DNA of 64,000 bases, taken from the NCBI RefSeq assembly GCF_014397005.1, contig NZ_JACGWS010000004.1, positions 310,001-374,000 on the forward strand, given 5' to 3'. Positions 1-64,000 of the stretch are shown piece by piece (position 1 is the stretch's first letter; the number at the start of each line of letters is the position of its first letter). The position numbers and the translations under genes were made by a program. Source of the stretch: Kordia aestuariivivens. Its GTDB lineage: Bacteria > Bacteroidota > Bacteroidia > Flavobacteriales > Flavobacteriaceae. The notes below the pieces were generated by a model, which was not told the origin of the DNA, made no database searches, and was given only the letters and a program-made list of their open reading frames with translations.

Positions 1-1257
1 ATACCCTTTTGGAATCACCGCGCCTTTTTTGATCACTACAATTCCTTCTTTGATGAAATACGTATCTGTTTCTTTGTCTTCTAAATGCGTTCCTCCGTTG
101 ATTTTTACATCATCGCCAATGCGACAGTTTTTATCAATGATGGCGTTTTTAATGTGACAACGCTCCCCGATTCCCATAAGAATACTAATGTTTTTTGCTT
201 CGATTTCTTCTAAAGATTCATAATGGTCACTTCCCATCATATAGGTATTGGTAACGACCGATTCTTTCCCGATCCGTGAACGAATTCCAATCACGGAACG
301 TTCTATTCTTGCAGCTTGAATGATACAACCATCTGCAATTACGGTGTTGTTTAGGGTTGTTCCTGAAATTTTTGACGTTGGTAATATTCGAGCATTTGTA
401 TAAATACGTTGCTTTTGATCGTATAGATTGAATTTTGGAATGTCGTCTGTCAACCCAAGATTGGCTTCAAAAAACGAATCAATGTTTCCGATGTCTGTCC
501 AATAACCTTCATACTGAAAACTCACCGTTTTGTGTGTATCAATACTTTGCGGAATGATTTCTTTTCCAAAATCTACCGTATCTGGATCATCCATCAATTT
601 GATGAGTAAGTCTCTATTGAAAATGTAAATTCCCATAGAAGCTAGGTATTTTCTACCTTCACCTTCCATTTCTTCGCTTACATCCGACGTCCAATCTGGT
701 AATAAATCTAATGAAGGTTTTTCAATAAATGATGTAATTACGTTTTCTTCATTCGTTTTTAAGATTCCAAACGATGTGGCATCTTTTGCATTTACAGGAT
801 ACGTTGCTATAGAAATTTCTGCGCCCGCTTCTTCATGCTTTTTAATCATATCGTTAAAATCCATTTGATATAATTGATCTCCCGAAAGGATGAGTGCATA
901 TTCAAAATCGTGTGCTAAAAAGTGGTGCATACTTTGTCGGACTGCATCTGCCGTTCCTTGAAACCATTTGTCACTCGAAATGGTTTGTTCTGCCGCAAGG
1001 ACATCTACAAAAGCCGAACTAAAGAAACTAAAGTGAAATGTATTAGAGATATGTTTGTTTAACGACGCAGAATTGAATTGCGTTAATACAAACATACGTT
1101 TGATGTCTGAGTTGATACAGTTTGATATTGGAATATCTACCAATCTATATTTTCCAGCAATTGGAACTGCTGGTTTTGATCGTGCTTCTGTTAATGGGTA
1201 GAGTCGCGAACCTTGTCCACCTCCTAAAATGATACTTAGTACTTTGTTATTGATCAT
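1..1257 (-). CDS. glgC: Glucose-1-phosphate adenylyltransferase, 3' end cut by window edge
   Basis: Makes ADP-glucose from glucose-1-phosphate and ATP, the committed step of bacterial glycogen synthesis, in the cytoplasm. The reading frame starts at an ATG at 1257 and stays open to base 1 (419 codons). The N-terminus carries the nucleotidyltransferase loop LGGGQGSRL (residues 11-19) and the C-terminal third has the hexapeptide-rich left-handed helix pattern usual for GlgC. The family is about 420 residues, so only a few residues and the stop should be missing. It begins 6 bases after the glgA stop and is surely co-transcribed with it. Confidence 0.93.
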   Translation of the reverse strand, partial: MINNKVLSIILGGGQGSRLYPLTEARSKPAVPIAGKYRLVDIPISNCINSDIKRMFVLTQFNSASLNKHISNTFHFSFFSSAFVDVLAAEQTISSDKWFQGTADAVRQSMHHFLAHDFEYALILSGDQLYQMDFNDMIKKHEEAGAEISIATYPVNAKDATSFGILKTNEENVITSFIEKPSLDLLPDWTSDVSEEMEGEGRKYLASMGIYIFNRDLLIKLMDDPDTVDFGKEIIPQSIDTHKTVSFQYEGYWTDIGNIDSFFEANLGLTDDIPKFNLYDQKQRIYTNARILPTSKISGTTLNNTVIADGCIIQAARIERSVIGIRSRIGKESVVTNTYMMGSDHYESLEEIEAKNISILMGIGERCHIKNAIIDKNCRIGDDVKINGGTHLEDKETDTYFIKEGIVVIKKGAVIPKGY

Positions 1258-1263
1258 AGCGTT

Positions 1264-2466
1264 TTATATGATAGATTTATATAGGTTTTCTGTTTGTTTT
1301 GCAATGGCTTTCCAATCGAAAAAGTCTTCTACGCGTTTTCTACTCGCTAGTGCCATGCTGTTTCCAACTTCTTTGTTATTTATGATTGTATTAATTCCAT
1401 CTGCCAAATCTTTTGAAAATTTCTCAGGAGCTACAGGTTCAAATGGTGCTGTGTTTTGTTGTTCCACAGGAATTAAAATACCAGTTTCATTATGAATTAC
1501 TACTTCTTTTATGCCACCAACAGCACTTGCCACCACAGGCGTTTTACATGCCATTGCTTCTATGTTTATGATTCCAAACGGTTCATAGATAGAAGGACAA
1601 CAAAAAACGGCTGCATGTGAGTAGAGTTGAATGATGTCTTCTTTTGGCAACATTTCGGCAATCCAGAATATATTGGAGCGTGTTTGTTTTACCGCATCAA
1701 TACTTTCCTTCATTTCTTGTTCAATTTCGGGTGTATCTGGCGCACCTGCACACAACACAATTTGCGTGTCTTCATCAATGTGTTTAATTGCATTTACGAG
1801 ATGAATGATTCCTTTTTGACGCGTAATTCTTCCCACAAATAATACATACGGTTTTGAAGCGTCAATGTTGAATTTTTCAAGAATTGTCTTTTCGGGTGTG
1901 AATTGATATTGCTCCAGATTAATTCCGTTGTAAATCACTTTTATTTTTTCTTCAGCTACGTTGAAATGTTTTAATACGTCAATTTTTGTTTCTTCCGATA
2001 CGGCAATAATCGCGTCTGCCATTTCAATCGCGGTTTTTTCAATCCAAGAAGAAGCATCATAACCGTTTCCGAGTTGTTCGCGTTTCCAAGGTCGTAACGG
2101 TTCTAATGAATGTGTCGTAATGACCAACGGAGTTCCGTAACACAGTTTCGCCATGATTCCTGCAAATTGCGCATACCATGTGTGGCAATGCACTACATTG
2201 GCGTCAATCGCTTCTGCATTCATGTTTAAATTCGTGTTTAACGTATTGAAAACAGGTTTTAGTTTTTTGTCTGTGTTTGCAAAACTTGCATGATCGCCTG
2301 AGAATCCTTTGATACTTAGATGATCTTCGTTTACATCCTGATCGCCAAAGCTTCGCACTTCCACTTCCATGAGTTGCTTCAATTCGTCTGCTAAATATTC
2401 AACATGAACTCCTGCTCCACCATACACATACGGTGGAAATTCTTTCGTAAAAAAAAGTACTTTCAT
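1264..2466 (-). CDS. glgA: Glycogen synthase (GT4/GT5-like glycosyltransferase)
   Basis: Transfers glucose from ADP-glucose to a growing alpha-glucan. The protein has an N-terminal Rossmann half starting MKVLFFTKEFPPYVYGG, with the glycine-rich sugar-nucleotide loop, and a C-terminal half with the EPFGIINIEAMA motif (E-x7-E) of retaining glycosyltransferases. I place the start at the ATG at 2466 (400 residues); a TTG at 2481 would add only five residues and breaks the family's usual N-terminus. The sequence looks closer to the actinobacterial-type GlgA/GlgM (GT4) than to the E. coli enzyme. First gene of a glgA-glgC operon. Confidence 0.88.
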   Translation of the reverse strand: MKVLFFTKEFPPYVYGGAGVHVEYLADELKQLMEVEVRSFGDQDVNEDHLSIKGFSGDHASFANTDKKLKPVFNTLNTNLNMNAEAIDANVVHCHTWYAQFAGIMAKLCYGTPLVITTHSLEPLRPWKREQLGNGYDASSWIEKTAIEMADAIIAVSEETKIDVLKHFNVAEEKIKVIYNGINLEQYQFTPEKTILEKFNIDASKPYVLFVGRITRQKGIIHLVNAIKHIDEDTQIVLCAGAPDTPEIEQEMKESIDAVKQTRSNIFWIAEMLPKEDIIQLYSHAAVFCCPSIYEPFGIINIEAMACKTPVVASAVGGIKEVVIHNETGILIPVEQQNTAPFEPVAPEKFSKDLADGINTIINNKEVGNSMALASRKRVEDFFDWKAIAKQTENLYKSII

Positions 2467-2649
2467 TGGTTCGTTTTTCAAGCTTTTTGGTTTCTTTCGT
2501 TGTAATGCTTTACAAATTACTCAATTAATATGAAATACTTACTATGTTTTCATTGGCGAAAATCGATATTGACAAACTAAAACGTTTTCGTAATGTTAAA
2601 CTATTAACAACGACCAAATGGAACATATAATTATCCTTAAATTTACATT

Positions 2650-3123
2650 ATGAAAAAGATTTTATTACTTGCCGTTTTTGGTTTATTTTTAAGCTGTAAC
2701 TCGTCGGCACAAGAGAAAAAAGAGGAAACTTTTAAGGTTTCAAAAACAAAAGCTGAATGGAAAGCTCAGTTAAGTCCTGAAGCATTTTATGTATTGCGAG
2801 AAGCTGGAACAGAACGCCCTTTTAGCAGTGCGTTGAATAAAAACTACAAGAAAGGGACGTTTTACTGTGCAGGTTGCAATACGCCTTTGTTTAAGAGTGA
2901 ACATAAATTCGATTCTGGAACTGGTTGGCCAAGTTTTGATCGTGAGATTGAAGGAAATGTATCATTTTCAACCGATTATGATCTTGGATATGCACGCACC
3001 GAAGAACATTGCGCAACTTGTGGTGGACATTTAGGTCATGTTTTTAATGATGGACCTCGAAAAACCACTGGAAAGAGACATTGTATTAATGGTGTTGCGT
3101 TGAAGTTTGTTCCTGAAAATTAG
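2650..3123 (+). CDS. msrB: Peptide-methionine (R)-S-oxide reductase, lipoprotein form
   Basis: Repairs methionine-R-sulfoxide in proteins. The N-terminus has a lipoprotein signal with lipobox LFLSC (Cys16), so the enzyme should act in the periplasm on a membrane anchor. The MsrB domain fills residues 35-155: two zinc CxxC pairs (CAGC near residue 75 and CATC at 121-124), the HLGHVF stretch, and the catalytic Cys145 in RHCINGVAL. The length fits one SelR domain without a fused MsrA. It stands alone, divergent from glgA. Confidence 0.93.
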   Translation: MKKILLLAVFGLFLSCNSSAQEKKEETFKVSKTKAEWKAQLSPEAFYVLREAGTERPFSSALNKNYKKGTFYCAGCNTPLFKSEHKFDSGTGWPSFDREIEGNVSFSTDYDLGYARTEEHCATCGGHLGHVFNDGPRKTTGKRHCINGVALKFVPEN

Positions 3124-3221
3124 ATTTTCTTAGACTTCTTGGATTTTTAGACAACTTAGATTACTAGACTTGTTCGATTTTATGAAGTCTAAATGTGGTA
3201 TTCATAGCTTGAATTTTATCA

Positions 3222-3791
3222 ATGGAAAATTTACTAGAAGAAATATTGGGTTGTACAATTTGCAAAGATTTTTTGCCACTTGGTGTGAACCCTGTTTTGT
3301 CTGCGCACGAATCGTCTAAGATTCTTTTGATTGGTCAAGCACCAGGTTTGAAAGTCCATCAAAGCGGGATTCCTTGGGATGATATGAGCGGAAAACGCTT
3401 GCGACAATGGCTGAATGTTTCCAATGAAACTTTTTATGACGCGAAAAATATTGCGTTGATTCCAATGGGATTTTGTTATCCCGGAAAAGGAAAAACAGGC
3501 GATTTACCACCACGAAAAGAATGTGCAGAAGCTTGGCACAAACAGTTATTGTCTAAAATGGAAGAAGCCGAATTGGTATTATTAGTTGGGCAATATGCAC
3601 AGAAATATTATCTTCAAAAAAACGCTAAAAAGACCTTAACAGAAACCGTTTCTAATTATAAAAGTTACCTGCCGAAATTCTTTCCCTTACCGCATCCGTC
3701 ACCGAGAAATCGTTTTTGGTTGCGTAAGAATCCTTGGTTTGAAAAAGATGTGATTCCAGAGTTGCAGAAGCGGATTGCTAGACTTGTTTGA
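3222..3791 (+). CDS. Uracil-DNA glycosylase family protein
   Basis: Likely removes uracil or another damaged base from DNA. At 189 residues it is one alpha/beta UDG-fold domain: the catalytic-loop motif GQAPG (38-42), the conserved PWDDMSGKRLRQWL stretch that follows it, and the C-terminal HPSPRN motif (158-163) that contacts the minor groove. The cysteines near the N-terminus (CTIC) recall the iron-sulfur UDG families 4 and 5, but the full four-cysteine set is not clear. Exact family and substrate cannot be decided here. It sits between msrB and a DinB-like gene, with degenerate TTAGACTT repeats on both sides. Confidence 0.8.
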   Translation: MENLLEEILGCTICKDFLPLGVNPVLSAHESSKILLIGQAPGLKVHQSGIPWDDMSGKRLRQWLNVSNETFYDAKNIALIPMGFCYPGKGKTGDLPPRKECAEAWHKQLLSKMEEAELVLLVGQYAQKYYLQKNAKKTLTETVSNYKSYLPKFFPLPHPSPRNRFWLRKNPWFEKDVIPELQKRIARLV

Positions 3792-3902
3792 TGTTTAGAC
3801 TGACTTAGATCGCTAGACTTGCTTCGCGCTTGGACTTGTTAGAAAGTATCGTTTTACTATGTTTATAGATTAAATACTATTTTAATTAAAACACCATTAC
3901 AC

Positions 3903-4466
3903 ATGAGTTTGATAGCTGAAAATTATTTAGAGAGTACACGCAAGCAGTTTACGTATTATAAAAGTTTGGGCGATAAAACGTTTGCGCAGTTATCTGATGA
4001 AGAAATTCATTGGCAACAGAACGATGATAGCAATAGTGTTGCAATTATTGTAAAACATATTGTTGGAAATATGCTGAGTCGTTGGACAAATTTCTTAACA
4101 GAAGATGGTGAAAAGGAATGGCGTCATCGTGATACCGAATTTGAAGATACGTACACCTCCAAAGCAGAAATGATTACCGCTTGGGAAAAAGGTTGGCGCT
4201 GTTTGTTTGCTGCGATTGATCCACTTGAAGCGAAAGACGTTTCCCGAATTATTTACATTCGAAATCAAGGGCATACGGTCATGGAAGCAATGACACGACA
4301 ATTGAGTCATTATGCATACCATATTGGTCAGTTAGTCTATGTTGGCAAGTTGATTCGTGGAAATGAATGGACTTCGTTATCCATCCCGAAAGGAAAATCT
4401 TCTACGTATAATACAGATAAGTTCAGCAAAGAGAAAGGCAAACGACATTTTACGGATGATTTGTAG
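3903..4466 (+). CDS. DinB-like / DUF1572 family protein
   Basis: A four-helix-bundle protein of 187 residues resembling the DUF1572 branch of the DinB/YfiT superfamily, usually metal-binding thiol-dependent enzymes of unknown substrate. Support comes from the order of conserved pieces: QLSDEEIHWQ near residue 31, VKHIVGNMLSRW (49-60) with the first histidine, and RQLSHYAYHIGQLVYVGK (about 131-148) with two more histidines. Three such histidines are the usual metal ligands. No signal peptide. The last bases run into another TTAGACTT-type repeat. Confidence 0.75.
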   Translation: MSLIAENYLESTRKQFTYYKSLGDKTFAQLSDEEIHWQQNDDSNSVAIIVKHIVGNMLSRWTNFLTEDGEKEWRHRDTEFEDTYTSKAEMITAWEKGWRCLFAAIDPLEAKDVSRIIYIRNQGHTVMEAMTRQLSHYAYHIGQLVYVGKLIRGNEWTSLSIPKGKSSTYNTDKFSKEKGKRHFTDDL

Positions 4467-4491
4467 ACTTTATTAGACTTGCTTGGATGTG

Positions 4492-5361
4492 TTAGACTAT
4501 TAGATGCTGTCTGAAAGTTTTGATTGGATCTTGGTTTTGAATTTTCTTGATTTTTTCATGATATATGTTTGCGATTTCTCGGTATCCAGAATTTTTTAGA
4601 TGAATTTCGTTGTCCCATTGTGAATCGTTTGGAAATTTTCCACGCAAGTCTATATGATGAAAATGTTCGTAAGCTGCGTCCAATTCTAGGAGCATTTCGT
4701 TAAATTCGTCTACAAAGTATTTTATAATTGCTTCTTGATCTTGCTTATCCGTAATTCCTTTCATGCCAAATGAAGGCAACAACCAAGGACCTTTTATGTT
4801 TCTAAAGATGAAACTGTATCCTTTTCCATTCACTTTTGCATAGTCATATCCGTCCATCAAAATATTACAGTTCACAGCCGTTGAACGTGCCGATTTTATA
4901 AAGAATTCAATCGCGCGTTTCATTTCTTTTAAACGCGCTTGAAATATATCTTTGTTGATCAATTCTGTCGAATTTGAGAATTTATGATTCAAATATCCTA
5001 ATATTTCACTCCCAACAATATCGTTACCGCCACCGCTAAATAATACAATTTTCGGTTTGTGTTTTCTGATGGAATTTAATGTTCTTTGTAATGATAGCGA
5101 TCCGGAATGCCATACTGTATCACGCCTACTTCTGTATTCTGTTCCGTAGATCATATTTTCTAAGGTATCACCAGCTTTTGCATATTTGTCAATAGCATAT
5201 CCCTTTTTTATCAAGTAATCAATGACATCTTTTTTTAAAGTATAATCGAACCAAGAATCACCTTCTGCGACGATCACCAATTCTTTTGGATAGTCTGATT
5301 TTAATCTTTTATTTGAGATTCGAACTTGTTGCTGCTTAAATTTTTTGAGCTGTTGTGACAT
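4492..5361 (-). CDS. SGNH/GDSL-type hydrolase, probably cytoplasmic
   Basis: A 289-residue protein with the block structure of SGNH esterases/lipases: block I GDSWFDY with the nucleophile serine (residues 34-40), block III GGGND near residue 112, and block V DNEIHLKNSGY near residue 252 with the catalytic histidine. There is no signal peptide; the N-terminus is lysine- and glutamine-rich. Substrate unknown. It is convergent with the DinB-like gene and has its own short upstream region, so it is probably monocistronic. Confidence 0.75.
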   Translation of the reverse strand: MSQQLKKFKQQQVRISNKRLKSDYPKELVIVAEGDSWFDYTLKKDVIDYLIKKGYAIDKYAKAGDTLENMIYGTEYRSRRDTVWHSGSLSLQRTLNSIRKHKPKIVLFSGGGNDIVGSEILGYLNHKFSNSTELINKDIFQARLKEMKRAIEFFIKSARSTAVNCNILMDGYDYAKVNGKGYSFIFRNIKGPWLLPSFGMKGITDKQDQEAIIKYFVDEFNEMLLELDAAYEHFHHIDLRGKFPNDSQWDNEIHLKNSGYREIANIYHEKIKKIQNQDPIKTFRQHLIV

Positions 5362-5459
5362 GCTATTTTCTTTAAATTAGTACTTAAAAATAAAGAAATA
5401 GTTTTAAATCAACGTACGGTTTTCCACATTGAGAAGCTAGTCGGTGTAATTTTTTAAGA

Positions 5460-6674
5460 TTATGGATTACTTCTCAAATATTTTTTCCCAAAAATTACGC
5501 CTATTGTGAGTATTATAGCCATCATAACCATTCCGGAAAACGCAAACTCTAATGTTAACGCTGCATCTTCGTTAAGCATTCTTCTAATATATATCCCTAG
5601 AGATATAAAGAGTCTGACTATGATAAAGAATACACTCATAACAATGGCTAGGTATTTAGGATTTGAATGCTTTGTTATGATTGCATATATCGTTGGACCA
5701 ATAAGTATTTCTGCCATTCCGATGAAAAAGATGGCTGCTAGTAGTATGTAAAAATACTGTTCGGTTGGTACTTCTGGAACTAGTAAAAGGATATAAAATG
5801 AAAGTGCTGCACATATAAATCCGATCGTTATTTTCAGGAATCGATTGATGTACTTATACATCCAAAGAATTCCCAAAAGAATGACTAATGGAATGGTGAA
5901 ATAAAAATTTACTTCTTGAAAGAATTCTTGTGAAATTTCAGTTGATGAATTTTCAATAAAAGCATTTTGCATAGTATATGTTCCTTCACCACCCAAATCA
6001 TAGAACAACCAAAAAGATGCCATACAAAGACATGCAATGACTATTTTTAAAACACGTTGATTGATTGTTTTTATTTTTTCAGCAGAAGCTACAATTGGCA
6101 GCTCTTTAGAGAACAACAGTAGTATTATTGAAATGATGAAAAATAAACCTGCTAGTATAAATCCGTATGTCCAATTTTCTGTCTCAGCTATAGATCCAAT
6201 AAGCAATACACCAATAAAAGAACCTATGCTTATACTTGCATAGAAAAAGGAAAATCCTGAATCTAATCGTTTTGGGATTTGCAAGTATTGTTTTCCAAAA
6301 TTTGCAATCATATTGGGTCTGTATAAACCACTTCCAAGTGTTAGCAATAGTAGACTCGCATATACTGCATTTTCAGAACCTATACATAATACAAAAGCTC
6401 CGATTGCCTGTATGATTCCTCCTAAAATTATGGTTCTTTTATTTTTTAATAGTAAATCACCAAGTAATCCTCCTAGAAGTTGAGTAATGATGAGCAAAGA
6501 TGCCATAAGTGCATAAAAGTTCAGCATTGCTGGCATATACGCATCTTTTAATTCACTAAACGCGTATACGATTAGTATAGATCGCGTACCGTAATATCCT
6601 GCTCTTTCAAATATATTTGATAGTAAATAGATCAGTATATTTTGATGATGTGTTTGCTCTAGATTTTTTTGCAT
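5460..6674 (-). CDS. POT/PTR2-like peptide:proton symporter of the MFS
   Basis: An inner-membrane transporter of 404 residues with about 12 hydrophobic segments. The N-terminal FERAGYYGTRSILIVYAF is the conserved FERFxYYGxR signature of proton-dependent oligopeptide transporters, where the ExxERxxYY region couples protons. It is shorter than most POT proteins (450-600 residues), lacking the extra helices between the two bundles, so substrate type is uncertain and a generic MFS carrier is possible. A 630-base gene-free region follows upstream, divergent to the peptide/GLPGLI locus. Confidence 0.78.
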   Translation of the reverse strand: MQKNLEQTHHQNILIYLLSNIFERAGYYGTRSILIVYAFSELKDAYMPAMLNFYALMASLLIITQLLGGLLGDLLLKNKRTIILGGIIQAIGAFVLCIGSENAVYASLLLLTLGSGLYRPNMIANFGKQYLQIPKRLDSGFSFFYASISIGSFIGVLLIGSIAETENWTYGFILAGLFFIISIILLLFSKELPIVASAEKIKTINQRVLKIVIACLCMASFWLFYDLGGEGTYTMQNAFIENSSTEISQEFFQEVNFYFTIPLVILLGILWMYKYINRFLKITIGFICAALSFYILLLVPEVPTEQYFYILLAAIFFIGMAEILIGPTIYAIITKHSNPKYLAIVMSVFFIIVRLFISLGIYIRRMLNEDAALTLEFAFSGMVMMAIILTIGVIFGKKYLRSNP

Positions 6675-7024
6675 GCGTTTTTTTGATGTCTAAGATTAAT
6701 ATTCAAATATACTTTTAACTATGCCAATATAAGATTTATATGGCATCAATGAAGTATGGTTTAGATGAATGAGTAGCAAAATTTACTATTTCGTATCAAT
6801 ATTCATTTCCTTATTTTTCAAAAATTCAATTATATAGCTGAAAAATTAATTTTACCATTGTTTTCAATGGTGTTTTTTTAAGATATGTAAGTACACAATT
6901 TATGAATTGTAAGTGCAAAAAAAATCGCTCAGACCAATAAAATTCTACAAACCAACTCATTAATAGTTAAATAGAAAAAAATCTGTCATAAAAAAGTCAT
7001 TTCGCAAACATTTTTACATTATAT
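6675..7024. other. Gene-free spacer before the first structured leader
   Basis: AT-rich spacer between the divergent POT transporter gene and the leader that starts near 7025. No open frame of convincing size and no known RNA seen. It should hold the transporter promoter. Confidence 0.4.
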
Positions 7025-7307
7025 TTATGTAGGAAAAAAAGTATTATCTAAGGTTAACATACCTTATTTTTTACGTACATAAAATAATTTTTATTACATT
7101 GTAGGTGAATATGAAATCTGAGTAAACAGTATTATCTTTAAGTTCGTTCAACTAGTGAACATAATGATACAATTTTAAAAGAATAATACTCTGGAAATGA
7201 ATGAGTGCAAGCCAACGAGTCGGGATGCAATAACTAACCTTGCACGCTGAATTACAGCGACTATAAACTTGTACTATTTAGCATTAACCATTTAAATTAT
7301 TTAAATT
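7025..7307 (+). ncRNA. Structured 5' leader, copy 1 (candidate cis-regulatory RNA)
   Basis: About 280 bases before a small peptide gene, repeated at 8815-9089. Conserved parts include AAGGT-TAACAT-ACCTT (7050-7065), a GTTCA-ACTAG-TGAAC hairpin (7146-7160), an ACTCTGGAAATG block, and a possible three-way junction: AGTC(G) 7218-7222 with GACT 7259-7262, TGCAA 7226-7230 with TTGCA 7240-7244, and GCTG 7246-7249 with CAGC 7255-7258. Loops differ between copies while stems persist. I do not recognise a known riboswitch. The AAGGT/ACCTT element could instead be a protein operator. Confidence 0.5.
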
Positions 7308-7535
7308 ATGAAAAATTTATTTTTTGCGCTAGCATTCATGTTCATCGGAAGTTTTGCTTTCGCTAACAACACAACAACTGAAGTATTAAATACGAATACA
7401 ATTGAACTTACGGAGGTTACTTCTCAAGAAGTTGCAACCGATGTTATTGTTGTCGTAATTATTACTGAATATTATGATGAAGATGGTGAGTTAGAAGCTA
7501 TAGACATCGAAATTCATGTTTGGATAATAGAATAA
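7308..7535 (+). CDS. Small secreted acidic peptide, copy 1
   Basis: A 75-residue protein: Sec signal peptide (about residues 1-19, MKNLFFALAFMFIGSFAFA) and a mature part of about 56 residues that is strongly acidic, with alternating valine/isoleucine and Asp/Glu (for example VIVVVIITEYYDEDGE) as in beta strands. No cysteine. It closely resembles the peptide at 9090, including the TTTEVLNTNTIELTEVT stretch. Function unknown. It is preceded by the structured leader and followed by a GC-rich hairpin, then the GLPGLI gene, so it may be made in excess over the downstream gene. Confidence 0.75.
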   Translation: MKNLFFALAFMFIGSFAFANNTTTEVLNTNTIELTEVTSQEVATDVIVVVIITEYYDEDGELEAIDIEIHVWIIE

Positions 7536-7548
7536 ATGATATAATTAT

Positions 7549-7566
7549 GGGGAGAGTAATCTCCCC
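7549..7566 (+). terminator. Hairpin between peptide 1 and GLPGLI gene
   Basis: GGGGAGA (7549-7555), GTAA tetraloop, TCTCCCC (7560-7566). No clear U-tract follows, so attenuation or 3'-end protection is as likely as full termination. The same stem follows peptide copy 2. Confidence 0.55.
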
Positions 7567-7582
7567 AATTAAAATAAGACCT

Positions 7583-8341
7583 ATGATGAAGTTAAAAAAA
7601 GTATTTTTCACATTACCTTTAATTTTACTATCAATGAATAGTCAATCTTTATTTTCTCAAAATACAAAATCAGTTGTTATAGAATATCAAGAGAAAAGAG
7701 CCGTAAATGAAGAAAAAATTAAAAATCTTCCAGAACGTATACAACAAGTTGTTCGTGCAAAATCAAAATGGAGAAAATCTGTATTGATTCACAATGAAGA
7801 AGGTTCATATTATATGTTACAAGATAAAATAGAAGATAAAACTGTAACTGTAAGTGATACTCAAAAAAGAACGGTCAAAGTAGGTCAGAAAGTATTTTTT
7901 AATGACTTTTTAACTAATAATTCGTATCAAGAATTACGAATGTATAATGAAAATGTACTTATCAAAGACAAGCTGAACAAATACAAGTGGGAGCTTTTAT
8001 CTGAAACAAAAAAGATCAATGATATTGTATGTAAAAAAGCAACAACAACAAATGAACATGGAAGAACAGTTGTCGCTTGGTATACTGATAAGTTTGGAAT
8101 TACAAATGGACCACAAGGATATTATGGACTTCCTGGCTTAATTGTATATTTAGATGATGGAAAATATACTTTTAAAATGGATAAAGTAAGCTTTTCTGAT
8201 AAGAAACTTGATCTATTAAAACCTAGCAAAAACGCTAACGTAGTTACACCTGAAGAATATATGAATAACTATGTTAATGGTAAAAGTAGTAAATCTCAAA
8301 GAGGAAATACAACCACCACAAGAAGACGTGTACAAAACTAA
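7583..8341 (+). CDS. GLPGLI family protein
   Basis: A secreted or periplasmic protein of a Bacteroidetes-specific family of unknown function, named after its motif. Starting at ATG 7583 (252 residues) gives an ordinary signal peptide (MMKLKKVFFTLPLILLSMNS, cleavage near FSQ). An upstream in-frame ATG at 7520 would translate through the hairpin and is unlikely. The GLPGLI motif lies in YYGLPGLIVYLDDGKY. Members are often next to TonB-receptor-like barrels, which fits the large barrel gene at 9563. The C-terminal tail is Ser/Thr/Arg-rich. Confidence 0.88.
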   Translation: MMKLKKVFFTLPLILLSMNSQSLFSQNTKSVVIEYQEKRAVNEEKIKNLPERIQQVVRAKSKWRKSVLIHNEEGSYYMLQDKIEDKTVTVSDTQKRTVKVGQKVFFNDFLTNNSYQELRMYNENVLIKDKLNKYKWELLSETKKINDIVCKKATTTNEHGRTVVAWYTDKFGITNGPQGYYGLPGLIVYLDDGKYTFKMDKVSFSDKKLDLLKPSKNANVVTPEEYMNNYVNGKSSKSQRGNTTTTRRRVQN

Positions 8342-8343
8342 TG

Positions 8344-8381
8344 TAGTGTGAATTCAGTTTTACAAAAAAACTGTCACACTA
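8344..8381 (+). terminator. Hairpin after the GLPGLI gene
   Basis: Two nested inverted repeats directly after the stop codon: TAGTGTGA (8344-8351) with TCACACTA (8374-8381), and inside it CAGTTTT (8355-8361) with AAAACTG (8367-8373). A strong stem but with little U-tract. Confidence 0.55.
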
Positions 8382-8490
8382 TAAAGTTATTCATACTAGT
8401 AGCTGTTCTTTTTTTCTTAAAAAAGTAGCACTAATACATATTGAATGTTTTTGGTAAAATTGAACTTTTATTTTTAAACATTAACTGAAA

Positions 8491-8676
8491 GTTAAAAGTA
8501 TAAATTCAGATCGTGATTTTAATTTATACTTTCAACTTAAGCATAAAAAAATGAAACGTGAAAACGAAATTCATTTGATAAATTTAGTATTAAACGTTCC
8601 TTTTCTGAACGTTTAAAAATTCCCCCCTAAATTCATGTATCGCATACTTGTAGTGTTTTTTAAAAGCGTACTACAA
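8491..8676. repeat. Three further inverted repeats in the peptide-unit spacer
   Basis: Stem 1: 8491-8506 with 8521-8536 (16 positions, one mismatch). Stem 2: TAAACGTTC 8591-8599 with GAACGTTTA 8607-8615. Stem 3: TTGTAGT 8648-8654 with ACTACAA 8670-8676. No open frame crosses the block. They may be terminators, operators or folded RNA; nothing identifies which. Confidence 0.5.
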
Positions 8677-8814
8677 AGGGTTTATAGTATTATATAATTG
8701 ATACTGTAAATTCATTATTTTATATAAAGTAAAATTAACTATTGTTAATAATAAAGTATTTTTTTTGACAGAAAAAAATATTTTTATTTTAAAATATTTA
8801 CATTATATTTAATG

Positions 8815-9089
8815 TAAGAAACCATGTATTACACAAGGTTAACGTACCTTATTATTTATATAAAGAGAATAATTTTTATTACATTGTTGGTGAATATGAA
8901 AACAAAGTAAACAGTATTATTTTTAAGCTCGTTCAACTTATGAACATACTTATTTAGATATAAAAAATAGTACTCTGGAAATGTTAAAATATAAGCCAAC
9001 GAGTCGTGATGCAAAACCAACTTGCGCGTTAAATTACAGCGACTATAAACTTGTACTATTTAGCATTAACCATTTAAATTATTTAAATT
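8815..9089 (+). ncRNA. Structured 5' leader, copy 2 (candidate cis-regulatory RNA)
   Basis: Second copy of the leader at 7025-7307, in the same position before a near-identical peptide gene. Matching elements: AAGGT-TAACGT-ACCTT (8835-8850), GTTCA-ACTTA-TGAAC (8931-8945), the ACTCTGGAAATG block, AGTC(G) 9002-9006 with GACT 9041-9044, GCAA 9011-9014 with TTGC 9022-9025, and CGTT 9027-9030 with AGCG 9038-9041. A C-G pair of copy 1 is a U-G pair here. The last 50 bases before the start codon are almost identical in both copies. Confidence 0.5.
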
Positions 9090-9320
9090 ATGAAAAATTT
9101 ATTTTTTGCATTAGCATTCATGTTAATTGGAAGTTTTACTTTCGCTAACAACAACACAACAACTGAAGTATTAAACACGAATACTATTGAACTTACCGAA
9201 GTAACGACACAAGAAGTTGCAACTGATGTAATAGTTGTCATTACAATTATCGACTATTATGATCAAGACGGAGAGTATTTAGGATCTGATGTATATATTG
9301 ATGTATATATTTTTGAATAA
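9090..9320 (+). CDS. Small secreted acidic peptide, copy 2
   Basis: A 76-residue paralogue of the peptide at 7308: same signal peptide (MKNLFFALAFMLIGSFTFA), same TTTEVLNTNTIELTEVT segment, then a diverged acidic valine/isoleucine/tyrosine-rich end (DVIVVITIIDYYDQDGEY). No cysteine and no recognisable domain. Leader, peptide and hairpin are all duplicated, so the whole unit was copied. Here the next gene is a TonB-receptor-like barrel instead of a GLPGLI protein. Confidence 0.75.
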   Translation: MKNLFFALAFMLIGSFTFANNNTTTEVLNTNTIELTEVTTQEVATDVIVVITIIDYYDQDGEYLGSDVYIDVYIFE

Positions 9321-9330
9321 AGAATAAATT

Positions 9331-9360
9331 AAATATGGGGAGAAAAATCTCCCCATATTT
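9331..9360 (+). terminator. Hairpin after peptide 2
   Basis: Perfect 13-bp stem: AAATATGGGGAGA (9331-9343), AAAA loop, then its exact complement (9348-9360). The core is the same as the hairpin after peptide 1. It lies 240 bases before the barrel gene and probably ends or weakens transcription there. Confidence 0.65.
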
Positions 9361-9562
9361 ACAAAATAAATTATCAATATATAACATAAAGAAAGAACTG
9401 TAAAAGCTAGTGATACAGGCAATTTTTATGATTTTAATACTTGGTAATTCTTATATACAAGTGTAACATTATTATGAAAAAAAATACGTTATTTCAACCA
9501 AAATAAGCACAACCCAACTTACTCTTATATATACATTAACCTCAATGTAAATAGCAAAACAA

Positions 9563-12256
9563 ATGAAAGGAAAAAAGGTAACAGACCTATCGTTACATAC
9601 ACTGTTAAAAACTAGCTCAGTATTTCTACTGTTACTTTTTATCAATTTTACTGCATATTCCCAAACAAGCATACAAGGAGTCGTTAAAGATTCTTTGACT
9701 AACAAAGCTGTTTTTAATGCGACTGTTCAAATCCTAGATGTAGAAACGGACGCTATAATCGCTTATAGTATTACAGACGGTAAAGGAGCGTTTTCAAACA
9801 CAATAGACGAAGTTACTTTAACACAATTTAGACTAAAAATTAACCATTTAGGATACACATCATTTAGTAAAATTTTTAAAAGCCCTTTTCCAAAACTACT
9901 GGAAATAGAACTATCCGAAAACCTGAATGCCTTAGATGCAGTTACACTGGAAATTAAAAATGAATTTAATGTTAAAAAAGATACGATTTCTTTCAACCTT
10001 GAAAAGGTTAGAGATAGCTCAGAAGTCGTATTAAAAGATTTAGTAAATAAGTTACCCGGAATCACCATTGATGAAAACAAAAAATTAGAATTTCAAGGTC
10101 AAAAGATTGACAAAGTATTAATTGATGGAAATGATTTTTTTGGCAAGAAACATGAAATGGCTACCGAAAATATTCCTGCTGATGCTGTTGCTGGAATTGA
10201 CTTGCTAACAAACCACAAAGATTTTGACCAACTAAACACTTCAAAGAAAAACGGTAAAATTGTTCTCAATATTAGTTTACACAAAGATTTTAAAGGTAAA
10301 ATTATAGGAAATATTGATGCTAATTATGGTGCAGAGAATCGATATTTATTTCATACCAACTTATTTAATTTTTCTTCTAAAGGAAATGTTGCCTTCGTTT
10401 CTGATTTGAATAACACAGGCGAAAGTGCTGTTAATATATTGGATTTTATAGAACTCAAAGGTGGCATTGAAGCCTTTATAGATGATTATAGTGGCGGTTC
10501 GGGCACGTATGCTATTGACGAATCTAAATTCCCAAGATACGTGCTTACGGATAATAAAGTTGATACACGAAGCGTGAACTTTAACTCTATAAACTTTACA
10601 CGATCTTTTTCAGAAAAAACAAAGTTTAATGGCTATGTTATTTTTGATAAAACTGAACAAACAGAACTTCAATTTTTAGAGAAAAATATTTTTAGCGCCA
10701 CAACACCCGAAACACTATTTGAAAATCAAAACAATAACAATGATAACTTCTTAATCAATAGTTACTTCAACGTTGCCTACAAACCAAGTCAAGATCAATC
10801 TTTTAAATATCAACTAAAGGTAAATAGTTTTAATGTAGATAATAACTTAAACGTTGCCAACTTCAATGGAACTAATTTTGATATCGCAACAGATGAAAAA
10901 GATTTTGGAATAGGACAAAGCTTGACATACAAACAAAACTTAAGCAATAAATTACAATTGAATTCTGCTATATCTTATGATTATAAGAAAAATGAAGATA
11001 ATGAGAATATAATTTCCAACAATCCATTTCTAGATTTAACTTTTAATGCAAATGATTTTTCATTACTGAATACATTTGATACTACTGAGAAAATATTTAA
11101 TCAAAGAAATACACTTTCGTATTATATGAATGGTTCAACCACTTTTGGTTTTCTATTACAGTATAACAATACCAACGTAACATTAGATAATGTAATTGAT
11201 AATTCTGCTATATTTAATACAGATATTACACGGAAAATTAGCTTGCTTACCAATCAGTTTTCGGTAAGACATCGTTTTAAAAATGGACTCGGTGTAAATG
11301 CCAAACTAAACACTATATTCTCAAACACAAAGCTAAATGAAGCTAAAGAAAGCTATGTTTGGTTCAATCCAAAATTAAACCTTGAATACAAAATTAGCAA
11401 TCAGAAAAAGTTAAGTATTGGCTATGGTAGAACTACAAACTTTATAGGAAATCAATATATTTTCGAAAATCAACTCATAAAAAATTATCAAACCATCATT
11501 ACACAAGTTGCTAACGATCCGTTTCTTCCTATTATCAGTAATTCATATAATTTACAATACTCAACGTTTAGACAAGCAAGAAATAGTTTATTGACACTAG
11601 GTTTTAGGTATTCAGAAAATAAAGATGACCTTAGTTTCAACACTTTATTTACACCAAACAACACTGTTTTCAAAGATATATTGAGAGCTGACAATAAAAC
11701 CTGGGAAGCAAGCTTGAACTATTCGCGACCGTTTTTCAAACTTCCTTTTAGAAATAAATACAAAATTACATACACGAATAGAAACTCAGAGAATCAGTTT
11801 GACGATGAATTAAACAAAATAGAATCTAATACTATTAATGCGAATTTTATATCTAATTCAAAATTTAAAAACTTTCCAATTCAGATGAGTATTACGTTAT
11901 CGTATATAACTTCTGAAACTAAAAATACATTTGATCGATTAAACTTTGATACCAATACATTTAAGTCTTCTATTGGCTTAAATGGAAAACTATTCAAACA
12001 AATTTTTTGGGATACATCTTTCGGTTATACCAAAGTAAACACAGCGCAGCTTTCCAACGAGATTAACTTATTGAATTTTAACCTTCGTTACAACACAAAA
12101 AATAAGCGTGTTCAATTTCACATAAAAGGAAATAATATTTTGAATATTGATTCAAATGATAATATTTCGCAAATTTTCACAGATAGTTATAACCAAACAT
12201 CTAGTTATCGATTGTTACGTGGTTATGTAATGTTTGGAATGAAGTACGATTTCTAA
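9563..12256 (+). CDS. TonB-dependent-receptor-like outer-membrane protein
   Basis: An 897-residue outer-membrane protein. A signal peptide ends near residue 34 (FTAYSQ), followed by a carboxypeptidase-regulatory-like domain (IQGVVKDSLTNKAVFNATVQI, about 37-120), a plug-like part (DLVNKLPGITIDENKKLEFQG and ID.VLIDGNDFFGKK region, about 150-240) and a long beta-barrel ending in aromatic FGMKYDF. It is of the kind found with GLPGLI proteins, without a clear TonB box. Cargo is unknown; the small acidic peptides encoded beside it are one candidate partner. Spacing from peptide 2 suggests a shared or attenuated transcript. Confidence 0.83.
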   Translation: MKGKKVTDLSLHTLLKTSSVFLLLLFINFTAYSQTSIQGVVKDSLTNKAVFNATVQILDVETDAIIAYSITDGKGAFSNTIDEVTLTQFRLKINHLGYTSFSKIFKSPFPKLLEIELSENLNALDAVTLEIKNEFNVKKDTISFNLEKVRDSSEVVLKDLVNKLPGITIDENKKLEFQGQKIDKVLIDGNDFFGKKHEMATENIPADAVAGIDLLTNHKDFDQLNTSKKNGKIVLNISLHKDFKGKIIGNIDANYGAENRYLFHTNLFNFSSKGNVAFVSDLNNTGESAVNILDFIELKGGIEAFIDDYSGGSGTYAIDESKFPRYVLTDNKVDTRSVNFNSINFTRSFSEKTKFNGYVIFDKTEQTELQFLEKNIFSATTPETLFENQNNNNDNFLINSYFNVAYKPSQDQSFKYQLKVNSFNVDNNLNVANFNGTNFDIATDEKDFGIGQSLTYKQNLSNKLQLNSAISYDYKKNEDNENIISNNPFLDLTFNANDFSLLNTFDTTEKIFNQRNTLSYYMNGSTTFGFLLQYNNTNVTLDNVIDNSAIFNTDITRKISLLTNQFSVRHRFKNGLGVNAKLNTIFSNTKLNEAKESYVWFNPKLNLEYKISNQKKLSIGYGRTTNFIGNQYIFENQLIKNYQTIITQVANDPFLPIISNSYNLQYSTFRQARNSLLTLGFRYSENKDDLSFNTLFTPNNTVFKDILRADNKTWEASLNYSRPFFKLPFRNKYKITYTNRNSENQFDDELNKIESNTINANFISNSKFKNFPIQMSITLSYITSETKNTFDRLNFDTNTFKSSIGLNGKLFKQIFWDTSFGYTKVNTAQLSNEINLLNFNLRYNTKNKRVQFHIKGNNILNIDSNDNISQIFTDSYNQTSSYRLLRGYVMFGMKYDF

Positions 12257-12264
12257 GCAAAATA

Positions 12265-13917
12265 CTATTCCCGAACAAAACGCACGTTCTGAATTCTTCC
12301 CGAAGTCACAAACAATTCCTTAATATTTCCAGCATTGTCCACCCAAAATTTTACACTATAATCATTGACTAAGAGTTCATTTGGCGAAAGCAGCAAACCA
12401 TTTCTTTTTTTCTCGCCAATTTTCACTTCGTACGCAATTCCTTCGGTATGTGTTAGGATGAATGAAACATCGGTTTCCCTATTTTTAAAAATTCCATTCA
12501 AAGCTTTGAAATTAAACGTACTCAAATCACTTTCAATACGCGTCAATGTAAAGGGTTTTACGGTTGGGTAATACGCCGTAATTTGCATAATTCCCTGTTC
12601 GTTTTTTGTAAATTGTTGTTTAAATGGCGCATCATTCCATTGCTGAAAAACATTGGCTGATTCACGAATTAATTTCATGTCATTTCTTCCCGATCGCAAC
12701 ATATACAAATCACCATCGCGTTTTTCAAACTTCATGATATAACCGCCTTCTGTTCGGTAAATTCCCAATACATCTTCAATTTTCACCTTTGCTCCTACTG
12801 TTTCTGGTGTGATGCGGAAGGTTTCTTTTTCGTTGGTTTTGTTGAGTAAAACGTCTGCCATTTCCAAGGTTTGACCTGTTGGATCAATTTTTCCGCTATT
12901 AATCATCGTCACAATAGAGAAATTCTTTTCAGGAAATCGGTTCACAACGGCTTTCCATGCGCCTGTAGAACCACCATGAAATTTATACGGAACGCTTTTA
13001 TACTCGCTAAATTCCACACCATAACCGTACTTTTCAATTGTTGTATTTTGAATTAACTCCTGACTTTTCGCTAAAATTTCTTTTGAAAAAACAGCACTTT
13101 TTTTGGTTTGAATAATCTTTTCCCATTGCAATTGATCTTCCAAGGTTGAAAAAAGATTTCCATCACCATGAAGATTACACGTCCAATCGTAGGTTTTCCA
13201 AGTATCAAAGTTAAAATACGGCTTTGCGATTGGTTCTGCGATGTTTGTATAATCTGAAACAAATGATGTATTTGGCATGTCTAAATCCTTGAAAAGCTGA
13301 TTTGTATATGCTACAAATGTTGTTCCGGTGACTTTTTCTATGATTTGAGTTAGAACGATATAGTTTGAATTACTGTATGAATATTTGGAACCAGATTCAA
13401 AATTTAAGTCCTGTTGCTTTTCCAATAATTCCATTGCATCATTGTTGTCAAAAGTAACTTTCCACCAAGTAATTCCTTGTAAACTCCATAAATCATATAC
13501 ATCGCGAATTCCGCTTGAATGGTTTAGTAAATGCTTGATTAAAATTGGTTTTTTTATGTTTTTATATAAGTTTGGCAAATACGTACGAATGTCATCTTCC
13601 AAGCTCAATGTATTCTTTTCAACCAACGTTAAAATAGCAAACGCCGTAAATTGTTTTCCATTGGAAGCGATGTTGAATCGAGATTCTTTTCCAATGACAA
13701 CACTATCTTTTAAGTTTGCGTATCCTGCGTAATTTTTATATACAATTTGACCGTTTTTTACAATTCCAACGGCAATTCCTGGGCCACCTTTTGGAACGTC
13801 TTTAATGGTAATTGCGTCTAATTGTTTGCGTTGTGTTTTGGTGATTTCTTCTGAATCTTGTCCAAAAGTGATCAAAGATGTTAAGAAAAGTACTAAAAAG
13901 ATCATGCTTGATTTCAT
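12265..13917 (-). CDS. Secreted serine hydrolase of the beta-lactamase/class C family
   Basis: Exported protein (550 residues) with a cleavable signal peptide (ending near TFGQ20). The penicillin-binding fold carries Ser85-x-x-Lys88 in FNIASNGKQFTAF, the YSNSNY (YxN) motif near residue 177, and an HGGSTGAWK (HxG) box near 314. The C-terminal 200 residues form a lipocalin-like extra domain often seen in such esterases and peptidases. It may hydrolyse esters or D-amino-acid peptides rather than beta-lactams. It lies just downstream of an AraC-type regulator on the same strand, a common pairing. Confidence 0.85.
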   Translation of the reverse strand: MKSSMIFLVLFLTSLITFGQDSEEITKTQRKQLDAITIKDVPKGGPGIAVGIVKNGQIVYKNYAGYANLKDSVVIGKESRFNIASNGKQFTAFAILTLVEKNTLSLEDDIRTYLPNLYKNIKKPILIKHLLNHSSGIRDVYDLWSLQGITWWKVTFDNNDAMELLEKQQDLNFESGSKYSYSNSNYIVLTQIIEKVTGTTFVAYTNQLFKDLDMPNTSFVSDYTNIAEPIAKPYFNFDTWKTYDWTCNLHGDGNLFSTLEDQLQWEKIIQTKKSAVFSKEILAKSQELIQNTTIEKYGYGVEFSEYKSVPYKFHGGSTGAWKAVVNRFPEKNFSIVTMINSGKIDPTGQTLEMADVLLNKTNEKETFRITPETVGAKVKIEDVLGIYRTEGGYIMKFEKRDGDLYMLRSGRNDMKLIRESANVFQQWNDAPFKQQFTKNEQGIMQITAYYPTVKPFTLTRIESDLSTFNFKALNGIFKNRETDVSFILTHTEGIAYEVKIGEKKRNGLLLSPNELLVNDYSVKFWVDNAGNIKELFVTSGRIQNVRFVRE

Positions 13918-14001
13918 TGAATATTATTTTGCGTTTTTTGATGTTACAAATATGATATTCTTAAGACTGGAAAGCGCGCCAAATCGTGATTTGACACGTA
14001 T

Positions 14002-15195
14002 TTAGTAGCTTTTTTTACTAAAATATTCTTTTGGCGTTTGTTGTGTTTGCTTTTTAAAAGCTCTGTTAAAGGTTGATTTTGAGTTGAATCCGGAATCAAG
14101 TGCAATTCCTAATAAGGTTTTGAGGTCGTTTTCGTTGGAAGCAACTTTTTTAATCACTTCTTGCGTTCGATACGTATTTACGAAGTCATTAAAGTTCATT
14201 TTGAATCCTTTATTGATAACATTGGAAACCTTTTTTGGATGTGTATTCAGTTTTTGAGCAACGTCAAATAATGTCAAACTCGGATTTTTGAAAAGCTGTT
14301 CGGAAGTCATTAACGCTTCAAGTTCTTTCATGAGTATTTCGTCTGCGGGTGTAATTTCTGCTTCACTCTTGTCAATTACTTCTACTGTTTTTTCTTCTGA
14401 AGCTTCCGCTAGAAAATTCGCGTGTAAGGTTTTATTTAGTGCTTCTGGTTGAAACGGAATTAGCATCTTAATCGCATGCGCATATCCGCTTAAAGCGATA
14501 TAATAAAACAAGATTGAAAACGAGAGATAGTACCAATATTTATTTCCGAAGTTTGCCCATTCAGGATTTAAAATAAAAAATAAAGTTCGAATCAGTAATA
14601 ATCCTAAAAAAGCAATTAAAAAACGTTGAATCCAAGCATATAAAATAGCATCCGCATAACTTACCGTGTCGTAGGTATTCTTTTTGTATTGTGTGTAGAT
14701 TTTTAGACATTTAAACAGATAGAAAACCATCATGATGAAACCCGAAACTTGATACCAAAGTGCTAAATCTTTGTCTCTTCCGTCAGCATAAAAATAATAT
14801 TCATCCAAGACTATTTTATCCGTAATCCAAATCACCAAACTATACACAGCATACAAAATGGCTGGAATAAAATGAATCCAGTCTTTTTTTTGAAATGTAA
14901 AATTTGTATTCAACAGACTTTTCACATAGAAATACAGCAATGGCGGCATGAGAAATAATTGCTGAAATGGCACGTAAAATAAGATGTCTCGATAGCTTTG
15001 TCTTCCATACCAACCTGCATATCCAAACATGAATGGAGCAATATATAACGAGCACAGAAAGAGAAATGAAGCCAGCCAAAAACTGGAATTGTTTTCGCTG
15101 CGAATTCCTTTATAAATAAGCAATCCTGTAAATACAAGACCATGTATAAAGAAGATAAGTAAGGTGGAACTTTTAAAACCGAAGCCAAAATGCAT
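14002..15195 (-). CDS. Membrane-bound AraC-type transcriptional regulator
   Basis: 397 residues: an N-terminal half with about seven hydrophobic helices (residues 10-245) and a C-terminal AraC/XylS DNA-binding domain (about 295-397). In the latter, SLTLFDVAQKLNTHPKKVSNVIN is the first helix-turn-helix and IALDSGFNSKSTFNRAFKK the second, ending in the usual QTPKEYFSKK. The layout suggests a membrane sensor acting directly on DNA. The serine hydrolase gene follows after 84 bases and is the likely target. Ligand unknown. Confidence 0.85.
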   Translation of the reverse strand: MHFGFGFKSSTLLIFFIHGLVFTGLLIYKGIRSENNSSFWLASFLFLCSLYIAPFMFGYAGWYGRQSYRDILFYVPFQQLFLMPPLLYFYVKSLLNTNFTFQKKDWIHFIPAILYAVYSLVIWITDKIVLDEYYFYADGRDKDLALWYQVSGFIMMVFYLFKCLKIYTQYKKNTYDTVSYADAILYAWIQRFLIAFLGLLLIRTLFFILNPEWANFGNKYWYYLSFSILFYYIALSGYAHAIKMLIPFQPEALNKTLHANFLAEASEEKTVEVIDKSEAEITPADEILMKELEALMTSEQLFKNPSLTLFDVAQKLNTHPKKVSNVINKGFKMNFNDFVNTYRTQEVIKKVASNENDLKTLLGIALDSGFNSKSTFNRAFKKQTQQTPKEYFSKKSY

Positions 15196-15226
15196 GCGTT
15201 GAATTCTTTTTTAATTTATAAGTTTT

Positions 15227-15790
15227 CTATCTGGTTAAATACTTTCGGAATTTTGAAAACCAAAATATTCCTAGAAAAATTAATGAAGGAATCACTAACA
15301 AAATAAGGATAGCTTCTCCAATATCTTCAAATTTTCTACTATCAAAAGATTGTATTGCTACATAAATAGCTGTACCAATATAAACGACTTGATTTATGGT
15401 ATACACAAGCAATCCTTTTTTTCGCTTCATCATCAATAGTATTGTACCAACAGCAGTTCCTATAGCGCTAATAGACCACAGCGATCCTATGATCAACATA
15501 GAGATGTTTTTTGCAGCAGATCCGAAAATTAGGTAAAATAACCCGATTAATACAATATGCAAAGGGCCTACAAATGTTAACAGGCAAAGAATTGTATACA
15601 GTATTGGAAAGCGCTTTTTTTCTGTTGGAACAACATTCGTTTCTTCAACTTGTTGAATAGTTTCAACTGGCTGATTTTCCTCCACTTTCACAACTTCCTT
15701 GATTTCTTGAACTTCTTGTTTTGCACCACATTCTGGACAAAATTTAACATTTAAAGCTATTTGTTGATTGCATGCAGTACAATTCTTCAT
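15227..15790 (-). CDS. Zinc-ribbon membrane protein
   Basis: 187 residues. The N-terminus is a zinc ribbon with two pairs, CTAC and CPECG (residues 4-20), then a Glu/Val-rich linker, then four hydrophobic helices (about 68-180). This is a common bacterial layout of unknown function. The gene stands 31 bases from the AraC-type regulator on the same strand and may be co-transcribed with it. No enzymatic motif is visible. Confidence 0.7.
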   Translation of the reverse strand: MKNCTACNQQIALNVKFCPECGAKQEVQEIKEVVKVEENQPVETIQQVEETNVVPTEKKRFPILYTILCLLTFVGPLHIVLIGLFYLIFGSAAKNISMLIIGSLWSISAIGTAVGTILLMMKRKKGLLVYTINQVVYIGTAIYVAIQSFDSRKFEDIGEAILILLVIPSLIFLGIFWFSKFRKYLTR

Positions 15791-15902
15791 ATTCTAAGTT
15801 TTTCTAAAGATAGGAGTTCTTTATAAAAATAATTAAATTATTATAAAACAAAAGCAATACATATCAATATATTACATTCGTTCGTATTTTTCCTGAAACA
15901 AC

Positions 15903-16243
15903 TTAGAATTTTTCAAGGATTTGAAAAACATTATATTCAACAGCATCTTCGCTATTAATTTCAATAACTTCACAGGAAACAGATGCTAACCAATCGCGAT
16001 GAACTTTGATAGAACGTCCTGTGAATTTGAAATCATCATAACGTGTTGCCCAATCGAGAAATGCTTGTGAAGCTTCTTTGATTTTCGGATCCGTTTGTAG
16101 TTTATCTCCGTAACGTTCAACTTCGCGTTGTTTGAGTCGTTTAATGCGAATTTCTTTGTCTAAAGTGACAAAAACTACCAAATCGAAAGCCGTTTGCCAA
16201 TTTCCTGTCCAACTGACAACGAACCGCTGACAATTACATTTTC
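15903..16243 (-). pseudogene. Remnant of an AAA/P-loop kinase-like ATPase
   Basis: The readable part is the C-terminal half of a small P-loop ATPase of the type FDLVVFVTLDKEIRIKRLKQRE, with the arginine-rich lid (R..RLKQRE). The Walker A loop and N-terminal third are absent. Reading the minus strand from 16243, one frame gives ENVIVSGSLS, and the next frame continues naturally as WTGNWQTAFDLVVF, so there is a frameshift near 16212. Just upstream are stops and low-complexity sequence. I take it as a decayed gene, not a short functional protein. Confidence 0.7.
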
Positions 16244-16437
16244 GTGTTTTTGTCAATCATTGAAAGATTAGAGACCTAACAACTCACAACCGAAAACACA
16301 CAACCCACAACAGACAACGTCTAAAATACCAACATACCAAGAGCGCAGCGATACCAAAGCGCAAGCGTGACTAATAGCACAGCGCGTCCAACAAACAAAA
16401 ACAAGTATAGAAAGTTTATAGTTCTCTCAGAATTGCG

Positions 16438-16445
16438 TAAATTTG
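16438..16445 (+). promoter_or_regulatory. Candidate -7 promoter box of lpdA
   Basis: TAAATTTG fits the Bacteroidetes -7 consensus TAnnTTTG and lies 33 bases before the lpdA start. No convincing TTTG -33 box is seen. Confidence 0.4.
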
Positions 16446-16477
16446 CATTTCGAAATTAGACAACTAAATTTTAAGAT

Positions 16478-17869
16478 ATGAGTACATACGATATCATCGT
16501 TTTAGGAAGTGGTCCTGGTGGATATGTAACTGCCATTAGAGCTTCTCAATTAGGGTTGAAAACCGCAGTTATTGAGAAAGAAAGTCTAGGTGGTGTTTGC
16601 TTAAATTGGGGATGTATTCCAACGAAAGCATTATTGAAATCAGCACAGGTTTTTGAGTATTTGAAACATGCAGAAGATTATGGATTGTCTGTAAAAGATG
16701 CCGATAAAGATTTTGACGCGGTGGTAAAACGTAGTCGTGGCGTTGCTGACGGAATGAGCAAAGGTGTTCAGTTCTTAATGAAAAAGAATAAGATTGATGT
16801 TTTGGAAGGTTTTGGAACACTAAAAGCTGGAAAAAAGGTTGATGTAAAAGATAAAGACGGAAAAGTTACCGAATATAGCGCACAACATATTGTAATTGCA
16901 ACGGGAGCACGTTCTCGTGAATTGCCAAACTTGCCACAAGATGGTAAGAAGGTAATTGGATATCGTGAAGCAATGACATTGGCTGAGCAACCAAAGAAAA
17001 TGATTGTTGTTGGATCTGGTGCTATTGGTGTTGAATTTGCGTATTTCTACAACTCTATGGGAACAGAAGTTACCATTGTAGAATACATGCCAAAAATTGT
17101 TCCAGTAGAAGATGAAGATGTCTCAAAACAATTGGAACGTTCATTTAAGAAAAGTGGAATAAAAATTATGACCTCTGCGGAAGTAACTTCGGTTGATACT
17201 TCTGGCGATGGCGTAAAAGCAACTGTAAAAACGAAAAAAGGCGAGCAAATATTAGAAGCTGACATTGTACTTTCTGCAGTTGGAATTAAAACGAATATTG
17301 AAAATATTGGTTTGGAAAATGTTGGAATTGCTACAGATAGAGATAAAATTTTAGTAAACGATTATTACCAAACAAATATCCCTGGATATTACGCAATTGG
17401 AGATGTTACTCCTGGACAAGCCTTAGCGCATGTTGCTTCTGCGGAAGGAATTTTATGTGTTGAGAAAATTGCAGGAATGCACGTGGAAGCCTTAGACTAT
17501 GGAAATATTCCGGGTTGTACATATTGTTCTCCTGAAATTGCTTCTGTTGGATTGACAGAGAAACAAGCAAAAGAGCAAGGAATTGATATTAAGGTTGGAA
17601 ACTTCCCGTTTTCAGCTTCTGGAAAAGCAAGTGCTGCTGGTACAAAAGAAGGTTTCGTAAAAGTTATCTTTGATGCAAAATACGGAGAATGGTTAGGTTG
17701 CCACATGATTGGTGCTGGCGTAACTGATATGATTGCAGAAGCAGTTTTAGGTAGAAAACTTGAAACTACCGGACATGAAGTGTTGAAAACGGTACATCCG
17801 CATCCAACAATGAGCGAAGCAGTTATGGAAGCTGTTGCCGCTGCTTATGGCGAAGTCATACATTTATAA
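16478..17869 (+). CDS. lpdA: Dihydrolipoyl dehydrogenase (E3)
   Basis: FAD enzyme that reoxidises the lipoamide of 2-oxoacid dehydrogenase complexes (and the glycine cleavage system), passing electrons to NAD+. At 463 residues it has the full length of the family: FAD-binding GSGPGG (10-15), redox disulfide Cys41/Cys46 in GGVCLNWGCIPTK, NAD-binding GSGAIGVEFA near residue 179, FAD motif YAIGDV near 306, and the C-terminal HPHPTMSEAVMEA with the catalytic His-Glu pair. It stands alone with its own terminator; other complex subunits are not in the window. Confidence 0.96.
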   Translation: MSTYDIIVLGSGPGGYVTAIRASQLGLKTAVIEKESLGGVCLNWGCIPTKALLKSAQVFEYLKHAEDYGLSVKDADKDFDAVVKRSRGVADGMSKGVQFLMKKNKIDVLEGFGTLKAGKKVDVKDKDGKVTEYSAQHIVIATGARSRELPNLPQDGKKVIGYREAMTLAEQPKKMIVVGSGAIGVEFAYFYNSMGTEVTIVEYMPKIVPVEDEDVSKQLERSFKKSGIKIMTSAEVTSVDTSGDGVKATVKTKKGEQILEADIVLSAVGIKTNIENIGLENVGIATDRDKILVNDYYQTNIPGYYAIGDVTPGQALAHVASAEGILCVEKIAGMHVEALDYGNIPGCTYCSPEIASVGLTEKQAKEQGIDIKVGNFPFSASGKASAAGTKEGFVKVIFDAKYGEWLGCHMIGAGVTDMIAEAVLGRKLETTGHEVLKTVHPHPTMSEAVMEAVAAAYGEVIHL

Positions 17870-17878
17870 TATATACTT

Positions 17879-17908
17879 AAAAAGCTGCTCGTTGAGCAGC
17901 TTTTTTTT
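17879..17908 (+). terminator. Rho-independent terminator of lpdA
   Basis: AAAGCTGCTC (17881-17890), GTT loop, GAGCAGCTTT (17894-17903), followed by a T-run. Confidence 0.9.
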
Positions 17909-17910
17909 AT

Positions 17911-18012
17911 TAGTGAAACTCAATTTTGAGAAGCTTGTGCTGAACTTGATTCAGTATCTAAGATGCACTCAAAATTGTAAGTTGAACTAATTCCGTTGAA
18001 AAACGGAATCTT
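17911..18012 (-). repeat. Dispersed intergenic repeat, copy A
   Basis: On the minus strand: hairpin ATTCCGTT-TTTC-AACGGAAT (17990-18009), then TAGTTCAACT, a variable part, CAAGCTTCTCAAAA and finally GAGTTTCACTA. Related copies lie at 20871 and 27841-28003. Not coding. Confidence 0.75.
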
Positions 18013-18041
18013 AGATTTTATATAACCACAATAGTTATGCT

Positions 18042-18665
18042 ATGAAAAAATATATTTTTCTCCTTGTCGGAATGATCATTTGTGCGTGTGCAACTTCTAA
18101 AAAGACTGCAAAGCCAAAATTACCACCAATGGTAACTTGTGCCGAAAATGCCAAAATTTATGATCGTGATAGTGAATTTGAAATAAATAAACTTACAACA
18201 TTAGATAGTTTATCATATACAACTACCTATACGCGAATGTACATGAATACCGATTCACTAGAGAGGAATGAAATCCGGTTTCGACTTGGAAAAGTATCAA
18301 CGCGAGTTGTGGCAAAATTGTTTCCAGAAATAGAATTTACAGATGCATCAATTTCTTTAAACAAAACCTATAATGATATTTTACTTTCTACCAATAGAAT
18401 TAAAAAAGGAGGAGCTACTCGTGAATATTTTGAGAAATTAATAGTTCCGAGTACAAAAAGTAATTTACAGTTATTTGTTGAATTAAAAAATGGAACAGGT
18501 GATGGCATATTTGTGAATCATGTTTCTATTTTTGTTATTGATATAAAAAACTATGAATTAAAATATTACGATTACATTCTTTATAAATGTGATCCAAGAG
18601 ACGAAATAATGTTTATGAAAACCTTGTATTATGGCTTAAATAAACTCAAAAAAAGTATTGAATAA
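18042..18665 (+). CDS. Lipoprotein of unknown function
   Basis: 207 residues with a lipoprotein signal (ICAC lipobox, cysteine near residue 16), followed by a Lys/Pro linker. The rest alternates short beta strands with polar loops and has no motif I recognise. It ends 2 bases before the DUF3817 gene start, so the two are co-transcribed. Anchoring to the inner face of the outer membrane is likely; function is not known. Confidence 0.7.
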   Translation: MKKYIFLLVGMIICACATSKKTAKPKLPPMVTCAENAKIYDRDSEFEINKLTTLDSLSYTTTYTRMYMNTDSLERNEIRFRLGKVSTRVVAKLFPEIEFTDASISLNKTYNDILLSTNRIKKGGATREYFEKLIVPSTKSNLQLFVELKNGTGDGIFVNHVSIFVIDIKNYELKYYDYILYKCDPRDEIMFMKTLYYGLNKLKKSIE

Positions 18666-18667
18666 TT

Positions 18668-18970
18668 ATGGACGCAACTGTCACACAAACAAAGAATGTA
18701 AAACTATTTGGAAAACTAGCCATTTTTGAAGGCTATTCGTTTTTAGCACTTTTTATTACGATGCCGCTAAAATATTTTGCAGAAATGCCGATGCCCAATA
18801 AAATTGTTGGGATGATTCATGGCTTTCTATTTATTGCGTATGTAGTGTTTGCTATTATTGTAACGCTAGAACAAAAATGGACGTTGAAACGTTTTGCGCT
18901 ATTATTCATTGCTTCTCTGGTCCCTTTTGGAACTTTTTATATTGAGAAAAAGTACTTGAGAGCGAATTAG
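18668..18970 (+). CDS. DUF3817 family membrane protein
   Basis: 100 residues with three hydrophobic segments. The first conserved block, FGKLAIFEGYSFLALFITMPLK region (residues 15-35) with its glutamate, the MIHGFLFIAYV histidine helix (about 50-62) and the PFGTFYIEKKYL end are the DUF3817 pattern seen in small membrane proteins sometimes fused to transporters. Function unknown. It is translationally adjacent to the lipoprotein gene before it. Confidence 0.8.
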   Translation: MDATVTQTKNVKLFGKLAIFEGYSFLALFITMPLKYFAEMPMPNKIVGMIHGFLFIAYVVFAIIVTLEQKWTLKRFALLFIASLVPFGTFYIEKKYLRAN

Positions 18971-18976
18971 ATATTT

Positions 18977-19005
18977 GTATTGAGTATTGAGTATTGAGTA
19001 TTGAG
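18977..19005. repeat. Heptanucleotide tandem repeat GTATTGA x4
   Basis: Four exact copies of a 7-base unit just after the DUF3817 stop codon. One of several heptamer arrays in the window. Confidence 0.9.
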
Positions 19006-19112
19006 ATGTTAGTGATTCGTTTTAGAATTGCAATTTTATAGATTTTTTATTTTTTTGGGTAATGAATTTTCTTTATGATCCCTAGTAAGTATAAATCATA
19101 AAAAATCACATC

Positions 19113-19319
19113 ATGAGAAAAAAGAATCTTACATCGTTAGTGCTTAATAAAAAGTCAATTTCTAATATTAGTATCACTGGAGGAACATTTCGTACCAATG
19201 AATGTTACAGTGTTCAAATCTGTCACGTAGAACCAGATACAGAACATACTCTTGCACCTATTCCTGTACAGAATACTAATTATTCTGTTTGCGTTTGTCA
19301 TACAGATATTCTTTGCTAA
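19113..19319 (+). CDS. GG-leader precursor peptide 1 (class I lanthipeptide-like)
   Basis: 68 residues. The N-terminus MRKKNLTSLVLNKKSISN and the double glycine (ITGG, about 23-24) form the leader shared by at least eight peptides in the window, known in Flavobacteriia as lanthipeptide-type natural-product precursors. The core after GG has five cysteines and several Ser/Thr (NECYSVQICH, VCVCHTDILC), suited to thioether or disulfide crosslinks. It is the first of six in a row and has its own terminator with a TTCG loop. No modifying enzyme is nearby; secretion is presumed to depend on a GG peptidase-exporter encoded elsewhere. Confidence 0.7.
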   Translation: MRKKNLTSLVLNKKSISNISITGGTFRTNECYSVQICHVEPDTEHTLAPIPVQNTNYSVCVCHTDILC

Positions 19320-19328
19320 TATTATTCT

Positions 19329-19353
19329 AAGCGAACTTCGGTTCGTTTTTTTT
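19329..19353 (+). terminator. Terminator of GG peptide 1
   Basis: GCGAAC-TTCG-GTTCGT stem with UUCG loop and T8. Near-identical terminators follow other GG peptides at 20779 and 61397. Confidence 0.8.
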
Positions 19354-19474
19354 ACTCAATTTCATAAAACACAAACCTTTTACGTGTCATTTCACAGAAA
19401 TCATACATTCTGTACGAGCTACTTTTCACTCCTTTGATTTAGTTTTATACTATAAATTTTTAAAACTGAATATT

Positions 19475-19618
19475 ATGAAAAAAGCGAATTTTAAATCGTT
19501 AGAATTAAACAAAAGAGCCATTTCAAATCTAAAATTTGAAGAACTTAAAGGTGGTAAAAAAATCTTACCGACCTTAATAGTTCAATCGTGTATAGAAGCT
19601 TGTGACACTTATTTTTAA
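19475..19618 (+). CDS. GG-leader precursor peptide 2
   Basis: A 47-residue gene that is easily missed because of its size. Leader MKKANFKSLELNKRAISN, then LKFEELKGG, and a short core of 21 residues (KKILPTLIVQSCIEACDTYF) with two cysteines spaced C-x3-C. Same leader family as its neighbours. The start ATG follows an A/T-rich stretch typical of these genes. Followed by a strong 12-bp terminator. The GGTnTTnCC palindrome seen before several siblings is not clear here. Confidence 0.65.
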   Translation: MKKANFKSLELNKRAISNLKFEELKGGKKILPTLIVQSCIEACDTYF

Positions 19619-19641
19619 GAATAGGTGAACTTCTATTAGCC

Positions 19642-19670
19642 ATAGTCGGAAGATTTTTTCTTCCGACTAT
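19642..19670 (+). terminator. Terminator of GG peptide 2
   Basis: 12-bp perfect stem ATAGTCGGAAGA (19642-19653) with its complement (19659-19670), T5 loop, followed by TTGTGTTT. Confidence 0.8.
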
Positions 19671-19704
19671 TTGTGTTTCATAGATTGCTATTTTCATGTT
19701 AATT

Positions 19705-19718
19705 AAGGTTTTACCGTA
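19705..19718 (+). promoter_or_regulatory. Operator-like palindrome of GG peptide 3
   Basis: AAGGT-TTT-ACCGTA, the least symmetric of six related sites. It ends 53 bases before the start codon; a TACTTTTTTG box and ATCAAAACTTTATAT follow it. Confidence 0.55.
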
Positions 19719-19771
19719 GCTAGTTATTGATTTGTTTTCATACTTTTTTGATCTAATCAAAACTTTATATC

Positions 19772-19930
19772 ATGAAAAAAAAGAACTTAACATCATTAGT
19801 ATTGAACAGAAAGTTGATTTCAAACCTTAAATCTCCAATTGAAGTAGTTGGAGGAGGAAGAACAGTACATAACTGTTCAGATCTCTTAACTTGTCCTTTA
19901 GGAGGTTGTGTTGATTCATATAACTGCTAA
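19772..19930 (+). CDS. GG-leader precursor peptide 3
   Basis: 52 residues: leader MKKKNLTSLVLNRKLISN, then LKSPIEVVGGG and a core of about 24 residues with four cysteines (HNCSDLLTCPLGGCVDSYNC) and Ser/Thr residues. The gene has its own operator-like palindrome, -7 box and terminator, so it is a complete single-gene unit. Its leader is very close to peptides 1 and 4 and to the four at 61-63 kb, so all are paralogues. Product and activity unknown. Confidence 0.7.
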   Translation: MKKKNLTSLVLNRKLISNLKSPIEVVGGGRTVHNCSDLLTCPLGGCVDSYNC

Positions 19931-19950
19931 AAGTTTACACTACTTAAATC

Positions 19951-19978
19951 AAAAAGCGAACTGAAGTTTGCTTTTTTT
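19951..19978 (+). terminator. Terminator of GG peptide 3
   Basis: AAAAAGCGAAC (19951-19961), TGAA loop, GTTTGCTTTTT and further T. Confidence 0.8.
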
Positions 19979-19987
19979 GTATTAATA

Positions 19988-20001
19988 AAGGTTATACCGT
20001 A
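19988..20001 (+). promoter_or_regulatory. Operator-like palindrome of GG peptide 4
   Basis: AAGGT-TAT-ACCGTA, ending 52 bases before the start codon. The bases from here to the ATG are largely the same as before peptide 3 (TGATTTGTT, TTTTGATCTAATC, AAAACTTTATAT). Confidence 0.6.
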
Positions 20002-20053
20002 ACAGTTTACTGATTTGTTATTGTACATTTTGATCTAATCAAAACTTTATATT

Positions 20054-20185
20054 ATGAAAAAAAAGAATCTTAAATCATTAAAACTGAACAAAAAATCTAT
20101 TTCTATTTTAAAACCTGAAACGATAAAAGGAGGGCTAGTACCAGGACGCGCTTCAGACAGTCCTACATATTGCCAAACTTGTTAA
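20054..20185 (+). CDS. GG-leader precursor peptide 4
   Basis: 43 residues, one of the smallest in the set. Leader MKKKNLKSLKLNKKSISI, LKPETIKGG, and a 16-residue core (LVPGRASDSPTYCQTC) with two cysteines at the end and Ser/Thr residues. The upstream region is a near copy of that of peptide 3, so the two units arose by duplication of promoter plus leader with a diverging core. Own terminator. The minus-strand peptide at 61983 has an equally short core. Confidence 0.65.
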   Translation: MKKKNLKSLKLNKKSISILKPETIKGGLVPGRASDSPTYCQTC

Positions 20186-20195
20186 TTTAATTTCT

Positions 20196-20220
20196 ATAAC
20201 GCTCTTCGGAGCGTTATTTT
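20196..20220 (+). terminator. Terminator of GG peptide 4
   Basis: ATAACGCTC-TTCG-GAGCGTTAT perfect 9-bp stem with UUCG loop, then TTTT. Confidence 0.8.
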
Positions 20221-20240
20221 ATGTTTATCCAAATGTTAAT

Positions 20241-20255
20241 TACGGTCTTACCGTA
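20241..20255 (+). promoter_or_regulatory. Operator-like palindrome of GG peptide 5
   Basis: Perfect palindrome TACGGT-CTT-ACCGTA, ending 56 bases before the start at 20312. The best of the six sites, and placed before a peptide with the other leader type. Confidence 0.65.
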
Positions 20256-20311
20256 CATAATTAATGATTATTTATTTTACTTTTTATAATTATGAACCAA
20301 AACCCAGCATC

Positions 20312-20491
20312 ATGTTAAAAAGTATTTTAAATCTCGAAAATTTTCAACAACTAAGTAAAACACAACAAGCTAAAATTAATGGCGGCGGATTGTCACAATG
20401 TTGTAACCCAACATTCCGTTGTTGCAATTCTAATCCAGCTTATAATGGTAACAATTGTCAGTATCTTAATGGCACAAGATATTGTGTGTAA
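20312..20491 (+). CDS. GG-leader precursor peptide 5 (second leader family)
   Basis: 59 residues when started at ATG 20312 (an earlier ATG at 20264 would add 16 residues lacking leader features). Leader MLKSILNLENFQQLSKTQQA then KINGGG: this is the LNL..VQ.L.K.EQ..INGG type, different from the MKKKNL type. The core is cysteine-rich, with two CC pairs (LSQCCNPTF, FRCCNSNP) and two more cysteines, resembling small disulfide-rich bacteriocin-like peptides. It shares the palindromic operator with the other family. Confidence 0.68.
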   Translation: MLKSILNLENFQQLSKTQQAKINGGGLSQCCNPTFRCCNSNPAYNGNNCQYLNGTRYCV

Positions 20492-20586
20492 GTTGTGACT
20501 TAAATCAGCTAATTTATGTCAGCACCATTTTTTAAGGTCATTTATTTCTTTTTCATTTGATACATGTTTAACCAAAAAATTAAATC

Positions 20587-20772
20587 ATGAAAAAAAGTAT
20601 TTTAAATGTAAAAGGAGTTCAAGAACTCGACAAAAATGAGCAATCAAAAATCAACGGAGGAGTTTTCGGTATGCAATGTTATACGCATGCCGACTGCCAA
20701 ATTCTAAGTTCTCTACCAGGCATGGAGTATGAACGTTTCTTCTGTTATTGGGGATATTGCCAGATAGCTTAA
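20587..20772 (+). CDS. GG-leader precursor peptide 6 (second leader family)
   Basis: 61 residues. Leader MKKSILNVKGVQELDKNEQS then KINGG, the same type as peptide 5, and a core with cysteines in MQCYTHADCQ and FFCYWGYCQ, four in all and aromatic-rich. The palindromic operator found before peptides 3-5 is not evident in its 95-base upstream region, so it may be read through from peptide 5 or controlled differently. Followed by a UUCG terminator. Function unknown. Confidence 0.68.
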   Translation: MKKSILNVKGVQELDKNEQSKINGGVFGMQCYTHADCQILSSLPGMEYERFFCYWGYCQIA

Positions 20773-20778
20773 TTTCAT

Positions 20779-20803
20779 AGCGAACTTCGGTTCGCTTTTT
20801 TTA
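20779..20803 (+). terminator. Terminator of GG peptide 6
   Basis: AGCGAAC-TTCG-GTTCGCT stem followed by T7; same sequence as at 61397. Confidence 0.85.
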
Positions 20804-20805
20804 TG

Positions 20806-20940
20806 TTTTGAATTTGTCCTTTGATTTTCAAAACTAAAAAATCAAACTAAAAATAAAAAGACTCCGTTCTACAACGGAGTTAGTTCTACTTGTAGTTTTG
20901 AATTCGTCCTTTGGACTTTTCAAAACTGAGTTTCACTAAA
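20806..20940 (+). repeat. Dispersed intergenic repeat, copy B (with partial tandem copy)
   Basis: Hairpin ACTCCGTT-CTAC-AACGGAGT (20871-20890), then TAGTTCTACTT, a TTTTGAATTCGTCCTTTGGA variant, TTTTCAAAACTGAG and TTTCACTA. A partial copy (TTTTGAATTTGTCCTTTGAT) precedes it at about 20809. Most of the gap between the GG peptides and the Dph6-like gene is this repeat. Confidence 0.7.
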
Positions 20941-20941
20941 A

Positions 20942-20972
20942 TAAAAAGTCATCCAATTTCTTGAATGACTTT
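20942..20972. terminator. Bidirectional terminator-like hairpin
   Basis: AAAAAGTCAT and ATGACTTTTT arms around a short loop, with A and T runs on both flanks. It may serve the minus-strand Dph6-like gene. Confidence 0.6.
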
Positions 20973-21149
20973 TTCCTCAACCAACCTAATAACTGATATC
21001 CCACCTTCAGCTATGAAAAAATTGCACGAAACCATTCGTTTGGTTTCACAATCAAATATAGCGTGTGTATGTCTTAATTTGTTCTTAAGCAATTGCCAAA
21101 ACTTGATTAAAGTTTTCACAGGGAAACGTTAATTTTTAAGAGTTTTTGT

Positions 21150-21872
21150 TTATTTCGGAATCAAATCGCAGTACCAAAAAGCAGTATCCCAAGCAGAATC
21201 ATCTGAGGAACAGCTATCTTCATCTTTTTCAGAAGGTGAATATGTTTTTAACACTTTCTCACCGATAGAAAATGCTATTGGCGATGAAAAAATAGGACCA
21301 TCAAACACAAACGTATGGAATTCGCCGTTTTCACCACATGGATCTACCGTTGAAGGCAAATCGTTTATAAAACTTTCATCGATGATTCTACCCACAAAAG
21401 ATTCGTCGAGTAGTTTAGCATTTACACAAACGGTAATGGCTTTAAAACCTAGTGAGAGGAATTCTTTTAGCAACGTCTTAGTATTTTGCTTCCATAACGG
21501 AAAAACGCCTATAATGCTTATTTCTTTGAGTTTTTCTTCACGATAGTTGCGTAAGTCTTCTAAAAAAATATCGCCAAAAATTCCATATTGAAATCCTTCA
21601 TTTACGAGCGATTTAGTGGCTTTTCGCATTGCTTCATCATAATCTGACATAGAGACTTGCGCAGGAAAGTATATTTTTTGTAGTGGAATTTGCAAGCGTT
21701 CTACTTGAATATCTAATAATTCTTCTCGTAAACCGTGCATGGAAACACGCTCGTAATCTTTATTTACCGTCGTCACTAATTGTGTAACGCTGTATTCTTT
21801 TTGTTGTAAAATTTTATATAAAGCGAAGGCGGAATCTTTTCCAGTGCTCCAATTAAAATATGCTTTTTTCAT
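21150..21872 (-). CDS. Dph6-related ATP pyrophosphatase (diphthine-ammonia-ligase-like)
   Basis: 240 residues of the N-type ATP-PPase (adenine nucleotide alpha-hydrolase) fold. The PP-loop reads WSTGKDSAFALY (residues 8-19), and YGIFGDIFLEDLRNYRE (about 95-111) is the second conserved block of the MJ0570/Dph6 group. Bacteria do not make diphthamide, so the real substrate of bacterial members is unknown; an ATP-dependent amidation is the usual guess. Acidic, Ser/Asp-rich stretch near the C-terminus. Monocistronic. Confidence 0.78.
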   Translation of the reverse strand: MKKAYFNWSTGKDSAFALYKILQQKEYSVTQLVTTVNKDYERVSMHGLREELLDIQVERLQIPLQKIYFPAQVSMSDYDEAMRKATKSLVNEGFQYGIFGDIFLEDLRNYREEKLKEISIIGVFPLWKQNTKTLLKEFLSLGFKAITVCVNAKLLDESFVGRIIDESFINDLPSTVDPCGENGEFHTFVFDGPIFSSPIAFSIGEKVLKTYSPSEKDEDSCSSDDSAWDTAFWYCDLIPK

Positions 21873-21965
21873 CTGTGATTTTTTATTTTATTATTTGGTC
21901 AGATGCAATTCGCAAACGAACACTTTGGTAAGTATTGACAAATTGATATAGCTCATTTTATAAAT

Positions 21966-22385
21966 TTAAGAGATGAAACTTTGTAATGCCAATTGATAAC
22001 TTTGCATTCCAAAACCTAAGATTACACCTTTTGCATGCGCCGAAATATACGATTGATGCCTGAATGTTTCTCTGCCAAACGTATTGGAAATGTGCACTTC
22101 TACAACTGGCGTAGAGATTGCTTTGACTGCATCGCCAATTCCGATAGAAGTATGCGTATATGCGCCTGCATTTAAGATAATACCATCATATTCAAAACCA
22201 ACTTCTTGTAGCTTATTGATCAATTCGCCTTCTACATTCGATTGATAGTAACTTAAATTCACAGTTGGGAATTGTTTTTGCAATGCTTTGAAATAATCTT
22301 CAAACGTAGCACTTCCGTAAATTTCTGGTTCACGTTTTCCGAGCAGATTCAAGTTAGGTCCATTGATAATGATGATTTTTTTCAT
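21966..22385 (-). CDS. aroQ: Type II 3-dehydroquinate dehydratase
   Basis: Third step of the shikimate pathway (3-dehydroquinate to 3-dehydroshikimate), a small dodecameric enzyme. Start at ATG 22385 gives 139 residues beginning MKKIIIINGPNLNLLGKREP, which is the family N-terminus. An earlier in-frame ATG (22412) would start inside the terminator of the preceding gene. Key residues visible: the lid arginine/tyrosine region GKREPEIYGS, NAGAYTHTSIGIGDA with the catalytic-site asparagine, and VEVHISN with the histidine. Complete. Confidence 0.95.
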   Translation of the reverse strand: MKKIIIINGPNLNLLGKREPEIYGSATFEDYFKALQKQFPTVNLSYYQSNVEGELINKLQEVGFEYDGIILNAGAYTHTSIGIGDAVKAISTPVVEVHISNTFGRETFRHQSYISAHAKGVILGFGMQSYQLALQSFIS

Positions 22386-22408
22386 AGAAGTAAAGATATT
22401 AAAAAACA

Positions 22409-22440
22409 ACAAAGGTTTTTCAATTGTGAAAAACCTTTGT
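22409..22440 (-). terminator. Terminator of the 22469 barrel gene
   Basis: 14-bp perfect stem: ACAAAGGTTTTTCA (22409-22422) with 22427-22440. On the minus strand it is followed by a T-rich run before aroQ. Confidence 0.85.
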
Positions 22441-22468
22441 ATATAATAAAATTTATTTTTTTATGATA

Positions 22469-23053
22469 CTATAAAAATAAAGAAAACCCTAAACCAACAG
22501 CTATGCTAGAATTTTTACTTACTAAATCACTATTTTCTTTGTTCTTCTGATTCGTATTTAAGTATAGTACTGAGAAATCAATAGATAATGATTGGTTTAC
22601 AAAATAAGCCAAACCACCTTTTCCTCTAAGTGCTAAACCATTAGATTTTAAAGAGTCATCATCTCCGCTACTTGTAGAAATTAATCCTGCACCTAAACCT
22701 ACAAATGGTTTAAATTTATCACCGGCTTCAAAATAATAAGTTCCTCCAAGAATTGAACTAAAAGAAGAAGTTGTAACATCTGTAGTTCCATTATCATTGT
22801 TAGCAGAAGCAAATGATAAATCTAATCCTACAGCTAGATTATTGATCACGAAGTAACCAACACTAGGTGTAAGGGAAAAAATAGAACCCTTAGTGTCATC
22901 ACTTATTTCTTCTCCATCAAATTCTAATGTAAGATTGGTAGTAGCATAAGAAATAGAGGTTGATCCAGAAATTACCCATTTCCCTTTTTCTGTTTGTGCA
23001 TTTACTGTATAACTCAAAAATGCAATAGCAACAAATAGTAATAATTTTTTCAT
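22469..23053 (-). CDS. Small outer-membrane beta-barrel protein A
   Basis: 194 residues with a signal peptide (MKKLLLFVAIAFLSYTVNAQ) and alternating amphipathic strands ending in phenylalanine-containing SLFL, the pattern of OmpA/OmpW-like eight-stranded barrels (outer membrane beta-barrel domain). The phrases SVGYFVINNLAVGLDLSF and YYFEAGDKFKPFVGLGAG are typical of this Bacteroidetes group. Function unknown. One of three such genes in a row, each with its own terminator, so independently transcribed. Confidence 0.82.
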   Translation of the reverse strand: MKKLLLFVAIAFLSYTVNAQTEKGKWVISGSTSISYATTNLTLEFDGEEISDDTKGSIFSLTPSVGYFVINNLAVGLDLSFASANNDNGTTDVTTSSFSSILGGTYYFEAGDKFKPFVGLGAGLISTSSGDDDSLKSNGLALRGKGGLAYFVNQSLSIDFSVLYLNTNQKNKENSDLVSKNSSIAVGLGFSLFL

Positions 23054-23200
23054 AATTTATGTTTATTTAATGTTCCACAAATATAGATTTACAATTGAAG
23101 ATATCCAAGGGGAAAACTCCCCTTTATTCAGTATGGAAATATTGAAAAAAATAAACTTAATTTGGAGGGCTGATTTTCAGTTTGTTATTATTTATAATAA

Positions 23201-23231
23201 AAAAAAAGGAAGCTAAATTAGCTTCCTTTTT
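23201..23231 (-). terminator. Terminator of the 23253 barrel gene
   Basis: GGAAGC (23208-23213), TAAATTA loop, GCTTCC (23221-23226), flanked by A and T runs. Confidence 0.85.
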
Positions 23232-23252
23232 CATGTATGTTATATGTGAGTT

Positions 23253-23732
23253 TTATAATCCGAACTCTACTCCTAAAGCAATAGTACTCCAATCTCCGTC
23301 GTTAGAAATTCCTGTATAAGAAAGGTTAATTCCAACTTTTTCAGAAAAGTTGTATCCAACTTTTGGTCTGTAGTAAAATCCACCTTCGTTACCATCATTG
23401 ATTCCGATTGCATATCCTAGGTCAGCTCCTAAAAAGAAATCGCTAGATACATTGTAACGAGCAGCACCAGCAATTGGTAAAAACTGAACGTTATCTGCAC
23501 CTTCAAATTCATCTTTGATAAAAGCGTTTGTGAATCCTGAAGCAACTCCAACATCAAATTTCTCTGATACATCCCATAAGTATGCAACATCTAAACCAAT
23601 ACTGAAACTTGAAACATCTCCAGCGTCACCAATTGGTAAAGCACCGTTAAGTCCAACTTTAAAATCTCCGTTTTGCGCATTCATTGTGAATCCAAATAAG
23701 GCAACAACTGCTACTAAAATAATTTTTTTCAT
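23253..23732 (-). CDS. Small outer-membrane beta-barrel protein B
   Basis: 159 residues: signal peptide MKKIILVAVVALFGFTMNAQ, then short repeated barrel strands (FKVGLNGALPIGDA, VAYLWDVSEKFDVGVASGF, FLGADLGYAIGINDG) and an aromatic end VEFGL. Compared with its neighbours it lacks the long variable loops, so it is probably an eight-stranded barrel. Upstream lies a perfect GTTAACA/TGTTAAC inverted repeat that may be an operator. Confidence 0.82.
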   Translation of the reverse strand: MKKIILVAVVALFGFTMNAQNGDFKVGLNGALPIGDAGDVSSFSIGLDVAYLWDVSEKFDVGVASGFTNAFIKDEFEGADNVQFLPIAGAARYNVSSDFFLGADLGYAIGINDGNEGGFYYRPKVGYNFSEKVGINLSYTGISNDGDWSTIALGVEFGL

Positions 23733-23782
23733 CTTGAATAGTTTTTTAATTAATTCAAGTACAAAAGAACTAATTTTTAGAA

Positions 23783-23802
23783 GTTAACATATATTTGTTA
23801 AC
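23783..23802. promoter_or_regulatory. Inverted repeat upstream of barrel B
   Basis: GTTAACA-tatatt-TGTTAAC, a perfect 7-bp inverted repeat, 51 bases before the gene's start. The rest of the 350-base gap up to 24080 shows no gene; it holds the terminator of the next barrel gene. Confidence 0.45.
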
Positions 23803-24023
23803 TAATTATTAACACTATTAGCCTCCGTATTATTTACAACAATCTGATTATCAATCGCTTGTTTCTCAATAAGATTTACCCAAAAAGTCACCTTTTCCTT
23901 ATAAAATAGACATCTACACTTAAAGATTTCCATCATTTTTTGAAAATTTAGCGCGGTTTATCAGAGAATATGATCGTAAATTACTCACGTGATATTGGGA
24001 AATTAACACAGCAGCTTTTAAAC

Positions 24024-24053
24024 AAAAAAAGGGAAAGCATAGCTTCCCCTTTT
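24024..24053 (-). terminator. Terminator of the 24081 barrel gene
   Basis: Stem GGGAAAGC (24031-24038) with GCTTCCCC, one mismatch, followed on the minus strand by T7. Confidence 0.8.
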
Positions 24054-24080
24054 GATATATTTATGTGTCTTAAAAATTTC

Positions 24081-24623
24081 TTATAAGAAAATATTGAATC
24101 CAATATTGATTCCGAATACATTAAAGTCTCCGTCACCTGCGTCTTCGTTTATTCCTAATCCATAACGTAAACCTGGCTCAATACTTACATTGTCAGCAAC
24201 AAACCAAGCGTAACCAGCCTGAATTCCTACCCATAATGGAGAAACACTATTTCCACTAGCTCCGTTTAAATCTAATCCTACTGGGAATTGACTTGCGATA
24301 TAGTACTTTCCACCAACTTTCCAGTTGAATGTTCCGTCTAAACCAGATACTCCTGAATCAGAATATCCAAGACCAGCTTTTACAGCTAAATCGTCCATAA
24401 CAAAGTACCCAGCTTCAGCTCCAACTGCCCAAGCAGTATTTCCATCTATAGAGCGTAAAGCAAATGCAGTGTTAGACGTTGAAGATTCTCCAAAACCAGT
24501 GTTTGCTTCTACAAACCAAGTTCCATTTGATGTTGCACTTCCTGATGACTTATCATCATCTTGTGCGTTTGCTGTAAAAGCAAATCCGAAAACTGCAACA
24601 GCTGCTAAAATAATTTTTTTCAT
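24081..24623 (-). CDS. Small outer-membrane beta-barrel protein C
   Basis: 180 residues: signal peptide MKKIILAAVAVFGFAFTANA, a short Asp/Ser-rich segment, and barrel strands such as AEAGYFVMDDLAVKAGLGYS, KVGGKYYIASQFPVGLDLN and FGINIGFNIFL. Same group as proteins A and B (porin-like outer membrane beta-barrel). The three proteins share their signal peptides more than their barrels, suggesting old duplications. Confidence 0.82.
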   Translation of the reverse strand: MKKIILAAVAVFGFAFTANAQDDDKSSGSATSNGTWFVEANTGFGESSTSNTAFALRSIDGNTAWAVGAEAGYFVMDDLAVKAGLGYSDSGVSGLDGTFNWKVGGKYYIASQFPVGLDLNGASGNSVSPLWVGIQAGYAWFVADNVSIEPGLRYGLGINEDAGDGDFNVFGINIGFNIFL

Positions 24624-24888
24624 AATGGTATGTTTTTATAATTGTTGATGAGCAAATATATATACAATATATATGCTACAAAAGGGGAAAATTCCCCTTT
24701 TTTCCTTTGTTCATCATTGCTAGCATTAAATCATTAAAAGAGAAACTTGTCAAAAACTGCTAACTCCTTCATATAAAAAGCATCATAATCGCAATAGAAA
24801 CACACTTTTTCTCGTACTCTTATATAGATTCTTTATCATGAAATTCCTCTATTTTAATATTTTACGAACTCTTTTCCTTGTTTCTTAC

Positions 24889-24896
24889 TACATTTG
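24889..24896 (+). promoter_or_regulatory. TACATTTG box abutting the xerD start
   Basis: Matches the -7 consensus TAnnTTTG and ends 3 bases before the ATG. If used, the transcript would be nearly leaderless. Could be chance. Confidence 0.3.
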
Positions 24897-24899
24897 AAT

Positions 24900-25796
24900 A
24901 TGAAATGGCAACATTCACTTAAGGATTTTCAAATCTATCTAAAGATTGAACGTGGGTTATCTGAGAATACCGTTACAAACTACACACATGATATCGAGAA
25001 GTTGATACGCTTTTTAGAAGATAATGATATGAAACATTCTCCATTATCTATTGATGAAACTACGGTACAACAATTTATTTATGAAGTTGCAAAAATTTTA
25101 AATGCCCGATCACAAACACGAATCATTTCTGGGTTAAAAAGTTTTTTTAATTATTTAATATTTGAAGATTATCGGAAAGACAATCCAATGGAATTGATTG
25201 AAGCGCCAAAGATTGGCAGAAAGCTTCCAGATACGCTCGCTTTGGAAGATATTGAGAAATTAATTGGCGCTATTGATTTGAGCACAAGTGAAGGACACCG
25301 AAATAAAGCCATTATTGAAACTTTATACGGTTGTGGATTGCGTGTGAGTGAATTGGTCAATTTAAAGTTATCAGATTTATTTTTTGACGAAGGTTTCATT
25401 AGAGTCACAGGAAAAGGTGACAAACAACGTTTTGTGCCTATTAGTAAATTTACACAGAAGTACATCAACTTATATACAAAAGGAGATCGCACACACATAA
25501 AACATATTCCTGAATTTAGCGATACAGTTTTTCTAAATAGACGAGGAAAACAATTGACGCGCGTTATGATTTTCACCATTATTAAACGCTTAACAGAGAA
25601 AGCCCAAATTAAAAAGAATATCTCACCACATACATTCCGACATTCATTTGCTACACATTTGTTAGAGAATGGTGCCGATTTGCGTGCCATACAGCTCATG
25701 TTAGGTCATGAAAGCATTACCACTACGGAAATTTACATGCATGTAGATCGAAGTCATTTAGCGAAGGTTATGGAGAAATTTCACCCAAGAACATAA
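24900..25796 (+). CDS. xerD: Site-specific tyrosine recombinase XerD/XerC-like
   Basis: Resolves chromosome dimers at dif with FtsK. Starting at ATG 24900 gives 298 residues, the standard XerD length; a TTG six bases upstream is less likely. The N-terminal SAM-like DNA-binding domain (about 1-100) is followed by the catalytic domain with Arg in GCGLRVSELVNL, Lys in VTGKGDKQRFVP, the HTFRHSFATHLLENGADL box (His and Arg), LGHESITTT and the tyrosine nucleophile in EIYMHVDR. Stands alone with its own terminator and aroQ and barrel genes beside it. I favour XerD over XerC, but the pair cannot be told apart with certainty. Confidence 0.9.
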   Translation: MKWQHSLKDFQIYLKIERGLSENTVTNYTHDIEKLIRFLEDNDMKHSPLSIDETTVQQFIYEVAKILNARSQTRIISGLKSFFNYLIFEDYRKDNPMELIEAPKIGRKLPDTLALEDIEKLIGAIDLSTSEGHRNKAIIETLYGCGLRVSELVNLKLSDLFFDEGFIRVTGKGDKQRFVPISKFTQKYINLYTKGDRTHIKHIPEFSDTVFLNRRGKQLTRVMIFTIIKRLTEKAQIKKNISPHTFRHSFATHLLENGADLRAIQLMLGHESITTTEIYMHVDRSHLAKVMEKFHPRT

Positions 25797-25797
25797 A

Positions 25798-25827
25798 AAA
25801 ACAGAAACCGTTGCTGATTTCTGTTTT
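25798..25827 (+). terminator. Terminator of xerD
   Basis: AAAACAGAAA (25798-25807) pairs with TTTCTGTTTT (25818-25827), then TCTTCTTTTT. Confidence 0.8.
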
Positions 25828-25855
25828 TCTTCTTTTTCAGTACTATTGCAATTCT

Positions 25856-26026
25856 TTAACAAGTTTTCCAGCATTCTTTTACAGAACTTTTTTCTCCGAT
25901 AAAAATACTGTTGCAATAACACATAAATGACGAGTCTGTGAAGGTTTCATTTCCTCCATTAGCGTTGACTTGCTCTGTTTTCCCAAGCATGTTGACACCC
26001 GTAAGGTTTAAAATTTTTTGTAACAT
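25856..26026 (-). CDS. GG-leader precursor peptide 7 (second leader family)
   Basis: A 56-residue gene hidden between xerD and rny. Leader MLQKILNLTGVNMLGKTEQV then NANGG matches the LNL..V..L.K.EQ..xGG pattern of the peptides at 20312 and 20587. The core (after NGG) has four cysteines (FMCYCNS and KECWKTC). It is isolated from the other peptide genes and has no TACGGT-type operator. Start chosen at the ATG that gives the complete leader; the stop falls 29 bases from the xerD terminator. Confidence 0.65.
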   Translation of the reverse strand: MLQKILNLTGVNMLGKTEQVNANGGNETFTDSSFMCYCNSIFIGEKSSVKECWKTC

Positions 26027-26098
26027 AGGTAGGCTTATTTAGGTACTACTAAAATACCCATAATAACATAGCTTTGTCATCTAATTGCCATAAACAAT

Positions 26099-26140
26099 AA
26101 ACGTGAATACCGTAGTTTTGAAACTTCGATATTCACGTTT
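26099..26140 (-). terminator. Terminator of rny
   Basis: AAACGTGAATA-type arm (26099-26109) pairs with TATTCACGTTT (26130-26140) on both strands, loop 20 bases; lies just past the rny stop. Confidence 0.65.
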
Positions 26141-26169
26141 TGTGAACTTATAATATCTAATTTTGAGAC

Positions 26170-27741
26170 TTACTTCGCTATGTTTACCGCTCTTGTTTCT
26201 CTAATTACTGTAATTTTTACTTGTCCTGGATAGGTCATATCCGTTTGAATTTTTTGTGAGATATTGAATGATAATTCAGCTGCTTTTGCATCATCGACTT
26301 TTTCACTCTCAACAATCACACGTAATTCTCTACCGGCTTGAATTGCATACGCTTTTTTAACACCATTGAACCCGAAAGCAATATCTTCTAAGTCTTTTAA
26401 ACGTTGAATGTAACTGTCTAATACTTGACGACGTGCGCCTGGACGTGCGCCAGAAATTGCATCACATACTTGGACAATTGGTGATAATAAGGAAACCATT
26501 TCTATTTCATCATGGTGCGCTCCTATTGCATTACATACTTCTGGTTTTTCACCATACTTTTCTGCCCATTGCATTCCTAAGATTGCGTGTGGCACTTCTG
26601 TTTCCGTATCTGGCACTTTTCCGATATCGTGTAACAATCCTGCTCTTTTGGCAAGTTTCGGGTTCAATCCGAGTTCGGCAGCCATCACACCACAAAGTTT
26701 TGCAACTTCACGTGAATGCTGTAATAGGTTTTGTCCGTAAGAAGAACGATATTTCATTCGACCCACCGTTTTAATCAATTCTGGATGCAATCCATGAATT
26801 CCTAAATCGATCACTGTACGCTTTCCAACTTCGATGATTTCTTCATCAATTTGCTTGCGCGTTTTCTTGACTACTTCTTCAATACGTGCTGGATGAATTC
26901 GTCCATCAGTAACCAATTTGTGTAATGATAAACGTGCTATTTCTCTTCGAACCGAATCAAAACAAGAAAGAATAATTGCTTCTGGCGTATCATCTACAAT
27001 AATTTCAACTCCAGTTGCAGCTTCTAATGCTCTAATGTTTCGTCCTTCTCTACCAATAATACGACCTTTTACATCGTCAGATTCAATATTGAATACAGAT
27101 ACACAGTTTTCTACTGCTTCTTCTGTTCCTATACGCTGAATAGTATTGATAATAACCTTTTTTGCTTCTTGTTGTGCTGTCATTTTTGCTTCTTCAAGTT
27201 TGGCTTGAATGTAGCTCATTGCGTCACTTTTTGCTTCTTCTTTTAAGGAAGTTACCAATTGTTCTTTGGCTTCGTCAGCAGACAATCCGGAAATTACTTC
27301 CAATTGTTCTATTTGACTTTTATGCAATCGCTCAACTTCTGATTTCTTCTTTTCTACAAAATCCAATCGATAATCGTAGTCTTTTACTTTCGCTTCTATT
27401 TCTTGGTTGAGTTTTTTATTCTTTGATAATTCGCTAGAAACTTGCGATTCTTTATCGCGTGTACGTTTCTCTGCTTCTGCCATTTTTTTATCCTTTGATA
27501 AGATAAATTTTTCGTGCTCTGCTTTTAATTCTAAAAATTTTTCTTTGGCTTGAAGAATCTTGTCTTTCTTCACATTCTCAGCATTCGATTTCGCATCTTT
27601 TAGTAAAGAAGCAGCATCTTTTTTTGCGTCTTGAATGATTTTTGAAGCTTGTTTCTTTTCCAAAGTTTTAGCAATGGCAAAGCCTATGAGTAAGCAAATC
27701 ACACCAACGGCGGCTGCAATTATAATTGTTATACTATCCAT
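26170..27741 (-). CDS. rny: Ribonuclease Y
   Basis: Membrane-anchored endoribonuclease that starts mRNA decay. 523 residues in the classic order: N-terminal membrane helix ([20 protein letters not shown]), a long lysine/glutamate coiled coil (about 25-200), a KH RNA-binding domain with [17 protein letters not shown] (about 228-244), and an HD domain with [13 protein letters not shown] and the metal motif LLHDIGK (about 365-371). Full length. Flanked by the 6S-like RNA and the zap genes, a layout I expect in flavobacteria. Confidence 0.96.
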
Positions 27742-27837
27742 CTTCTTTCTTCTTAATTATGTATTCGTTATAATAAATATTGAACTCCAAGTTTAATCTT
27801 GTTCCTTAAAATTTGGGTTAAGGATTGAGTCAAGTCT

Positions 27838-28001
27838 GAGATTCCGTTTTTCAACGGGATTAGTTCAACTAACCATTTTGTGTGCGCTTTTCAAGCTTCT
27901 CAAAACAAAAATATTGAACATAAGATCCTGATTTTCATCAGGATTAGTTCAACTAACCATTTTGTGTGCGCTTTTCAAGCTTCTCAAAATCGAGTTTCAC
28001 T
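27838..28001 (+). repeat. Dispersed intergenic repeat, copies C and D in tandem
   Basis: Copy C: hairpin ATTCCGTT-TTTC-AACGGGAT (27841-27860), TAGTTCAACTAACCATTTTG, TGTGCGCTTTTCAAGC, TTCTCAAAA. Copy D: hairpin ATCCTGAT-TTTC-ATCAGGAT (27925-27944), the same tail, then CGAGTTTCACTA. The tails of C and D are identical over about 45 bases. No gene in this gap. The repeat abuts the U-tract of the 6S-like RNA. Confidence 0.8.
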
Positions 28002-28200
28002 AAAAAAAAAGCCTACATTGATTAGAGTTTTGTATAAACTCCAAAAAACAAGTTTAGAGCTAACAGATTGATCAAGGATCTGCCCAAATAATGAACAAGT
28101 TCACTATTGACAGCCTGCTTTTACAATCATGACTCACCCTTTTTAAAAATATTAACGTTGAGTTTATCAAAAATAAAAACCAATGTAGGCAGTAACCTAT
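28002..28200 (-). ncRNA. ssrS: 6S-like RNA (6S-Flavo type)
   Basis: About 190-200 bases of gene-free sequence folding into one long hairpin. Closing stem GCCTACATTG (28181-28190, minus strand) pairs with CAATGTAGGC (28011-28020), followed by nine T: a Rho-independent end. An inner stem ATAAACTC/GAGTTTAT (28034-28041 with 28160-28167) continues it, with an unpaired middle. Length, rod-like fold and position directly after zapA fit 6S RNA, which binds RNA polymerase in stationary phase. Assignment to the flavobacterial 6S family is from memory of its genomic setting. Confidence 0.75.
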
Positions 28201-28215
28201 TGTATTTTAAAGAAC

Positions 28216-28509
28216 TTATGAACTAAGCTGCGCTTTTAGTAATTCGTCAAGCGCTTTTAATTTTTCTTCTAATGCTGTTTGATTTGTGTCTTTATCTATT
28301 GTTTTTTGTTCTACTTGCGCAGCAAATTGCAAGGCACACATTGCCAATACATCTTGCTTGTCTCTAACGGCGTAGCTTTGCTCAAACTGTTTAATCATCG
28401 CTTCTATTTTCTTAGCTGCTTTGCGAAGTCCTTCTTCTTGACTTGCTGCAATAGTTAGTGGATATACTCTATCCGCAATAGAAAGCTTTATTTTGAGCTT
28501 ATTTTCCAT
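28216..28509 (-). CDS. zapA: Cell division protein ZapA
   Basis: 97 residues from the ATG at 28509; an upstream in-frame ATG gives extra residues unlike the family. The N-terminal beta part KLKIKLSIADRVYPLTI and the C-terminal coiled coil from about residue 45 are typical of ZapA, which cross-links FtsZ filaments at the septum. It starts 20 bases after the ZapB-like coiled-coil gene and is followed by the 6S-like RNA, an arrangement that echoes the zapA-ssrS order in gammaproteobacteria. Confidence 0.85.
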   Translation of the reverse strand: MENKLKIKLSIADRVYPLTIAASQEEGLRKAAKKIEAMIKQFEQSYAVRDKQDVLAMCALQFAAQVEQKTIDKDTNQTALEEKLKALDELLKAQLSS

Positions 28510-28529
28510 AGTGTAAAGAACTATCTTTT

Positions 28530-28820
28530 TTACTCGGCCAATTGTGCAATACAATGGTCAATTTGCCGAATTAGTGTATTTATTTTAAGCTTAGCTTCTT
28601 TTTTATTGTTATCACTGCCAAGCATTGAATTTGCAATTTTAAGCGAGTTAAACTTTTCTTCCCACTGCGAGATTTCTTCGTGTAAACGCTCTGTTTGTCC
28701 CTTTGAATCTGCTAATTCTTGATTTAGTTTTTGATTTTTTTGCTCCAAAACTTCAAGCCTATGAAGCATTTTACTCACTCTATTTTCAAGAGAATCAACG
28801 ATTTTCAAAGTACTACTCAT
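28530..28820 (-). CDS. Short coiled-coil protein upstream of zapA
   Basis: 96 residues from ATG 28820 (MSSTLKIVDSL); a further in-frame start at 28835 adds five residues. Almost entirely coiled coil, with heptads in SKMLHRLEVLEQKNQKL and LADSKGQTERLHEEISQ. No globular domain. Resembles ZapB-like coiled-coil division proteins by shape only. Sits directly in front of zapA on the same strand, so a role beside ZapA in Z-ring assembly is plausible but not shown. Confidence 0.7.
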   Translation of the reverse strand: MSSTLKIVDSLENRVSKMLHRLEVLEQKNQKLNQELADSKGQTERLHEEISQWEEKFNSLKIANSMLGSDNNKKEAKLKINTLIRQIDHCIAQLAE

Positions 28821-29003
28821 TACATTTCTATTCAATGCATACGGTTACAAATTTAGCATTCATAAAATTAGTTCGCAAGGGTTTTGACTATTATTTAAAG
28901 TAATACTTTAAGAATTGTGTTTTTTTGGTGCAGTTTTTGAATTTAAAGATTCCAAATTAACTAAGTATTAGCTATTTTAGCTTCTCAAACGCATTTTTGA
29001 TTT

Positions 29004-30698
29004 ATGTATAGACTGTTATTCATTTTTTTATTTTTATTTTCCCTTGCCTTTTCTCAACAAAAATATCCGCAAAGCGATTTTAGATCGCCGTTGGACATTC
29101 CTATTATTTTATCAGGAACTTTTGGTGAATTGAGAAGCAATCATTTTCATTCTGGAATTGACATTAAAACGAAACAAAAAGAAGGTTTTGAAGTTTTTGC
29201 CATTGGTGATGGACATGTATCACGCATCAAAATTCAACATTGGGGATTTGGAAAAGCATTGTATGTAACGCATACAAACGGTTATACATCTGTTTATGCG
29301 CATTTGAAAAAGTTAGCTCCAAAATTAGAAGCTTATTTAAAGAAACAACAATATAATAAAGAAAGTTACGAGATTCAACTCTATCCAAAAGCAGACGAAT
29401 TGGTCTTGAAAAAAGGCGAAGTGATTGCGTATTCAGGAAATAGTGGTTCTTCTGGCGGACCGCATTTACATTTTGAAATTCGCGATGCAGCTTCCAAACC
29501 GATGAATCCAATGTTGTTTGGTATTGAAGTGAAAGATTCACAGTATCCTACGGTAAATGGTGTGTTTGCGTATGCATTGTCAGATTCTGCTCAGATTAAT
29601 TCTTCTAACAAAATTATTCAGTTGCAACTGAAAAAAGGAAAAGAACAAAACAGTTTTATTACTGATAAAGTATTCGCTTCTGGCGAAATAGGATTGGGCG
29701 TCAATGCCTATGATAAACAAGATTTAGCCTTTAATAAAAACGGAATTTATCAATTGGAAAGTTTTGTAAATGGCGCAAAAAATTTCAGTTATACTTTTAA
29801 AAAGTTCTCTTTTGGCGAATCACGCTACATCAATACATTGATAGATTACGAACGTTTTAAGAAGAAAAAGCAACGTGTACAACGCTGTTTTGTAACGCCT
29901 GCGAACAAATTGAGTATTTACGACGGTGTTGTCAACAACGGAAAAATTCTCATTGAAGAAGGAAAAGAATATACGATTGTATTGAAAGTGAAAGATTTTA
30001 AAGATAATATAACTACAATTACAGTTCCGATTGTTGGTAAAAAACAAGCCATCACGCAAAAGAAAAAGGAAACTGTGACCAATCATTTGATTACGCGAAA
30101 CACTGAACATACCATTAAAGAAGATTTGGTGAGTGTGTATATCCCGAAAAAAACGTTTTATGAAGATTTTTATTTCGATCTCGCAAAAGATAAAGAAGGA
30201 CGTTATACAATTCATAATGAGAATGTTCCTGCGCACAAAAATTTCGTAATTACGTTTGATGTTTCAAGCTATACCCAAAAAGAGCGCAAACAATTATTCA
30301 TTGCAAGTCTCGACAGAAAAAAGAAACCTTCATATAGCAATACAAAAAAGAAAGGCACAAAATTTACGACTAGCACTAAAAATTTAGGTACATATTTCTT
30401 AGTAAAAGATACCATTTCACCAAAAGTAAAAGCAGTAAATTTCGCCAAGGATAAATGGATTTCTAGCAAAAAGTATTTAAAATTGAAAGTCACAGACGAT
30501 CTTTCTGGTGTGCGTAGTTATCGCGGGACCATTAACGGAACTTGGGTTTTATTTGAATATGATGCCAAAAAAGGAATGCTGACCTACAATTTTAAGGATG
30601 TTTCTTTTAAAGAAGCAAAACATAATTTAAAATTGATCGTTACTGATAATGTTGGAAATAATACTACTTTTACAAGCACCTTTTTTAGAAAAAATTAA
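29004..30698 (+). CDS. M23 family metallopeptidase
   Basis: A secreted 564-residue protein. Signal peptide to about residue 17, then a LytM/M23 domain with the HxxxD zinc motif (His49, Asp53 in FHSGIDI) and the HLHFEI motif (near 155), so it can cleave peptidoglycan cross-bridges or act as a LytM regulator. The C-terminal 350 residues are beta-rich, with DNIT and DNVGNNTTF stretches like Ig-type folds. It ends 12 bases before a TonB receptor gene, so the two are likely co-transcribed, perhaps linking wall remodelling to the outer membrane. Confidence 0.85.
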   Translation: MYRLLFIFLFLFSLAFSQQKYPQSDFRSPLDIPIILSGTFGELRSNHFHSGIDIKTKQKEGFEVFAIGDGHVSRIKIQHWGFGKALYVTHTNGYTSVYAHLKKLAPKLEAYLKKQQYNKESYEIQLYPKADELVLKKGEVIAYSGNSGSSGGPHLHFEIRDAASKPMNPMLFGIEVKDSQYPTVNGVFAYALSDSAQINSSNKIIQLQLKKGKEQNSFITDKVFASGEIGLGVNAYDKQDLAFNKNGIYQLESFVNGAKNFSYTFKKFSFGESRYINTLIDYERFKKKKQRVQRCFVTPANKLSIYDGVVNNGKILIEEGKEYTIVLKVKDFKDNITTITVPIVGKKQAITQKKKETVTNHLITRNTEHTIKEDLVSVYIPKKTFYEDFYFDLAKDKEGRYTIHNENVPAHKNFVITFDVSSYTQKERKQLFIASLDRKKKPSYSNTKKKGTKFTTSTKNLGTYFLVKDTISPKVKAVNFAKDKWISSKKYLKLKVTDDLSGVRSYRGTINGTWVLFEYDAKKGMLTYNFKDVSFKEAKHNLKLIVTDNVGNNTTFTSTFFRKN

Positions 30699-30710
30699 AA
30701 ACTAATTATA

Positions 30711-33185
30711 TTGAAACCAATACGAACTATACTTTTCTTAGGCTTTTTATTCTTTGCAAATTTTATCATTGCACAAACAGCAACCGTTAGAGGAGTTATT
30801 TTAGATACAAATAATACACCTATTGAAGGCGTAAACGTGAAAACTTCGCTCGGCACAGGAACACAAACCAACAAGAATGGTTTTTTTATGATTGTGATTC
30901 CAGCTGGCGAAAAAGTAACACTTGTTTTTTCGCACATTGCGCATAAAAATATTACACTTACCGTACAACTGAAAAACGGAGAAGATTACGAAGTTTTCCC
31001 GCTGATGTCTAAAACTGCCGAGCAAATAGGAACGGTTGTGTTAGATTCGCGCAAGCGAAAAGCTGTGCAAGGAATTCAAACCGTTTCTGCGGAAACTGTT
31101 CGATTGATTCCTGGTGCAAATCCTGGTGTGGAAAATTTATTGATGTCGTTTCCGGGTGTAAATAATAATAATGAACTCAGTACACAATACTCTGTTCGTG
31201 GTGGAAATTACGATGAAAACTTAGTGTATGTCAACGAAATTGAAGTCTATCGTCCGTTTTTAGTGCGTTCAGGGCAACAAGAAGGATTGAGTTTTGTAAA
31301 TAGCGATTTGGTTCAAAATGTAGATTTTTCTGCGGGTGGATTTCAAGCAAAGTTTGGCGATAAGCTTTCGTCTGTATTGGATATTACGTATAAAAAACCG
31401 GTTCGCTTTGGCGGAAGAGTCAATTTGAGTTTACTCGGCGGAAGCGCTTCTATTGAAACTTCAAGTAACGACAGTAAGTTTTCTACCATTTCAGGAGTTC
31501 GATATAGAGATAATAGTTTGTTAGTAAATAGCAAGCAAACAGAAACTAATTTTAGACCGCGTTTTGTAGATTTTCAAACGTTTTTGACGTATAAATTTTC
31601 AGATAAATTTCACTTGAGTTTTTTAGGAAATGTTGCGTTTAACGATTACGATTACGAACCATTAACGCGTCAAACGAATTTTGGAACACTTCAAGATCCG
31701 ATTGCGTTGTTGGTATTTTATGAAGGTCAAGAAGAAGATCGCTACCGAACGTATTTTGGTGCTTTGAAAGCTAGTTATTTCCTCAACGACGATTTAACGC
31801 TGAAATTTATCGCGTCGGCATATCACACTACAGAACAAGAACATTTTGACATTTTAGCACAATACAGACTTGGAGAAGTGAATACGAATATTGGCGATCA
31901 AGATTTGGGAAATGTTGAATTTAGTGAAGGAATTGGTTCACAGTTAAGTCACGGACGAAACGATTTGGATGCATTAATTGTAAATGCAGAACATAAAGGA
32001 AGTTATAAAGTTAACGGAGACGAAAACCAAATTGATTGGGGAATTAAGTACACACATGAAGATATTCGTGATCGCTTGATCGAATGGGAAGTGATTGATT
32101 CTGCTGGTTTCTCCATTCGTCCACCATTACCACAATTTTCAAACAATCAACCTTACGATGCGTTTGAAGGTCCATTAGAACCTTTTCAAACCGTTCGTGC
32201 TCGAAATAATACACAGATTGATCGTATTTCTGGATTTGTACAATGGAGCAAACAATCCATGCTTGGCGAACATGAAGTTTGGACCAATGTTGGTGTGCGT
32301 GCACACAGTTGGACGATAAACGGAGACGGAACGGAAAGTAATACACAAGCCGTTTTTAGTCCGAGAGCACAAGTTGCTATTAAACCGAATTGGGAAAAAG
32401 ATATGTTGTTCCGCTTGTCGGGAGGATTTTACCATCAACCGCCTTTTTATCGTGAATTGCGTGGACCAGATGGTGTTGTGAATCCGAATGTGAAAGCACA
32501 GCAATCTATTCATGTGGTGTTAGGAAATGATTATAGTTTTAAACTTTGGGATCGCCCTTTTAAGTTGACAACCGAAGCCTATTATAAAAGCTTATCGGAT
32601 GTAAACGCGTATACGATTGAAAATGTTCGAATTCGTTACAGAGCAGATAATGTTGCAGATGCGTATGCGTACGGATTGGACATGCGTTTGAATGGAGAGT
32701 TTGTTCCCGGAACAGAAAGTTGGGTGAGTTTTGGTTATTTGAAAACTGAAGAAAACATCAACAATCGTGGATATATTAGCAGACCAACCGATCAACGTTT
32801 GAAGTTTGCTGTATTGTTCCAAGATTATATGCCAAAGATTCCTAATTTGAAATTGTATTTGAATTTAACGTATAATACAGGATTGCCTGGTGGATCGCCA
32901 AGTTATTCTGATCCATATCAATTTCAAAGTAAATTACCTGATTATAAACGTGCTGACGTTGGATTCTCGTATGTATTGGTAGATCAAAAGAGACAATATG
33001 AAAAAGGACATTGGTTACATACTTTCAAAGAACTGAATGTAGGTTTTGAGATTTTCAATGTGTTCGATGTTCAAAATTCAATTACAAATACGTGGGTTCG
33101 TGATGTGTATACAAAACGCCAATTTGGAATCCCGAATTTCTTAACAGGTCGTGTGTTTAATGTGAAAATGGGAATGCGTTTCTAG
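30711..33185 (+). CDS. TonB-dependent receptor
   Basis: Outer-membrane active transporter, 824 residues. No ATG precedes the signal peptide; the natural start is the TTG at 30711 giving MKPIRTILFLGFLFFANFIIAQ. Then a carboxypeptidase-D-like domain (about 24-105), a plug with VSAETVRLIPGANPGVENLL and SVRGGNYDENLVYVN (about 125-235), and a 22-stranded barrel ending VKMGMRF. Substrate unknown. Directly downstream of the M23 peptidase gene. Confidence 0.88.
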   Translation: MKPIRTILFLGFLFFANFIIAQTATVRGVILDTNNTPIEGVNVKTSLGTGTQTNKNGFFMIVIPAGEKVTLVFSHIAHKNITLTVQLKNGEDYEVFPLMSKTAEQIGTVVLDSRKRKAVQGIQTVSAETVRLIPGANPGVENLLMSFPGVNNNNELSTQYSVRGGNYDENLVYVNEIEVYRPFLVRSGQQEGLSFVNSDLVQNVDFSAGGFQAKFGDKLSSVLDITYKKPVRFGGRVNLSLLGGSASIETSSNDSKFSTISGVRYRDNSLLVNSKQTETNFRPRFVDFQTFLTYKFSDKFHLSFLGNVAFNDYDYEPLTRQTNFGTLQDPIALLVFYEGQEEDRYRTYFGALKASYFLNDDLTLKFIASAYHTTEQEHFDILAQYRLGEVNTNIGDQDLGNVEFSEGIGSQLSHGRNDLDALIVNAEHKGSYKVNGDENQIDWGIKYTHEDIRDRLIEWEVIDSAGFSIRPPLPQFSNNQPYDAFEGPLEPFQTVRARNNTQIDRISGFVQWSKQSMLGEHEVWTNVGVRAHSWTINGDGTESNTQAVFSPRAQVAIKPNWEKDMLFRLSGGFYHQPPFYRELRGPDGVVNPNVKAQQSIHVVLGNDYSFKLWDRPFKLTTEAYYKSLSDVNAYTIENVRIRYRADNVADAYAYGLDMRLNGEFVPGTESWVSFGYLKTEENINNRGYISRPTDQRLKFAVLFQDYMPKIPNLKLYLNLTYNTGLPGGSPSYSDPYQFQSKLPDYKRADVGFSYVLVDQKRQYEKGHWLHTFKELNVGFEIFNVFDVQNSITNTWVRDVYTKRQFGIPNFLTGRVFNVKMGMRF

Positions 33186-33330
33186 ATTGGTTGCTGGTTG
33201 TTCGTTTTTAGTTGTTGGTTATTTTTGCTTTTTAGTTAATAAAAGAAACTTCAACCTACAAACTCATAAACTCATAAACTCAATTTACAAATTACAGATT
33301 GATTTTTGAAATTGGAAAGATAAATTACTT

Positions 33331-33975
33331 ATGAAAAAAATTGTTGTCCTTTTACTACTGTTTGTCGGAATACAACAAAGTGTTGCACAGAAAAAGATTT
33401 ACGTCAGTGATAAGTTTGAAGAACTGTCTAAAGATCATAAAACCATTGCGATTCTTCCGTTTCAAACGACTTTAAACCTTAAATCTGAGCAAACGACGTA
33501 CACCGAAGCACAAATAAAAGAACTCGCGGAGAAAGAAGGTATTGCTGTACAACAAGCATTGGAAAGTTATTTTTTGAATAGAAAGAAGAAGAAGAAACTC
33601 AAAATTGAATTTCAAGATATTGATACGACTAATCGAATTTTAAAGAAGGCAGGAATCACACTTGAAAATATTGACATTTATACACCGCAAGAATTGTCTA
33701 AAATTTTAAATGTTGACGCTATTATTAGTGGTTCATTGACTTCTCGCCTATTACTTTCTAAAGAAGTTGATACGTCTTTTGATTTTATTTCGTTCTTGAA
33801 AGGAAAATCCGATTACGGAAAAATCATCATTAAGTTAAGTGATAAGAATACTGGGAAATTGTTGTGGCGTTATGAAAAAACCATCAATCGTAAATCTGGA
33901 AAAAACACAAAAAACATCATTGCAATAATGATGCGACAAGCTTCTCGAAAGTTTCCGTATGAGGAGAAACGATAG
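33331..33975 (+). CDS. Secreted protein resembling CsgG/GNA1162-type lipoproteins
   Basis: 214 residues with a signal peptide (ending near SVAQ19). The pattern HKTIAILPFQTTL (about 36-48), the repeat of AIISGSLTSRLL (about 130-141) and GKLLWRYEK (about 175-183) matches the fold of periplasmic proteins like the N-terminal part of CsgG or GNA1162, but without a lipobox. A secretion-channel accessory or cell-envelope stress role is possible. Monocistronic. Confidence 0.6.
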   Translation: MKKIVVLLLLFVGIQQSVAQKKIYVSDKFEELSKDHKTIAILPFQTTLNLKSEQTTYTEAQIKELAEKEGIAVQQALESYFLNRKKKKKLKIEFQDIDTTNRILKKAGITLENIDIYTPQELSKILNVDAIISGSLTSRLLLSKEVDTSFDFISFLKGKSDYGKIIIKLSDKNTGKLLWRYEKTINRKSGKNTKNIIAIMMRQASRKFPYEEKR

Positions 33976-34003
33976 TTGTTATGTTCTTAATCTAAAAAAG
34001 AAT

Positions 34004-34729
34004 TCAATTCATTCGAAAGAGTCCATATTTTAGAATGCAATAGATAGCTCTCACGCCATCTTTCCATCCAATTTTTTTTCCTTCATTATACGGACGACTA
34101 GCATACGAAATTGCAACTTCTTCCAAGCGAATGTCTTTTATTCTTGAAATCTTAGCCGTAATTTCTGGTTCAAATCCAAAACGTTTTTCGGTGAGTTGAA
34201 TAGACTGTATCATTTTTGTGTTTACTAATTTATAACACGTTTCCATATCAGTAAGTTTTAATCCTGAAAATAGATTTGATAGGAATGTCAAAAATTTATT
34301 CGCATTGTAATGCCAAAAATACGAGGTGCGTTTCCCTTTTTTGTCTAGAAAACGGGAACCGTATACCACATCTGCAACGCCTGCAAGTATTGGTTTTAAG
34401 AGCAAGTTATATTCTTCTGGATCATATTCTAAATCAGCATCTTGAATAATGAGATATTCTCCTCGCGCCATAGAAATCCCTGTGTGTATGGAAGCGCCTT
34501 TTCCTTTATTTTCTGAATGTTGGTGAAATATGATTGTTAATGATGGATTTTCTTCAATAAATTTTTCTATTATTTTTTTGGAATCATCTTGTGAATTGTC
34601 ATTGATAATCACAAATTCTTTTTCAATGTTATTAATGAGTTGAACAGCCTTAATTTTATCTAAAATTAATCTAACCGTAGCTGCTTCATTATAAACAGGT
34701 ATGATAATGGAGAGTTTAGTTAGCTTCAT
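34004..34729 (-). CDS. GT2 family glycosyltransferase (polyprenyl-phosphate mannosyl/glucosyltransferase-like)
   Basis: 241 residues: GT-A fold with KLSIIIPVYNEAATV (about 5-19), DDx-type metal region (IINDNSQDD, 43-51) and QDADLEYDPEEY (about 96-107). The order fits DPM1-like enzymes that load a sugar onto polyprenyl phosphate. No membrane helices. It overlaps the end of the GT39 gene by 14 bases, so the pair probably works together: this enzyme makes the lipid-linked sugar and the membrane enzyme transfers it. Confidence 0.85.
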   Translation of the reverse strand: MKLTKLSIIIPVYNEAATVRLILDKIKAVQLINNIEKEFVIINDNSQDDSKKIIEKFIEENPSLTIIFHQHSENKGKGASIHTGISMARGEYLIIQDADLEYDPEEYNLLLKPILAGVADVVYGSRFLDKKGKRTSYFWHYNANKFLTFLSNLFSGLKLTDMETCYKLVNTKMIQSIQLTEKRFGFEPEITAKISRIKDIRLEEVAISYASRPYNEGKKIGWKDGVRAIYCILKYGLFRMN

Positions 34730-36545
34730 TAATGACTTCTATTTTTACATTGTTTTTATAGATGCTTCTTTCGATAATGACATCATTTTTCGTTTTCTTA
34801 ATCACTTCTCCATTTAGTTTTCCGTCTGTCCAAACGCCTTCCAAACGTTCCCCAGTTGCAAAAGATACTGCTCCTTCACCATGTCGGACATCATTTTTCC
34901 AATACCCGATATATTTTTGTCCATCTTCCCAAACATAGGTTCCGTAACCATTTCTTTTGCCATCTTTCCAAGCGCCCGAATATCCAAGTTCTGGCAAAAA
35001 TTGCATTAGGTATGTGTTAGGGTTTTGAAGTTGTTTGATGGTTTTAAATTTGTTAGGATATCGATCAATTACGGGAACTAAATATTTACTTGTGGAAGAA
35101 AACCCCAGCTGCTCTACAACTACATAGTCTACATTTTTATTTTTTAAGTATGCTAGTTGCGCTTCCTTATCGAGTGTTTTTTGATAGGTTGTTACATTCT
35201 TTTTTGAGAATAGATAAAATAATCCTTCTTTTCGTACGGCAGTTATAGAAGCATCATCAGCGTTTTTATTGACCCAATCTGCAAGCGCGAAATAGTTTTT
35301 ATAGTTATCCCCATAGTCACCTTTAGCTCGATCTTTCAATTTTGAAACGGAATTACTTCCATACATGAACGCCCAAAAGCTTAAAAGTACGACTGTAGTT
35401 ATTGTTGTAAAATGCTTCAGTTGCTTCGGGATGATTTTTTCCTGCAACCATTTCAAGAGTGAGATCATTCCAAAAATAAAAAGAAAGATGAGTAAAGGAA
35501 TGAGCGGCACTAAAAACCGTGTTCCGTACCAAATATATGGCCATATCATGAGCAAGGCGAAAAAGGCTAACACATATAAAAGTATAAAAGTTCTGAATTT
35601 TTGCAACTTGTATATTCCGAATACAATACCAATAATAAGCAAAAAGCCCAGAAGCCATTCAGTAATTGGTGCTGAAGCATCAGTGTATACAACTTCATTG
35701 GAAGATAGCATTCCTGAAGGAATTTCTTTGGTAATGTAACGCCCGAAGTTTATTGAAATTCTTTCTATAAGATCTGAAAAACCAATACTTCCTTGTTCAG
35801 GTTGGTATGGATTTTTCAAGAATAATTGCGATACATACGTATTTCCCGCATCACTATTTCGCAGCATCCACGGGAGATATAATACGATAAAACCACCAAT
35901 TAAACCAACTACATAACGCCATTGTTTTTTGAAACATAGAAAACATACCATGCTCACAAATAATGCTAATGCAACTGAGCGAATGTAAAACGAAAAGGAC
36001 AAGCAAATCAGCAATAGAAAGAAAAGCCAGTTTTTAAAAATAGGTTTAGAAAAATCTATCTTTAAGAATACTAAAACACATAGTAATGAGAAAAATAGAA
36101 ACGGAATTTCACTCATCATAATGGTAGCATAGCCTAAAATATAATAATTGAGTAGCGTTATAAAACTCACCGAAAAAGCAATATGATCATTTTCTGTCAG
36201 CCTTTTTACAATAAAAAATAACAATAGAATTGCTCCTAAAAGGAATGCGCCATTCAATTTTTTTATGGTGATAATATCGTTTGAAAATACTTTTACAACG
36301 GCGGCTATTACTACTGGATATCCTGGAGGATAATGATAATGCGCTTCTTTTTCTGAATGTTGAATATTAGTGTAACCATCTCCATTGGCAATGGAATTTC
36401 CTAAAATGTAATAACTAGCATTGTCTCCAACCAAGCTTACTTTTTCATCAAAAATGGTATTGTAAATGGTAAAATAGGAAACGATCAACAGTAGCACATA
36501 CGTAACTCTGATAAGTCTAGGATTTGATGCAATGGTGTTGATCAT
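34716..36545 (-). CDS. GT39-like membrane glycosyltransferase with C-terminal MORN repeats
   Basis: 609 residues. N-terminal part is a GT-C enzyme: about 11-12 hydrophobic helices, with the first periplasmic loop LVGDNASYYILGNSIANGDG and YHYPPGYPVVIAAV carrying the acidic catalytic pair expected of dolichyl-phosphate-mannose mannosyltransferase relatives. The C-terminal 90 residues (from about 521) hold three MORN repeats (GAWKDGKRNGYGTYVWEDG, GYWKNDVRHGEGAVSF, GVWTDGKLNGE). Such repeats usually bind lipid or proteins and are an unusual fusion here. Overlaps and drives the GT2 gene. Confidence 0.8.
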   Translation of the reverse strand: MINTIASNPRLIRVTYVLLLIVSYFTIYNTIFDEKVSLVGDNASYYILGNSIANGDGYTNIQHSEKEAHYHYPPGYPVVIAAVVKVFSNDIITIKKLNGAFLLGAILLLFFIVKRLTENDHIAFSVSFITLLNYYILGYATIMMSEIPFLFFSLLCVLVFLKIDFSKPIFKNWLFFLLLICLSFSFYIRSVALALFVSMVCFLCFKKQWRYVVGLIGGFIVLYLPWMLRNSDAGNTYVSQLFLKNPYQPEQGSIGFSDLIERISINFGRYITKEIPSGMLSSNEVVYTDASAPITEWLLGFLLIIGIVFGIYKLQKFRTFILLYVLAFFALLMIWPYIWYGTRFLVPLIPLLIFLFIFGMISLLKWLQEKIIPKQLKHFTTITTVVLLSFWAFMYGSNSVSKLKDRAKGDYGDNYKNYFALADWVNKNADDASITAVRKEGLFYLFSKKNVTTYQKTLDKEAQLAYLKNKNVDYVVVEQLGFSSTSKYLVPVIDRYPNKFKTIKQLQNPNTYLMQFLPELGYSGAWKDGKRNGYGTYVWEDGQKYIGYWKNDVRHGEGAVSFATGERLEGVWTDGKLNGEVIKKTKNDVIIERSIYKNNVKIEVINEAN

Positions 36546-36680
36546 TCTGTTTTAGGGTTTCAAAATAACTCCATTTTAAATGGTTTTTCAATATAAAGAT
36601 ATTTTAAAGATTATTATTCTAACTCATCATTAAAAATCCTAATATTTAAGACGCAACCGTGTAAATTTTATAGTATGAAA

Positions 36681-36713
36681 AAAAAGCGAGTTCATACGTT
36701 GAACTCGCTTTTT
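36681..36713. terminator. Strong terminator between cysteine desulfurase and GT39 genes
   Basis: 14-bp perfect stem AAAAAGCGAGTTCA (36681-36694), TACGT loop, complement 36700-36713; T-runs on both strands. Confidence 0.9.
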
Positions 36714-36766
36714 GATTTTTTGTGTTTTACTTCATCCTATGTTTGCAAAAGGATGACAGATACGAA

Positions 36767-37915
36767 TTACGAATTCGCATATTCGTGTAATACTTGAATT
36801 AAATAATCAATTTCTTCTTTGGTGTTGAATTTTGAGAATGAGAAACGTAAGGATGGTTTGTCTAAATCTTCATCGCTTAAGATTGCTCTCAATACATGTG
36901 AACCTTTACTACTTCCTGATTGGCAAGCACTTCCTCTAGAACATGCAATGCCTTTTAAGTCCATGTGAAATAGCAACATTAATGCTTTTTGCTGATCAAA
37001 TGGCAAACACACATTGACTAATGTATAGGTGCTTTTCGTTGTTTCGTGACAGTTTCCGTTGAATTTTACACCTGGAATCGCTTTTTTAAGTTCGTCCATA
37101 AAGTACATCTTCAAACCTTCTACATACGTTTTTTCTTCTTCAAGGTTCTCATAAGCTAAACGAAATGCTTCTTCCAATCCAACAACATTGTGTACTGCTT
37201 CTGTTCCTGCTCTGAATCCACGTTCTTGCGATCCTCCAAAGATTAATGGTTTTAATCCTGAATCTTTTCGGATGAACGCAAAACCAATTCCTTTAGGTCC
37301 GTGAAATTTATGTGCTGCTGCCGCTAAGAAATCTACGGAAGTTTTTTGTACGTCCCATTCAAAATGTCCAATAGATTGAACCGAATCTGAATGAAATAAT
37401 GCGCCATATTCTTTACAGAGTGTAGCAACTTTATCTGCATCTAAAATGTTTCCGATTTCGTTATTCACATGCATTAAACTGACTAATTTTTTAGAATTAT
37501 CTGCTTTTAGCAATGCTTCTAAATCGTCATAATCAGGCGTTCCACACGGTTGCAATCGAACATACGTAACTTTGATATCACTTTCTAAGCGCAATTGTTC
37601 TACGGTGTGTAAAACCGCGTGATGCTCAATTGGAGAGGTAATGATTGTTGTGACACCTAAATCTCGTACAGAACAACGCAACGCCATGTTATCAGCTTCT
37701 GTTCCACCTGATGTGAAAATGATTTCCTGCGGCGACGCATTCAAATATTTCGCAATGGTTTTACGTGCTGTTTCTATTAATGTTTTAGAAGATCGTCCGT
37801 AACTATGTGTTGAGGATGGATTTCCATAATTCTCTTCTAATGCTTTCTTTATACGATCTACAACTTCTGGACGAATTTGTGTTGTCGCGGCACTATCAAA
37901 ATATACGTTCTTCAT
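36767..37915 (-). CDS. Cysteine desulfurase
   Basis: PLP enzyme that takes sulfur from cysteine for Fe-S clusters or tRNA thiolation. 382 residues: MKNVYFDSAATTQIRPEV at the N-terminus, GGTEADNMAL near 70, the PLP lysine in AAAAHKFHGPKGIGF (about 195-209), and the active-site cysteine in GIACSRGSACQSGSSKG (about 321-337). The longer loop around the active cysteine makes it NifS/IscS-like (class I) rather than SufS. No isc or suf genes are beside it. Confidence 0.9.
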   Translation of the reverse strand: MKNVYFDSAATTQIRPEVVDRIKKALEENYGNPSSTHSYGRSSKTLIETARKTIAKYLNASPQEIIFTSGGTEADNMALRCSVRDLGVTTIITSPIEHHAVLHTVEQLRLESDIKVTYVRLQPCGTPDYDDLEALLKADNSKKLVSLMHVNNEIGNILDADKVATLCKEYGALFHSDSVQSIGHFEWDVQKTSVDFLAAAAHKFHGPKGIGFAFIRKDSGLKPLIFGGSQERGFRAGTEAVHNVVGLEEAFRLAYENLEEEKTYVEGLKMYFMDELKKAIPGVKFNGNCHETTKSTYTLVNVCLPFDQQKALMLLFHMDLKGIACSRGSACQSGSSKGSHVLRAILSDEDLDKPSLRFSFSKFNTKEEIDYLIQVLHEYANS

Positions 37916-38015
37916 TCGTAGCTTGTATTAACTAGGATTGGTTTAAAAAAGATGAGCAAAAATAGCTTAAATAAAATTATTTACAATAAGTTTCGTTATA
38001 AATAGAGTTTTCTTA

Positions 38016-38023
38016 TACTTTTG
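38016..38023 (+). promoter_or_regulatory. Candidate -7 promoter box for the 38061 lipoprotein
   Basis: TACTTTTG fits TAnnTTTG; a possible TTTC -33 element lies about 20 bases upstream. Confidence 0.4.
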
Positions 38024-38060
38024 TCCTTTATATTGATACTAATTTATAATTGTGTACTTC

Positions 38061-38606
38061 ATGAAAAAAATATGGTTGCTTTTAGTCCTTTCGTTTGCTT
38101 TTTTTAGTTGTGATGATGGAGATTTAACGTTAGAAGAAATTAACTTAGATACAGGAACAGATATAGATGCATGCGTAGTAGAAGCTGGAGTAACTTTATT
38201 GTTTAAGATTAATGGAGCAGAAACACTTATTTTAGAAGTTCCGGCAGATTTGATTGTCAACACAGTTACAGAAGCAACAGTTGTTGATGGTGTTGTGACT
38301 CCAAATCCACGTACAGCAACATTAAATAGTCAGGCTTTTTGTTATTATAGAAGTTTTGATACAACGATTTCTAACGGTTATTTCTGTGATGAAGTACCTT
38401 CTGATATAAATATTACATTAGAATATGCTGCCTTGGCAGGAGAAGTAGAAGTCACAACATTAGAAATAATTGATGATGTCACAAATTTGACTACTGGATA
38501 CAAACACACTATCAATCTTATAACGGTTGTGTTTACAGGAACAAACGGACAAGATGTTAGAGATGATCTTTTTGAGTTTGGAACGATTATAACACCTGTG
38601 GAGTAA
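38061..38606 (+). CDS. Lipoprotein of unknown function
   Basis: 181 residues from ATG 38061 (three earlier residues are possible). Lipoprotein signal with lipobox FFSCDD; the aspartates after the cysteine and an acidic Thr/Val/Ile-rich mature part suggest an outer-membrane, possibly surface-exposed, lipoprotein. Four further cysteines (CVVEAG, CYYRSF, YFCDEV) may form disulfides. No domain recognised. Followed by a heptamer tandem repeat. Confidence 0.68.
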   Translation: MKKIWLLLVLSFAFFSCDDGDLTLEEINLDTGTDIDACVVEAGVTLLFKINGAETLILEVPADLIVNTVTEATVVDGVVTPNPRTATLNSQAFCYYRSFDTTISNGYFCDEVPSDINITLEYAALAGEVEVTTLEIIDDVTNLTTGYKHTINLITVVFTGTNGQDVRDDLFEFGTIITPVE

Positions 38607-38613
38607 AGGAAAC

Positions 38614-38648
38614 GGTTCAAGGTTCAAGGTTCAAGGTTCAAGGTTCAA
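38614..38648. repeat. Heptanucleotide tandem repeat GGTTCAA x5
   Basis: Five exact copies after the lipoprotein gene, followed by other imperfect repeats (ACTCATAAAC) before the Smr gene. Confidence 0.9.
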
Positions 38649-38723
38649 AACTAAAAAAACCTCACAACCTTCACACTGAGCGAAGCCGAAGTGTAAACTC
38701 ATAAACTTCTAAACTCATAAACA

Positions 38724-39278
38724 CTATCGTGGATTTTGGTAAATGTAAACTTCCGTTGCACCAACTCCGTATTTTTGATAGTTCGCATCATAATATTTTA
38801 CATTGTCGTACTGACGAAATAAATAGTATAATTCTTCTTTGAGAACACCTGCGCCAACGCCATGAATGAACACCACTTTCGGAATTCGTTTTCGCATGGC
38901 AAATTCTAATTGTCGCTTTGCAGTATCGGTTTGCAATTCTAACATATCATAATTGCTCATTCCTTTGTATGATTTCGTCAATTGATGAATATGCAGATCT
39001 ACTTCCATAGCATTTTCTGTGCGCTCTTTTCTAGATTTTTCTACAATACGTTTTGGTTTTTTTGCAGCTTCTTTTTCTTGAATGGCACTGTGTATTTTTT
39101 GGAATGATAAATTTTTAGCAATTTCGTCCGAAGTAATTTTCATCAACTCAGCTGCTTCAAAATTTAGCAGAAAACCTTCATCTGTTTCAACAGTAATAGT
39201 GTTTCGTTGTATAGAAGTTATACTTCCTTTAATTATATCATCAATCGTTTCTACACGATCGCCTACTTTAAAACTCAT
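38724..39278 (-). CDS. Smr/MutS2-C-terminal-domain protein
   Basis: 184 residues: an N-terminal KOW-like barrel (VGDRVETIDDIIKGSITSI, 5-23) and a C-terminal Smr domain (about 95-180) with VDLHIHQLT, the HGVGAGVLKEELYYLF motif and the YGVGATEVYI end. Smr domains are nucleases or nucleic-acid binders; family members of this shape (DUF2027) are of unknown role. Its gene overlaps the membrane protein gene upstream by 4 bases (ATGA), so they are translationally coupled. Confidence 0.82.
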   Translation of the reverse strand: MSFKVGDRVETIDDIIKGSITSIQRNTITVETDEGFLLNFEAAELMKITSDEIAKNLSFQKIHSAIQEKEAAKKPKRIVEKSRKERTENAMEVDLHIHQLTKSYKGMSNYDMLELQTDTAKRQLEFAMRKRIPKVVFIHGVGAGVLKEELYYLFRQYDNVKYYDANYQKYGVGATEVYIYQNPR

Positions 39279-39547
39279 GATTCATTCGATTTAGTCTCTT
39301 CAACATTTTCTTCTTCTTCATCTTCATCATATCTTTCTCTATTAAAATACTCTTCATTATCGTATTTTTTTACTCGATTAGAAGTTTGTATAGAAGTCAT
39401 TTTATATAATCCAAACATCATAGCAACCAACGCAATAATGGTAAGTACTATTTGTTTTTCACCTTGGATATCATCTCGAAAGAGTAATAATCCAGCACCG
39501 AAAAATACGAGAAAAAAGTAAAGCGTTGTTTTGTAATTGAATTTCAA
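39275..39547 (-). CDS. Small membrane protein coupled to the Smr gene
   Basis: 90 residues: two hydrophobic helices (about 8-24 and 33-50) and a highly acidic C-terminal tail (EEYFNRERYDEDEEEE). No named domain recognised. The 4-base overlap with the Smr gene indicates co-translation. Start at 39547. Confidence 0.65.
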   Translation of the reverse strand: MKFNYKTTLYFFLVFFGAGLLLFRDDIQGEKQIVLTIIALVAMMFGLYKMTSIQTSNRVKKYDNEEYFNRERYDEDEEEENVEETKSNES

Positions 39548-39758
39548 TTTGTAAATTTTAGGCTGTAAAAATACTATATTCTGAAAGAGTTGTGCTATTT
39601 TTTTTGAAATCTGAAAGCATGTTTAGCGTAGTTTTGATAAAAATCAGTAAATTAAACCGTTTTTTCGTAACAAATTAGAAGCATTGGTTACTTATAACGC
39701 AGTTGAAACGCCAAAGGTATTTCCAATAGTTAAACCCATTTAATCCAAAAGCATTATT

Positions 39759-40067
39759 TTGAAGCACTTAATACTTTCCTCTTTGATAAATCTTGAAGAT
39801 TATATGCTTCCTTGTTTTACGAAGCAGTATTTTGGCATTGACTGTTTAGGTTGCGGCATACAACGTTCGCTTGCATTGATACTCAATGGTGAATTTGTAG
39901 CAGCTTTTAAAATGTATCCAGCTATTTATACATTGCTATTATTTTTCGGGTTTCTTGGAGTAAACATGTATTACAACTTCAGTTTTGCATCAAAACTCAT
40001 TCGAAATTTGGTTATTATTAATGGCGTTATTATTACCATTAGTTTTATCAATAAATATATAAATTAA
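39759..40067 (+). CDS. DUF2752 membrane protein
   Basis: 102 residues with the DUF2752 signature LPCFTKQYFGIDCLGCGIQR (about 17-36), in which C-x2-C-G precedes a helix, followed by GEFVAAFKMYPAIYTLLL. No ATG covers the conserved N-terminus: the TTG at 39759 keeps the NLEDYML stretch, while ATG 39804 would remove it. TTG is therefore preferred. It precedes the CCC-motif gene by 19 bases; both are commonly found together in flavobacteria. Confidence 0.8.
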   Translation: MKHLILSSLINLEDYMLPCFTKQYFGIDCLGCGIQRSLALILNGEFVAAFKMYPAIYTLLLFFGFLGVNMYYNFSFASKLIRNLVIINGVIITISFINKYIN

Positions 40068-40086
40068 CTAACTTAATTATTACATT

Positions 40087-40425
40087 ATGGAATCTAGAAA
40101 ATTACCCAATGCTACGCTCATTGTCGTTTTAGGCGCACTATCTATTATTGGTTGCTGTTTTAATGGTATTGGACTCATCTTCGGTTTAATTACTATTTAT
40201 TTAGTGACTAAAGCTACGAATATTTATAAAGAAGATCCGCAAGGATATGACAATTATTCAACGGTCACTATCGGAAAAGTACTGGCTATTATTGGTATCG
40301 TGCTCAATATGTTAATACTCATTTTTCTTATTTGGGCTATTACAAAGTTTGGATGGGATATCGTAAAAGATAATGAATTGTTTCAACAAGCATTTCTAGA
40401 TTATTTAGGTGTAGAGCAGCCATAA
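40087..40425 (+). CDS. CCC motif membrane protein
   Basis: 112 residues, two to three hydrophobic helices. The first has the glycine/cysteine run LGALSIIGCCFNGIGLIFGL; the second, GKVLAIIGIVLNMLILI. This matches the small Bacteroidetes family called CCC motif membrane protein, related to DUF4190. Function unknown. Co-transcribed with DUF2752; a shared bidirectional terminator ends it and the DUF5362 gene opposite. Confidence 0.75.
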   Translation: MESRKLPNATLIVVLGALSIIGCCFNGIGLIFGLITIYLVTKATNIYKEDPQGYDNYSTVTIGKVLAIIGIVLNMLILIFLIWAITKFGWDIVKDNELFQQAFLDYLGVEQP

Positions 40426-40446
40426 TTTTCTCGAATATTAGCGCAT

Positions 40447-40481
40447 AAAAAAGCGGATGTACAATGTACAGCCGCTTTTTT
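40447..40481. terminator. Bidirectional terminator between CCC-motif and DUF5362 genes
   Basis: AAAAAAGCGG and CCGCTTTTTT arms enclose two TGTACA hexamers (inner stem); A and T tracts at both ends. Confidence 0.85.
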
Positions 40482-40496
40482 GTTATGTGTTAATTT

Positions 40497-40967
40497 CTAA
40501 AATTGTGCGCTTACGCCTGCAATAATTGAAAATCCTAATATTAAAATATACAGTCCTAAAAATATGAGAACTGTAATTCCTATGAATTTAAAGAACGATT
40601 TTAAGTTTGAGAAAGCAAGCGTTAAATCTTCCGTATTCTTTTCAATCAATGCAGATTTCATCTTTCTTGAAAATTTATATAAATATAAAACGGGAAAGAA
40701 ATATAATAGTGCCATCACAAAATATACGATCGCTACAAATTCTACAGATAATCCACTTTGTACAAACGGATTTACACTACTATTCAGCGCCGTGAACATT
40801 ACCAAGAAAAAAACCGCCACAAAAACAAAGATTCCAATCATAATAAATCCGATAATTGCTAAAATAAAAGCCCATTTCGCAGTTTCGCGTAAGAACTTTT
40901 TTGAACTTTCATTCAATCGCAATTCGAAATTATCAAATACAGAACTATCTTGTTTTCGGAATGGCAT
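40497..40967 (-). CDS. DUF5362 family membrane protein
   Basis: 156 residues with about four hydrophobic helices, an N-terminal amphipathic segment (SSVFDNFELRLNESSKKFLRE) and the pattern of DUF5362 proteins that accompany DUF2752/CCC-motif genes. Its ATG shares one base with the rocD stop (TAATG), so translation is coupled to rocD. Function unknown. Confidence 0.7.
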   Translation of the reverse strand: MPFRKQDSSVFDNFELRLNESSKKFLRETAKWAFILAIIGFIMIGIFVFVAVFFLVMFTALNSSVNPFVQSGLSVEFVAIVYFVMALLYFFPVLYLYKFSRKMKSALIEKNTEDLTLAFSNLKSFFKFIGITVLIFLGLYILILGFSIIAGVSAQF

Positions 40968-42247
40968 TATTCAAATTCTTTTAATGTTTTCGTAATAATT
41001 GCTACACATTCTAGCAATTGCTCTTTTGTCATTACCAATGGTGGCGCAAAACGGATGATGTTTCCATGTGTTGGTTTTGCTAATAATCCATTGTTTTTAA
41101 GTGCCATACAAATATTCCACGCTGTATCACTTTCTTCATCGTCATTGATAACAATTGCGTTTAGCAATCCTTTTCCTCTGACAAGATTTACAATACCACT
41201 TGTTTCAATATATTTGTTTAACTCGCTTCTGAATAATTCTCCTAGTTGAAAAGCGTTTTCTGCCAATGATTCATCTGTTACTACTTCCAAAGCTGCCATT
41301 GCTACGGCTGCAGCAATAGGATTTCCTCCAAAAGTAGAACCGTGATTTCCTGGGCGAATCACACTCATAATAGGATCATTTGCTAAGACTGCTGATACTG
41401 GATATGCGCCGCCAGATAATGCTTTTCCTAAAATTAGGATATCTGGTTTTACATCCGGAGTTCCGCTACAATCTTTCTTTTCGCAAGAACAGTTTCCGCA
41501 GGTTGCTAACAATCTTCCTGTACGTGCAATTCCTGTTTGAACCTCATCTGCAATAAACAATACGTTGTGTTTTTCACATAATGCTTTCGCTTTCGCGAGA
41601 TAGTTCTCAGATGGAACATATACTCCAGCTTCACCTTGAATTGGCTCTACTAAAAATCCTGCTACGTTTGGATTGTTGTTTAATGCTTCTTCCAAAGCTT
41701 CTAGATTATCGTATTCAATTTTGATAAATCCGCTTGTATACGGTCCAAAATTCTTACGTGCTACTGGATCGTTTGAAAACGAAATAATAGTAGTCGTTCT
41801 TCCGTGAAAGTTGTTTTCACAGACAATAATTTCCGCTTTGTTTTCCGCGATTCCTTTTTTCTCGTACGCCCATTTTCTACAGATTTTTAAAGCAGTTTCT
41901 ACCGCTTCCGCACCTGTATTCATTGGTAATAATTTGTCAAAATTGAAATATTCTGACGCAAATTTTTCATACTGACCTAAAATGTCATTGTAAAATGCAC
42001 GCGACGTTAACGCTAATGTTTGCGCTTGTGAAACCATTGCGTTCACAATTTTCGGATGACAATGTCCTTGATTTACTGCAGAATATGCAGAAAGAAAGTC
42101 ATAATACTTTTTACCTTCTACGTCCCAAACATGAACGCCTTCACCTCTATTCAACACCACTGGAAGTGGATGATAGTTGTGCGCGCCATACTTGTCTTCT
42201 AATTCAATTGCTTGCTGAGATGTTAATTGTTGTTCTAAAACAGCCAT
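40967..42247 (-). CDS. rocD: Ornithine--oxo-acid transaminase
   Basis: PLP enzyme converting ornithine and 2-oxoglutarate to glutamate-5-semialdehyde and glutamate (arginine/proline breakdown). 426 residues: [18 protein letters not shown] (20-37), [13 protein letters not shown] (109-121), [14 protein letters not shown] (231-244), PLP lysine K275 in [18 protein letters not shown] near 316. A cysteine cluster C250-x2-C-x-C-x4-C260 is inserted just before the PLP lysine, absent from the classical enzyme; it may bind a metal or form disulfides. Stop overlaps the DUF5362 start. Confidence 0.9.
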
Positions 42248-42442
42248 TTTAATAAAGTTTTAAATGATACATAAAATAACCATTCCTACTCTACCTTTAT
42301 CCTTTCGAGGAATCGAAAATTCAGCGTGGGAGAGAAATCATCCCTAGAGGCTTGCAAAATACTAAATATTAACCTCGAATTAAAATTTATTGTACTGCTT
42401 TTCAATACCATTCGTCAATTTATAGTTCTTCTTAGTAGTTAT

Positions 42443-42928
42443 TTACAAAGCTGCTGTCATTTTGCCCAACTTCATCTTGGCTACATTATGAAATTTAATT
42501 TCTCTAACATACTTCATATCGCTCCATAAATATGTGTTTCCTTTTAACTTTTTGGTCAGTTTCATACGTTTTGATAATCTACTGAGTTCTATTTCGGTAG
42601 CTATTCGTCGTTCGCCTAAAGTTCCATAAAGTTGCAATGCGAGATGTTTTTTAAATGTTCCTTTCCACAAAGATTTTAACCACAGCCATTTACTACTATT
42701 GACGGCCAAAACACAGACGTTATTATTCTCAGTGGCGTTTAAAGGTAATTTTGATGTAAATTTTTCAAAGTAAAATCCTGATTGATCACGATTTAAAAAT
42801 AGCGAACCAATTGGTGTTACTGTCGGATTATTTTCCGAATCAACCGTAGCTATAGAAACATGCAAACTTGTTTTAAAACTATCGTTTACATGTTTCCGGA
42901 TTATCTTCCAATCGTTATCAATGTTCAT
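42443..42928 (-). CDS. Pyridoxamine 5'-phosphate oxidase-like FMN-binding protein
   Basis: 161 residues of the split-barrel FMN fold: VSIATVDSENNPTVTPIGSLFL (about 24-45) and YFEKFTSKLPLN, then NVCVLAVNSS (about 70-79). Such proteins are flavin reductases or general stress proteins; the lack of further motifs prevents a finer call. Its start overlaps the end of the DUF6768 gene by 11 bases, so it belongs to the sigma-factor operon. Confidence 0.72.
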   Translation of the reverse strand: MNIDNDWKIIRKHVNDSFKTSLHVSIATVDSENNPTVTPIGSLFLNRDQSGFYFEKFTSKLPLNATENNNVCVLAVNSSKWLWLKSLWKGTFKKHLALQLYGTLGERRIATEIELSRLSKRMKLTKKLKGNTYLWSDMKYVREIKFHNVAKMKLGKMTAAL

Positions 42929-43304
42929 TTGTTTTTGCTGCTAATGATGACACTTGTAACTCCAATCGTTTCATTTCTCTTAAAATAGCTCTTTTGTCCA
43001 TTTGCATCCAAGCATACATTTTAATCATTGTATTGAATAGTAAACAGATAAAAGCACCAAATCCCCATTTGATCAATTCATTTGTTTCGGTAACGTTGAA
43101 AAATTGTATTAAACAATAAATCAATACGCCAAATCCAATTAAGTTCACAATATTCATAACAACTGCTAGCCAGCCTAGTTTCCCTTGAAAAATACTACCA
43201 ACCGTTCCCCAAAGTCCTTGTTCTTCGAGTTCGTCATAAAATTTTGCTTCTTCTTCCGTAAGTGTTTCCTTAATTAATGCGTCAATGTCTTCTATATTTT
43301 TCAT
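42918..43304 (-). CDS. DUF6768-like membrane protein, possible anti-sigma partner
   Basis: 128 residues: soluble acidic N-terminus (IKETLTEEEAKFYDELEEQG), two hydrophobic helices (about 45-65 and 78-96) and a basic C-terminal coiled coil (MDKRAILREMKRLELQVSSL). It follows the ECF sigma factor by 5 bases. This shape and position, known from DUF6768 neighbours of sigma factors, suggest a membrane regulator of the sigma factor. No zinc anti-sigma motif (HxxxCxxC) is present. Confidence 0.65.
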   Translation of the reverse strand: MKNIEDIDALIKETLTEEEAKFYDELEEQGLWGTVGSIFQGKLGWLAVVMNIVNLIGFGVLIYCLIQFFNVTETNELIKWGFGAFICLLFNTMIKMYAWMQMDKRAILREMKRLELQVSSLAAKTNEH

Positions 43305-43309
43305 GTTTT

Positions 43310-43849
43310 CTATGTTTTTAGTATTGTTTTTAATTTCTCTCTGGCATGATACAATCTAGATTTTGCCGTGCCTTCTGATATTTTAATGATTTCTGAAACC
43401 TCTTTTAATGAATAATCATGTACATAATATAACCGAATTACTTGTTGTTGATTTGTTGGTAATTCTTTTATTGCGGTCAATAATTTTTGTTTTAACGGTG
43501 ATATATCTTCAGACGGAATGTCCCGAATGGATTTGGTCACTTTATACGCTTCATGATGCTGCGATTGCTTGGAAACTCCTTTTGTCCAATCGATAGCTTT
43601 TCGATGTACAATTCGCAATGCCCAACTTTTAAAACGTTCAGTTTCTTTTAAGGTGTGTACTTTGTTGATAATCAGATTCCAACTGTCTTGCGCAATGTCT
43701 TTTGCGGCATCTGAATCTTTGACAATCCAATACGCCTGATTGCAAAATGTTTTGTGAAATCGCTTGACCAACATCGCCAATGCAGGTTGATCGCCTTCTA
43801 CGTAGCGAGTGACTAATATTCCATCAGATATATGATTTTTTTTATGCAT
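43310..43849 (-). CDS. ECF-type RNA polymerase sigma factor
   Basis: 179 residues with region 2 (GDQPALAMLVKRFHKTFCNQAYWIV, and the DIAQDSWNLI stretch) and region 4 (LPTNQQQVIRLYYVHDYSLKEVSEII then EGTAKSRLYHAREKLK). No region 3 or 1, as in extracytoplasmic-function sigma factors. First gene of an operon with the DUF6768-like and FMN-binding genes, so probably autoregulated. Its upstream region contains heptanucleotide arrays. Confidence 0.9.
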   Translation of the reverse strand: MHKKNHISDGILVTRYVEGDQPALAMLVKRFHKTFCNQAYWIVKDSDAAKDIAQDSWNLIINKVHTLKETERFKSWALRIVHRKAIDWTKGVSKQSQHHEAYKVTKSIRDIPSEDISPLKQKLLTAIKELPTNQQQVIRLYYVHDYSLKEVSEIIKISEGTAKSRLYHAREKLKTILKT

Positions 43850-43956
43850 AAAATAGTTCCGTCTATACTAAAGACGCAAAAAAGTAATTCAGGTTCACTT
43901 TTGTAGAAAGTATTTTCAGTTTTCTTAAAGATAGTTTTTTTTTGGTTGCTGGTTTT

Positions 43957-44030
43957 TAGCTTCTAGCTTCTAGCTTCTAGCTTCTAGCTTCTAGCTTCTA
44001 GCTTCTAGCTTCTAGCTTCTAGCTTCTAGC
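43957..44030. repeat. Heptanucleotide tandem repeat TAGCTTC x10.6
   Basis: Ten exact copies plus TAGC. First of three different 7-base arrays in the divergent promoter region between the ECF sigma operon and the 44419 gene. Apart from these arrays and flanking direct repeats (44039-44056 and 44243-44260), I see no gene in the 570-base gap. Confidence 0.95.
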
Positions 44031-44052
44031 AAAAATAATTTTACATTTAAAA

Positions 44053-44122
44053 TTTTGGGTTTTGGGTTTTGGGTTTTGGGTTTTGGGTTTTGGGTTTTGG
44101 GTTTTGGGTTTTGGGTTTTGGG
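44053..44122. repeat. Heptanucleotide tandem repeat TTTTGGG x10
   Basis: Ten exact copies of a telomere-like unit; G3 runs spaced by T4 could form G-quadruplexes on the plus strand. Confidence 0.95.
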
Positions 44123-44190
44123 TTAAGTCGCTTTGCCCCTTTTGTTTTTTTTTTGTTGATTTGGTTATTTGTTGATTTGTTACTCCTTAC

Positions 44191-44232
44191 TCTTTATTCT
44201 TTATTCTTTATTCTTTATTCTTTATTCTTTAT
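44191..44232. repeat. Heptanucleotide tandem repeat TCTTTAT x6
   Basis: Six exact copies plus TC. An 18-base direct repeat, TTTTACATTTAAAATTTT, lies at 44039-44056 before and at 44243-44260 after the last two arrays. Confidence 0.95.
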
Positions 44233-44289
44233 TCAAAATTACTTTTACATTTAAAATTTTACGTTTTGCGTTCATATTTCCCTAATTAT

Positions 44290-44334
44290 GGGTGTTTTCC
44301 TTCTTTACAAGAAACCTATAACCTCTTATTTTTG
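44290..44334 (+). promoter_or_regulatory. Promoter of the 44419 gene with GGGTGTTTTCC element
   Basis: GGGTGTTTTCC begins at 44290 and the -7 box TATTTTTG lies at 44327-44334. The same arrangement, with 36 instead of 37 bases from GGG to box, precedes the 61600 gene. Confidence 0.6.
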
Positions 44335-44418
44335 TAGTGTAATAAATTGTTTTTTACACAGGTGGCATCCGAAAAACCTATATCAAAAGAGTAGGAAACC
44401 TATCAAAACCAAAAAATT

Positions 44419-44706
44419 ATGGCAAGTCAATGCAATTCAGTGGTTGTAAATCCAATACGAAATGGAAACAACCTTAACATTTTAGTTGGTGCACAATCGG
44501 GCACAAACCCAGCAATTTTAACGTGGATTATTGTACGTCAACAAGGTCTCACACGATATTTTTATCCAGCAAATTTTAATATTGGCGGACAATATGTATA
44601 TCCTGGCGTGAGTCAATCTAAGCTTAATATTACCATATCTCCCGGAGATGTTAAGGTGGAAGTATATTATAGTGATTCTAATTGTACTGCTTCGGCTGGA
44701 GCGTAA
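44419..44706 (+). CDS. Small protein of unknown function
   Basis: 95 residues, no signal peptide or membrane helix. Predicted beta-rich: NSVVVNPIRNGNNLNILVGA, then TWIIVRQQGLTRYFYP, and KLNITISPGDVKVEVYYSD. Two cysteines. I do not recognise it. It has a well-formed promoter shared in pattern with the 61600 gene and is followed after 54 bases by another unknown gene, likely an operon. Confidence 0.65.
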   Translation: MASQCNSVVVNPIRNGNNLNILVGAQSGTNPAILTWIIVRQQGLTRYFYPANFNIGGQYVYPGVSQSKLNITISPGDVKVEVYYSDSNCTASAGA

Positions 44707-44760
44707 TAGCCAGTTAGAAACCAGTTTAAAATAGTATAAAACATTTAAAACAAAATCATT

Positions 44761-45066
44761 ATGAATACAACACAAGAAAAAATTCGTCAGATTTCCTTGA
44801 GTGCTGACGCATTACATTTAAAAGCGCTGTCGGTAGATGCCGCAACAGAAAGCTTGATGAAACATATACATGAAGTTACGTTGGAATTGGCTTCAAAAGG
44901 CACACAGGTAAGTGGCGCAAGAATTCTGGAAGCAAAAGTAGAAAAAGAGATGATTCATTTTAAGTTTGACGATCCTGATAATTTAATAGATCATGTTTCG
45001 TTGAGTTTGAACCGATCAAACCCAAAAGCGAAGATTGAAGTACATCATACTTCCGCTAGGAGTTAG
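44761..45066 (+). CDS. Small protein of unknown function
   Basis: 101 residues, no signal peptide. N-terminal half helical (EKIRQISLSADALHLKALSV), C-terminal half with strands (GARILEAKVEKEMIHFKFDD, HVSLSLNRSNPKAKIEVHH). No known domain recognised. Probably co-transcribed with the 44419 gene. Followed by three copies of the heptamer TTGCTAG (45074-45093). Confidence 0.65.
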   Translation: MNTTQEKIRQISLSADALHLKALSVDAATESLMKHIHEVTLELASKGTQVSGARILEAKVEKEMIHFKFDDPDNLIDHVSLSLNRSNPKAKIEVHHTSARS

Positions 45067-45073
45067 GTATTGG

Positions 45074-45093
45074 TTGCTAGTTGCTAGTTGCTA
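45074..45093. repeat. Heptanucleotide tandem repeat TTGCTAG x2.9
   Basis: Two exact units plus TTGCTA, directly after the 44761 gene. Confidence 0.7.
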
Positions 45094-45170
45094 AAAATAT
45101 GTCATAAGCTGATTTGAGGAAAGTTTTTTTCTTGGATTGGCTTTTTTCTCATAAGCAAAATATATAGTAA

Positions 45171-45863
45171 TTATTTTCTCTTATTTGCATTCAAGTAGTT
45201 CACTAACTCATAAACTAAAGAAACTGGATTTTGTTGATGATAAGGTAAGGTCGATTGTTTATTAAAGAGTTTTTTAGCACTTTCTATGGCATTTTCTTGC
45301 GATGCATATTCATCACTTTCTAATTTTGAATAAATCGTTTGACAGAACTTATATACTTTACCATCTTTCTTATAATTCAGATTCCATTGCTTTCCAAGAA
45401 ATTCATAATAAAATGTTCTGTGATGTTTTTGTTCAGTATAATTAAAATGTAAATAAAACCATAATTCAAATGAATCATTAGAGTATGCAATCTTGTAACC
45501 TAAAGATTTACCACTAGTAATAGCATTATCAAAATCAGAAAATTCTTTTTCTCCTTGTTTAACATCCATATCAAAAACACACCAAATTTCATCATACTTG
45601 GTGTCACTATTTTCAATTATAGAAGTTGTAGATTCTATTAACTTAAGTTTACTTTGACCTTTTAAATCTATAGCCTCGACAGTTAGAGTTATTACAGGAA
45701 AGGATTCAAAATATAATTTTTCAGTCTGTCCTTCTCCAACTATCAAGATAGTTTTATTTGTTTCTACTTCTTCAACAAGGTATGAAGAATCACCTATTTT
45801 CTTTAACCAAGGCTTTTGTGCTTTTACATCTGTTTTTTTAATTGCTCTAGTTCTTTTAGGCAT
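45171..45863 (-). CDS. RloB-like protein
   Basis: 230 residues. IVGEGQTEKLYF (41-52) is the RloB opening with the acidic residue of a Toprim-like fold; IWCVFDMDVKQGEKEF (about 95-110) supplies the DxD, and SNDSFELWFYLHFNY (about 131-145) the third block. RloB accompanies RloA ATPases in restriction-linked and abortive-infection (AbiL-type) gene pairs. The gene overlaps its RloA-like partner by 8 bases. A nuclease role in phage defence is likely but not proven. Confidence 0.78.
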   Translation of the reverse strand: MPKRTRAIKKTDVKAQKPWLKKIGDSSYLVEEVETNKTILIVGEGQTEKLYFESFPVITLTVEAIDLKGQSKLKLIESTTSIIENSDTKYDEIWCVFDMDVKQGEKEFSDFDNAITSGKSLGYKIAYSNDSFELWFYLHFNYTEQKHHRTFYYEFLGKQWNLNYKKDGKVYKFCQTIYSKLESDEYASQENAIESAKKLFNKQSTLPYHQQNPVSLVYELVNYLNANKRK

Positions 45864-47175
45864 CGTTTTCAGTATTAATTAATTTACTAAAATCGCCTAA
45901 AAATGGAATTGCCCCATATTTACCTTGAATATAATCTTTCTCAAATGAAGCTGTGTTTCTTATTCCTTTAAATTGAACTAAAGAATACAAGTGACTTGCT
46001 CCATATTTATCTTTTTCTACAAACTCTATTTGATCTCTTCTTAATATATTAGAAGAAAGAAGATTCGTATCATGGGTCGTGAAAATAAATTGTGAACGAG
46101 TGTTTTCATTTGAATTAAATAATTCTAAAATTTTTCTAGTCAATAATGGATGAAATCTTGCATCGAATTCGTCAATAATTAGAACTCTTCCCTGATTTAA
46201 CGCATCATATATAAAAGGACTTAACTCAAATAATTTTTGAGTCCCTTCAGATTCACTATCACCAAAAACAAAAGGTTCGTTATTAGTTGAAATAAGGTTT
46301 TCATCATATTTTTTTCTTGAAGTTACAAGTAATTTTTTTTTCTTATCGCGATCAAATTTTTCACGAATATCCTCGTCAATATCATCTGGTAAATCATCAG
46401 TCGAAATTTCAATTGCCTTCATATCTTCAATTCCAATATCTCCATGTTTGAGAAAATCAAGAATATATTTCTTTTTTTTCTCATCACTCAAAGAGAATGC
46501 AGCGTATTTAAATAAATCTCGATCTCGTAAACCATTTATAACAAAAATTGAAGTAATACTATCTATTAGTTGTTTAGATAATTTACCAAAACCAAAAGTT
46601 GCAAGAGTTGTCAAAAACAAAGAATTATTTCGAAAAACATCGTTTTCTTCTATGTCTTCATCCAATAAATCTAATATCTTTTTTCCTTCACTAAAATTTG
46701 TTTTATCTAAACTTATTATTTTTTGATTATCCCTAATGAAAAAAGGTTGTTCTCTATCTTTAGGCTTCCCATACAACCATTCTGCTTTAATATCCTCATC
46801 AGTAGCCTCAAAACCATATCGATACCTAACATTTTTATCCCAAAAAATAATTTGAAAAAAACTGGGCGAATCTTCAGTTTCAGTAGATAACCTATATGAA
46901 TCAATAATATTTAATATTTTCTCATCCTTAACTGAGTTTTCTATAATTCTAATAAATGCAATCAAAGCTTTGACTATATTACTCTTACCGCCCGCATTTG
47001 CACCATAAATTACTTTTGATTTTAGAAAAGAAATATTCTCATTATTCTTTCCTTGAATAACATTTCTCAAATCAATTTCTTGTTTACTTGATTTTATTTT
47101 AGCAGCAGAAAGATTTAAAGTCTGTATATCTTTGAAAGATTTAAAATTACCAAAACTAAATTCCTGAATTTTCAT
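45856..47175 (-). CDS. RloA-like AAA15-family ATPase
   Basis: 439 residues, ABC-type AAA_15/AAA_21 ATPase: the N-terminal MKIQEFSFGNFKSF strand, Walker A YGANAGGKSN (57-66), a long middle part, the signature-like SESEGTQKLFELSPFI, Walker B RVLIIDEFDARFHP and a switch histidine in FIFTTHDTNLL. With RloB it forms a two-gene unit; similar pairs make AbiL-type abortive infection systems. Its expression seems to depend on its own promoter; the rlmD gene is divergent. Confidence 0.82.
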   Translation of the reverse strand: MKIQEFSFGNFKSFKDIQTLNLSAAKIKSSKQEIDLRNVIQGKNNENISFLKSKVIYGANAGGKSNIVKALIAFIRIIENSVKDEKILNIIDSYRLSTETEDSPSFFQIIFWDKNVRYRYGFEATDEDIKAEWLYGKPKDREQPFFIRDNQKIISLDKTNFSEGKKILDLLDEDIEENDVFRNNSLFLTTLATFGFGKLSKQLIDSITSIFVINGLRDRDLFKYAAFSLSDEKKKKYILDFLKHGDIGIEDMKAIEISTDDLPDDIDEDIREKFDRDKKKKLLVTSRKKYDENLISTNNEPFVFGDSESEGTQKLFELSPFIYDALNQGRVLIIDEFDARFHPLLTRKILELFNSNENTRSQFIFTTHDTNLLSSNILRRDQIEFVEKDKYGASHLYSLVQFKGIRNTASFEKDYIQGKYGAIPFLGDFSKLINTENDA

Positions 47176-47374
47176 CTTAAACGATTATTTGCTTATTTTT
47201 TGTAAATATATGAATAAGAAATTGATTTGCTTTCATTTTTTTTATTTGTTTAACAATATTGCTATATCTCTTAATTCAAGTCGACAAATAACAACTCTCA
47301 AAAGTTTTAGCATTTTTTTAAATATTCCCGCCATAAATAATCTATATATTTACCGCTATTGTTATTTTTGCCGC

Positions 47375-48787
47375 ATGGGAAGAAGAAATCGAAGACAAGT
47401 TTTTGAAAAGGTTGAAGTGATTGATACTGCCGTAAAAGGAAAAACAGTAGCAAAAACTGATGAAGGAACTGTCATATTTTTACCAAATGCCGTTCCAGGT
47501 GATGTGGTAGATATTCAAACATATAAGAAACGGAAAGCTTTTTATGAAGGGAAAGCAATTCACTTTCATTCATATTCAGATAAACGTGTGGAACCTGTTT
47601 GTGAGCATTTTGGAACCTGTGGCGGTTGCAAATGGCAACACATGGGCTACGAACACCAATTGTTTTACAAACAGAAAGAGGTTTTTAATAATTTAACGAG
47701 AATTGGAAAAGTTGAATTACCAGAATTAACGCCAATTTTAGGAAGTGCCGAACAGTATTTCTACCGAAACAAAATGGAATTTTCATTTTCGGACAGTCGT
47801 TGGTTGACACAAGAAGAAGTAGATTCGGAAGAAGACTTAGGCGATAGAAACGCACTTGGATTTCACATTCCGGGGATGTGGGACAAAATTTTAGATGTAA
47901 AGAAATGTCACTTACAAGCCGATCCGTCAAACGCAATTCGTAATGCAATTAGACAATTTGCCACAGAAAATGACATTACCTTTTTCAATACGCGCCACCA
48001 AACTGGATTGTTGCGTACGTTAATGTTGCGTACTTCTTCTATTGGAGAAGTGATGGTGTTAATTCAGTTTTATCAAGAAGATGAAGCAAAACGCACTTTA
48101 TTATTAGACTACGTCAAAGAGACGTTTCCAGAAATTACATCGTTATTATATGTAATCAACGGAAAAGGAAATGATACAATTTACGATCAGGAAGTGATTT
48201 GCTACAACGGACGCGATCATATTTTTGAGGAAATGGAAGGTTTGAAGTTTAAGATTAACGCAAAATCGTTCTATCAAACAAATTCTGATCAAGCGTATGA
48301 GTTATATAAAATTACACGCGATTTCGCAGGATTAAAAGGTGATGAACTCGTATACGATTTATACACAGGAACAGGAACCATCGCACAGTTTGTCGCAAAA
48401 AAAGCAAAAAGAGTGGTTGGTGTTGAATCGGTTCCAGAAGCGATTGAAGCTGCCAAAGAAAATGCCGAACTCAACAATATTACAAATACAGAGTTCTTTG
48501 TTGGAGACATGAAAAAAGTGTTTAACGCAGAGTTTATTTCCGCCCACGGAACACCCGATATTATTATTACCGATCCACCACGTGATGGAATGCACGGCGA
48601 TGTAGTCGCACAAATTTTAAAAATTGCACCTGAAAAAGTAGTGTATGTAAGTTGTAATAGCGCTACACAAGCCCGCGATTTAGCATTGATGGACGCAACA
48701 TATAAAGTAACCAAAGTACAAGCCGTGGATATGTTTCCACAGACACATCACATTGAAAATGTTGTACTTTTGGAAAAGAGAAATTAA
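47375..48787 (+). CDS. rlmD: 23S rRNA (uracil-5-)-methyltransferase RlmD family
   Basis: Methylates a uridine in 23S rRNA (U1939 in E. coli) using SAM. 470 residues from ATG 47375 (an open frame extends upstream but encodes no conserved residues). N-terminal TRAM domain, the [4Fe-4S] cysteines CEHFGTCGGCKW with a fourth in KKCHL, SAM motif VYDLYTGTGTIAQF, IITDPPRDG and the catalytic cysteine in YVSCNSATQARDL. Followed by DUF6452 and DUF6048 genes, an arrangement common in flavobacteria. Confidence 0.92.
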   Translation: MGRRNRRQVFEKVEVIDTAVKGKTVAKTDEGTVIFLPNAVPGDVVDIQTYKKRKAFYEGKAIHFHSYSDKRVEPVCEHFGTCGGCKWQHMGYEHQLFYKQKEVFNNLTRIGKVELPELTPILGSAEQYFYRNKMEFSFSDSRWLTQEEVDSEEDLGDRNALGFHIPGMWDKILDVKKCHLQADPSNAIRNAIRQFATENDITFFNTRHQTGLLRTLMLRTSSIGEVMVLIQFYQEDEAKRTLLLDYVKETFPEITSLLYVINGKGNDTIYDQEVICYNGRDHIFEEMEGLKFKINAKSFYQTNSDQAYELYKITRDFAGLKGDELVYDLYTGTGTIAQFVAKKAKRVVGVESVPEAIEAAKENAELNNITNTEFFVGDMKKVFNAEFISAHGTPDIIITDPPRDGMHGDVVAQILKIAPEKVVYVSCNSATQARDLALMDATYKVTKVQAVDMFPQTHHIENVVLLEKRN

Positions 48788-48805
48788 ACAGAAGTTATAA
48801 AATAT

Positions 48806-49405
48806 ATGAAGAAGTTATCCTATATAGGAATCACAGTTGTAGTTGCTTTGGCAGCAATACTGTCCTTTTCATGCGAGAAAGATGATATTTGCCCAGAAGG
48901 AACGTTGACAACGCCTTTGTTAGTAATTGAGTTTTTTGATGCTGATATACATATTGCCACTGGAGAAGATGTGCTTAAAAACGTAACAGGATTATGGGTT
49001 GAAGCGGTTGATCCTACTATGGAAGTTGTAGTTATAGATGGAGTAGATGTTATGGTTATTGTTGATCCAATTCAATCAGATGCACAAACAGTAAATACAG
49101 TTTCAATTCCACTCCGCACACAACAAAATAGTACGGAATATCGATTTATTTCTGGTTATGAAGAAGATGACATGGGCGTTCAAACTGCTGGAAACGAAGA
49201 TATCATTACGTTTAACTACGAAGCACAGGAAATATTTCTTTCCAGAGCTTGCGGATACATTGTAAATTATACATTAGAAGATGATCCAACTGGCGCGGTA
49301 ATTACCACAGATACTGATAACTGGATTACTCCTGCTACGGGAATTACAGTAGACATAACAGAAGTTCAAAACGAAACTATAGCGCATGTTAAAATATATC
49401 ATTAG
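48806..49405 (+). CDS. DUF6452 family lipoprotein
   Basis: 199 residues. Lipoprotein signal (lipobox near FSCEKD, with charged residues after it). The mature part has the DUF6452 pattern: DICPEGTLTTPLLVIEFFD (about 30-48) and EIFLSRACGYIVNYTLED (near 150). Function unknown. It follows rlmD by 18 bases and overlaps the DUF6048 gene by 20 bases, suggesting a co-translated outer-envelope pair. Confidence 0.8.
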   Translation: MKKLSYIGITVVVALAAILSFSCEKDDICPEGTLTTPLLVIEFFDADIHIATGEDVLKNVTGLWVEAVDPTMEVVVIDGVDVMVIVDPIQSDAQTVNTVSIPLRTQQNSTEYRFISGYEEDDMGVQTAGNEDIITFNYEAQEIFLSRACGYIVNYTLEDDPTGAVITTDTDNWITPATGITVDITEVQNETIAHVKIYH

Positions 49406-50141
49406 TACACTCGCATGCTTAGTGTTGAGCGTGAGTTTTGCACAAGATACAGAAGCAACAACAGCCGTTGTTAGCGATACAATTCCTGCGAAAGAGAGTT
49501 ACGGATTGCGCGTTGGTTTAGATTTGAGCAAACCAATTCGTATGCTCCTCGAAGACGATTATAAAGGCTTTGAAATTGCCGCAGATTTTAGATTGACAAA
49601 AAAGTTTTACCTAGCTGCAGAATTAGGAAACGAACAAAAAACAGTTGATGAAGAACAAATCAATTTTACAACAGAAGGAAGTTTCATCAAACTAGGATTT
49701 GACTTTAACGCCTACGAAAACTGGTTTGGAATGCAAAATGCGATTGTGGTTGGAATGCGCTACGGATATAGTACACACAAACAAACATTAAATAGTTATA
49801 CTGTATATCAAACAAATCAACATGTGGAAGGCGAAAGTATCTTGACGCAAACGCCAGGAACAGAATTTTCTAGTTTAAATGGACATTGGATTGAAGTCGT
49901 TGCAGGTATAAAAGTGGAACTCTATGATAACATTTACATGGGATTTAGCTTGCGCTTGAATCGATTACTAAGTACAAAAGAACCTGAAAACTTTCAAAAC
50001 CTTTTCATTCCAGGATTCAACAAAGTAACGTCCGACAGCAATATTGGTGCAGGATTCAATTATACAATTAGCTATTCAATTCCAATCTACAAAAAAACAA
50101 AAAAGAAAAAGGAAGAAGCTACTGACGAAGAAGGTTCTTAA
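49386..50141 (+). CDS. DUF6048 family outer-membrane barrel protein
   Basis: 251 residues: signal peptide (ends near SFAQ20), then YGLRVGLDLSKPIRMLLEDD, KFYLAAELGNEQKT and FIKLGFDFNAYENWF strands, and a long C-terminal charged tail (KKTKKKKEEATDEEGS). Beta-barrel expected. Gene overlaps DUF6452 by 20 bases. Function unknown. Confidence 0.8.
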   Translation: MLKYIISTLACLVLSVSFAQDTEATTAVVSDTIPAKESYGLRVGLDLSKPIRMLLEDDYKGFEIAADFRLTKKFYLAAELGNEQKTVDEEQINFTTEGSFIKLGFDFNAYENWFGMQNAIVVGMRYGYSTHKQTLNSYTVYQTNQHVEGESILTQTPGTEFSSLNGHWIEVVAGIKVELYDNIYMGFSLRLNRLLSTKEPENFQNLFIPGFNKVTSDSNIGAGFNYTISYSIPIYKKTKKKKEEATDEEGS

Positions 50142-50165
50142 ACTCTAATTCGTTTTAGAACATAT

Positions 50166-50196
50166 AAAGTTGTCTCTCAAAAGGCAACTTTTTTTA
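50166..50196 (+). terminator. Terminator of the rlmD-DUF6452-DUF6048 operon
   Basis: AAAGTTG (50166-50172), 12-base loop, CAACTTT (50185-50191), then T-tract. Confidence 0.8.
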
Positions 50197-50288
50197 TATT
50201 CAGAATTTAGCGGATAACCTCAAAATTAAACATTACACTAAACTATTATTTATTACTTTAGATTGAAATTTCAAATACCCCAAAAGGC

Positions 50289-50795
50289 ATGACAATTAGC
50301 GAAAAAGCAAGAACGTACGCGACAGAAAAACATCGCGATGCCAATCATGGATATGATCAATATCCGTATGAATTTCATTTGCAAATGGTTGTCAATGCTG
50401 CTGAACAATTTCTACATCTCATTCCTGAAAAAGCACAACAAAATGTATTGGCAGGTTGTTGGACACATGATATAATAGAAGATGCACGCGAAACCTACAA
50501 CGATGTCAAAAAAGCATTGAATGAAGACGTTGCCGAACTCGCATACGCGCTTACCAACGATAAAGGAAAAACACGCAGCGAACGTGCTGGTGAACATTAT
50601 TATGAAGGTATCAAAAATACACCATACGCAACTTTTATAAAACTCTGCGATCGTATTGCAAATGCTACACATTCAAAAAATACTGGAAGTAGAATGTTAG
50701 ACGTATATCGTAAAGAAAATCCAAAATTCATTGCAAAACTTCATCATGAAAAATATTTAGATGTAATTCAGTATCTGGAAGGCTTACTCAAATAA
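50289..50795 (+). CDS. Stand-alone HD-domain hydrolase (SpoT/MESH1-like)
   Basis: 168 residues of one HD domain. YPYEFHLQMV (25-34) supplies the first histidine, H60-D61 with E64-D65 (THDIIED) is the metal motif of (p)ppGpp hydrolases, and KLCDRIANATHS (about 118-129) holds the third conserved aspartate. Stand-alone hydrolases of this shape degrade (p)ppGpp or NADPH. No synthetase domain is present or nearby. Monocistronic. Confidence 0.82.
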   Translation: MTISEKARTYATEKHRDANHGYDQYPYEFHLQMVVNAAEQFLHLIPEKAQQNVLAGCWTHDIIEDARETYNDVKKALNEDVAELAYALTNDKGKTRSERAGEHYYEGIKNTPYATFIKLCDRIANATHSKNTGSRMLDVYRKENPKFIAKLHHEKYLDVIQYLEGLLK

Positions 50796-50894
50796 TATAC
50801 AGTTAATTAAGCTAGAATGATTCAAAGAATGACGTTCTTGTAAATATACTGTAGTGTGAATTAGCTCACTTACGTGTATGCTAAATCTAAAAGT

Positions 50895-51515
50895 ATGAAT
50901 GATGCGGAGGAGATTAAAGAGCAAAACCAATTTGAAGAACTAATTCAAGGACTTATTGACAATCAATACGGTTGTTGTAATGACTTTATAATTCCTAGTA
51001 TCATAACTGGGTTAAGAAACAATATCACTACACTGAATACTTCAGGAAAGATGAAATCAGCAGGGATTGGTAACAAAGTAGATTTTCAAAATGATCAATT
51101 AATTAGAAGCGATAAAGTCAATTGGATTGAAGAACTAAGCACCAATGAATATGAAAAAATCTATTTAAAGAAAATCTGGAGATTCATACATCACCTCAAC
51201 AAAACTTGCTTTACCTCCATTAAAACATTTGAAAGCCATTACGCTAATTACGAACTCGGAAGTTTTTACAAAAGACATTTGGATCAGTTCAAAAGCGAAA
51301 AAGGACGAAAATATTCGATCGTTTTATACCTAAATCAAAATTGGGAAGAAAAAGACGCAGGTGTTTTATCTTTATATCCGTTAAACGCTGAGCAAAAAAA
51401 CATTTCACCATTAGAAGGGCGCATGGTCTTTTTTAGAAGTGACGAAATGGAACATGAAGTGCATCCTTCCGCTACTAGAGAACGTAACAGTATTGCGGGT
51501 TGGTTGAAGAATTGA
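50895..51515 (+). CDS. 2-oxoglutarate/Fe(II)-dependent oxygenase, prolyl-4-hydroxylase-like
   Basis: 206 residues from ATG 50895 (a GTG at 50874 would add seven). Double-stranded beta-helix with the iron ligands His-x-Asp in YKRHLDQF (about 131-138), a distal His in MEHEVHPSATRERNS with the co-substrate arginine, and YSIVLYLNQNW in between. Likely hydroxylates a protein side chain or small molecule. A 20-base gap separates it from the end of the next minus-strand gene. Confidence 0.78.
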   Translation: MNDAEEIKEQNQFEELIQGLIDNQYGCCNDFIIPSIITGLRNNITTLNTSGKMKSAGIGNKVDFQNDQLIRSDKVNWIEELSTNEYEKIYLKKIWRFIHHLNKTCFTSIKTFESHYANYELGSFYKRHLDQFKSEKGRKYSIVLYLNQNWEEKDAGVLSLYPLNAEQKNISPLEGRMVFFRSDEMEHEVHPSATRERNSIAGWLKN

Positions 51516-51530
51516 GAAATAGAAATGTTT

Positions 51531-51761
51531 CTAAACCTCCTTATGCCCTTTTGTAAAAAGTGAACTCATCAATACTTTTTCTTTGCCATCTTCTTTAACA
51601 GCTGCAAACTTTGGTGCTAATATACTAGCGATAACTGCACAAATTAAAGACAACCACAATCCGCTTACGGGTATTACATAGCCTAGCGTAAAACGAAACA
51701 CTAAGAACAGCGTCATAAAGGCTATAAGATTCAAAATAAGTGCTTTAGTTTTTGGTTTCAT
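51531..51761 (-). CDS. Small two-helix membrane protein
   Basis: 76 residues with two hydrophobic helices (about 8-26 and 31-49) joined by a short loop and a basic C-terminal tail. No family recognised. It starts 11 bases after the stop of the THUMP methyltransferase gene on the same strand, so it is likely in the same transcript. Confidence 0.6.
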   Translation of the reverse strand: MKPKTKALILNLIAFMTLFLVFRFTLGYVIPVSGLWLSLICAVIASILAPKFAAVKEDGKEKVLMSSLFTKGHKEV

Positions 51762-51772
51762 ACGTGTACAAT

Positions 51773-52981
51773 TTAGTTATCTTGACTTTGATCTTGCGCT
51801 TGGTTTTGATCTACATCTTGCTCTTTATTTTGATATTTGGCTTTTTTACTTCCTGCGTACATTTCGTATTTCACCAAGCGCGATTCTAACTTTCCGTTGA
51901 ATACTTTTATTTTTCGCGATGGACGCAATCCAACATGTTTCAAAGCTTCCATATTAGACGTAATAAACCACGCATTGGTGTTCGCGTATCCTTGTTTTAA
52001 GGTGTCGCCAATACTAGCATAAAACTCTTCCATGTCAATATGCAAACGTTCTCCATACGGAGGATTGAATAAGATATGAAGCTTCTCGTCTCCTTCTTTT
52101 TTAGTCTCAAAGAAGTTTTGTTGACTAATCTTTATATAATCGCTCAAATTAGCATTCTTCACATTGTCTTTAGCTTTCTGAACTGCCGAAGGCGCTTTGT
52201 CATAACCGTAAATATTATGATGAAATTCACGAATCTTTCTAAGACAAGATTCTTCAATTCGTTCATATAAATCAACATCCCAATCTCCCCATTTTTCAAA
52301 ACCAAATTCTTTTCGATTGATGTTTGCCGGAATATTACAAGCAATCATGGCTGCTTCAATAGCAATCGTTCCACTTCCACACATCGGATCGAGCAAATCA
52401 GATTGTCCGTCCCAACCAGACATCATCACTAATCCTGCGGCTAATACTTCATTGATTGGTGCAATATTCGTTGCCGTTTTATATCCACGTTTGTGTAACG
52501 AACCACCCGAACTGTCTAATGAAATAGAACAATCGTCATTTTGAATATGTACGTGAATCCGAAGCGTTGGAAATTTGATATCCACATTTGGACGTTTTCC
52601 TTCGGTGTTTCTGAACTTATCCGCAATAGCATCTTTTGTTTTCAAAGCAATGTATTGCGAATGTGTAAACTGTTCTGAAGCAACGGTTGCATCAATGGCA
52701 AAAGTATCTTCATGCGTTAGGTATTTGTCCCAATGCATATTGTACACTTGGTCGTACAAATCCTTTTCATTTTTAATTTTAAAATATCGGATCGGTTTTA
52801 AAATTTTGATCGCTGTACGCAAGCACAAGTTTGCTTTGTACATAAAACCTTTATCGCCTCTAAAAGTTACGTTACGTGTACCCTTTCGGATATCTTGCGC
52901 GCCTAACCTTTTAAGTTCTTCCTCCAATAGGTCTTCAAAACCATGTAAGGTTTTGGCAACCATTTTATAATTATCTTCCAT
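51773..52981 (-). CDS. THUMP-domain class I SAM-dependent RNA methyltransferase (RlmL-like)
   Basis: 402 residues. N-terminal THUMP domain (about 10-160), then a Rossmann methyltransferase domain with LLDPMCGSGTIAIEA (SAM motif I), YGYDKAPSAVQKAKDNVKNA and FNPPYGERL (NPPY catalytic motif), and a Gln/Asp-rich tail (DQNQAQDQSQDN). It corresponds to the N-terminal half of RlmL, which makes m2G2445 in 23S rRNA; the C-terminal RlmK half is absent. Cytoplasmic. Confidence 0.88.
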   Translation of the reverse strand: MEDNYKMVAKTLHGFEDLLEEELKRLGAQDIRKGTRNVTFRGDKGFMYKANLCLRTAIKILKPIRYFKIKNEKDLYDQVYNMHWDKYLTHEDTFAIDATVASEQFTHSQYIALKTKDAIADKFRNTEGKRPNVDIKFPTLRIHVHIQNDDCSISLDSSGGSLHKRGYKTATNIAPINEVLAAGLVMMSGWDGQSDLLDPMCGSGTIAIEAAMIACNIPANINRKEFGFEKWGDWDVDLYERIEESCLRKIREFHHNIYGYDKAPSAVQKAKDNVKNANLSDYIKISQQNFFETKKEGDEKLHILFNPPYGERLHIDMEEFYASIGDTLKQGYANTNAWFITSNMEALKHVGLRPSRKIKVFNGKLESRLVKYEMYAGSKKAKYQNKEQDVDQNQAQDQSQDN

Positions 52982-53234
52982 CTATTGCTCTGCTAAAACG
53001 CAAAAGTACATTAAATTAATAATGAAACAATTATTCAATGAGTTAATGTAGCAATGAATTGATTTGAAAGTTTTGAAGATTGGTCAATTTAAAAATAATT
53101 TTAATAAAACTTACAAAGTAGTATTCATCAAAACTCTAAATATTTTTATAATATTCTGACTTTTTGATAGTTATTCCACGACATCATAACAACCCGCTAA
53201 GCAAAGTCTCTCTACTTTGAGTTACATCTACATT
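52982..53234. other. Gene-free spacer with cassette-end-like element
   Basis: No gene seen. CGCTAAGCAAAGTCTCTCTAC (53195-53215) near the right end matches similar elements at 54301, 54997 and, more loosely, 56017. Confidence 0.45.
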
Positions 53235-53594
53235 TTATTCTAATTTCTTTAAACTATAAATCAAATCAAGTACTTGGTACACACTTTTTTTACTATCAAA
53301 AAAGAAACCTGTGGAAGAGTTTGGATTTGAATCTCGTACAAATTGAAGGATATATATAGGTTCTTCTGACGTACCTACAAATTCATAAGTAATTTTGGTG
53401 GTATCTAAATCATAGCGTTCCCCGAAATCAAATATCTTTTCTTCGGTATTATAGTAGATTTCAGCATTTTTTAAATCGGTACTTACACAATGTGATTTTA
53501 ATACACTTTCCAATTCCTTTATAATTTCATCTTTAGATTGTGCATGTATATTTAATGTTATTAACGAAATAATTGTAACTAGTATCAACCTCAT
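53235..53594 (-). CDS. Small secreted protein of unknown function
   Basis: 119 residues with a signal peptide (MRLILVTIISLITLNIHAQ). Mature part: helical start (SKDEIIKELESVLKSHCVST), then strands (AEIYYNTEEKIFDFG, KITYEFVGTSEEPIYIL). One cysteine. No domain recognised. First of a run of small minus-strand genes with unrelated products; a repeated element lies about 20 bases after its stop. Confidence 0.62.
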   Translation of the reverse strand: MRLILVTIISLITLNIHAQSKDEIIKELESVLKSHCVSTDLKNAEIYYNTEEKIFDFGERYDLDTTKITYEFVGTSEEPIYILQFVRDSNPNSSTGFFFDSKKSVYQVLDLIYSLKKLE

Positions 53595-53659
53595 AATTAA
53601 TTGTTTATTTTATATTTTGTAATTTCTAAAAGTGTAGATTTTCTAAATGTAAGTGTTTT

Positions 53660-54169
53660 TTAAGGCGTACCTACTACAATTGATTGACTCCATTTCCAAC
53701 CGTAATACAAATCGTTAATATTTTGTCGATAGGTATTTCCGTATGTAGGATCACTCACAATGATGGAACCATTTTGCGCTATTCCTTGAAGCAATATAAA
53801 GTGCCCAACTTCTGGGTTATTGGTAGGATTTACAAATGCTATGACTTTCCAGCCACTTAATAAGGTATTATATAATTGTTGCGGATTGGCTGGGTAATTT
53901 ACAGCCGAAGCTTTGAAATTATAAGATCTTAAAACATTCATTACTTCCAGAGTAGATGCAGGTCTGTTTTGTGGCCAACCTACCAATCTTGAAACAACAC
54001 TTGCCTGAGAAACATTCACATTTGCCTGGTATAAAGAGCTTTGAATACAAGAAGCCCAACACCACATTGACTGCTCTTGCCTATTGATTTGAGCATTTAA
54101 AATGTTTGAAAAAACTACTAAAAATAGAATTAAAACACTCTTCTTTAAAAATTGATTTATTGTTTTCAT
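53660..54169 (-). CDS. Secreted papain-like cysteine protease (AvrRpt2/C39-like)
   Basis: 169 residues: signal peptide (about 1-26), catalytic Cys37 in QSMWCWASCIQSSLY, catalytic His in PEVGHFILLQGIAQ (near 126) and the Asp/Asn region IVSDPTYGNTYRQ (near 143). The QxxWCWAA-type motif is that of the AvrRpt2 / peptidase C39-like family. No pro-region or GG-peptidase transporter parts, so the enzyme is a stand-alone secreted protease. Target unknown; may serve in predation or interbacterial effects. Part of the possible cassette array. Confidence 0.8.
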   Translation of the reverse strand: MKTINQFLKKSVLILFLVVFSNILNAQINRQEQSMWCWASCIQSSLYQANVNVSQASVVSRLVGWPQNRPASTLEVMNVLRSYNFKASAVNYPANPQQLYNTLLSGWKVIAFVNPTNNPEVGHFILLQGIAQNGSIIVSDPTYGNTYRQNINDLYYGWKWSQSIVVGTP

Positions 54170-54300
54170 TATTTTTTATTATTAGTGCTACTGCGTCTAT
54201 AATTATAAAGTGCTATCCCCACAAATATACATGAATTTGTTTTTAGCACATTTTTGAAATAACGAGTAGGTTTTCATAGAAAACATTCAAATTAATACAT

Positions 54301-54321
54301 CGCTGTGCATAGTCTCCTGAC
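54301..54321. repeat. Cassette-end-like element 2
   Basis: CGCTGTGCATAGTCTCCTGA and C, about 50 bases past the stop of the VOC gene. Similar to the elements at 53195 and 54997. Confidence 0.45.
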
Positions 54322-54371
54322 ATTAAACAAAAAGCATACCATGATTATCACTGTACAAAGTAGCAACAATT

Positions 54372-54848
54372 TTATTTTTCAAATAGTTGTATTCTATTGC
54401 CGTCAGGGTCTTTAATTAGTAGCATTTTTTTACCCGATAAATTGTCAGTTACTACGCTTCCATAAAATTCAACCTTAGCTTGTTTTAAATGATCTACCCA
54501 TTTTTCAAATTCAGAGACTAAAAACCCAAACTTAAAGAATCCGTCTATTTTTGTCTTTTTTGGATGATTCTTCAATAGACTCTTGCGTGACACTGATGAT
54601 TTTAATTCTATCAGTTCAATCAATATGTTTCCGCATTTCAGGTTTGCCTGTTTAAATCCTCTTTCTTCGGATTCAATTTTATTTAAAACTTTAAACCCAA
54701 AGTTGTTTGAATACCAAGTAATTGAAGATTCAATATCACTTACAATTATAGCTGAGAAGTAAGCTTCGGGATTAGGTAAAGATTCGCTCTGTCCATAACT
54801 AATAGATGAAACTAAAATAAGGGTAAGTATAATTATTGCTTTTTTCAT
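54372..54848 (-). CDS. Exported VOC (glyoxalase-fold) protein
   Basis: 158 residues: a signal peptide (ends near SYGQ) followed by a vicinal-oxygen-chelate domain with paired motifs SAIIVSDIESSITWYSNNFG (about 32-51) and LLIKDPDGNRIQLFE (about 143-157), the glutamate being a possible metal ligand. VOC proteins of this size are dioxygenases or resistance proteins, usually cytoplasmic; export is unusual. Upstream sequence contains CGTTAGCAACAATT, a possible cassette boundary. Confidence 0.75.
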   Translation of the reverse strand: MKKAIIILTLILVSSISYGQSESLPNPEAYFSAIIVSDIESSITWYSNNFGFKVLNKIESEERGFKQANLKCGNILIELIELKSSVSRKSLLKNHPKKTKIDGFFKFGFLVSEFEKWVDHLKQAKVEFYGSVVTDNLSGKKMLLIKDPDGNRIQLFEK

Positions 54849-54996
54849 TTTTTTAATTGTTGCTAACGACTCGACTATACATAGCCAAGAGTCAATATTT
54901 CTACTAATGATGAAACCTTATATATAGTTTCGTTGTATTACGATGTAAGCTACCTATTATTTGCAGGTTATCAAAATGGGAAAACGCATTTTATAC

Positions 54997-55020
54997 AGCT
55001 GAGCAAAGCCTCCCGACTTT
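54997..55020. repeat. Cassette-end-like element 3
   Basis: AGCTGAGCAAAGCCTCCCGA then CTTT, about 43 bases past the stop of the 55063 gene; an AAAATG/CATTTT hairpin lies just before it. Confidence 0.45.
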
Positions 55021-55062
55021 GCGCGTATAAAAGGGAAGTTGTGGTCTAGTTCTTTGAAATTT

Positions 55063-55734
55063 CTAGTCAAATATTTTATTCAGTATTGATTCAATGTCTT
55101 TAGTCTTAAAGTCTTCAAGCTTTTGTTTTGTTTCTAAATCAATCTTTTTCCAGCCGTAATAGTAATCATAAATCCAGAAATTTTCAGTTTTAGAATTTGT
55201 CTGAAGATAAACAGTTGGCCATTTTCTATTTTTAATAGAACTTTTATAACCTATGGAAACTCTAAACTCAGTATTTGGTTCAGGATACTCTGATTTTTCT
55301 GGTAGTCGCGTTAATTCTACACCATCCCAATATTCTTGATAGTAAGCAACTTGTGCTTCTAATTCTATCTCAATTCCAATCAGTTTTCTATAATAACTTA
55401 CTAAGATGATACTAGACATATCGTCAGGGTGATAAATCCCTATATCATTGAAATACTTTGATAAATCAGAACCTTTCCATAACCTCCAATTATTTCGAAT
55501 TCCTAGTCCAAGTCCAAAGTGAACTTCACCTATAAAATCACTTTCCGATTTTTTCTTAATTTCTATTTTTAAAGAATCTGATAGTTGAAAATCAATTTGG
55601 GTAAGTGCTTCGTTCAAATTTTTGGGAACATAACTTTCATCCAAAACTTTTTCAGATGCTAAAGTTTTTGAGTCTGTGCAACTAATTAAAATTCCTATGA
55701 TTACAAATAGTACTAGTAGTGGTTTTTCTCCCAT
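55063..55734 (-). CDS. Lipoprotein of unknown function
   Basis: 223 residues with a lipoprotein signal (lipobox ILISC at about residue 19). The mature part contains an aromatic segment (YYRKLIGIEIELEAQVAYYQ) and YDYYYGWKKIDLETKQ near the end. No known family identified. Own promoter region; the upstream bases TATGCACAGCGTTA (55752-55765) are near the inverted form of the 54301 element. Confidence 0.6.
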   Translation of the reverse strand: MGEKPLLVLFVIIGILISCTDSKTLASEKVLDESYVPKNLNEALTQIDFQLSDSLKIEIKKKSESDFIGEVHFGLGLGIRNNWRLWKGSDLSKYFNDIGIYHPDDMSSIILVSYYRKLIGIEIELEAQVAYYQEYWDGVELTRLPEKSEYPEPNTEFRVSIGYKSSIKNRKWPTVYLQTNSKTENFWIYDYYYGWKKIDLETKQKLEDFKTKDIESILNKIFD

Positions 55735-55907
55735 TTAATTAAAAATATGCACAGCGTTATACGTTTCTATTATAATAAAAAAAAACTGTATTTGATTCAT
55801 TTTATTATATCCTAAACTACTCTATATCAATCCATAATCAAAATGCAAATTCACTTTTATCATATTTTTAACTATTGTTCGTTATAAATACCTGGGAATT
55901 ATTCTAG

Positions 55908-55991
55908 ACTACCAAAGAAACTGAAAACCCAACAGAAGCATTACAAAAAGTCATTGATGAGTTGAAACGTATGTATGGAAGGTTGTTATAA
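55908..55991 (+). pseudogene. 3' remnant of an XRE-type regulator gene
   Basis: 28 codons on the plus strand, ending in TAA, encode ETENPTEALQKVIDELKR and further residues. This is nearly the C-terminal end of the intact regulator at 57169 (ENPTEALQKVIDELERIK). No start codon or HTH part precedes it. It indicates a past duplication or a recombination that left a fragment 1.3 kb away from the live gene. Elsewhere in the 350-base gap 55735-56089 I see only the element at 56017. Confidence 0.75.
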
Positions 55992-56016
55992 CTATGAAGC
56001 ACTCGTTACAAATGAG

Positions 56017-56036
56017 GGCTAGCATAGGGATTACTC
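56017..56036. repeat. Cassette-end-like element 4
   Basis: GGCTAGCATAGGGATTACTC, about 55 bases past the stop of the 56090 gene. The weakest match of the four. Confidence 0.3.
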
Positions 56037-56089
56037 AAGAACTCGTATTCAATAAAAACTCTAATTATTTATATATAAAAGCTTAGTAT

Positions 56090-56692
56090 TTACTTGCCGT
56101 TTCTCAGGTCCCATACTGCGTCTGCAAAGTCGTACACATGCTTTTCAGTTCGTATAACATAATTGTTTGTATATTTTAATATTCCTAGATCTTTTGATGA
56201 ACTACTAACTTTAATAACAATTGGAACACCAACTGTCCATGAATATAAATCTATTTTTTCTTCATTATTATATTTAATATATCCTTTTAATACGTGATCA
56301 TCTTTTTCATGTGCGTGTATAGGCTTACCAACAGTAACTTCTATAGATAAAGAATCATGTTCTTTTATGCCACTCACATTATATGTAGCAGATTTATACA
56401 CAATAGCTTCATCATTTTTTACTTGCTGCTTTATCGTTTTTATGAAGTTTTCTTTAAAAAAAGTTTTGTCTTCTTCTCTCATTTCTTTCCATGAAGTAAT
56501 ATGTTCGCTTAACAACGAATCTAAACCTGAAGCCATTTTTTCATAGTCACCAACCATTTCCACTTCAAAACGAGCATAGTTTCCCAATTCAGGGTATTTA
56601 GTTTGTGAAGTAAGTTCTAGGGCTACATTGTTGCATGAAAAACATAGTAGGATACATACAAACCCAAAGGCAATTTTGAATAGTTGCTTCAT
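56090..56692 (-). CDS. Lipoprotein of unknown function
   Basis: 200 residues from ATG 56692 (MKQLFKIAFGFVCILLCFSC lipobox; an ATG at 56716 adds eight residues before a normal lipoprotein signal). Mature part is charged, with a helix (FKENFIKTIKQQVKND) and strands (IKYNNEEKIDLYSWTVG). No known domain. Next to the XRE remnant. Confidence 0.6.
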   Translation of the reverse strand: MKQLFKIAFGFVCILLCFSCNNVALELTSQTKYPELGNYARFEVEMVGDYEKMASGLDSLLSEHITSWKEMREEDKTFFKENFIKTIKQQVKNDEAIVYKSATYNVSGIKEHDSLSIEVTVGKPIHAHEKDDHVLKGYIKYNNEEKIDLYSWTVGVPIVIKVSSSSKDLGILKYTNNYVIRTEKHVYDFADAVWDLRNGK

Positions 56693-56762
56693 CGTATTGA
56701 TTTTATTAATTAACATGGATAAAGTTAAGTAAATTCACACAATTTCGTAAGTTAATTTGTAA

Positions 56763-57002
56763 CTAAGTACTTGTATTCACCAAAAACTCCAATGACTTTA
56801 TATAATAATCTCCGTTATCATTATTGTATTTTTGTTTAAACTCCTTAAGCAAATCCAGTAAATCATTCGTTAAAATAAAGAAATACAAATAGTTTTTAAT
56901 GTTCATTTCTATTTCAAAATTACGTTTGTATTTGGCGAGTTCTTGCTTTAGTTGTTTTAGTTCTTGTACCAATTCTTTGTTGAGTTGCTGCTGTGTTGTC
57001 AT
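56763..57002 (-). CDS. Small coiled-coil protein divergent to XRE regulator
   Basis: 79 residues, entirely helical. The N-terminal half (QQLNKELVQELKQLKQELAK) is a strong coiled coil; the remainder (DLLDLLKEFKQKYNN) is amphipathic. No signal peptide. It lies divergent to the XRE gene with a shared 166-base promoter region, so the XRE protein may regulate it. Function unknown. Confidence 0.55.
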   Translation of the reverse strand: MTTQQQLNKELVQELKQLKQELAKYKRNFEIEMNIKNYLYFFILTNDLLDLLKEFKQKYNNDNGDYYIKSLEFLVNTST

Positions 57003-57168
57003 AATATCTATTAAAAAGTATTAAATATTTAGTGTTACTATAATTATTACACTGTAAATATAAATAATGCTTTTATTTAATGCAAATGAAACCATAATTT
57101 TTAACAGATATATTTAGTATCTCTATAATTTTCGTACTTTTACCTTGATTATTACAGATTATAGAAAC

Positions 57169-57435
57169 ATGAATATTTTACGACTCAAAGAAATATTAAA
57201 AGATAAAGATGTGTCGGGTAAAGACCTTGCAGAAAAAGTAGGTGTTACGCCAGCTAGCATATCAAATATTGTTCAAGGAAATAGCTTTCCAAAACCTGAA
57301 TTATTATTAAAGATTGCCGACACCTTAGATGTCGATATCCGCGATTTATTCATTCCTACTAAAGAAGATGAAAACCCAACCGAAGCACTCCAAAAAGTAA
57401 TTGATGAGTTGGAACGGATTAAGGGGAAATTGTAG
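57169..57435 (+). CDS. XRE-family HTH transcriptional regulator
   Basis: 88 residues from ATG 57169 (an earlier ATG adds eight). HTH in VSGKDLAEKVGVTPASISNI (about 12-31), helix 3 SISNIVQGNSFPKPELLLKI, then a short C-terminal coiled coil. A close relative of its C-terminal end lies broken at 55908. It is flanked by two divergent/convergent accessory genes and may control the 56763 gene or the two-gene unit downstream. Confidence 0.85.
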   Translation: MNILRLKEILKDKDVSGKDLAEKVGVTPASISNIVQGNSFPKPELLLKIADTLDVDIRDLFIPTKEDENPTEALQKVIDELERIKGKL

Positions 57436-57462
57436 TGTTATTTTCTAATAATAATTAGTATA

Positions 57463-59007
57463 TCAGTTAATTAAATTATTAAAAATAGTGAACAATAATT
57501 TACATGTTTTTTGATAAAGTACAGTATTTGTAATTTCATTAGTATTGTAAAGTAGGTATAATATAATAGAAGCTGTAAATAAAATAATCAAAATTGAAAA
57601 CCATAAACGACTGTAAACTTTTCTTTTTTTATCTATATAAGCCAAGTTATCTTCATAATCTATATTTCCATTCAAAATTCTTTCAATATCATTTTCATCA
57701 AGTAAATCTAAATATCTCTCTTTCATATTTCTATAGCTTTTCACGAACCTTTCGCGTTGTGTTTTCATATCCCATCGAGAAACGCAATAATAAATAATTG
57801 AACCTAAAATAAATGCTGTAGAAAGAATAATAGCATCCAATGTAAAAACATTTATAAAGTCTCCTTTAGTTAGCACACGAATTACTATGGTTGAAATATA
57901 AAAACTAATTAATGCTAAAGAACTTTTTTGAAAACCACTAGCAAATGATTCTACTATTTTCATAGCTTGATTATTAAAATCTAATAATTGATCTGAAATT
58001 TTGTTCCTAATTTCTACATATTGCTTTATATTATCCTTTTCATAAACCTTGTAACTAGATTGTATTGATTGAAATGTATTATCATCTAGTTCTAATATTT
58101 TGCTATCTTTAAAATGTAATGAAATAATATTTCTTGATAATCCAATCTTATCATTTAAATTACCTCCATTATACACCCATTCAAAAATTGGAAAATAATA
58201 TTTTAATCCATCAACCTTAATTTTAGTTAAATCAAGATTACCTTTAAAAGATTTATAACCATTAATTTTATATGTCAGAATACTATCCTTTAGAGAAGTT
58301 ATATCAAAAAGGTATATTATTGATAATAAATTTGAATAAAATTGAAAAAGTTCGAATAATTGAGGTTCAACTAAATCTACATTTTCAAAATTAAAATCAT
58401 TGGGAGATAAAGAATGATTATCATTACTTTCATAATGACAAACAGTTTTTAATTTCAAAATATCCGAATTTCTTTTTTTTAAAGGTTCTTTTTCAAATTT
58501 ATTTTCTGCTGATAGAAAAAAAATATTAGAAGTGTTAAAAGATTCTTTTAATTCAAAAACATTAAATATTATTAAATCATTTTCAGAAAAAGCTTTTGTA
58601 AAAACAGATAAAAATTCACTAGTAGTTAATACTTTGAGGTTTTTAACAAATAAGTCTAAATTATAAATAGAACGATAAAAACTGAATTCTATTTTTTGTA
58701 TTGTTACTTTTATAATGATAAGCTCTTCTTCTTGATGAATATATTCTTCTTCTAAATCACTTATAAATTTTTGAAAATCTAATTTCTTTGAATTAAGAAT
58801 GATTGGATCAGAATTTCCAAAAATTACGCTATAGATTATAGTATCATTATTTATAAGAAAATCTAACGAATTTTCTATGTTTGTTAAACTTTCAGAATTT
58901 ACTGATTGAGCCTGAAAATTAGCTTCAAAGTTTTTGTGATCTTCCTTCTCGCTATTTAATTTTAAGCCAGAGAAAATTCTCCCTAAGAAAGAACTTATTT
59001 TATACAT
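57463..59007 (-). CDS. Membrane protein of a two-gene unit with the NdpA-like protein
   Basis: 514 residues: a 360-residue soluble N-terminal part without recognised motif, two membrane helices (about 362-379 and 388-408), a charged loop (MKTQRERFVKSYRNMKERYL) and a third helix (about 468-488). AT-rich and unlike neighbouring core genes. Its ATG overlaps the stop of the upstream gene (TAATG), so it is co-translated with it. The shape recalls membrane effectors of two-component defence systems, but no family was identified. Confidence 0.62.
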   Translation of the reverse strand: MYKISSFLGRIFSGLKLNSEKEDHKNFEANFQAQSVNSESLTNIENSLDFLINNDTIIYSVIFGNSDPIILNSKKLDFQKFISDLEEEYIHQEEELIIIKVTIQKIEFSFYRSIYNLDLFVKNLKVLTTSEFLSVFTKAFSENDLIIFNVFELKESFNTSNIFFLSAENKFEKEPLKKRNSDILKLKTVCHYESNDNHSLSPNDFNFENVDLVEPQLFELFQFYSNLLSIIYLFDITSLKDSILTYKINGYKSFKGNLDLTKIKVDGLKYYFPIFEWVYNGGNLNDKIGLSRNIISLHFKDSKILELDDNTFQSIQSSYKVYEKDNIKQYVEIRNKISDQLLDFNNQAMKIVESFASGFQKSSLALISFYISTIVIRVLTKGDFINVFTLDAIILSTAFILGSIIYYCVSRWDMKTQRERFVKSYRNMKERYLDLLDENDIERILNGNIDYEDNLAYIDKKRKVYSRLWFSILIILFTASIILYLLYNTNEITNTVLYQKTCKLLFTIFNNLIN

Positions 59008-60035
59008 TAGTCTATTATGTTATCTTTTTTAAAACGCTCATAACCTTTATCAGATCTAATCTTCACATATTTTGTACCATCAGGGTCTTTATGTGCTAAA
59101 ATGATATTTTCAGGAATATCTTGTTTAATCTCAAGAGTAACCTGATCAGTTAGTGATACTGTACGCTTAAAATATGCTGTTACTTTTTCTTTTACGATAG
59201 TAAATTGGTTATCAAATGGTGCTCTTTCTTTTGATGGCAATTCTCTAATTTTATTTTTTAATAATTCAATATCCAAATCTGAATCAACTGGATTGTAATT
59301 TCCAATTCCATTATCTAGAAAATCATTCATTTCAAACATATCATTTGACCGAAAGTATCTAACAGCACTATTTCGTAAGTATGTATGATCTTCTTTATAT
59401 TTTTTCTTTATGCTATTAAATACACCTTTATCAATTGCATTAAAAGCCTTTTCTGTATTATATTCATCTGTAAAAATTTTTGAAAGTTCAAGAAAGTCTT
59501 TCCACCAATATTTTGTATCCTTTGGATTAGTATCATAAACTAGTACTTCTTCTATTTCGTCTGTGCTATTTAAATCACAAACAAATGCTTTAAATGCTTT
59601 TTTCTTTACAGGAAGACCTCTTGTAAGTTTATAATTTACATCATCTAAAAAATCATTGTGGTCAGCTTTACATATAATAAATTTTTCTGAAATACCATCT
59701 AATATAACTGCCTGCACTATAATTCCTTTCAAGATAGAAATATTTAGTTTATCCATCTTCTTCTGAACATCAGATTCTTTTATAAGCAGTCTATTTGCAA
59801 TTACATTTGAAATATCATGTAAATCTTCAGCATTATTCAATCTTGTGATTTGAACTCTGACTTCAGTTGTTTTTCTATCAAACTCAAAACGTCTTCCACT
59901 ACTTCCTGAAATCACAGTTTCGAATAGTTCCGTTAAATAGTCTAATAATTCGTCTCCATATACTGATGAATCTATATTTTCCACTTCATTTTTTTCTATA
60001 TCAACTTTAGAAATTTGTAGCTTGTTTATTCGCAT
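59007..60035 (-). CDS. NdpA/YejK-like nucleoid-associated protein
   Basis: 342 residues, soluble. Middle block DTNPKDTKYWWKDFLELSKI (about 169-188) followed by a NTEKAF-type motif, and the C-terminal DPDGTKYVKIRSDKGYERFK (about 317-336) resemble nucleoid-associated NdpA proteins; the N-terminus is unassigned. It is the first gene of a pair with the membrane protein at 57463 (one-base overlap). A DNA-sensing role is a fair guess. The assignment is by eye and would need a profile search. Confidence 0.5.
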   Translation of the reverse strand: MRINKLQISKVDIEKNEVENIDSSVYGDELLDYLTELFETVISGSSGRRFEFDRKTTEVRVQITRLNNAEDLHDISNVIANRLLIKESDVQKKMDKLNISILKGIIVQAVILDGISEKFIICKADHNDFLDDVNYKLTRGLPVKKKAFKAFVCDLNSTDEIEEVLVYDTNPKDTKYWWKDFLELSKIFTDEYNTEKAFNAIDKGVFNSIKKKYKEDHTYLRNSAVRYFRSNDMFEMNDFLDNGIGNYNPVDSDLDIELLKNKIRELPSKERAPFDNQFTIVKEKVTAYFKRTVSLTDQVTLEIKQDIPENIILAHKDPDGTKYVKIRSDKGYERFKKDNIID

Positions 60036-60402
60036 ATTAAAAATTTAATGATATTAACTTTAAATTGTTTCCAATATGAATATTCAACGAAGCCGTATAT
60101 TTATTTTATTTGACTTTGTAGATGATTGGATTTTACCGCCACCTAAACTACCCAATATTAATCTATAATCAAAACGGGAAACCGTATTTTACTACTTTAT
60201 TAACTGTAAAGACTGAAACTTATACATGAAGCATCCTTCAAAAAACAAGTGCATTTTCATAAAAAACATGAAATTAACACACTAAAAACAACCATTTCCA
60301 CCAAACGGCGAAAGCCCCATAAACACTAGGCTTAACAAAGCCCTAAATTTTGTCTTGATAAAATAAAATTTTATCTTGATAAGTTGACCAAAACATCAAG
60401 AC
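60036..60402. other. Gene-free region with scattered short repeats
   Basis: No gene seen. Contains GTCTTGAT (near 60352) with its complement ATCAAGAC and repeated TATCTTGATAA units that run into the next terminator. Confidence 0.45.
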
Positions 60403-60454
60403 AAAAAAAAATTCTATCTTGATAAAATCTGTAAAAGATTTAGATAGAATTTTT
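60403..60454 (-). terminator. Terminator of the HU-like gene
   Basis: ATTCTATCT (60411-60419) pairs with AGATAGAAT (60442-60450) around an inner AAATCT/AGATTT stem; on the minus strand it is followed by T9. Confidence 0.75.
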
Positions 60455-60500
60455 CACTAAAAAAGTTATGGCACTAACTTTATCTTTTTGAGTCGTTTAT

Positions 60501-60896
60501 TTATATAGTAGACTCGCCTACTTTTTCATATTTTAATGCTTTTAACATCTGTTTTAAATTACTACTCGGTCTAAAGATTATTTTTCCTTTTTCAATGGCT
60601 GCGCCTGTAACTTCTTCAGCTGTATCTTTTCCTATAGCTGATACATTGATGGAAAAACTTCCTAAATCGCCCAAACGAACCATGTTTCCCAATTCTAATT
60701 GCTTTTTGGCAACATCTACCAATCCTATTAATACGGCATATACATCATTACGACGTACGGTAGAACCATCGCCAACTAAGTCGGCTAGTTCGTTTAAGTC
60801 TAAAATACTTCCTGTTACGGAACTCGGATAATACTTTTCTGGTGCGGCTAAATCCCTTGGATTCTTACGCGTGATTACTTTAAATTTAATTGACAT
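60501..60896 (-). CDS. HU-like DNA-binding protein (HU-HIG domain)
   Basis: 131 residues from ATG 60896, MSIKFKVITRKNPRD; an upstream in-frame ATG would add 24 residues that are not part of the family. HU-type fold: helices with LNELADLVGDGSTVRRNDVY, GLVDVAKKQLELGNMVRLGD and the beta-arm region LGSFSINVSAIGKDTAEEV, then GKIIFRPSSNLKQMLK. These Bacteroidetes HU variants bend DNA. Single gene with its own terminator. Confidence 0.85.
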   Translation of the reverse strand: MSIKFKVITRKNPRDLAAPEKYYPSSVTGSILDLNELADLVGDGSTVRRNDVYAVLIGLVDVAKKQLELGNMVRLGDLGSFSINVSAIGKDTAEEVTGAAIEKGKIIFRPSSNLKQMLKALKYEKVGESTI

Positions 60897-61157
60897 TTTT
60901 TCTTCTTTTTTATTAAACATTAGCATTAAAAGCATGTCGTTTCTTTTAATTTCGTATTCAATATCCAAGAGTTTTTTAAAATTTCCAAAGATTTTTAGTA
61001 AGCGTCGTGTTTTTACAATAAGCGTTAAGTTTTGGTGAGAAAAAGTCCTATTTCAGAACTTAGTGCCCGTTATTTATAAATCACGATTGGCATCTCTTTT
61101 TAATCTCTTGTCTTTCCTATAAGTTTGAATTCTTATTAATTATTAAAATATATTTTT

Positions 61158-61391
61158 ATGAAAAAGAAGGATCTTAAGTCTTTAAAACTGAACAAAAAAT
61201 CTATCGTCAACTTCAATGTGACAACTAATTTAAACGGACTACATGGTGGTAGCGGAATTAGATGTATGCTACCACTTCCTGGTTCAATTATAGATTGTGA
61301 AACAGAATACCCTAATTGCCCAGGCCCAAGCGACCCAACAGATGAAACAATGACTTGTCCAGATTGGTCATGTGGATGCCCTCAAAATTAA
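61158..61391 (+). CDS. GG-leader precursor peptide 8
   Basis: 77 residues, the longest of the set. Leader MKKKDLKSLKLNKKSIVN, then NLNGLHGG, and a core of about 45 residues with six cysteines (RCMLPLPG, DCETEYPNCPG, MTCPDWSCGCPQN) and many Pro. The MKKK..L.SL.LNKKSI leader is that of peptides 1-4. It is the only plus-strand peptide of the right-hand group and has no TACGGT operator in its upstream 120 bases. Terminator is nearly identical to that of peptide 6. Confidence 0.7.
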   Translation: MKKKDLKSLKLNKKSIVNFNVTTNLNGLHGGSGIRCMLPLPGSIIDCETEYPNCPGPSDPTDETMTCPDWSCGCPQN

Positions 61392-61396
61392 CATGT

Positions 61397-61422
61397 AAGC
61401 GAACTTCGGTTCGCTTTTCTTT
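61397..61422 (+). terminator. Terminator of GG peptide 8
   Basis: AAGCGAAC-TTCG-GTTCGCTT stem with UUCG loop, then TTCTTTT. Same as the terminator at 20779. Confidence 0.85.
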
Positions 61423-61527
61423 TATCTCCCTGTTTTTATATCAAGTGTGTTTGTGATTGAATTGTTTTTTTAATTAGACTCACTCACATTAAACACATTA
61501 AAAATCAGGTTATTACCTATGAAATAA

Positions 61528-61571
61528 GGGTGTTTTTCCTACGTAAATTTATTAGATACCAAGTACATTTG
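61528..61571 (+). promoter_or_regulatory. Promoter of the 61600 gene with GGGTGTTTTTCC element
   Basis: GGGTGTTTTTCC starts at 61528 and TACATTTG is at 61564-61571. The 44419 promoter has the same elements with nearly equal spacing. Confidence 0.6.
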
Positions 61572-61599
61572 TAGCATATTAACCATTAAATTAAAAGTT

Positions 61600-61854
61600 A
61601 TGCCACATTATGCACAAGGAACAAATGGATGGACCAAGTTAAGCGGATATCAAGCTATATGGGACCCGAAAATTGATTTAGGAAAGTTTTATTTTACAAC
61701 ATTCAAAGGTGTTCGTCAAGAAACACCATACATGACTGCTGAAAACTTTGCAAACGTTATTGATATTTTAAGAAATGAAACACCTGTATACGGAAATGCA
61801 TCAACAGGTTCTGTAACTACGCAAGGAGAAACAATAGGAGAAGAAGAAAGCTAG
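61600..61854 (+). CDS. Small protein of unknown function
   Basis: 84 residues, no signal peptide. Sequence: PHYAQGTNGWTKLSGYQAIW, then a charged/aromatic middle (DLGKFYFTTFKGVRQETPYM) and a Glu-rich end (GETIGEEES). Two tryptophans and no cysteine. I do not recognise it. It sits between the GG peptides, with a promoter like that of the unrelated 44419 gene. A terminator follows. Confidence 0.65.
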   Translation: MPHYAQGTNGWTKLSGYQAIWDPKIDLGKFYFTTFKGVRQETPYMTAENFANVIDILRNETPVYGNASTGSVTTQGETIGEEES

Positions 61855-61880
61855 AATCCTTTCCGAATATATTTAAAAGT

Positions 61881-61910
61881 AAAGTCCAGAGAATATCTGG
61901 ACTTTTTTTA
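61881..61910 (+). terminator. Terminator of the 61600 gene
   Basis: AAAGTCCAGA (61881-61890), GAATA loop, TCTGGACTTT (61896-61905), then T-tract. Confidence 0.85.
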
Positions 61911-61954
61911 TGTGTAATTGATGCGTATAAATTAAATCCGCAGTAATTCTAAAG

Positions 61955-61977
61955 AAAAAAGCGATCCGAAGATCACT
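61955..61977 (-). terminator. Terminator of GG peptide 9
   Basis: Minus strand: GTGATC-TTCG-GATCGC then T6. Confidence 0.75.
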
Positions 61978-61982
61978 TGAAA

Positions 61983-62111
61983 TTATTTGTGAGTACATCC
62001 CCAATGAACATTTGTTCTTGCTTGAGGTAATCCTCCTTTGATCTTTATTGAATCAAGATTAGAAACTAATTTCTTGTTTAGTTTTAATGATGTAAGATTT
62101 CTTTTTTTCAT
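61983..62111 (-). CDS. GG-leader precursor peptide 9
   Basis: 42 residues, too short for most gene finders. Minus-strand leader MKKRNLTSLKLNKKLVSN, LDSIKIKGG, and a 15-residue core (LPQARTNVHWGCTHK) with a single cysteine and one tryptophan. Its start, leader, promoter and terminator pattern match the neighbours at 62240 and 62481, which supports a real gene. Its palindrome is at 62165. Confidence 0.6.
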   Translation of the reverse strand: MKKRNLTSLKLNKKLVSNLDSIKIKGGLPQARTNVHWGCTHK

Positions 62112-62164
62112 AATATAAAGTTTTGATTAAGAAGAAAAGTTATAAAAATAAATCAGTAGTCCGT

Positions 62165-62179
62165 TACGGGAACACCGTA
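62165..62179 (-). promoter_or_regulatory. Operator-like palindrome of GG peptide 9
   Basis: Minus strand TACGGTGTTCCCGTA, ending 53 bases before the start codon at 62111. Confidence 0.6.
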
Positions 62180-62210
62180 GTTAACTTTAAAACAGTAGTT
62201 AAGGAAAATA

Positions 62211-62233
62211 AAAAAAGCGATCCGAAGATCGCC
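62211..62233 (-). terminator. Terminator of GG peptide 10
   Basis: Minus strand: GCGATC-TTCG-GATCGC with UUCG loop and T6. Confidence 0.8.
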
Positions 62234-62239
62234 TTGAAA

Positions 62240-62392
62240 TTAATAACAGTTTTGAAGTCCACATTGAGAATAAAGAGCTGTAGTCGTACAAGTTGGAGTA
62301 CAAGTCTGATGATATCCTCCTTTAAGAACATTTTCAAGTTTAGAAATTGATTTTTTGTTTAATGCCAAAGAGGCAAGATTCTTTTTTTTCAT
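62240..62392 (-). CDS. GG-leader precursor peptide 10
   Basis: 50 residues, minus strand. Leader MKKKNLASLALNKKSISK, LENVLKGG, and a core rich in Cys and Thr (YHQTCTPTCTTTALYSQCGL then QNCY) with four cysteines and four Thr in a row of short motifs; this is the most lanthipeptide-like core of the set. Complete single-gene unit with palindrome 62445 and terminator 62211. Confidence 0.68.
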   Translation of the reverse strand: MKKKNLASLALNKKSISKLENVLKGGYHQTCTPTCTTTALYSQCGLQNCY

Positions 62393-62444
62393 GATATATA
62401 GTTTTGATTATATCGAAAAGTATAAAAACAAATCAGTAATCAGG

Positions 62445-62459
62445 TACGGGAACACCGTA
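62445..62459 (-). promoter_or_regulatory. Operator-like palindrome of GG peptide 10
   Basis: Minus strand TACGGTGTTCCCGTA, identical to those at 62165 and 62760, 52 bases before the start codon at 62392. Confidence 0.65.
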
Positions 62460-62480
62460 GTTAACTTTTAAACTCTAGTT

Positions 62481-62705
62481 TTAGTGACACCTCACAAAAG
62501 AAGGACAGCCGAAAACAGTAGGGCAAGCGTCACCAGTGAGACACCTAAATACATCTTGAGTGTTACATTCTGGTCCTTGAGTGAAACATCCCACCGAACA
62601 GAAAGCTGAATTGTCGTCGTCGTCTCCTCCATTAATTGAACTATTGTCAAAATTTGAAATGGATTTTTTGTTAAGCGTTAAAGATGTAAGTTTTCTTTTT
62701 TTCAT
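62481..62705 (-). CDS. GG-leader precursor peptide 11
   Basis: 74 residues. Leader MKKRKLTSLTLNKKSISN, FDNSSINGG, then a poly-aspartate DDDDNS and a core with seven cysteines (FCSVGCFTQGPECNTQ, FRCLTGDACPTVFGCPSF, VRCH). Same family as peptides 1-4 and 8-10. Its own palindrome lies at 62760-62774; only a weak hairpin follows the stop. Confidence 0.72.
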   Translation of the reverse strand: MKKRKLTSLTLNKKSISNFDNSSINGGDDDDNSAFCSVGCFTQGPECNTQDVFRCLTGDACPTVFGCPSFVRCH

Positions 62706-62759
62706 GATATAAAGTTTTTGATTCGCTAAAGAAAGTATAAAAATAAATTAGCAATCATT

Positions 62760-62774
62760 TACGGGAACACCGTA
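62760..62774 (-). promoter_or_regulatory. Operator-like palindrome of GG peptide 11
   Basis: Minus strand TACGGTGTTCCCGTA, 54 bases before the start codon at 62705; a TATACTTT box lies between them. Confidence 0.65.
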
Positions 62775-62921
62775 ATTAACTTATAATCAGAAGTTATTAT
62801 TTCCTTTTAGTACATGATACCGTCAAAAACAATCCCATGTTAACTTTAAAACAGCATACAAGACAGTTCAGAAATACATCCGAACTGTCTTAGATACTTT
62901 TAAAATTTCTTTACTTATTTT

Positions 62922-64000
62922 TTAATCAAATTCTATTAAATAATAAAGTGAGTCACTAGCAGGAATATCATTCCATTCACCTGCCACTCCTAGTCCTCCA
63001 ACGGGTTGTGGCCATACATTTAATCCGATACCTAAAGCATCTTGATTTCCGGCGAAATTGTCTGGTTCTACTCCCCAATTATTATACAATCCGCCAACAG
63101 GAGTTCCACTAGCATCACCTTGCCAGAACTGTGTCGTATTTGCGTCATTGTTTCCATTCCATACCCAAACACCTTCAGAAGCAATATCATTTCCACCTAA
63201 AAATACATAGGATGCAGCACCACCACTGTTAGATACCGTATTGCTTAATACTATACCTGCATTGTTCATCAGCTCATTAAAAATAGCTGCATTTTCTGCT
63301 GCATCATTAATTTCGGCTAAGTATCCGCCTCTTTCTGCAGCACAAGCGGCTGCAGCTGCCCAATTTTTGTTTTCTCTTACGAGTTCATATATTTTTCCGT
63401 TGTACGTAAACGTATAAATGTTTGAAGGATCCGCACACGTACTTTGTGTTACCGTGACCGTAATTGTATAATTTACACTACTGCTATCTTCTGCCGTAAC
63501 TGTATATACAACTGGATTTGTAAAATCTTGAGCTACTCCCGAATTTGGAGAAATTGTTGCTAGATTTGAAATGACAATGGTAGGGCTTAATGAAGTAGCA
63601 TCAGTTCCAAAAGGTAAGGTAATCATCACCGTTTTTGCAGTTTCATTTATTGTTCCGTTTACAGAATTGATACTGAAACTAGTTATTTGCTTTTCATTAC
63701 TAAGATTAGCAGCAGTTACAGTAACCGTAACTGTATAATTGACACTACTACCATCTTCTGCCGTAACTGTATAGATAACTGGATTTGTAAAGTCTTGAGC
63801 TACTCCCGAATTTGGAGAAATCGTTGCTAGATTTGAAATGACAATGGTAGGACTCAATGAAGTAGCATCAGTTCCAAAAGGTAAGGTAATCATCACCGTT
63901 TTTGCAGTTTCATTTATCGTTGCATTTACAGAATTGATACTGAAACTAGTTATTTCCTTTTCGGCACTCAGTGCTATTCCTGTCGTCACATTAACTGTAT
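62922..64000 (-). CDS. Surface protein with DUF5018-like repeats and C-type lectin domain, 5' end beyond window
   Basis: The minus-strand frame is open to the window edge; a GTG at 63989 is internal, because the coding pattern continues before it. At least two copies of an 89-residue DUF5018-like repeat (motif ITSFSINSVN, then LPFGTDATSLSPTI, VAQDFTNPV, YTVTAED) are followed by a C-type lectin-like domain of about 160 residues, with NWAAAAACAAERGGYLAEIN near its start and LYNNWGVEPDN, the WGxEPD-type ligand loop, and GEWNDIPASD near the end. An adhesin is likely. No type IX C-terminal signal is seen. Confidence 0.8.
   Translation of the reverse strand, partial: TVNVTTGIALSAEKEITSFSINSVNATINETAKTVMITLPFGTDATSLSPTIVISNLATISPNSGVAQDFTNPVIYTVTAEDGSSVNYTVTVTVTAANLSNEKQITSFSINSVNGTINETAKTVMITLPFGTDATSLSPTIVISNLATISPNSGVAQDFTNPVVYTVTAEDSSSVNYTITVTVTQSTCADPSNIYTFTYNGKIYELVRENKNWAAAAACAAERGGYLAEINDAAENAAIFNELMNNAGIVLSNTVSNSGGAASYVFLGGNDIASEGVWVWNGNNDANTTQFWQGDASGTPVGGLYNNWGVEPDNFAGNQDALGIGLNVWPQPVGGLGVAGEWNDIPASDSLYYLIEFD

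Follow-up and report, generated by a model that had tools for sequence, protein, structure and literature searches.

A palindrome ahead of scattered GG-leader peptide genes as the predicted operator of one dispersed regulon in Kordia

In a stretch of 64,000 nucleotides (the window, C34:310001-374000) of the genome of the marine bacterium Kordia aestuariivivens (5.46 Mb, 46 contigs), six GG-leader peptide genes are each preceded by a 15-base palindrome. This bears on how GG-leader peptide precursors whose genes lie scattered over a genome are switched on. We propose that this palindrome is the predicted operator of one dispersed regulon, which would be read by an RcsB-like regulator and would act by class II activation. 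From the sequence evidence set out below, we give this whole explanation a probability of roughly 0.8. The sites in the window and the genes behind them are as follows.

19704..19718, plus strand: putative operator palindrome TAAGGTTTTACCGTA, one mismatch, 53 nt to the ATG, TAnnTT at +22
19741..19746, plus strand: -7-like box TACTTT, 22 nt past the palindrome
19772..19930, plus strand: GG-leader peptide gene, 52 aa
19987..20001, plus strand: degenerate putative operator AAAGGTTATACCGTA, three mismatches, TAnnTT at +22, profile match 25.3 bits
20024..20029, plus strand: -7-like box TACATT
20054..20185, plus strand: GG-leader peptide gene, 43 aa
20241..20255, plus strand: putative operator palindrome TACGGTCTTACCGTA, exact
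20278..20283, plus strand: -7-like box TACTTT
20312..20491, plus strand: GG-leader peptide gene of the second leader type (MLKSILNLEN..INGG), 59 aa
61983..62111, minus strand: GG-leader peptide gene, 42 aa
62137..62142, minus strand: -7-like box TAACTT
62165..62179, minus strand: putative operator palindrome TACGGTGTTCCCGTA, exact
62240..62392, minus strand: GG-leader peptide gene, 50 aa
62417..62422, minus strand: -7-like box TACTTT
62445..62459, minus strand: putative operator palindrome TACGGTGTTCCCGTA, exact
62481..62705, minus strand: GG-leader peptide gene, 74 aa
62732..62737, minus strand: -7-like box TACTTT
62760..62774, minus strand: putative operator palindrome TACGGTGTTCCCGTA, exact

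The initial annotation had claimed that all six sites fit one pattern, TACGGTnTTnCCGTA. This is exact for four of them (20241 on the plus strand; 62165, 62445 and 62760 on the minus strand), while the site at 19704, given there as 19705, has one mismatch. The site given as 19988 departs from the pattern at three positions and lies at 19987-20001, but its position, its -7 box and its match to the promoter profile described below (E 1e-4) speak for it. The other observations on these sites were borne out: the three minus-strand sites share one sequence, the palindromes end 53, 52, 56, 53, 52 and 54 nt before the ATG, within the proposed 52-56 bases in each case, and two leader types are served, with five genes of the form MKK..LxSLxLN..GG and one, at 20312, of the form MLKSILNLENFQQLSKTQQAKINGG. 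In addition, a -7-like TAnnTT box starts exactly 22 nt after the palindrome at all six sites. When up to two mismatches to TACGGTNTTNCCGTA were allowed, the window held seven matches, which include 20241 on both strands and one extra place, 26100, compared to a mean of 0.92 and a maximum of 5 in shuffled windows; seven or more matches were reached in none of the 100 shuffles. No palindrome within two mismatches was found at four GG-leader genes of the window (19113-19319, 19475-19618, 20587-20772 and 61158-61391).

The peptides themselves were poorly recognised by a family model. With the class I lanthipeptide leader model NF038153 (curated cut-off 22 bits), none of ten window peptides scored above the cut-off; three reached 12.9-17.4 bits and the other seven had no match at E<=0.1. 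Only two of the six peptides with a site were matched by this model, both below the cut-off. GG-leader peptides, whose own sequence is poorly conserved, might thus be found by their promoter. The window also contains a 6S-Flavo RNA (28036-28163, minus strand, 93.8 bits with a gathering score of 85), a match to the DUF805b cis-regulatory RNA (44359-44397, plus strand, 37.3 bits) and, adjoining the second peptide group, DUF5018 repeats with a C-type lectin domain (62922-63998, minus strand).

A scan of the whole genome with up to one mismatch had been suggested by the initial annotation, which counted as adverse a motif found equally often ahead of unrelated genes or inside genes, or one that is not conserved in relatives. 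Neither pattern was seen. At this tolerance TACGGTNNNNCCGTA occurred 84+81 times, compared to 17+27 times for the reversed control. The same search with TACGGTNTTNCCGTA gave 77 place-strand pairs, of which 36 precede a GG-leader ORF by a script rule; the remainder were rated as another protein with a signal-like start (4), weak (3) or none (34), and one of the weak pairs, C14:55684, is a GG-leader gene by eye. Counted as unique positions over both strands, there were 74, and a second rule assigned 46 to GG-leader genes, five to possible secreted proteins and 23 to none. Reading the 28 positions outside the GG-leader class moved two of them (C44:199704 and C9:112863) to GG-leader genes, and 14 of the 74 were read as lying inside genes or having no assignable target. 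Both leader types are present among the genome-wide targets.

The 36 promoters were chosen by palindrome and GG-leader alone, and spacing was no selection criterion. Nonetheless, TA stands at +22 in all 36, and the next two T of the box are found in 34 and 36 of them. The palindrome has the core TA[C/t/a]GG-N5-CCGTA, and GTTAA is common directly upstream of it; outside palindrome, GTTAA and box, the promoter columns are weakly conserved. From these 36 promoters of K. aestuariivivens we built a gap-free profile of 54 columns, which at E<0.01 matched 53 places in the genome, including the 36 training sites by construction (a circular result) and 17 others. By reading, these 17 comprise 11 intact GG-leader genes, two GG-like frames without an ATG, three secreted proteins and one opposite-strand match, which sits on a site serving a GG-leader gene in the other direction. 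The proposal of one regulator, left unnamed in the initial annotation, for a dispersed peptide regulon thus gains from the 53 profile matches, from the 22-nt spacing in 36 of 36 promoters and from the conservation throughout the genus described below.

We had expected most GG-leader genes to carry the site, which proved wrong. At E<=10 the leader family model matched 147 places spread over many contigs; many of these matches are weak, and 33 exceed the curated cut-off. Among the best 102 of the 147, only 10 have a promoter matched by the profile (E<0.01) no more than 80 bp away. The predicted regulon covers only part of the GG-leader genes, and secreted proteins and non-coding stretches belong to it as well.

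Over 60 genomes, the profile had matches in all 11 Kordia genomes and in three of the 49 others, with one match each. K. aestuariivivens had 48 matches at E<=0.001, and each of the other ten Kordia had 7-25. Among the best-scoring loci of relatives, 27 of which were read, all 24 Kordia loci had a GG-leader-like ORF 52-60 nt downstream, while the three loci from other genera had no such ORF. At one locus of a Kordia relative (L355), two palindromes stand ahead of secreted proteins of about 500 aa, which are of the same type as those at C1:199701, C1:201443 and C4:169955 of K. aestuariivivens.

The constant spacing allows the site to be placed on the promoter. In Flavobacterium psychrophilum the -7 box was mapped to -12 to -5 (PMC9723704), and on this basis the palindrome would span about -49 to -35, with its centre at about -42. 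The initial annotation had put the site where the -33 region should be, which agrees with this position and with the -7 box 22 nt on. A site centred near -41.5 or -42 is the class II activator arrangement. We suggest that a dimer of a NarL/RcsB-type regulator binds the palindrome, that the promoter-proximal half would cover the place of the -33 element, and that the bound regulator would recruit sigma-A RNA polymerase to the TAnnTT box. That the site replaces the -33 box, that the phase from operator to box is constant (36 of 36 promoters, with the start site deduced from the -7 box) and that a strong half-site stands there argues for activation.

A palindrome present in many copies, in several cases just past the terminator of a gene, could also be a transcription terminator or a mobile repeat. 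However, no T-run directly follows it, its conserved middle is asymmetric, it stands ahead of genes at an exact spacing to the -7 box, and the flanking columns are weakly conserved. This reading is contradicted by the spacing, and we rejected it as highly improbable.

A search of 84,980 species genomes, based on DNA letters only, for a mismatch-free palindrome with the box 22 nt on gave at least 112 stretches. Among the matches listed, 14 of 113 sites fall within ORFs of at least 100 aa and look like chance, and some loci are Kordia peptide genes. The ORFs found up to 250 bp from a site were all clustered and the neighbour families ranked, with the reservation that loci of related genera are not independent counts. 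Among the matches listed, the commonest family was one response regulator (28 of 112 loci), followed by a LytTR regulator (14 of 112) and a small membrane-like protein (10 loci), which adjoins the same response regulator. Of the 28 neighbouring regulators, again among the matches listed, 26 align with the Kordia regulator at E<1e-5, with identities of 26-57%, and when the whole available stretch was counted, 31 of the 112 loci carry the regulator at >90 bits.

Three arrangements were seen. In the first (8 loci among the matches listed, seven of them from Flavobacterium and from Flavobacteriaceae or Bacteroidetes MAGs), the palindrome lies between divergent genes for a NarL-type and a LytTR regulator. 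In the second (5 loci among the matches listed; three Aquimarina and two more with the same protein type), it lies ahead of a LytTR gene, which is followed by a TPR kinase gene in those read; the NarL-type regulator is encoded 3.9 kb on in two of them, and the other three sequences end before that point. The third arrangement, found in Psychroserpens, Winogradskyella, Lacinutrix, Gelidibacter, Formosa and others, has the palindrome about 65-150 nt 3' of the regulator gene; frequently another copy, not always a perfect one, lies at a distance of 22 bp.

Other neighbours were also noted. At L258, L269 and L277 the palindrome lies between a CRP-like gene and a gene for a PAS histidine kinase. By reading, it lies beside a TsaE-like gene at L197, L217, L232, L247, L252 and L348, with a similar small secreted peptide following it at L252 and L348, and ahead of TonB-dependent-receptor-like genes at L194, L227 and L239. 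At three loci from Epilithonimonas and Chryseobacterium (L179, L212 and L219), which we take to be Weeksellaceae, ORFs of the response-regulator cluster stand beside the palindrome; only that of L219 matches the Kordia regulator at E<1e-5.

The same neighbourhoods bear on who reads the site. The LytTR regulator that the palindrome precedes in the Flavobacterium- and Aquimarina-type loci, or a Kordia paralogue of it, might be the reader, since this family is found within 250 bp at the 14 loci mentioned, downstream of the site in the 13 that were read, and TACGGTT presumably resembles a LytTR half-site. LytTR sites, however, are usually direct repeats, and the palindrome is inverted. Moreover, the NarL-type regulator is encoded on the other side of the site at eight LytTR loci and 3.9 kb on at two more. 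True LytTR orthologues score 212-251 bits in three genera, whereas Kordia has no orthologue: matches of at most 81.5 bits were found in four of the 11 genomes, and none at E<=1e-20 in K. aestuariivivens. With no Kordia orthologue and a NarL-type regulator at the same loci, we set the LytTR protein aside as an improbable reader.

A second option is a repressor of the XRE/S24, CRP/FNR or TetR type, for which the palindrome would be an operator covering the -33 region. Dyads with a 5-base spacer are known for SOS repressors of Bacteroidetes, including Flavobacteriaceae, namely GGA-N5-TCC and CTAA-N5-TTAG (PMC8565304), and a CRP-like gene does stand beside the site at three loci, with a kinase gene on its other side. 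Compared to these SOS dyads, the half-site here is another one, the targets are peptides, secreted proteins and RNA candidates, and the position is invariant and activator-like. The invariant 22-nt spacing and the site in the -33 place fit an activator better than a repressor, and by reading no repressor family was recognised in the 14 largest neighbour clusters among the matches listed. Repression instead of activation is still conceivable; that one of these protein types is the reader appears unlikely.

The response regulator is accordingly our preferred candidate reader, and its sequence assigns it to the NarL/RcsB-type fold class. A profile of 28 regulator sequences gave full-length matches to RcsB (best, 3.9e-14), VraR and NarL, and a C-terminal match to EsrB (E 4e-4). 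The residues D10, D11, D63 and K120 are invariant across 28 sequences. In the three regulators scanned, the receiver domain PF00072 was found and Pfam GerE gave no match. A structure was also predicted, from an alignment of 20 rows, for the L262 regulator, which is 56% identical to that of Kordia. The model had a mean pLDDT of 90.1, and its best Foldseek match was RcsB (1.2e-11), with TM values of 0.57-0.60 for the first chains and 0.70-0.76 for other RcsB chains; structures of RcsB bound to rprA DNA were among the matches. As judged by the profile and structure matches, the regulator probably carries a LuxR-type C-terminal HTH.

In K. aestuariivivens the regulator is encoded at C42:304852-305514 (genome G000), directly 3' of a gene for a TPR/HisKA_3 sensor kinase, which would phosphorylate it. 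A kinase with TPR and HisKA_3 also adjoins the regulator at L221, L208 (where the end is cut) and the K. algicida locus L334, and HATPase_c was found in both complete ones. Each of the 11 Kordia genomes has a single strong regulator match (254-261 bits, next best <=86). The mean pairwise identity over these genomes is 97.9% for the regulator and 99.7% for its last 72 residues, compared to 90.1% for the neighbouring RecQ and 75.6% for the C-terminal part of the kinase. A near-invariant regulator with a divergent kinase is what we would expect if the regulator serves many sites and the sensor is under diversification. No intergenic palindrome (<=1 mismatch) was found in the 10-kb kinase-regulator locus of K. 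aestuariivivens, where the sole palindrome at this tolerance sits inside the regulator gene; the K. algicida locus (L334 1366) has one intergenic palindrome upstream, with one mismatch, which may be chance. The link to the regulator therefore rests mainly on other genera and on co-occurrence.

To assess co-occurrence we used the perfect 17-mer TTACGGN5CCGTAA. In 40 genomes it was present in 17 of 21 with the regulator (>150 bits) and in 3 of 19 without; outside Kordia the figures were 6 of 10 and 3 of 19 (p = 0.03). In a family-wide set of 199 genomes, with close to one for each genus, the 17-mer was found in 59 of the 125 that have the regulator (E<=1e-30) and in 7 of the 74 that lack it (p = 1e-8, a value that, like the other p values here, ignores kinship in a set in which many regulator-less genomes are small and related genomes inflate the counts). 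With a strict match (E below 1e-89) and the two Kordia removed, these numbers were 37 of 71 and 7 of 74 (p = 2e-8). The 73 genomes with a strict match had 109 sites, 17 of them in Kordia, compared to 20 for the reversed control, and 34 of the 73 had no perfect 17-mer, while the 74 genomes without the regulator had 8 sites compared to 19. In 52 genomes with a weaker regulator match, 20 of which had the site, there was no excess (25 sites, 34 controls); the difference in 17-mer presence between strict and weaker matches was not significant (p = 0.15).

In several other Flavobacteriaceae, the operator beside the regulator gene would drive a small non-coding RNA. There, behind the palindrome that comes after the regulator gene, about 90-110 nt are conserved (TCAACA..AATTAATTAATCCCTC..TTGTTGA..TTAATAGC) and end in a hairpin and a T-run; one rule yielded 18 copies at 17 loci. 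RNAalifold gave 16 pairs, five of which, all in the terminator stem, are changed on both sides. A covariance model of this stretch matched six of 40 genomes at E<1e-8, these six copies being part of its training set, so that it added no new members. In Kordia this model gave nothing convincing (best E 0.096, in genome G001, and 0.06 among selected loci). Rfam 15 returned only tRNA at gathering level for L176, L241, L308 and L236, and a search of L003, L046, L350, L262 and L253 at E<=0.5 gave three sub-gathering matches, each of them in L262 and away from the RNA. Rfp18 is a Flavobacterium sRNA described in PMC9723704. Two tandem copies of the regulator-linked candidate lie at L273 (3273-3663), and at L260 a copy (4301) lies beyond the first palindrome at 3952, which may be two copies.

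Kordia has a putative RNA of its own. A conserved stretch behind a perfect TACGGNNNNNCCGTA is present in all 11 Kordia genomes and absent from the other 29 genomes searched. It is 92-97% identical to the copy of K. aestuariivivens and has a hairpin with AGGGG and a terminator. Its distance to the palindrome is constant across the 11 genomes, 9 of which have the wider 17-mer; no TAnnTT box was recognised at +22. Both candidates, the regulator-linked and the Kordia-specific one, would be transcribed from the operator-promoter. In K. aestuariivivens we read the sites C34:124883 and C1:157051 as putative RNA promoters; at the former (L046 1484), a second palindrome stands ahead of what may be another non-coding RNA, which has TTTAGGGGAATC in common with the Kordia-wide candidate.

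Two-component regulons that include a small RNA are known. RcsB, of the NarL/FixJ family, is an activator of promoters, among them the one for the small RNA RprA. It is the best full-length profile and structure match of the regulator described here, which is likewise tied to a small RNA candidate and has a predicted class II-like site position; the operator is different, however, the predicted partner is a TPR/HisKA_3 kinase, and the Kordia regulon consists mostly of scattered GG-leader peptide genes. The FixJ/NarL-class system GacS/GacA acts on the small RNAs RsmY and RsmZ via a palindrome and controls secreted products. Class, palindrome, predicted small RNAs and secreted products are shared, but in Kordia the peptide genes carry the operator themselves. 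In bacteriocin regulons of Gram-positive bacteria, a LytTR regulator of the ComE/BlpR type controls several GG-leader genes through direct repeats. One regulator for several GG-leader peptide genes is the common feature, whereas here we find an inverted repeat, a NarL-type regulator and, in Bacteroidota, genes on many contigs; a LytTR match at orthologue level was found in none of the 11 Kordia genomes.

The richness of Kordia in biosynthetic clusters (PMC10734526) and a lantibiotic cluster in K. algicida (PMC3091789) have been described, and regulation is untreated in the parts of these papers that we consulted. In the open-licence literature, as far as its texts were accessible, we found no description of the operator, the targets of the regulator, either RNA or the recruitment of GG-leader genes. 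As far as we found, the predicted operator, its tie to the regulator, the two RNA candidates and the recruited GG-leader genes would thus be new. The result supplies a defined operator motif, candidates for its regulator and sensor, and two putative RNAs. If our explanation is true, the regulon arose by the repeated use of one operator-promoter layout in front of dozens of individual genes: in Kordia, the operator would have been taken up by dozens of scattered GG-leader genes, and also by some secreted proteins, two small lipoproteins and the Kordia-specific non-coding RNA.

The lipoproteins raise the possibility of a closed circuit, which we put forward as a tentative and rather doubtful joint reading. 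A kinase-linked lipoprotein would be, or yield, the signal for the fast-diverging TPR kinase, and its RcsB-like partner would activate relatives of the lipoprotein, the non-coding RNA and the scattered GG-leader peptides; ancestrally the adjacent small RNA would have been driven, and Kordia would have acquired operator-promoter cassettes. That the lipoprotein is the signal is a guess. When small ORFs were filtered for a hydrophobic start, one for a lipoprotein or secreted peptide did turn up upstream of the kinase gene in K. aestuariivivens (59 aa), K. algicida (56 aa) and five other loci (48-79 aa). Two lipoproteins of K. aestuariivivens (55 and 56 aa), at C12:265132 and C45:230338, weakly resemble the kinase-linked one (E 1e-6 and 1e-3, respectively, with six sequences compared at a generous E). 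Both have the palindrome about 170 nt upstream, and at both TATCTTTG stands one base nearer than usual.
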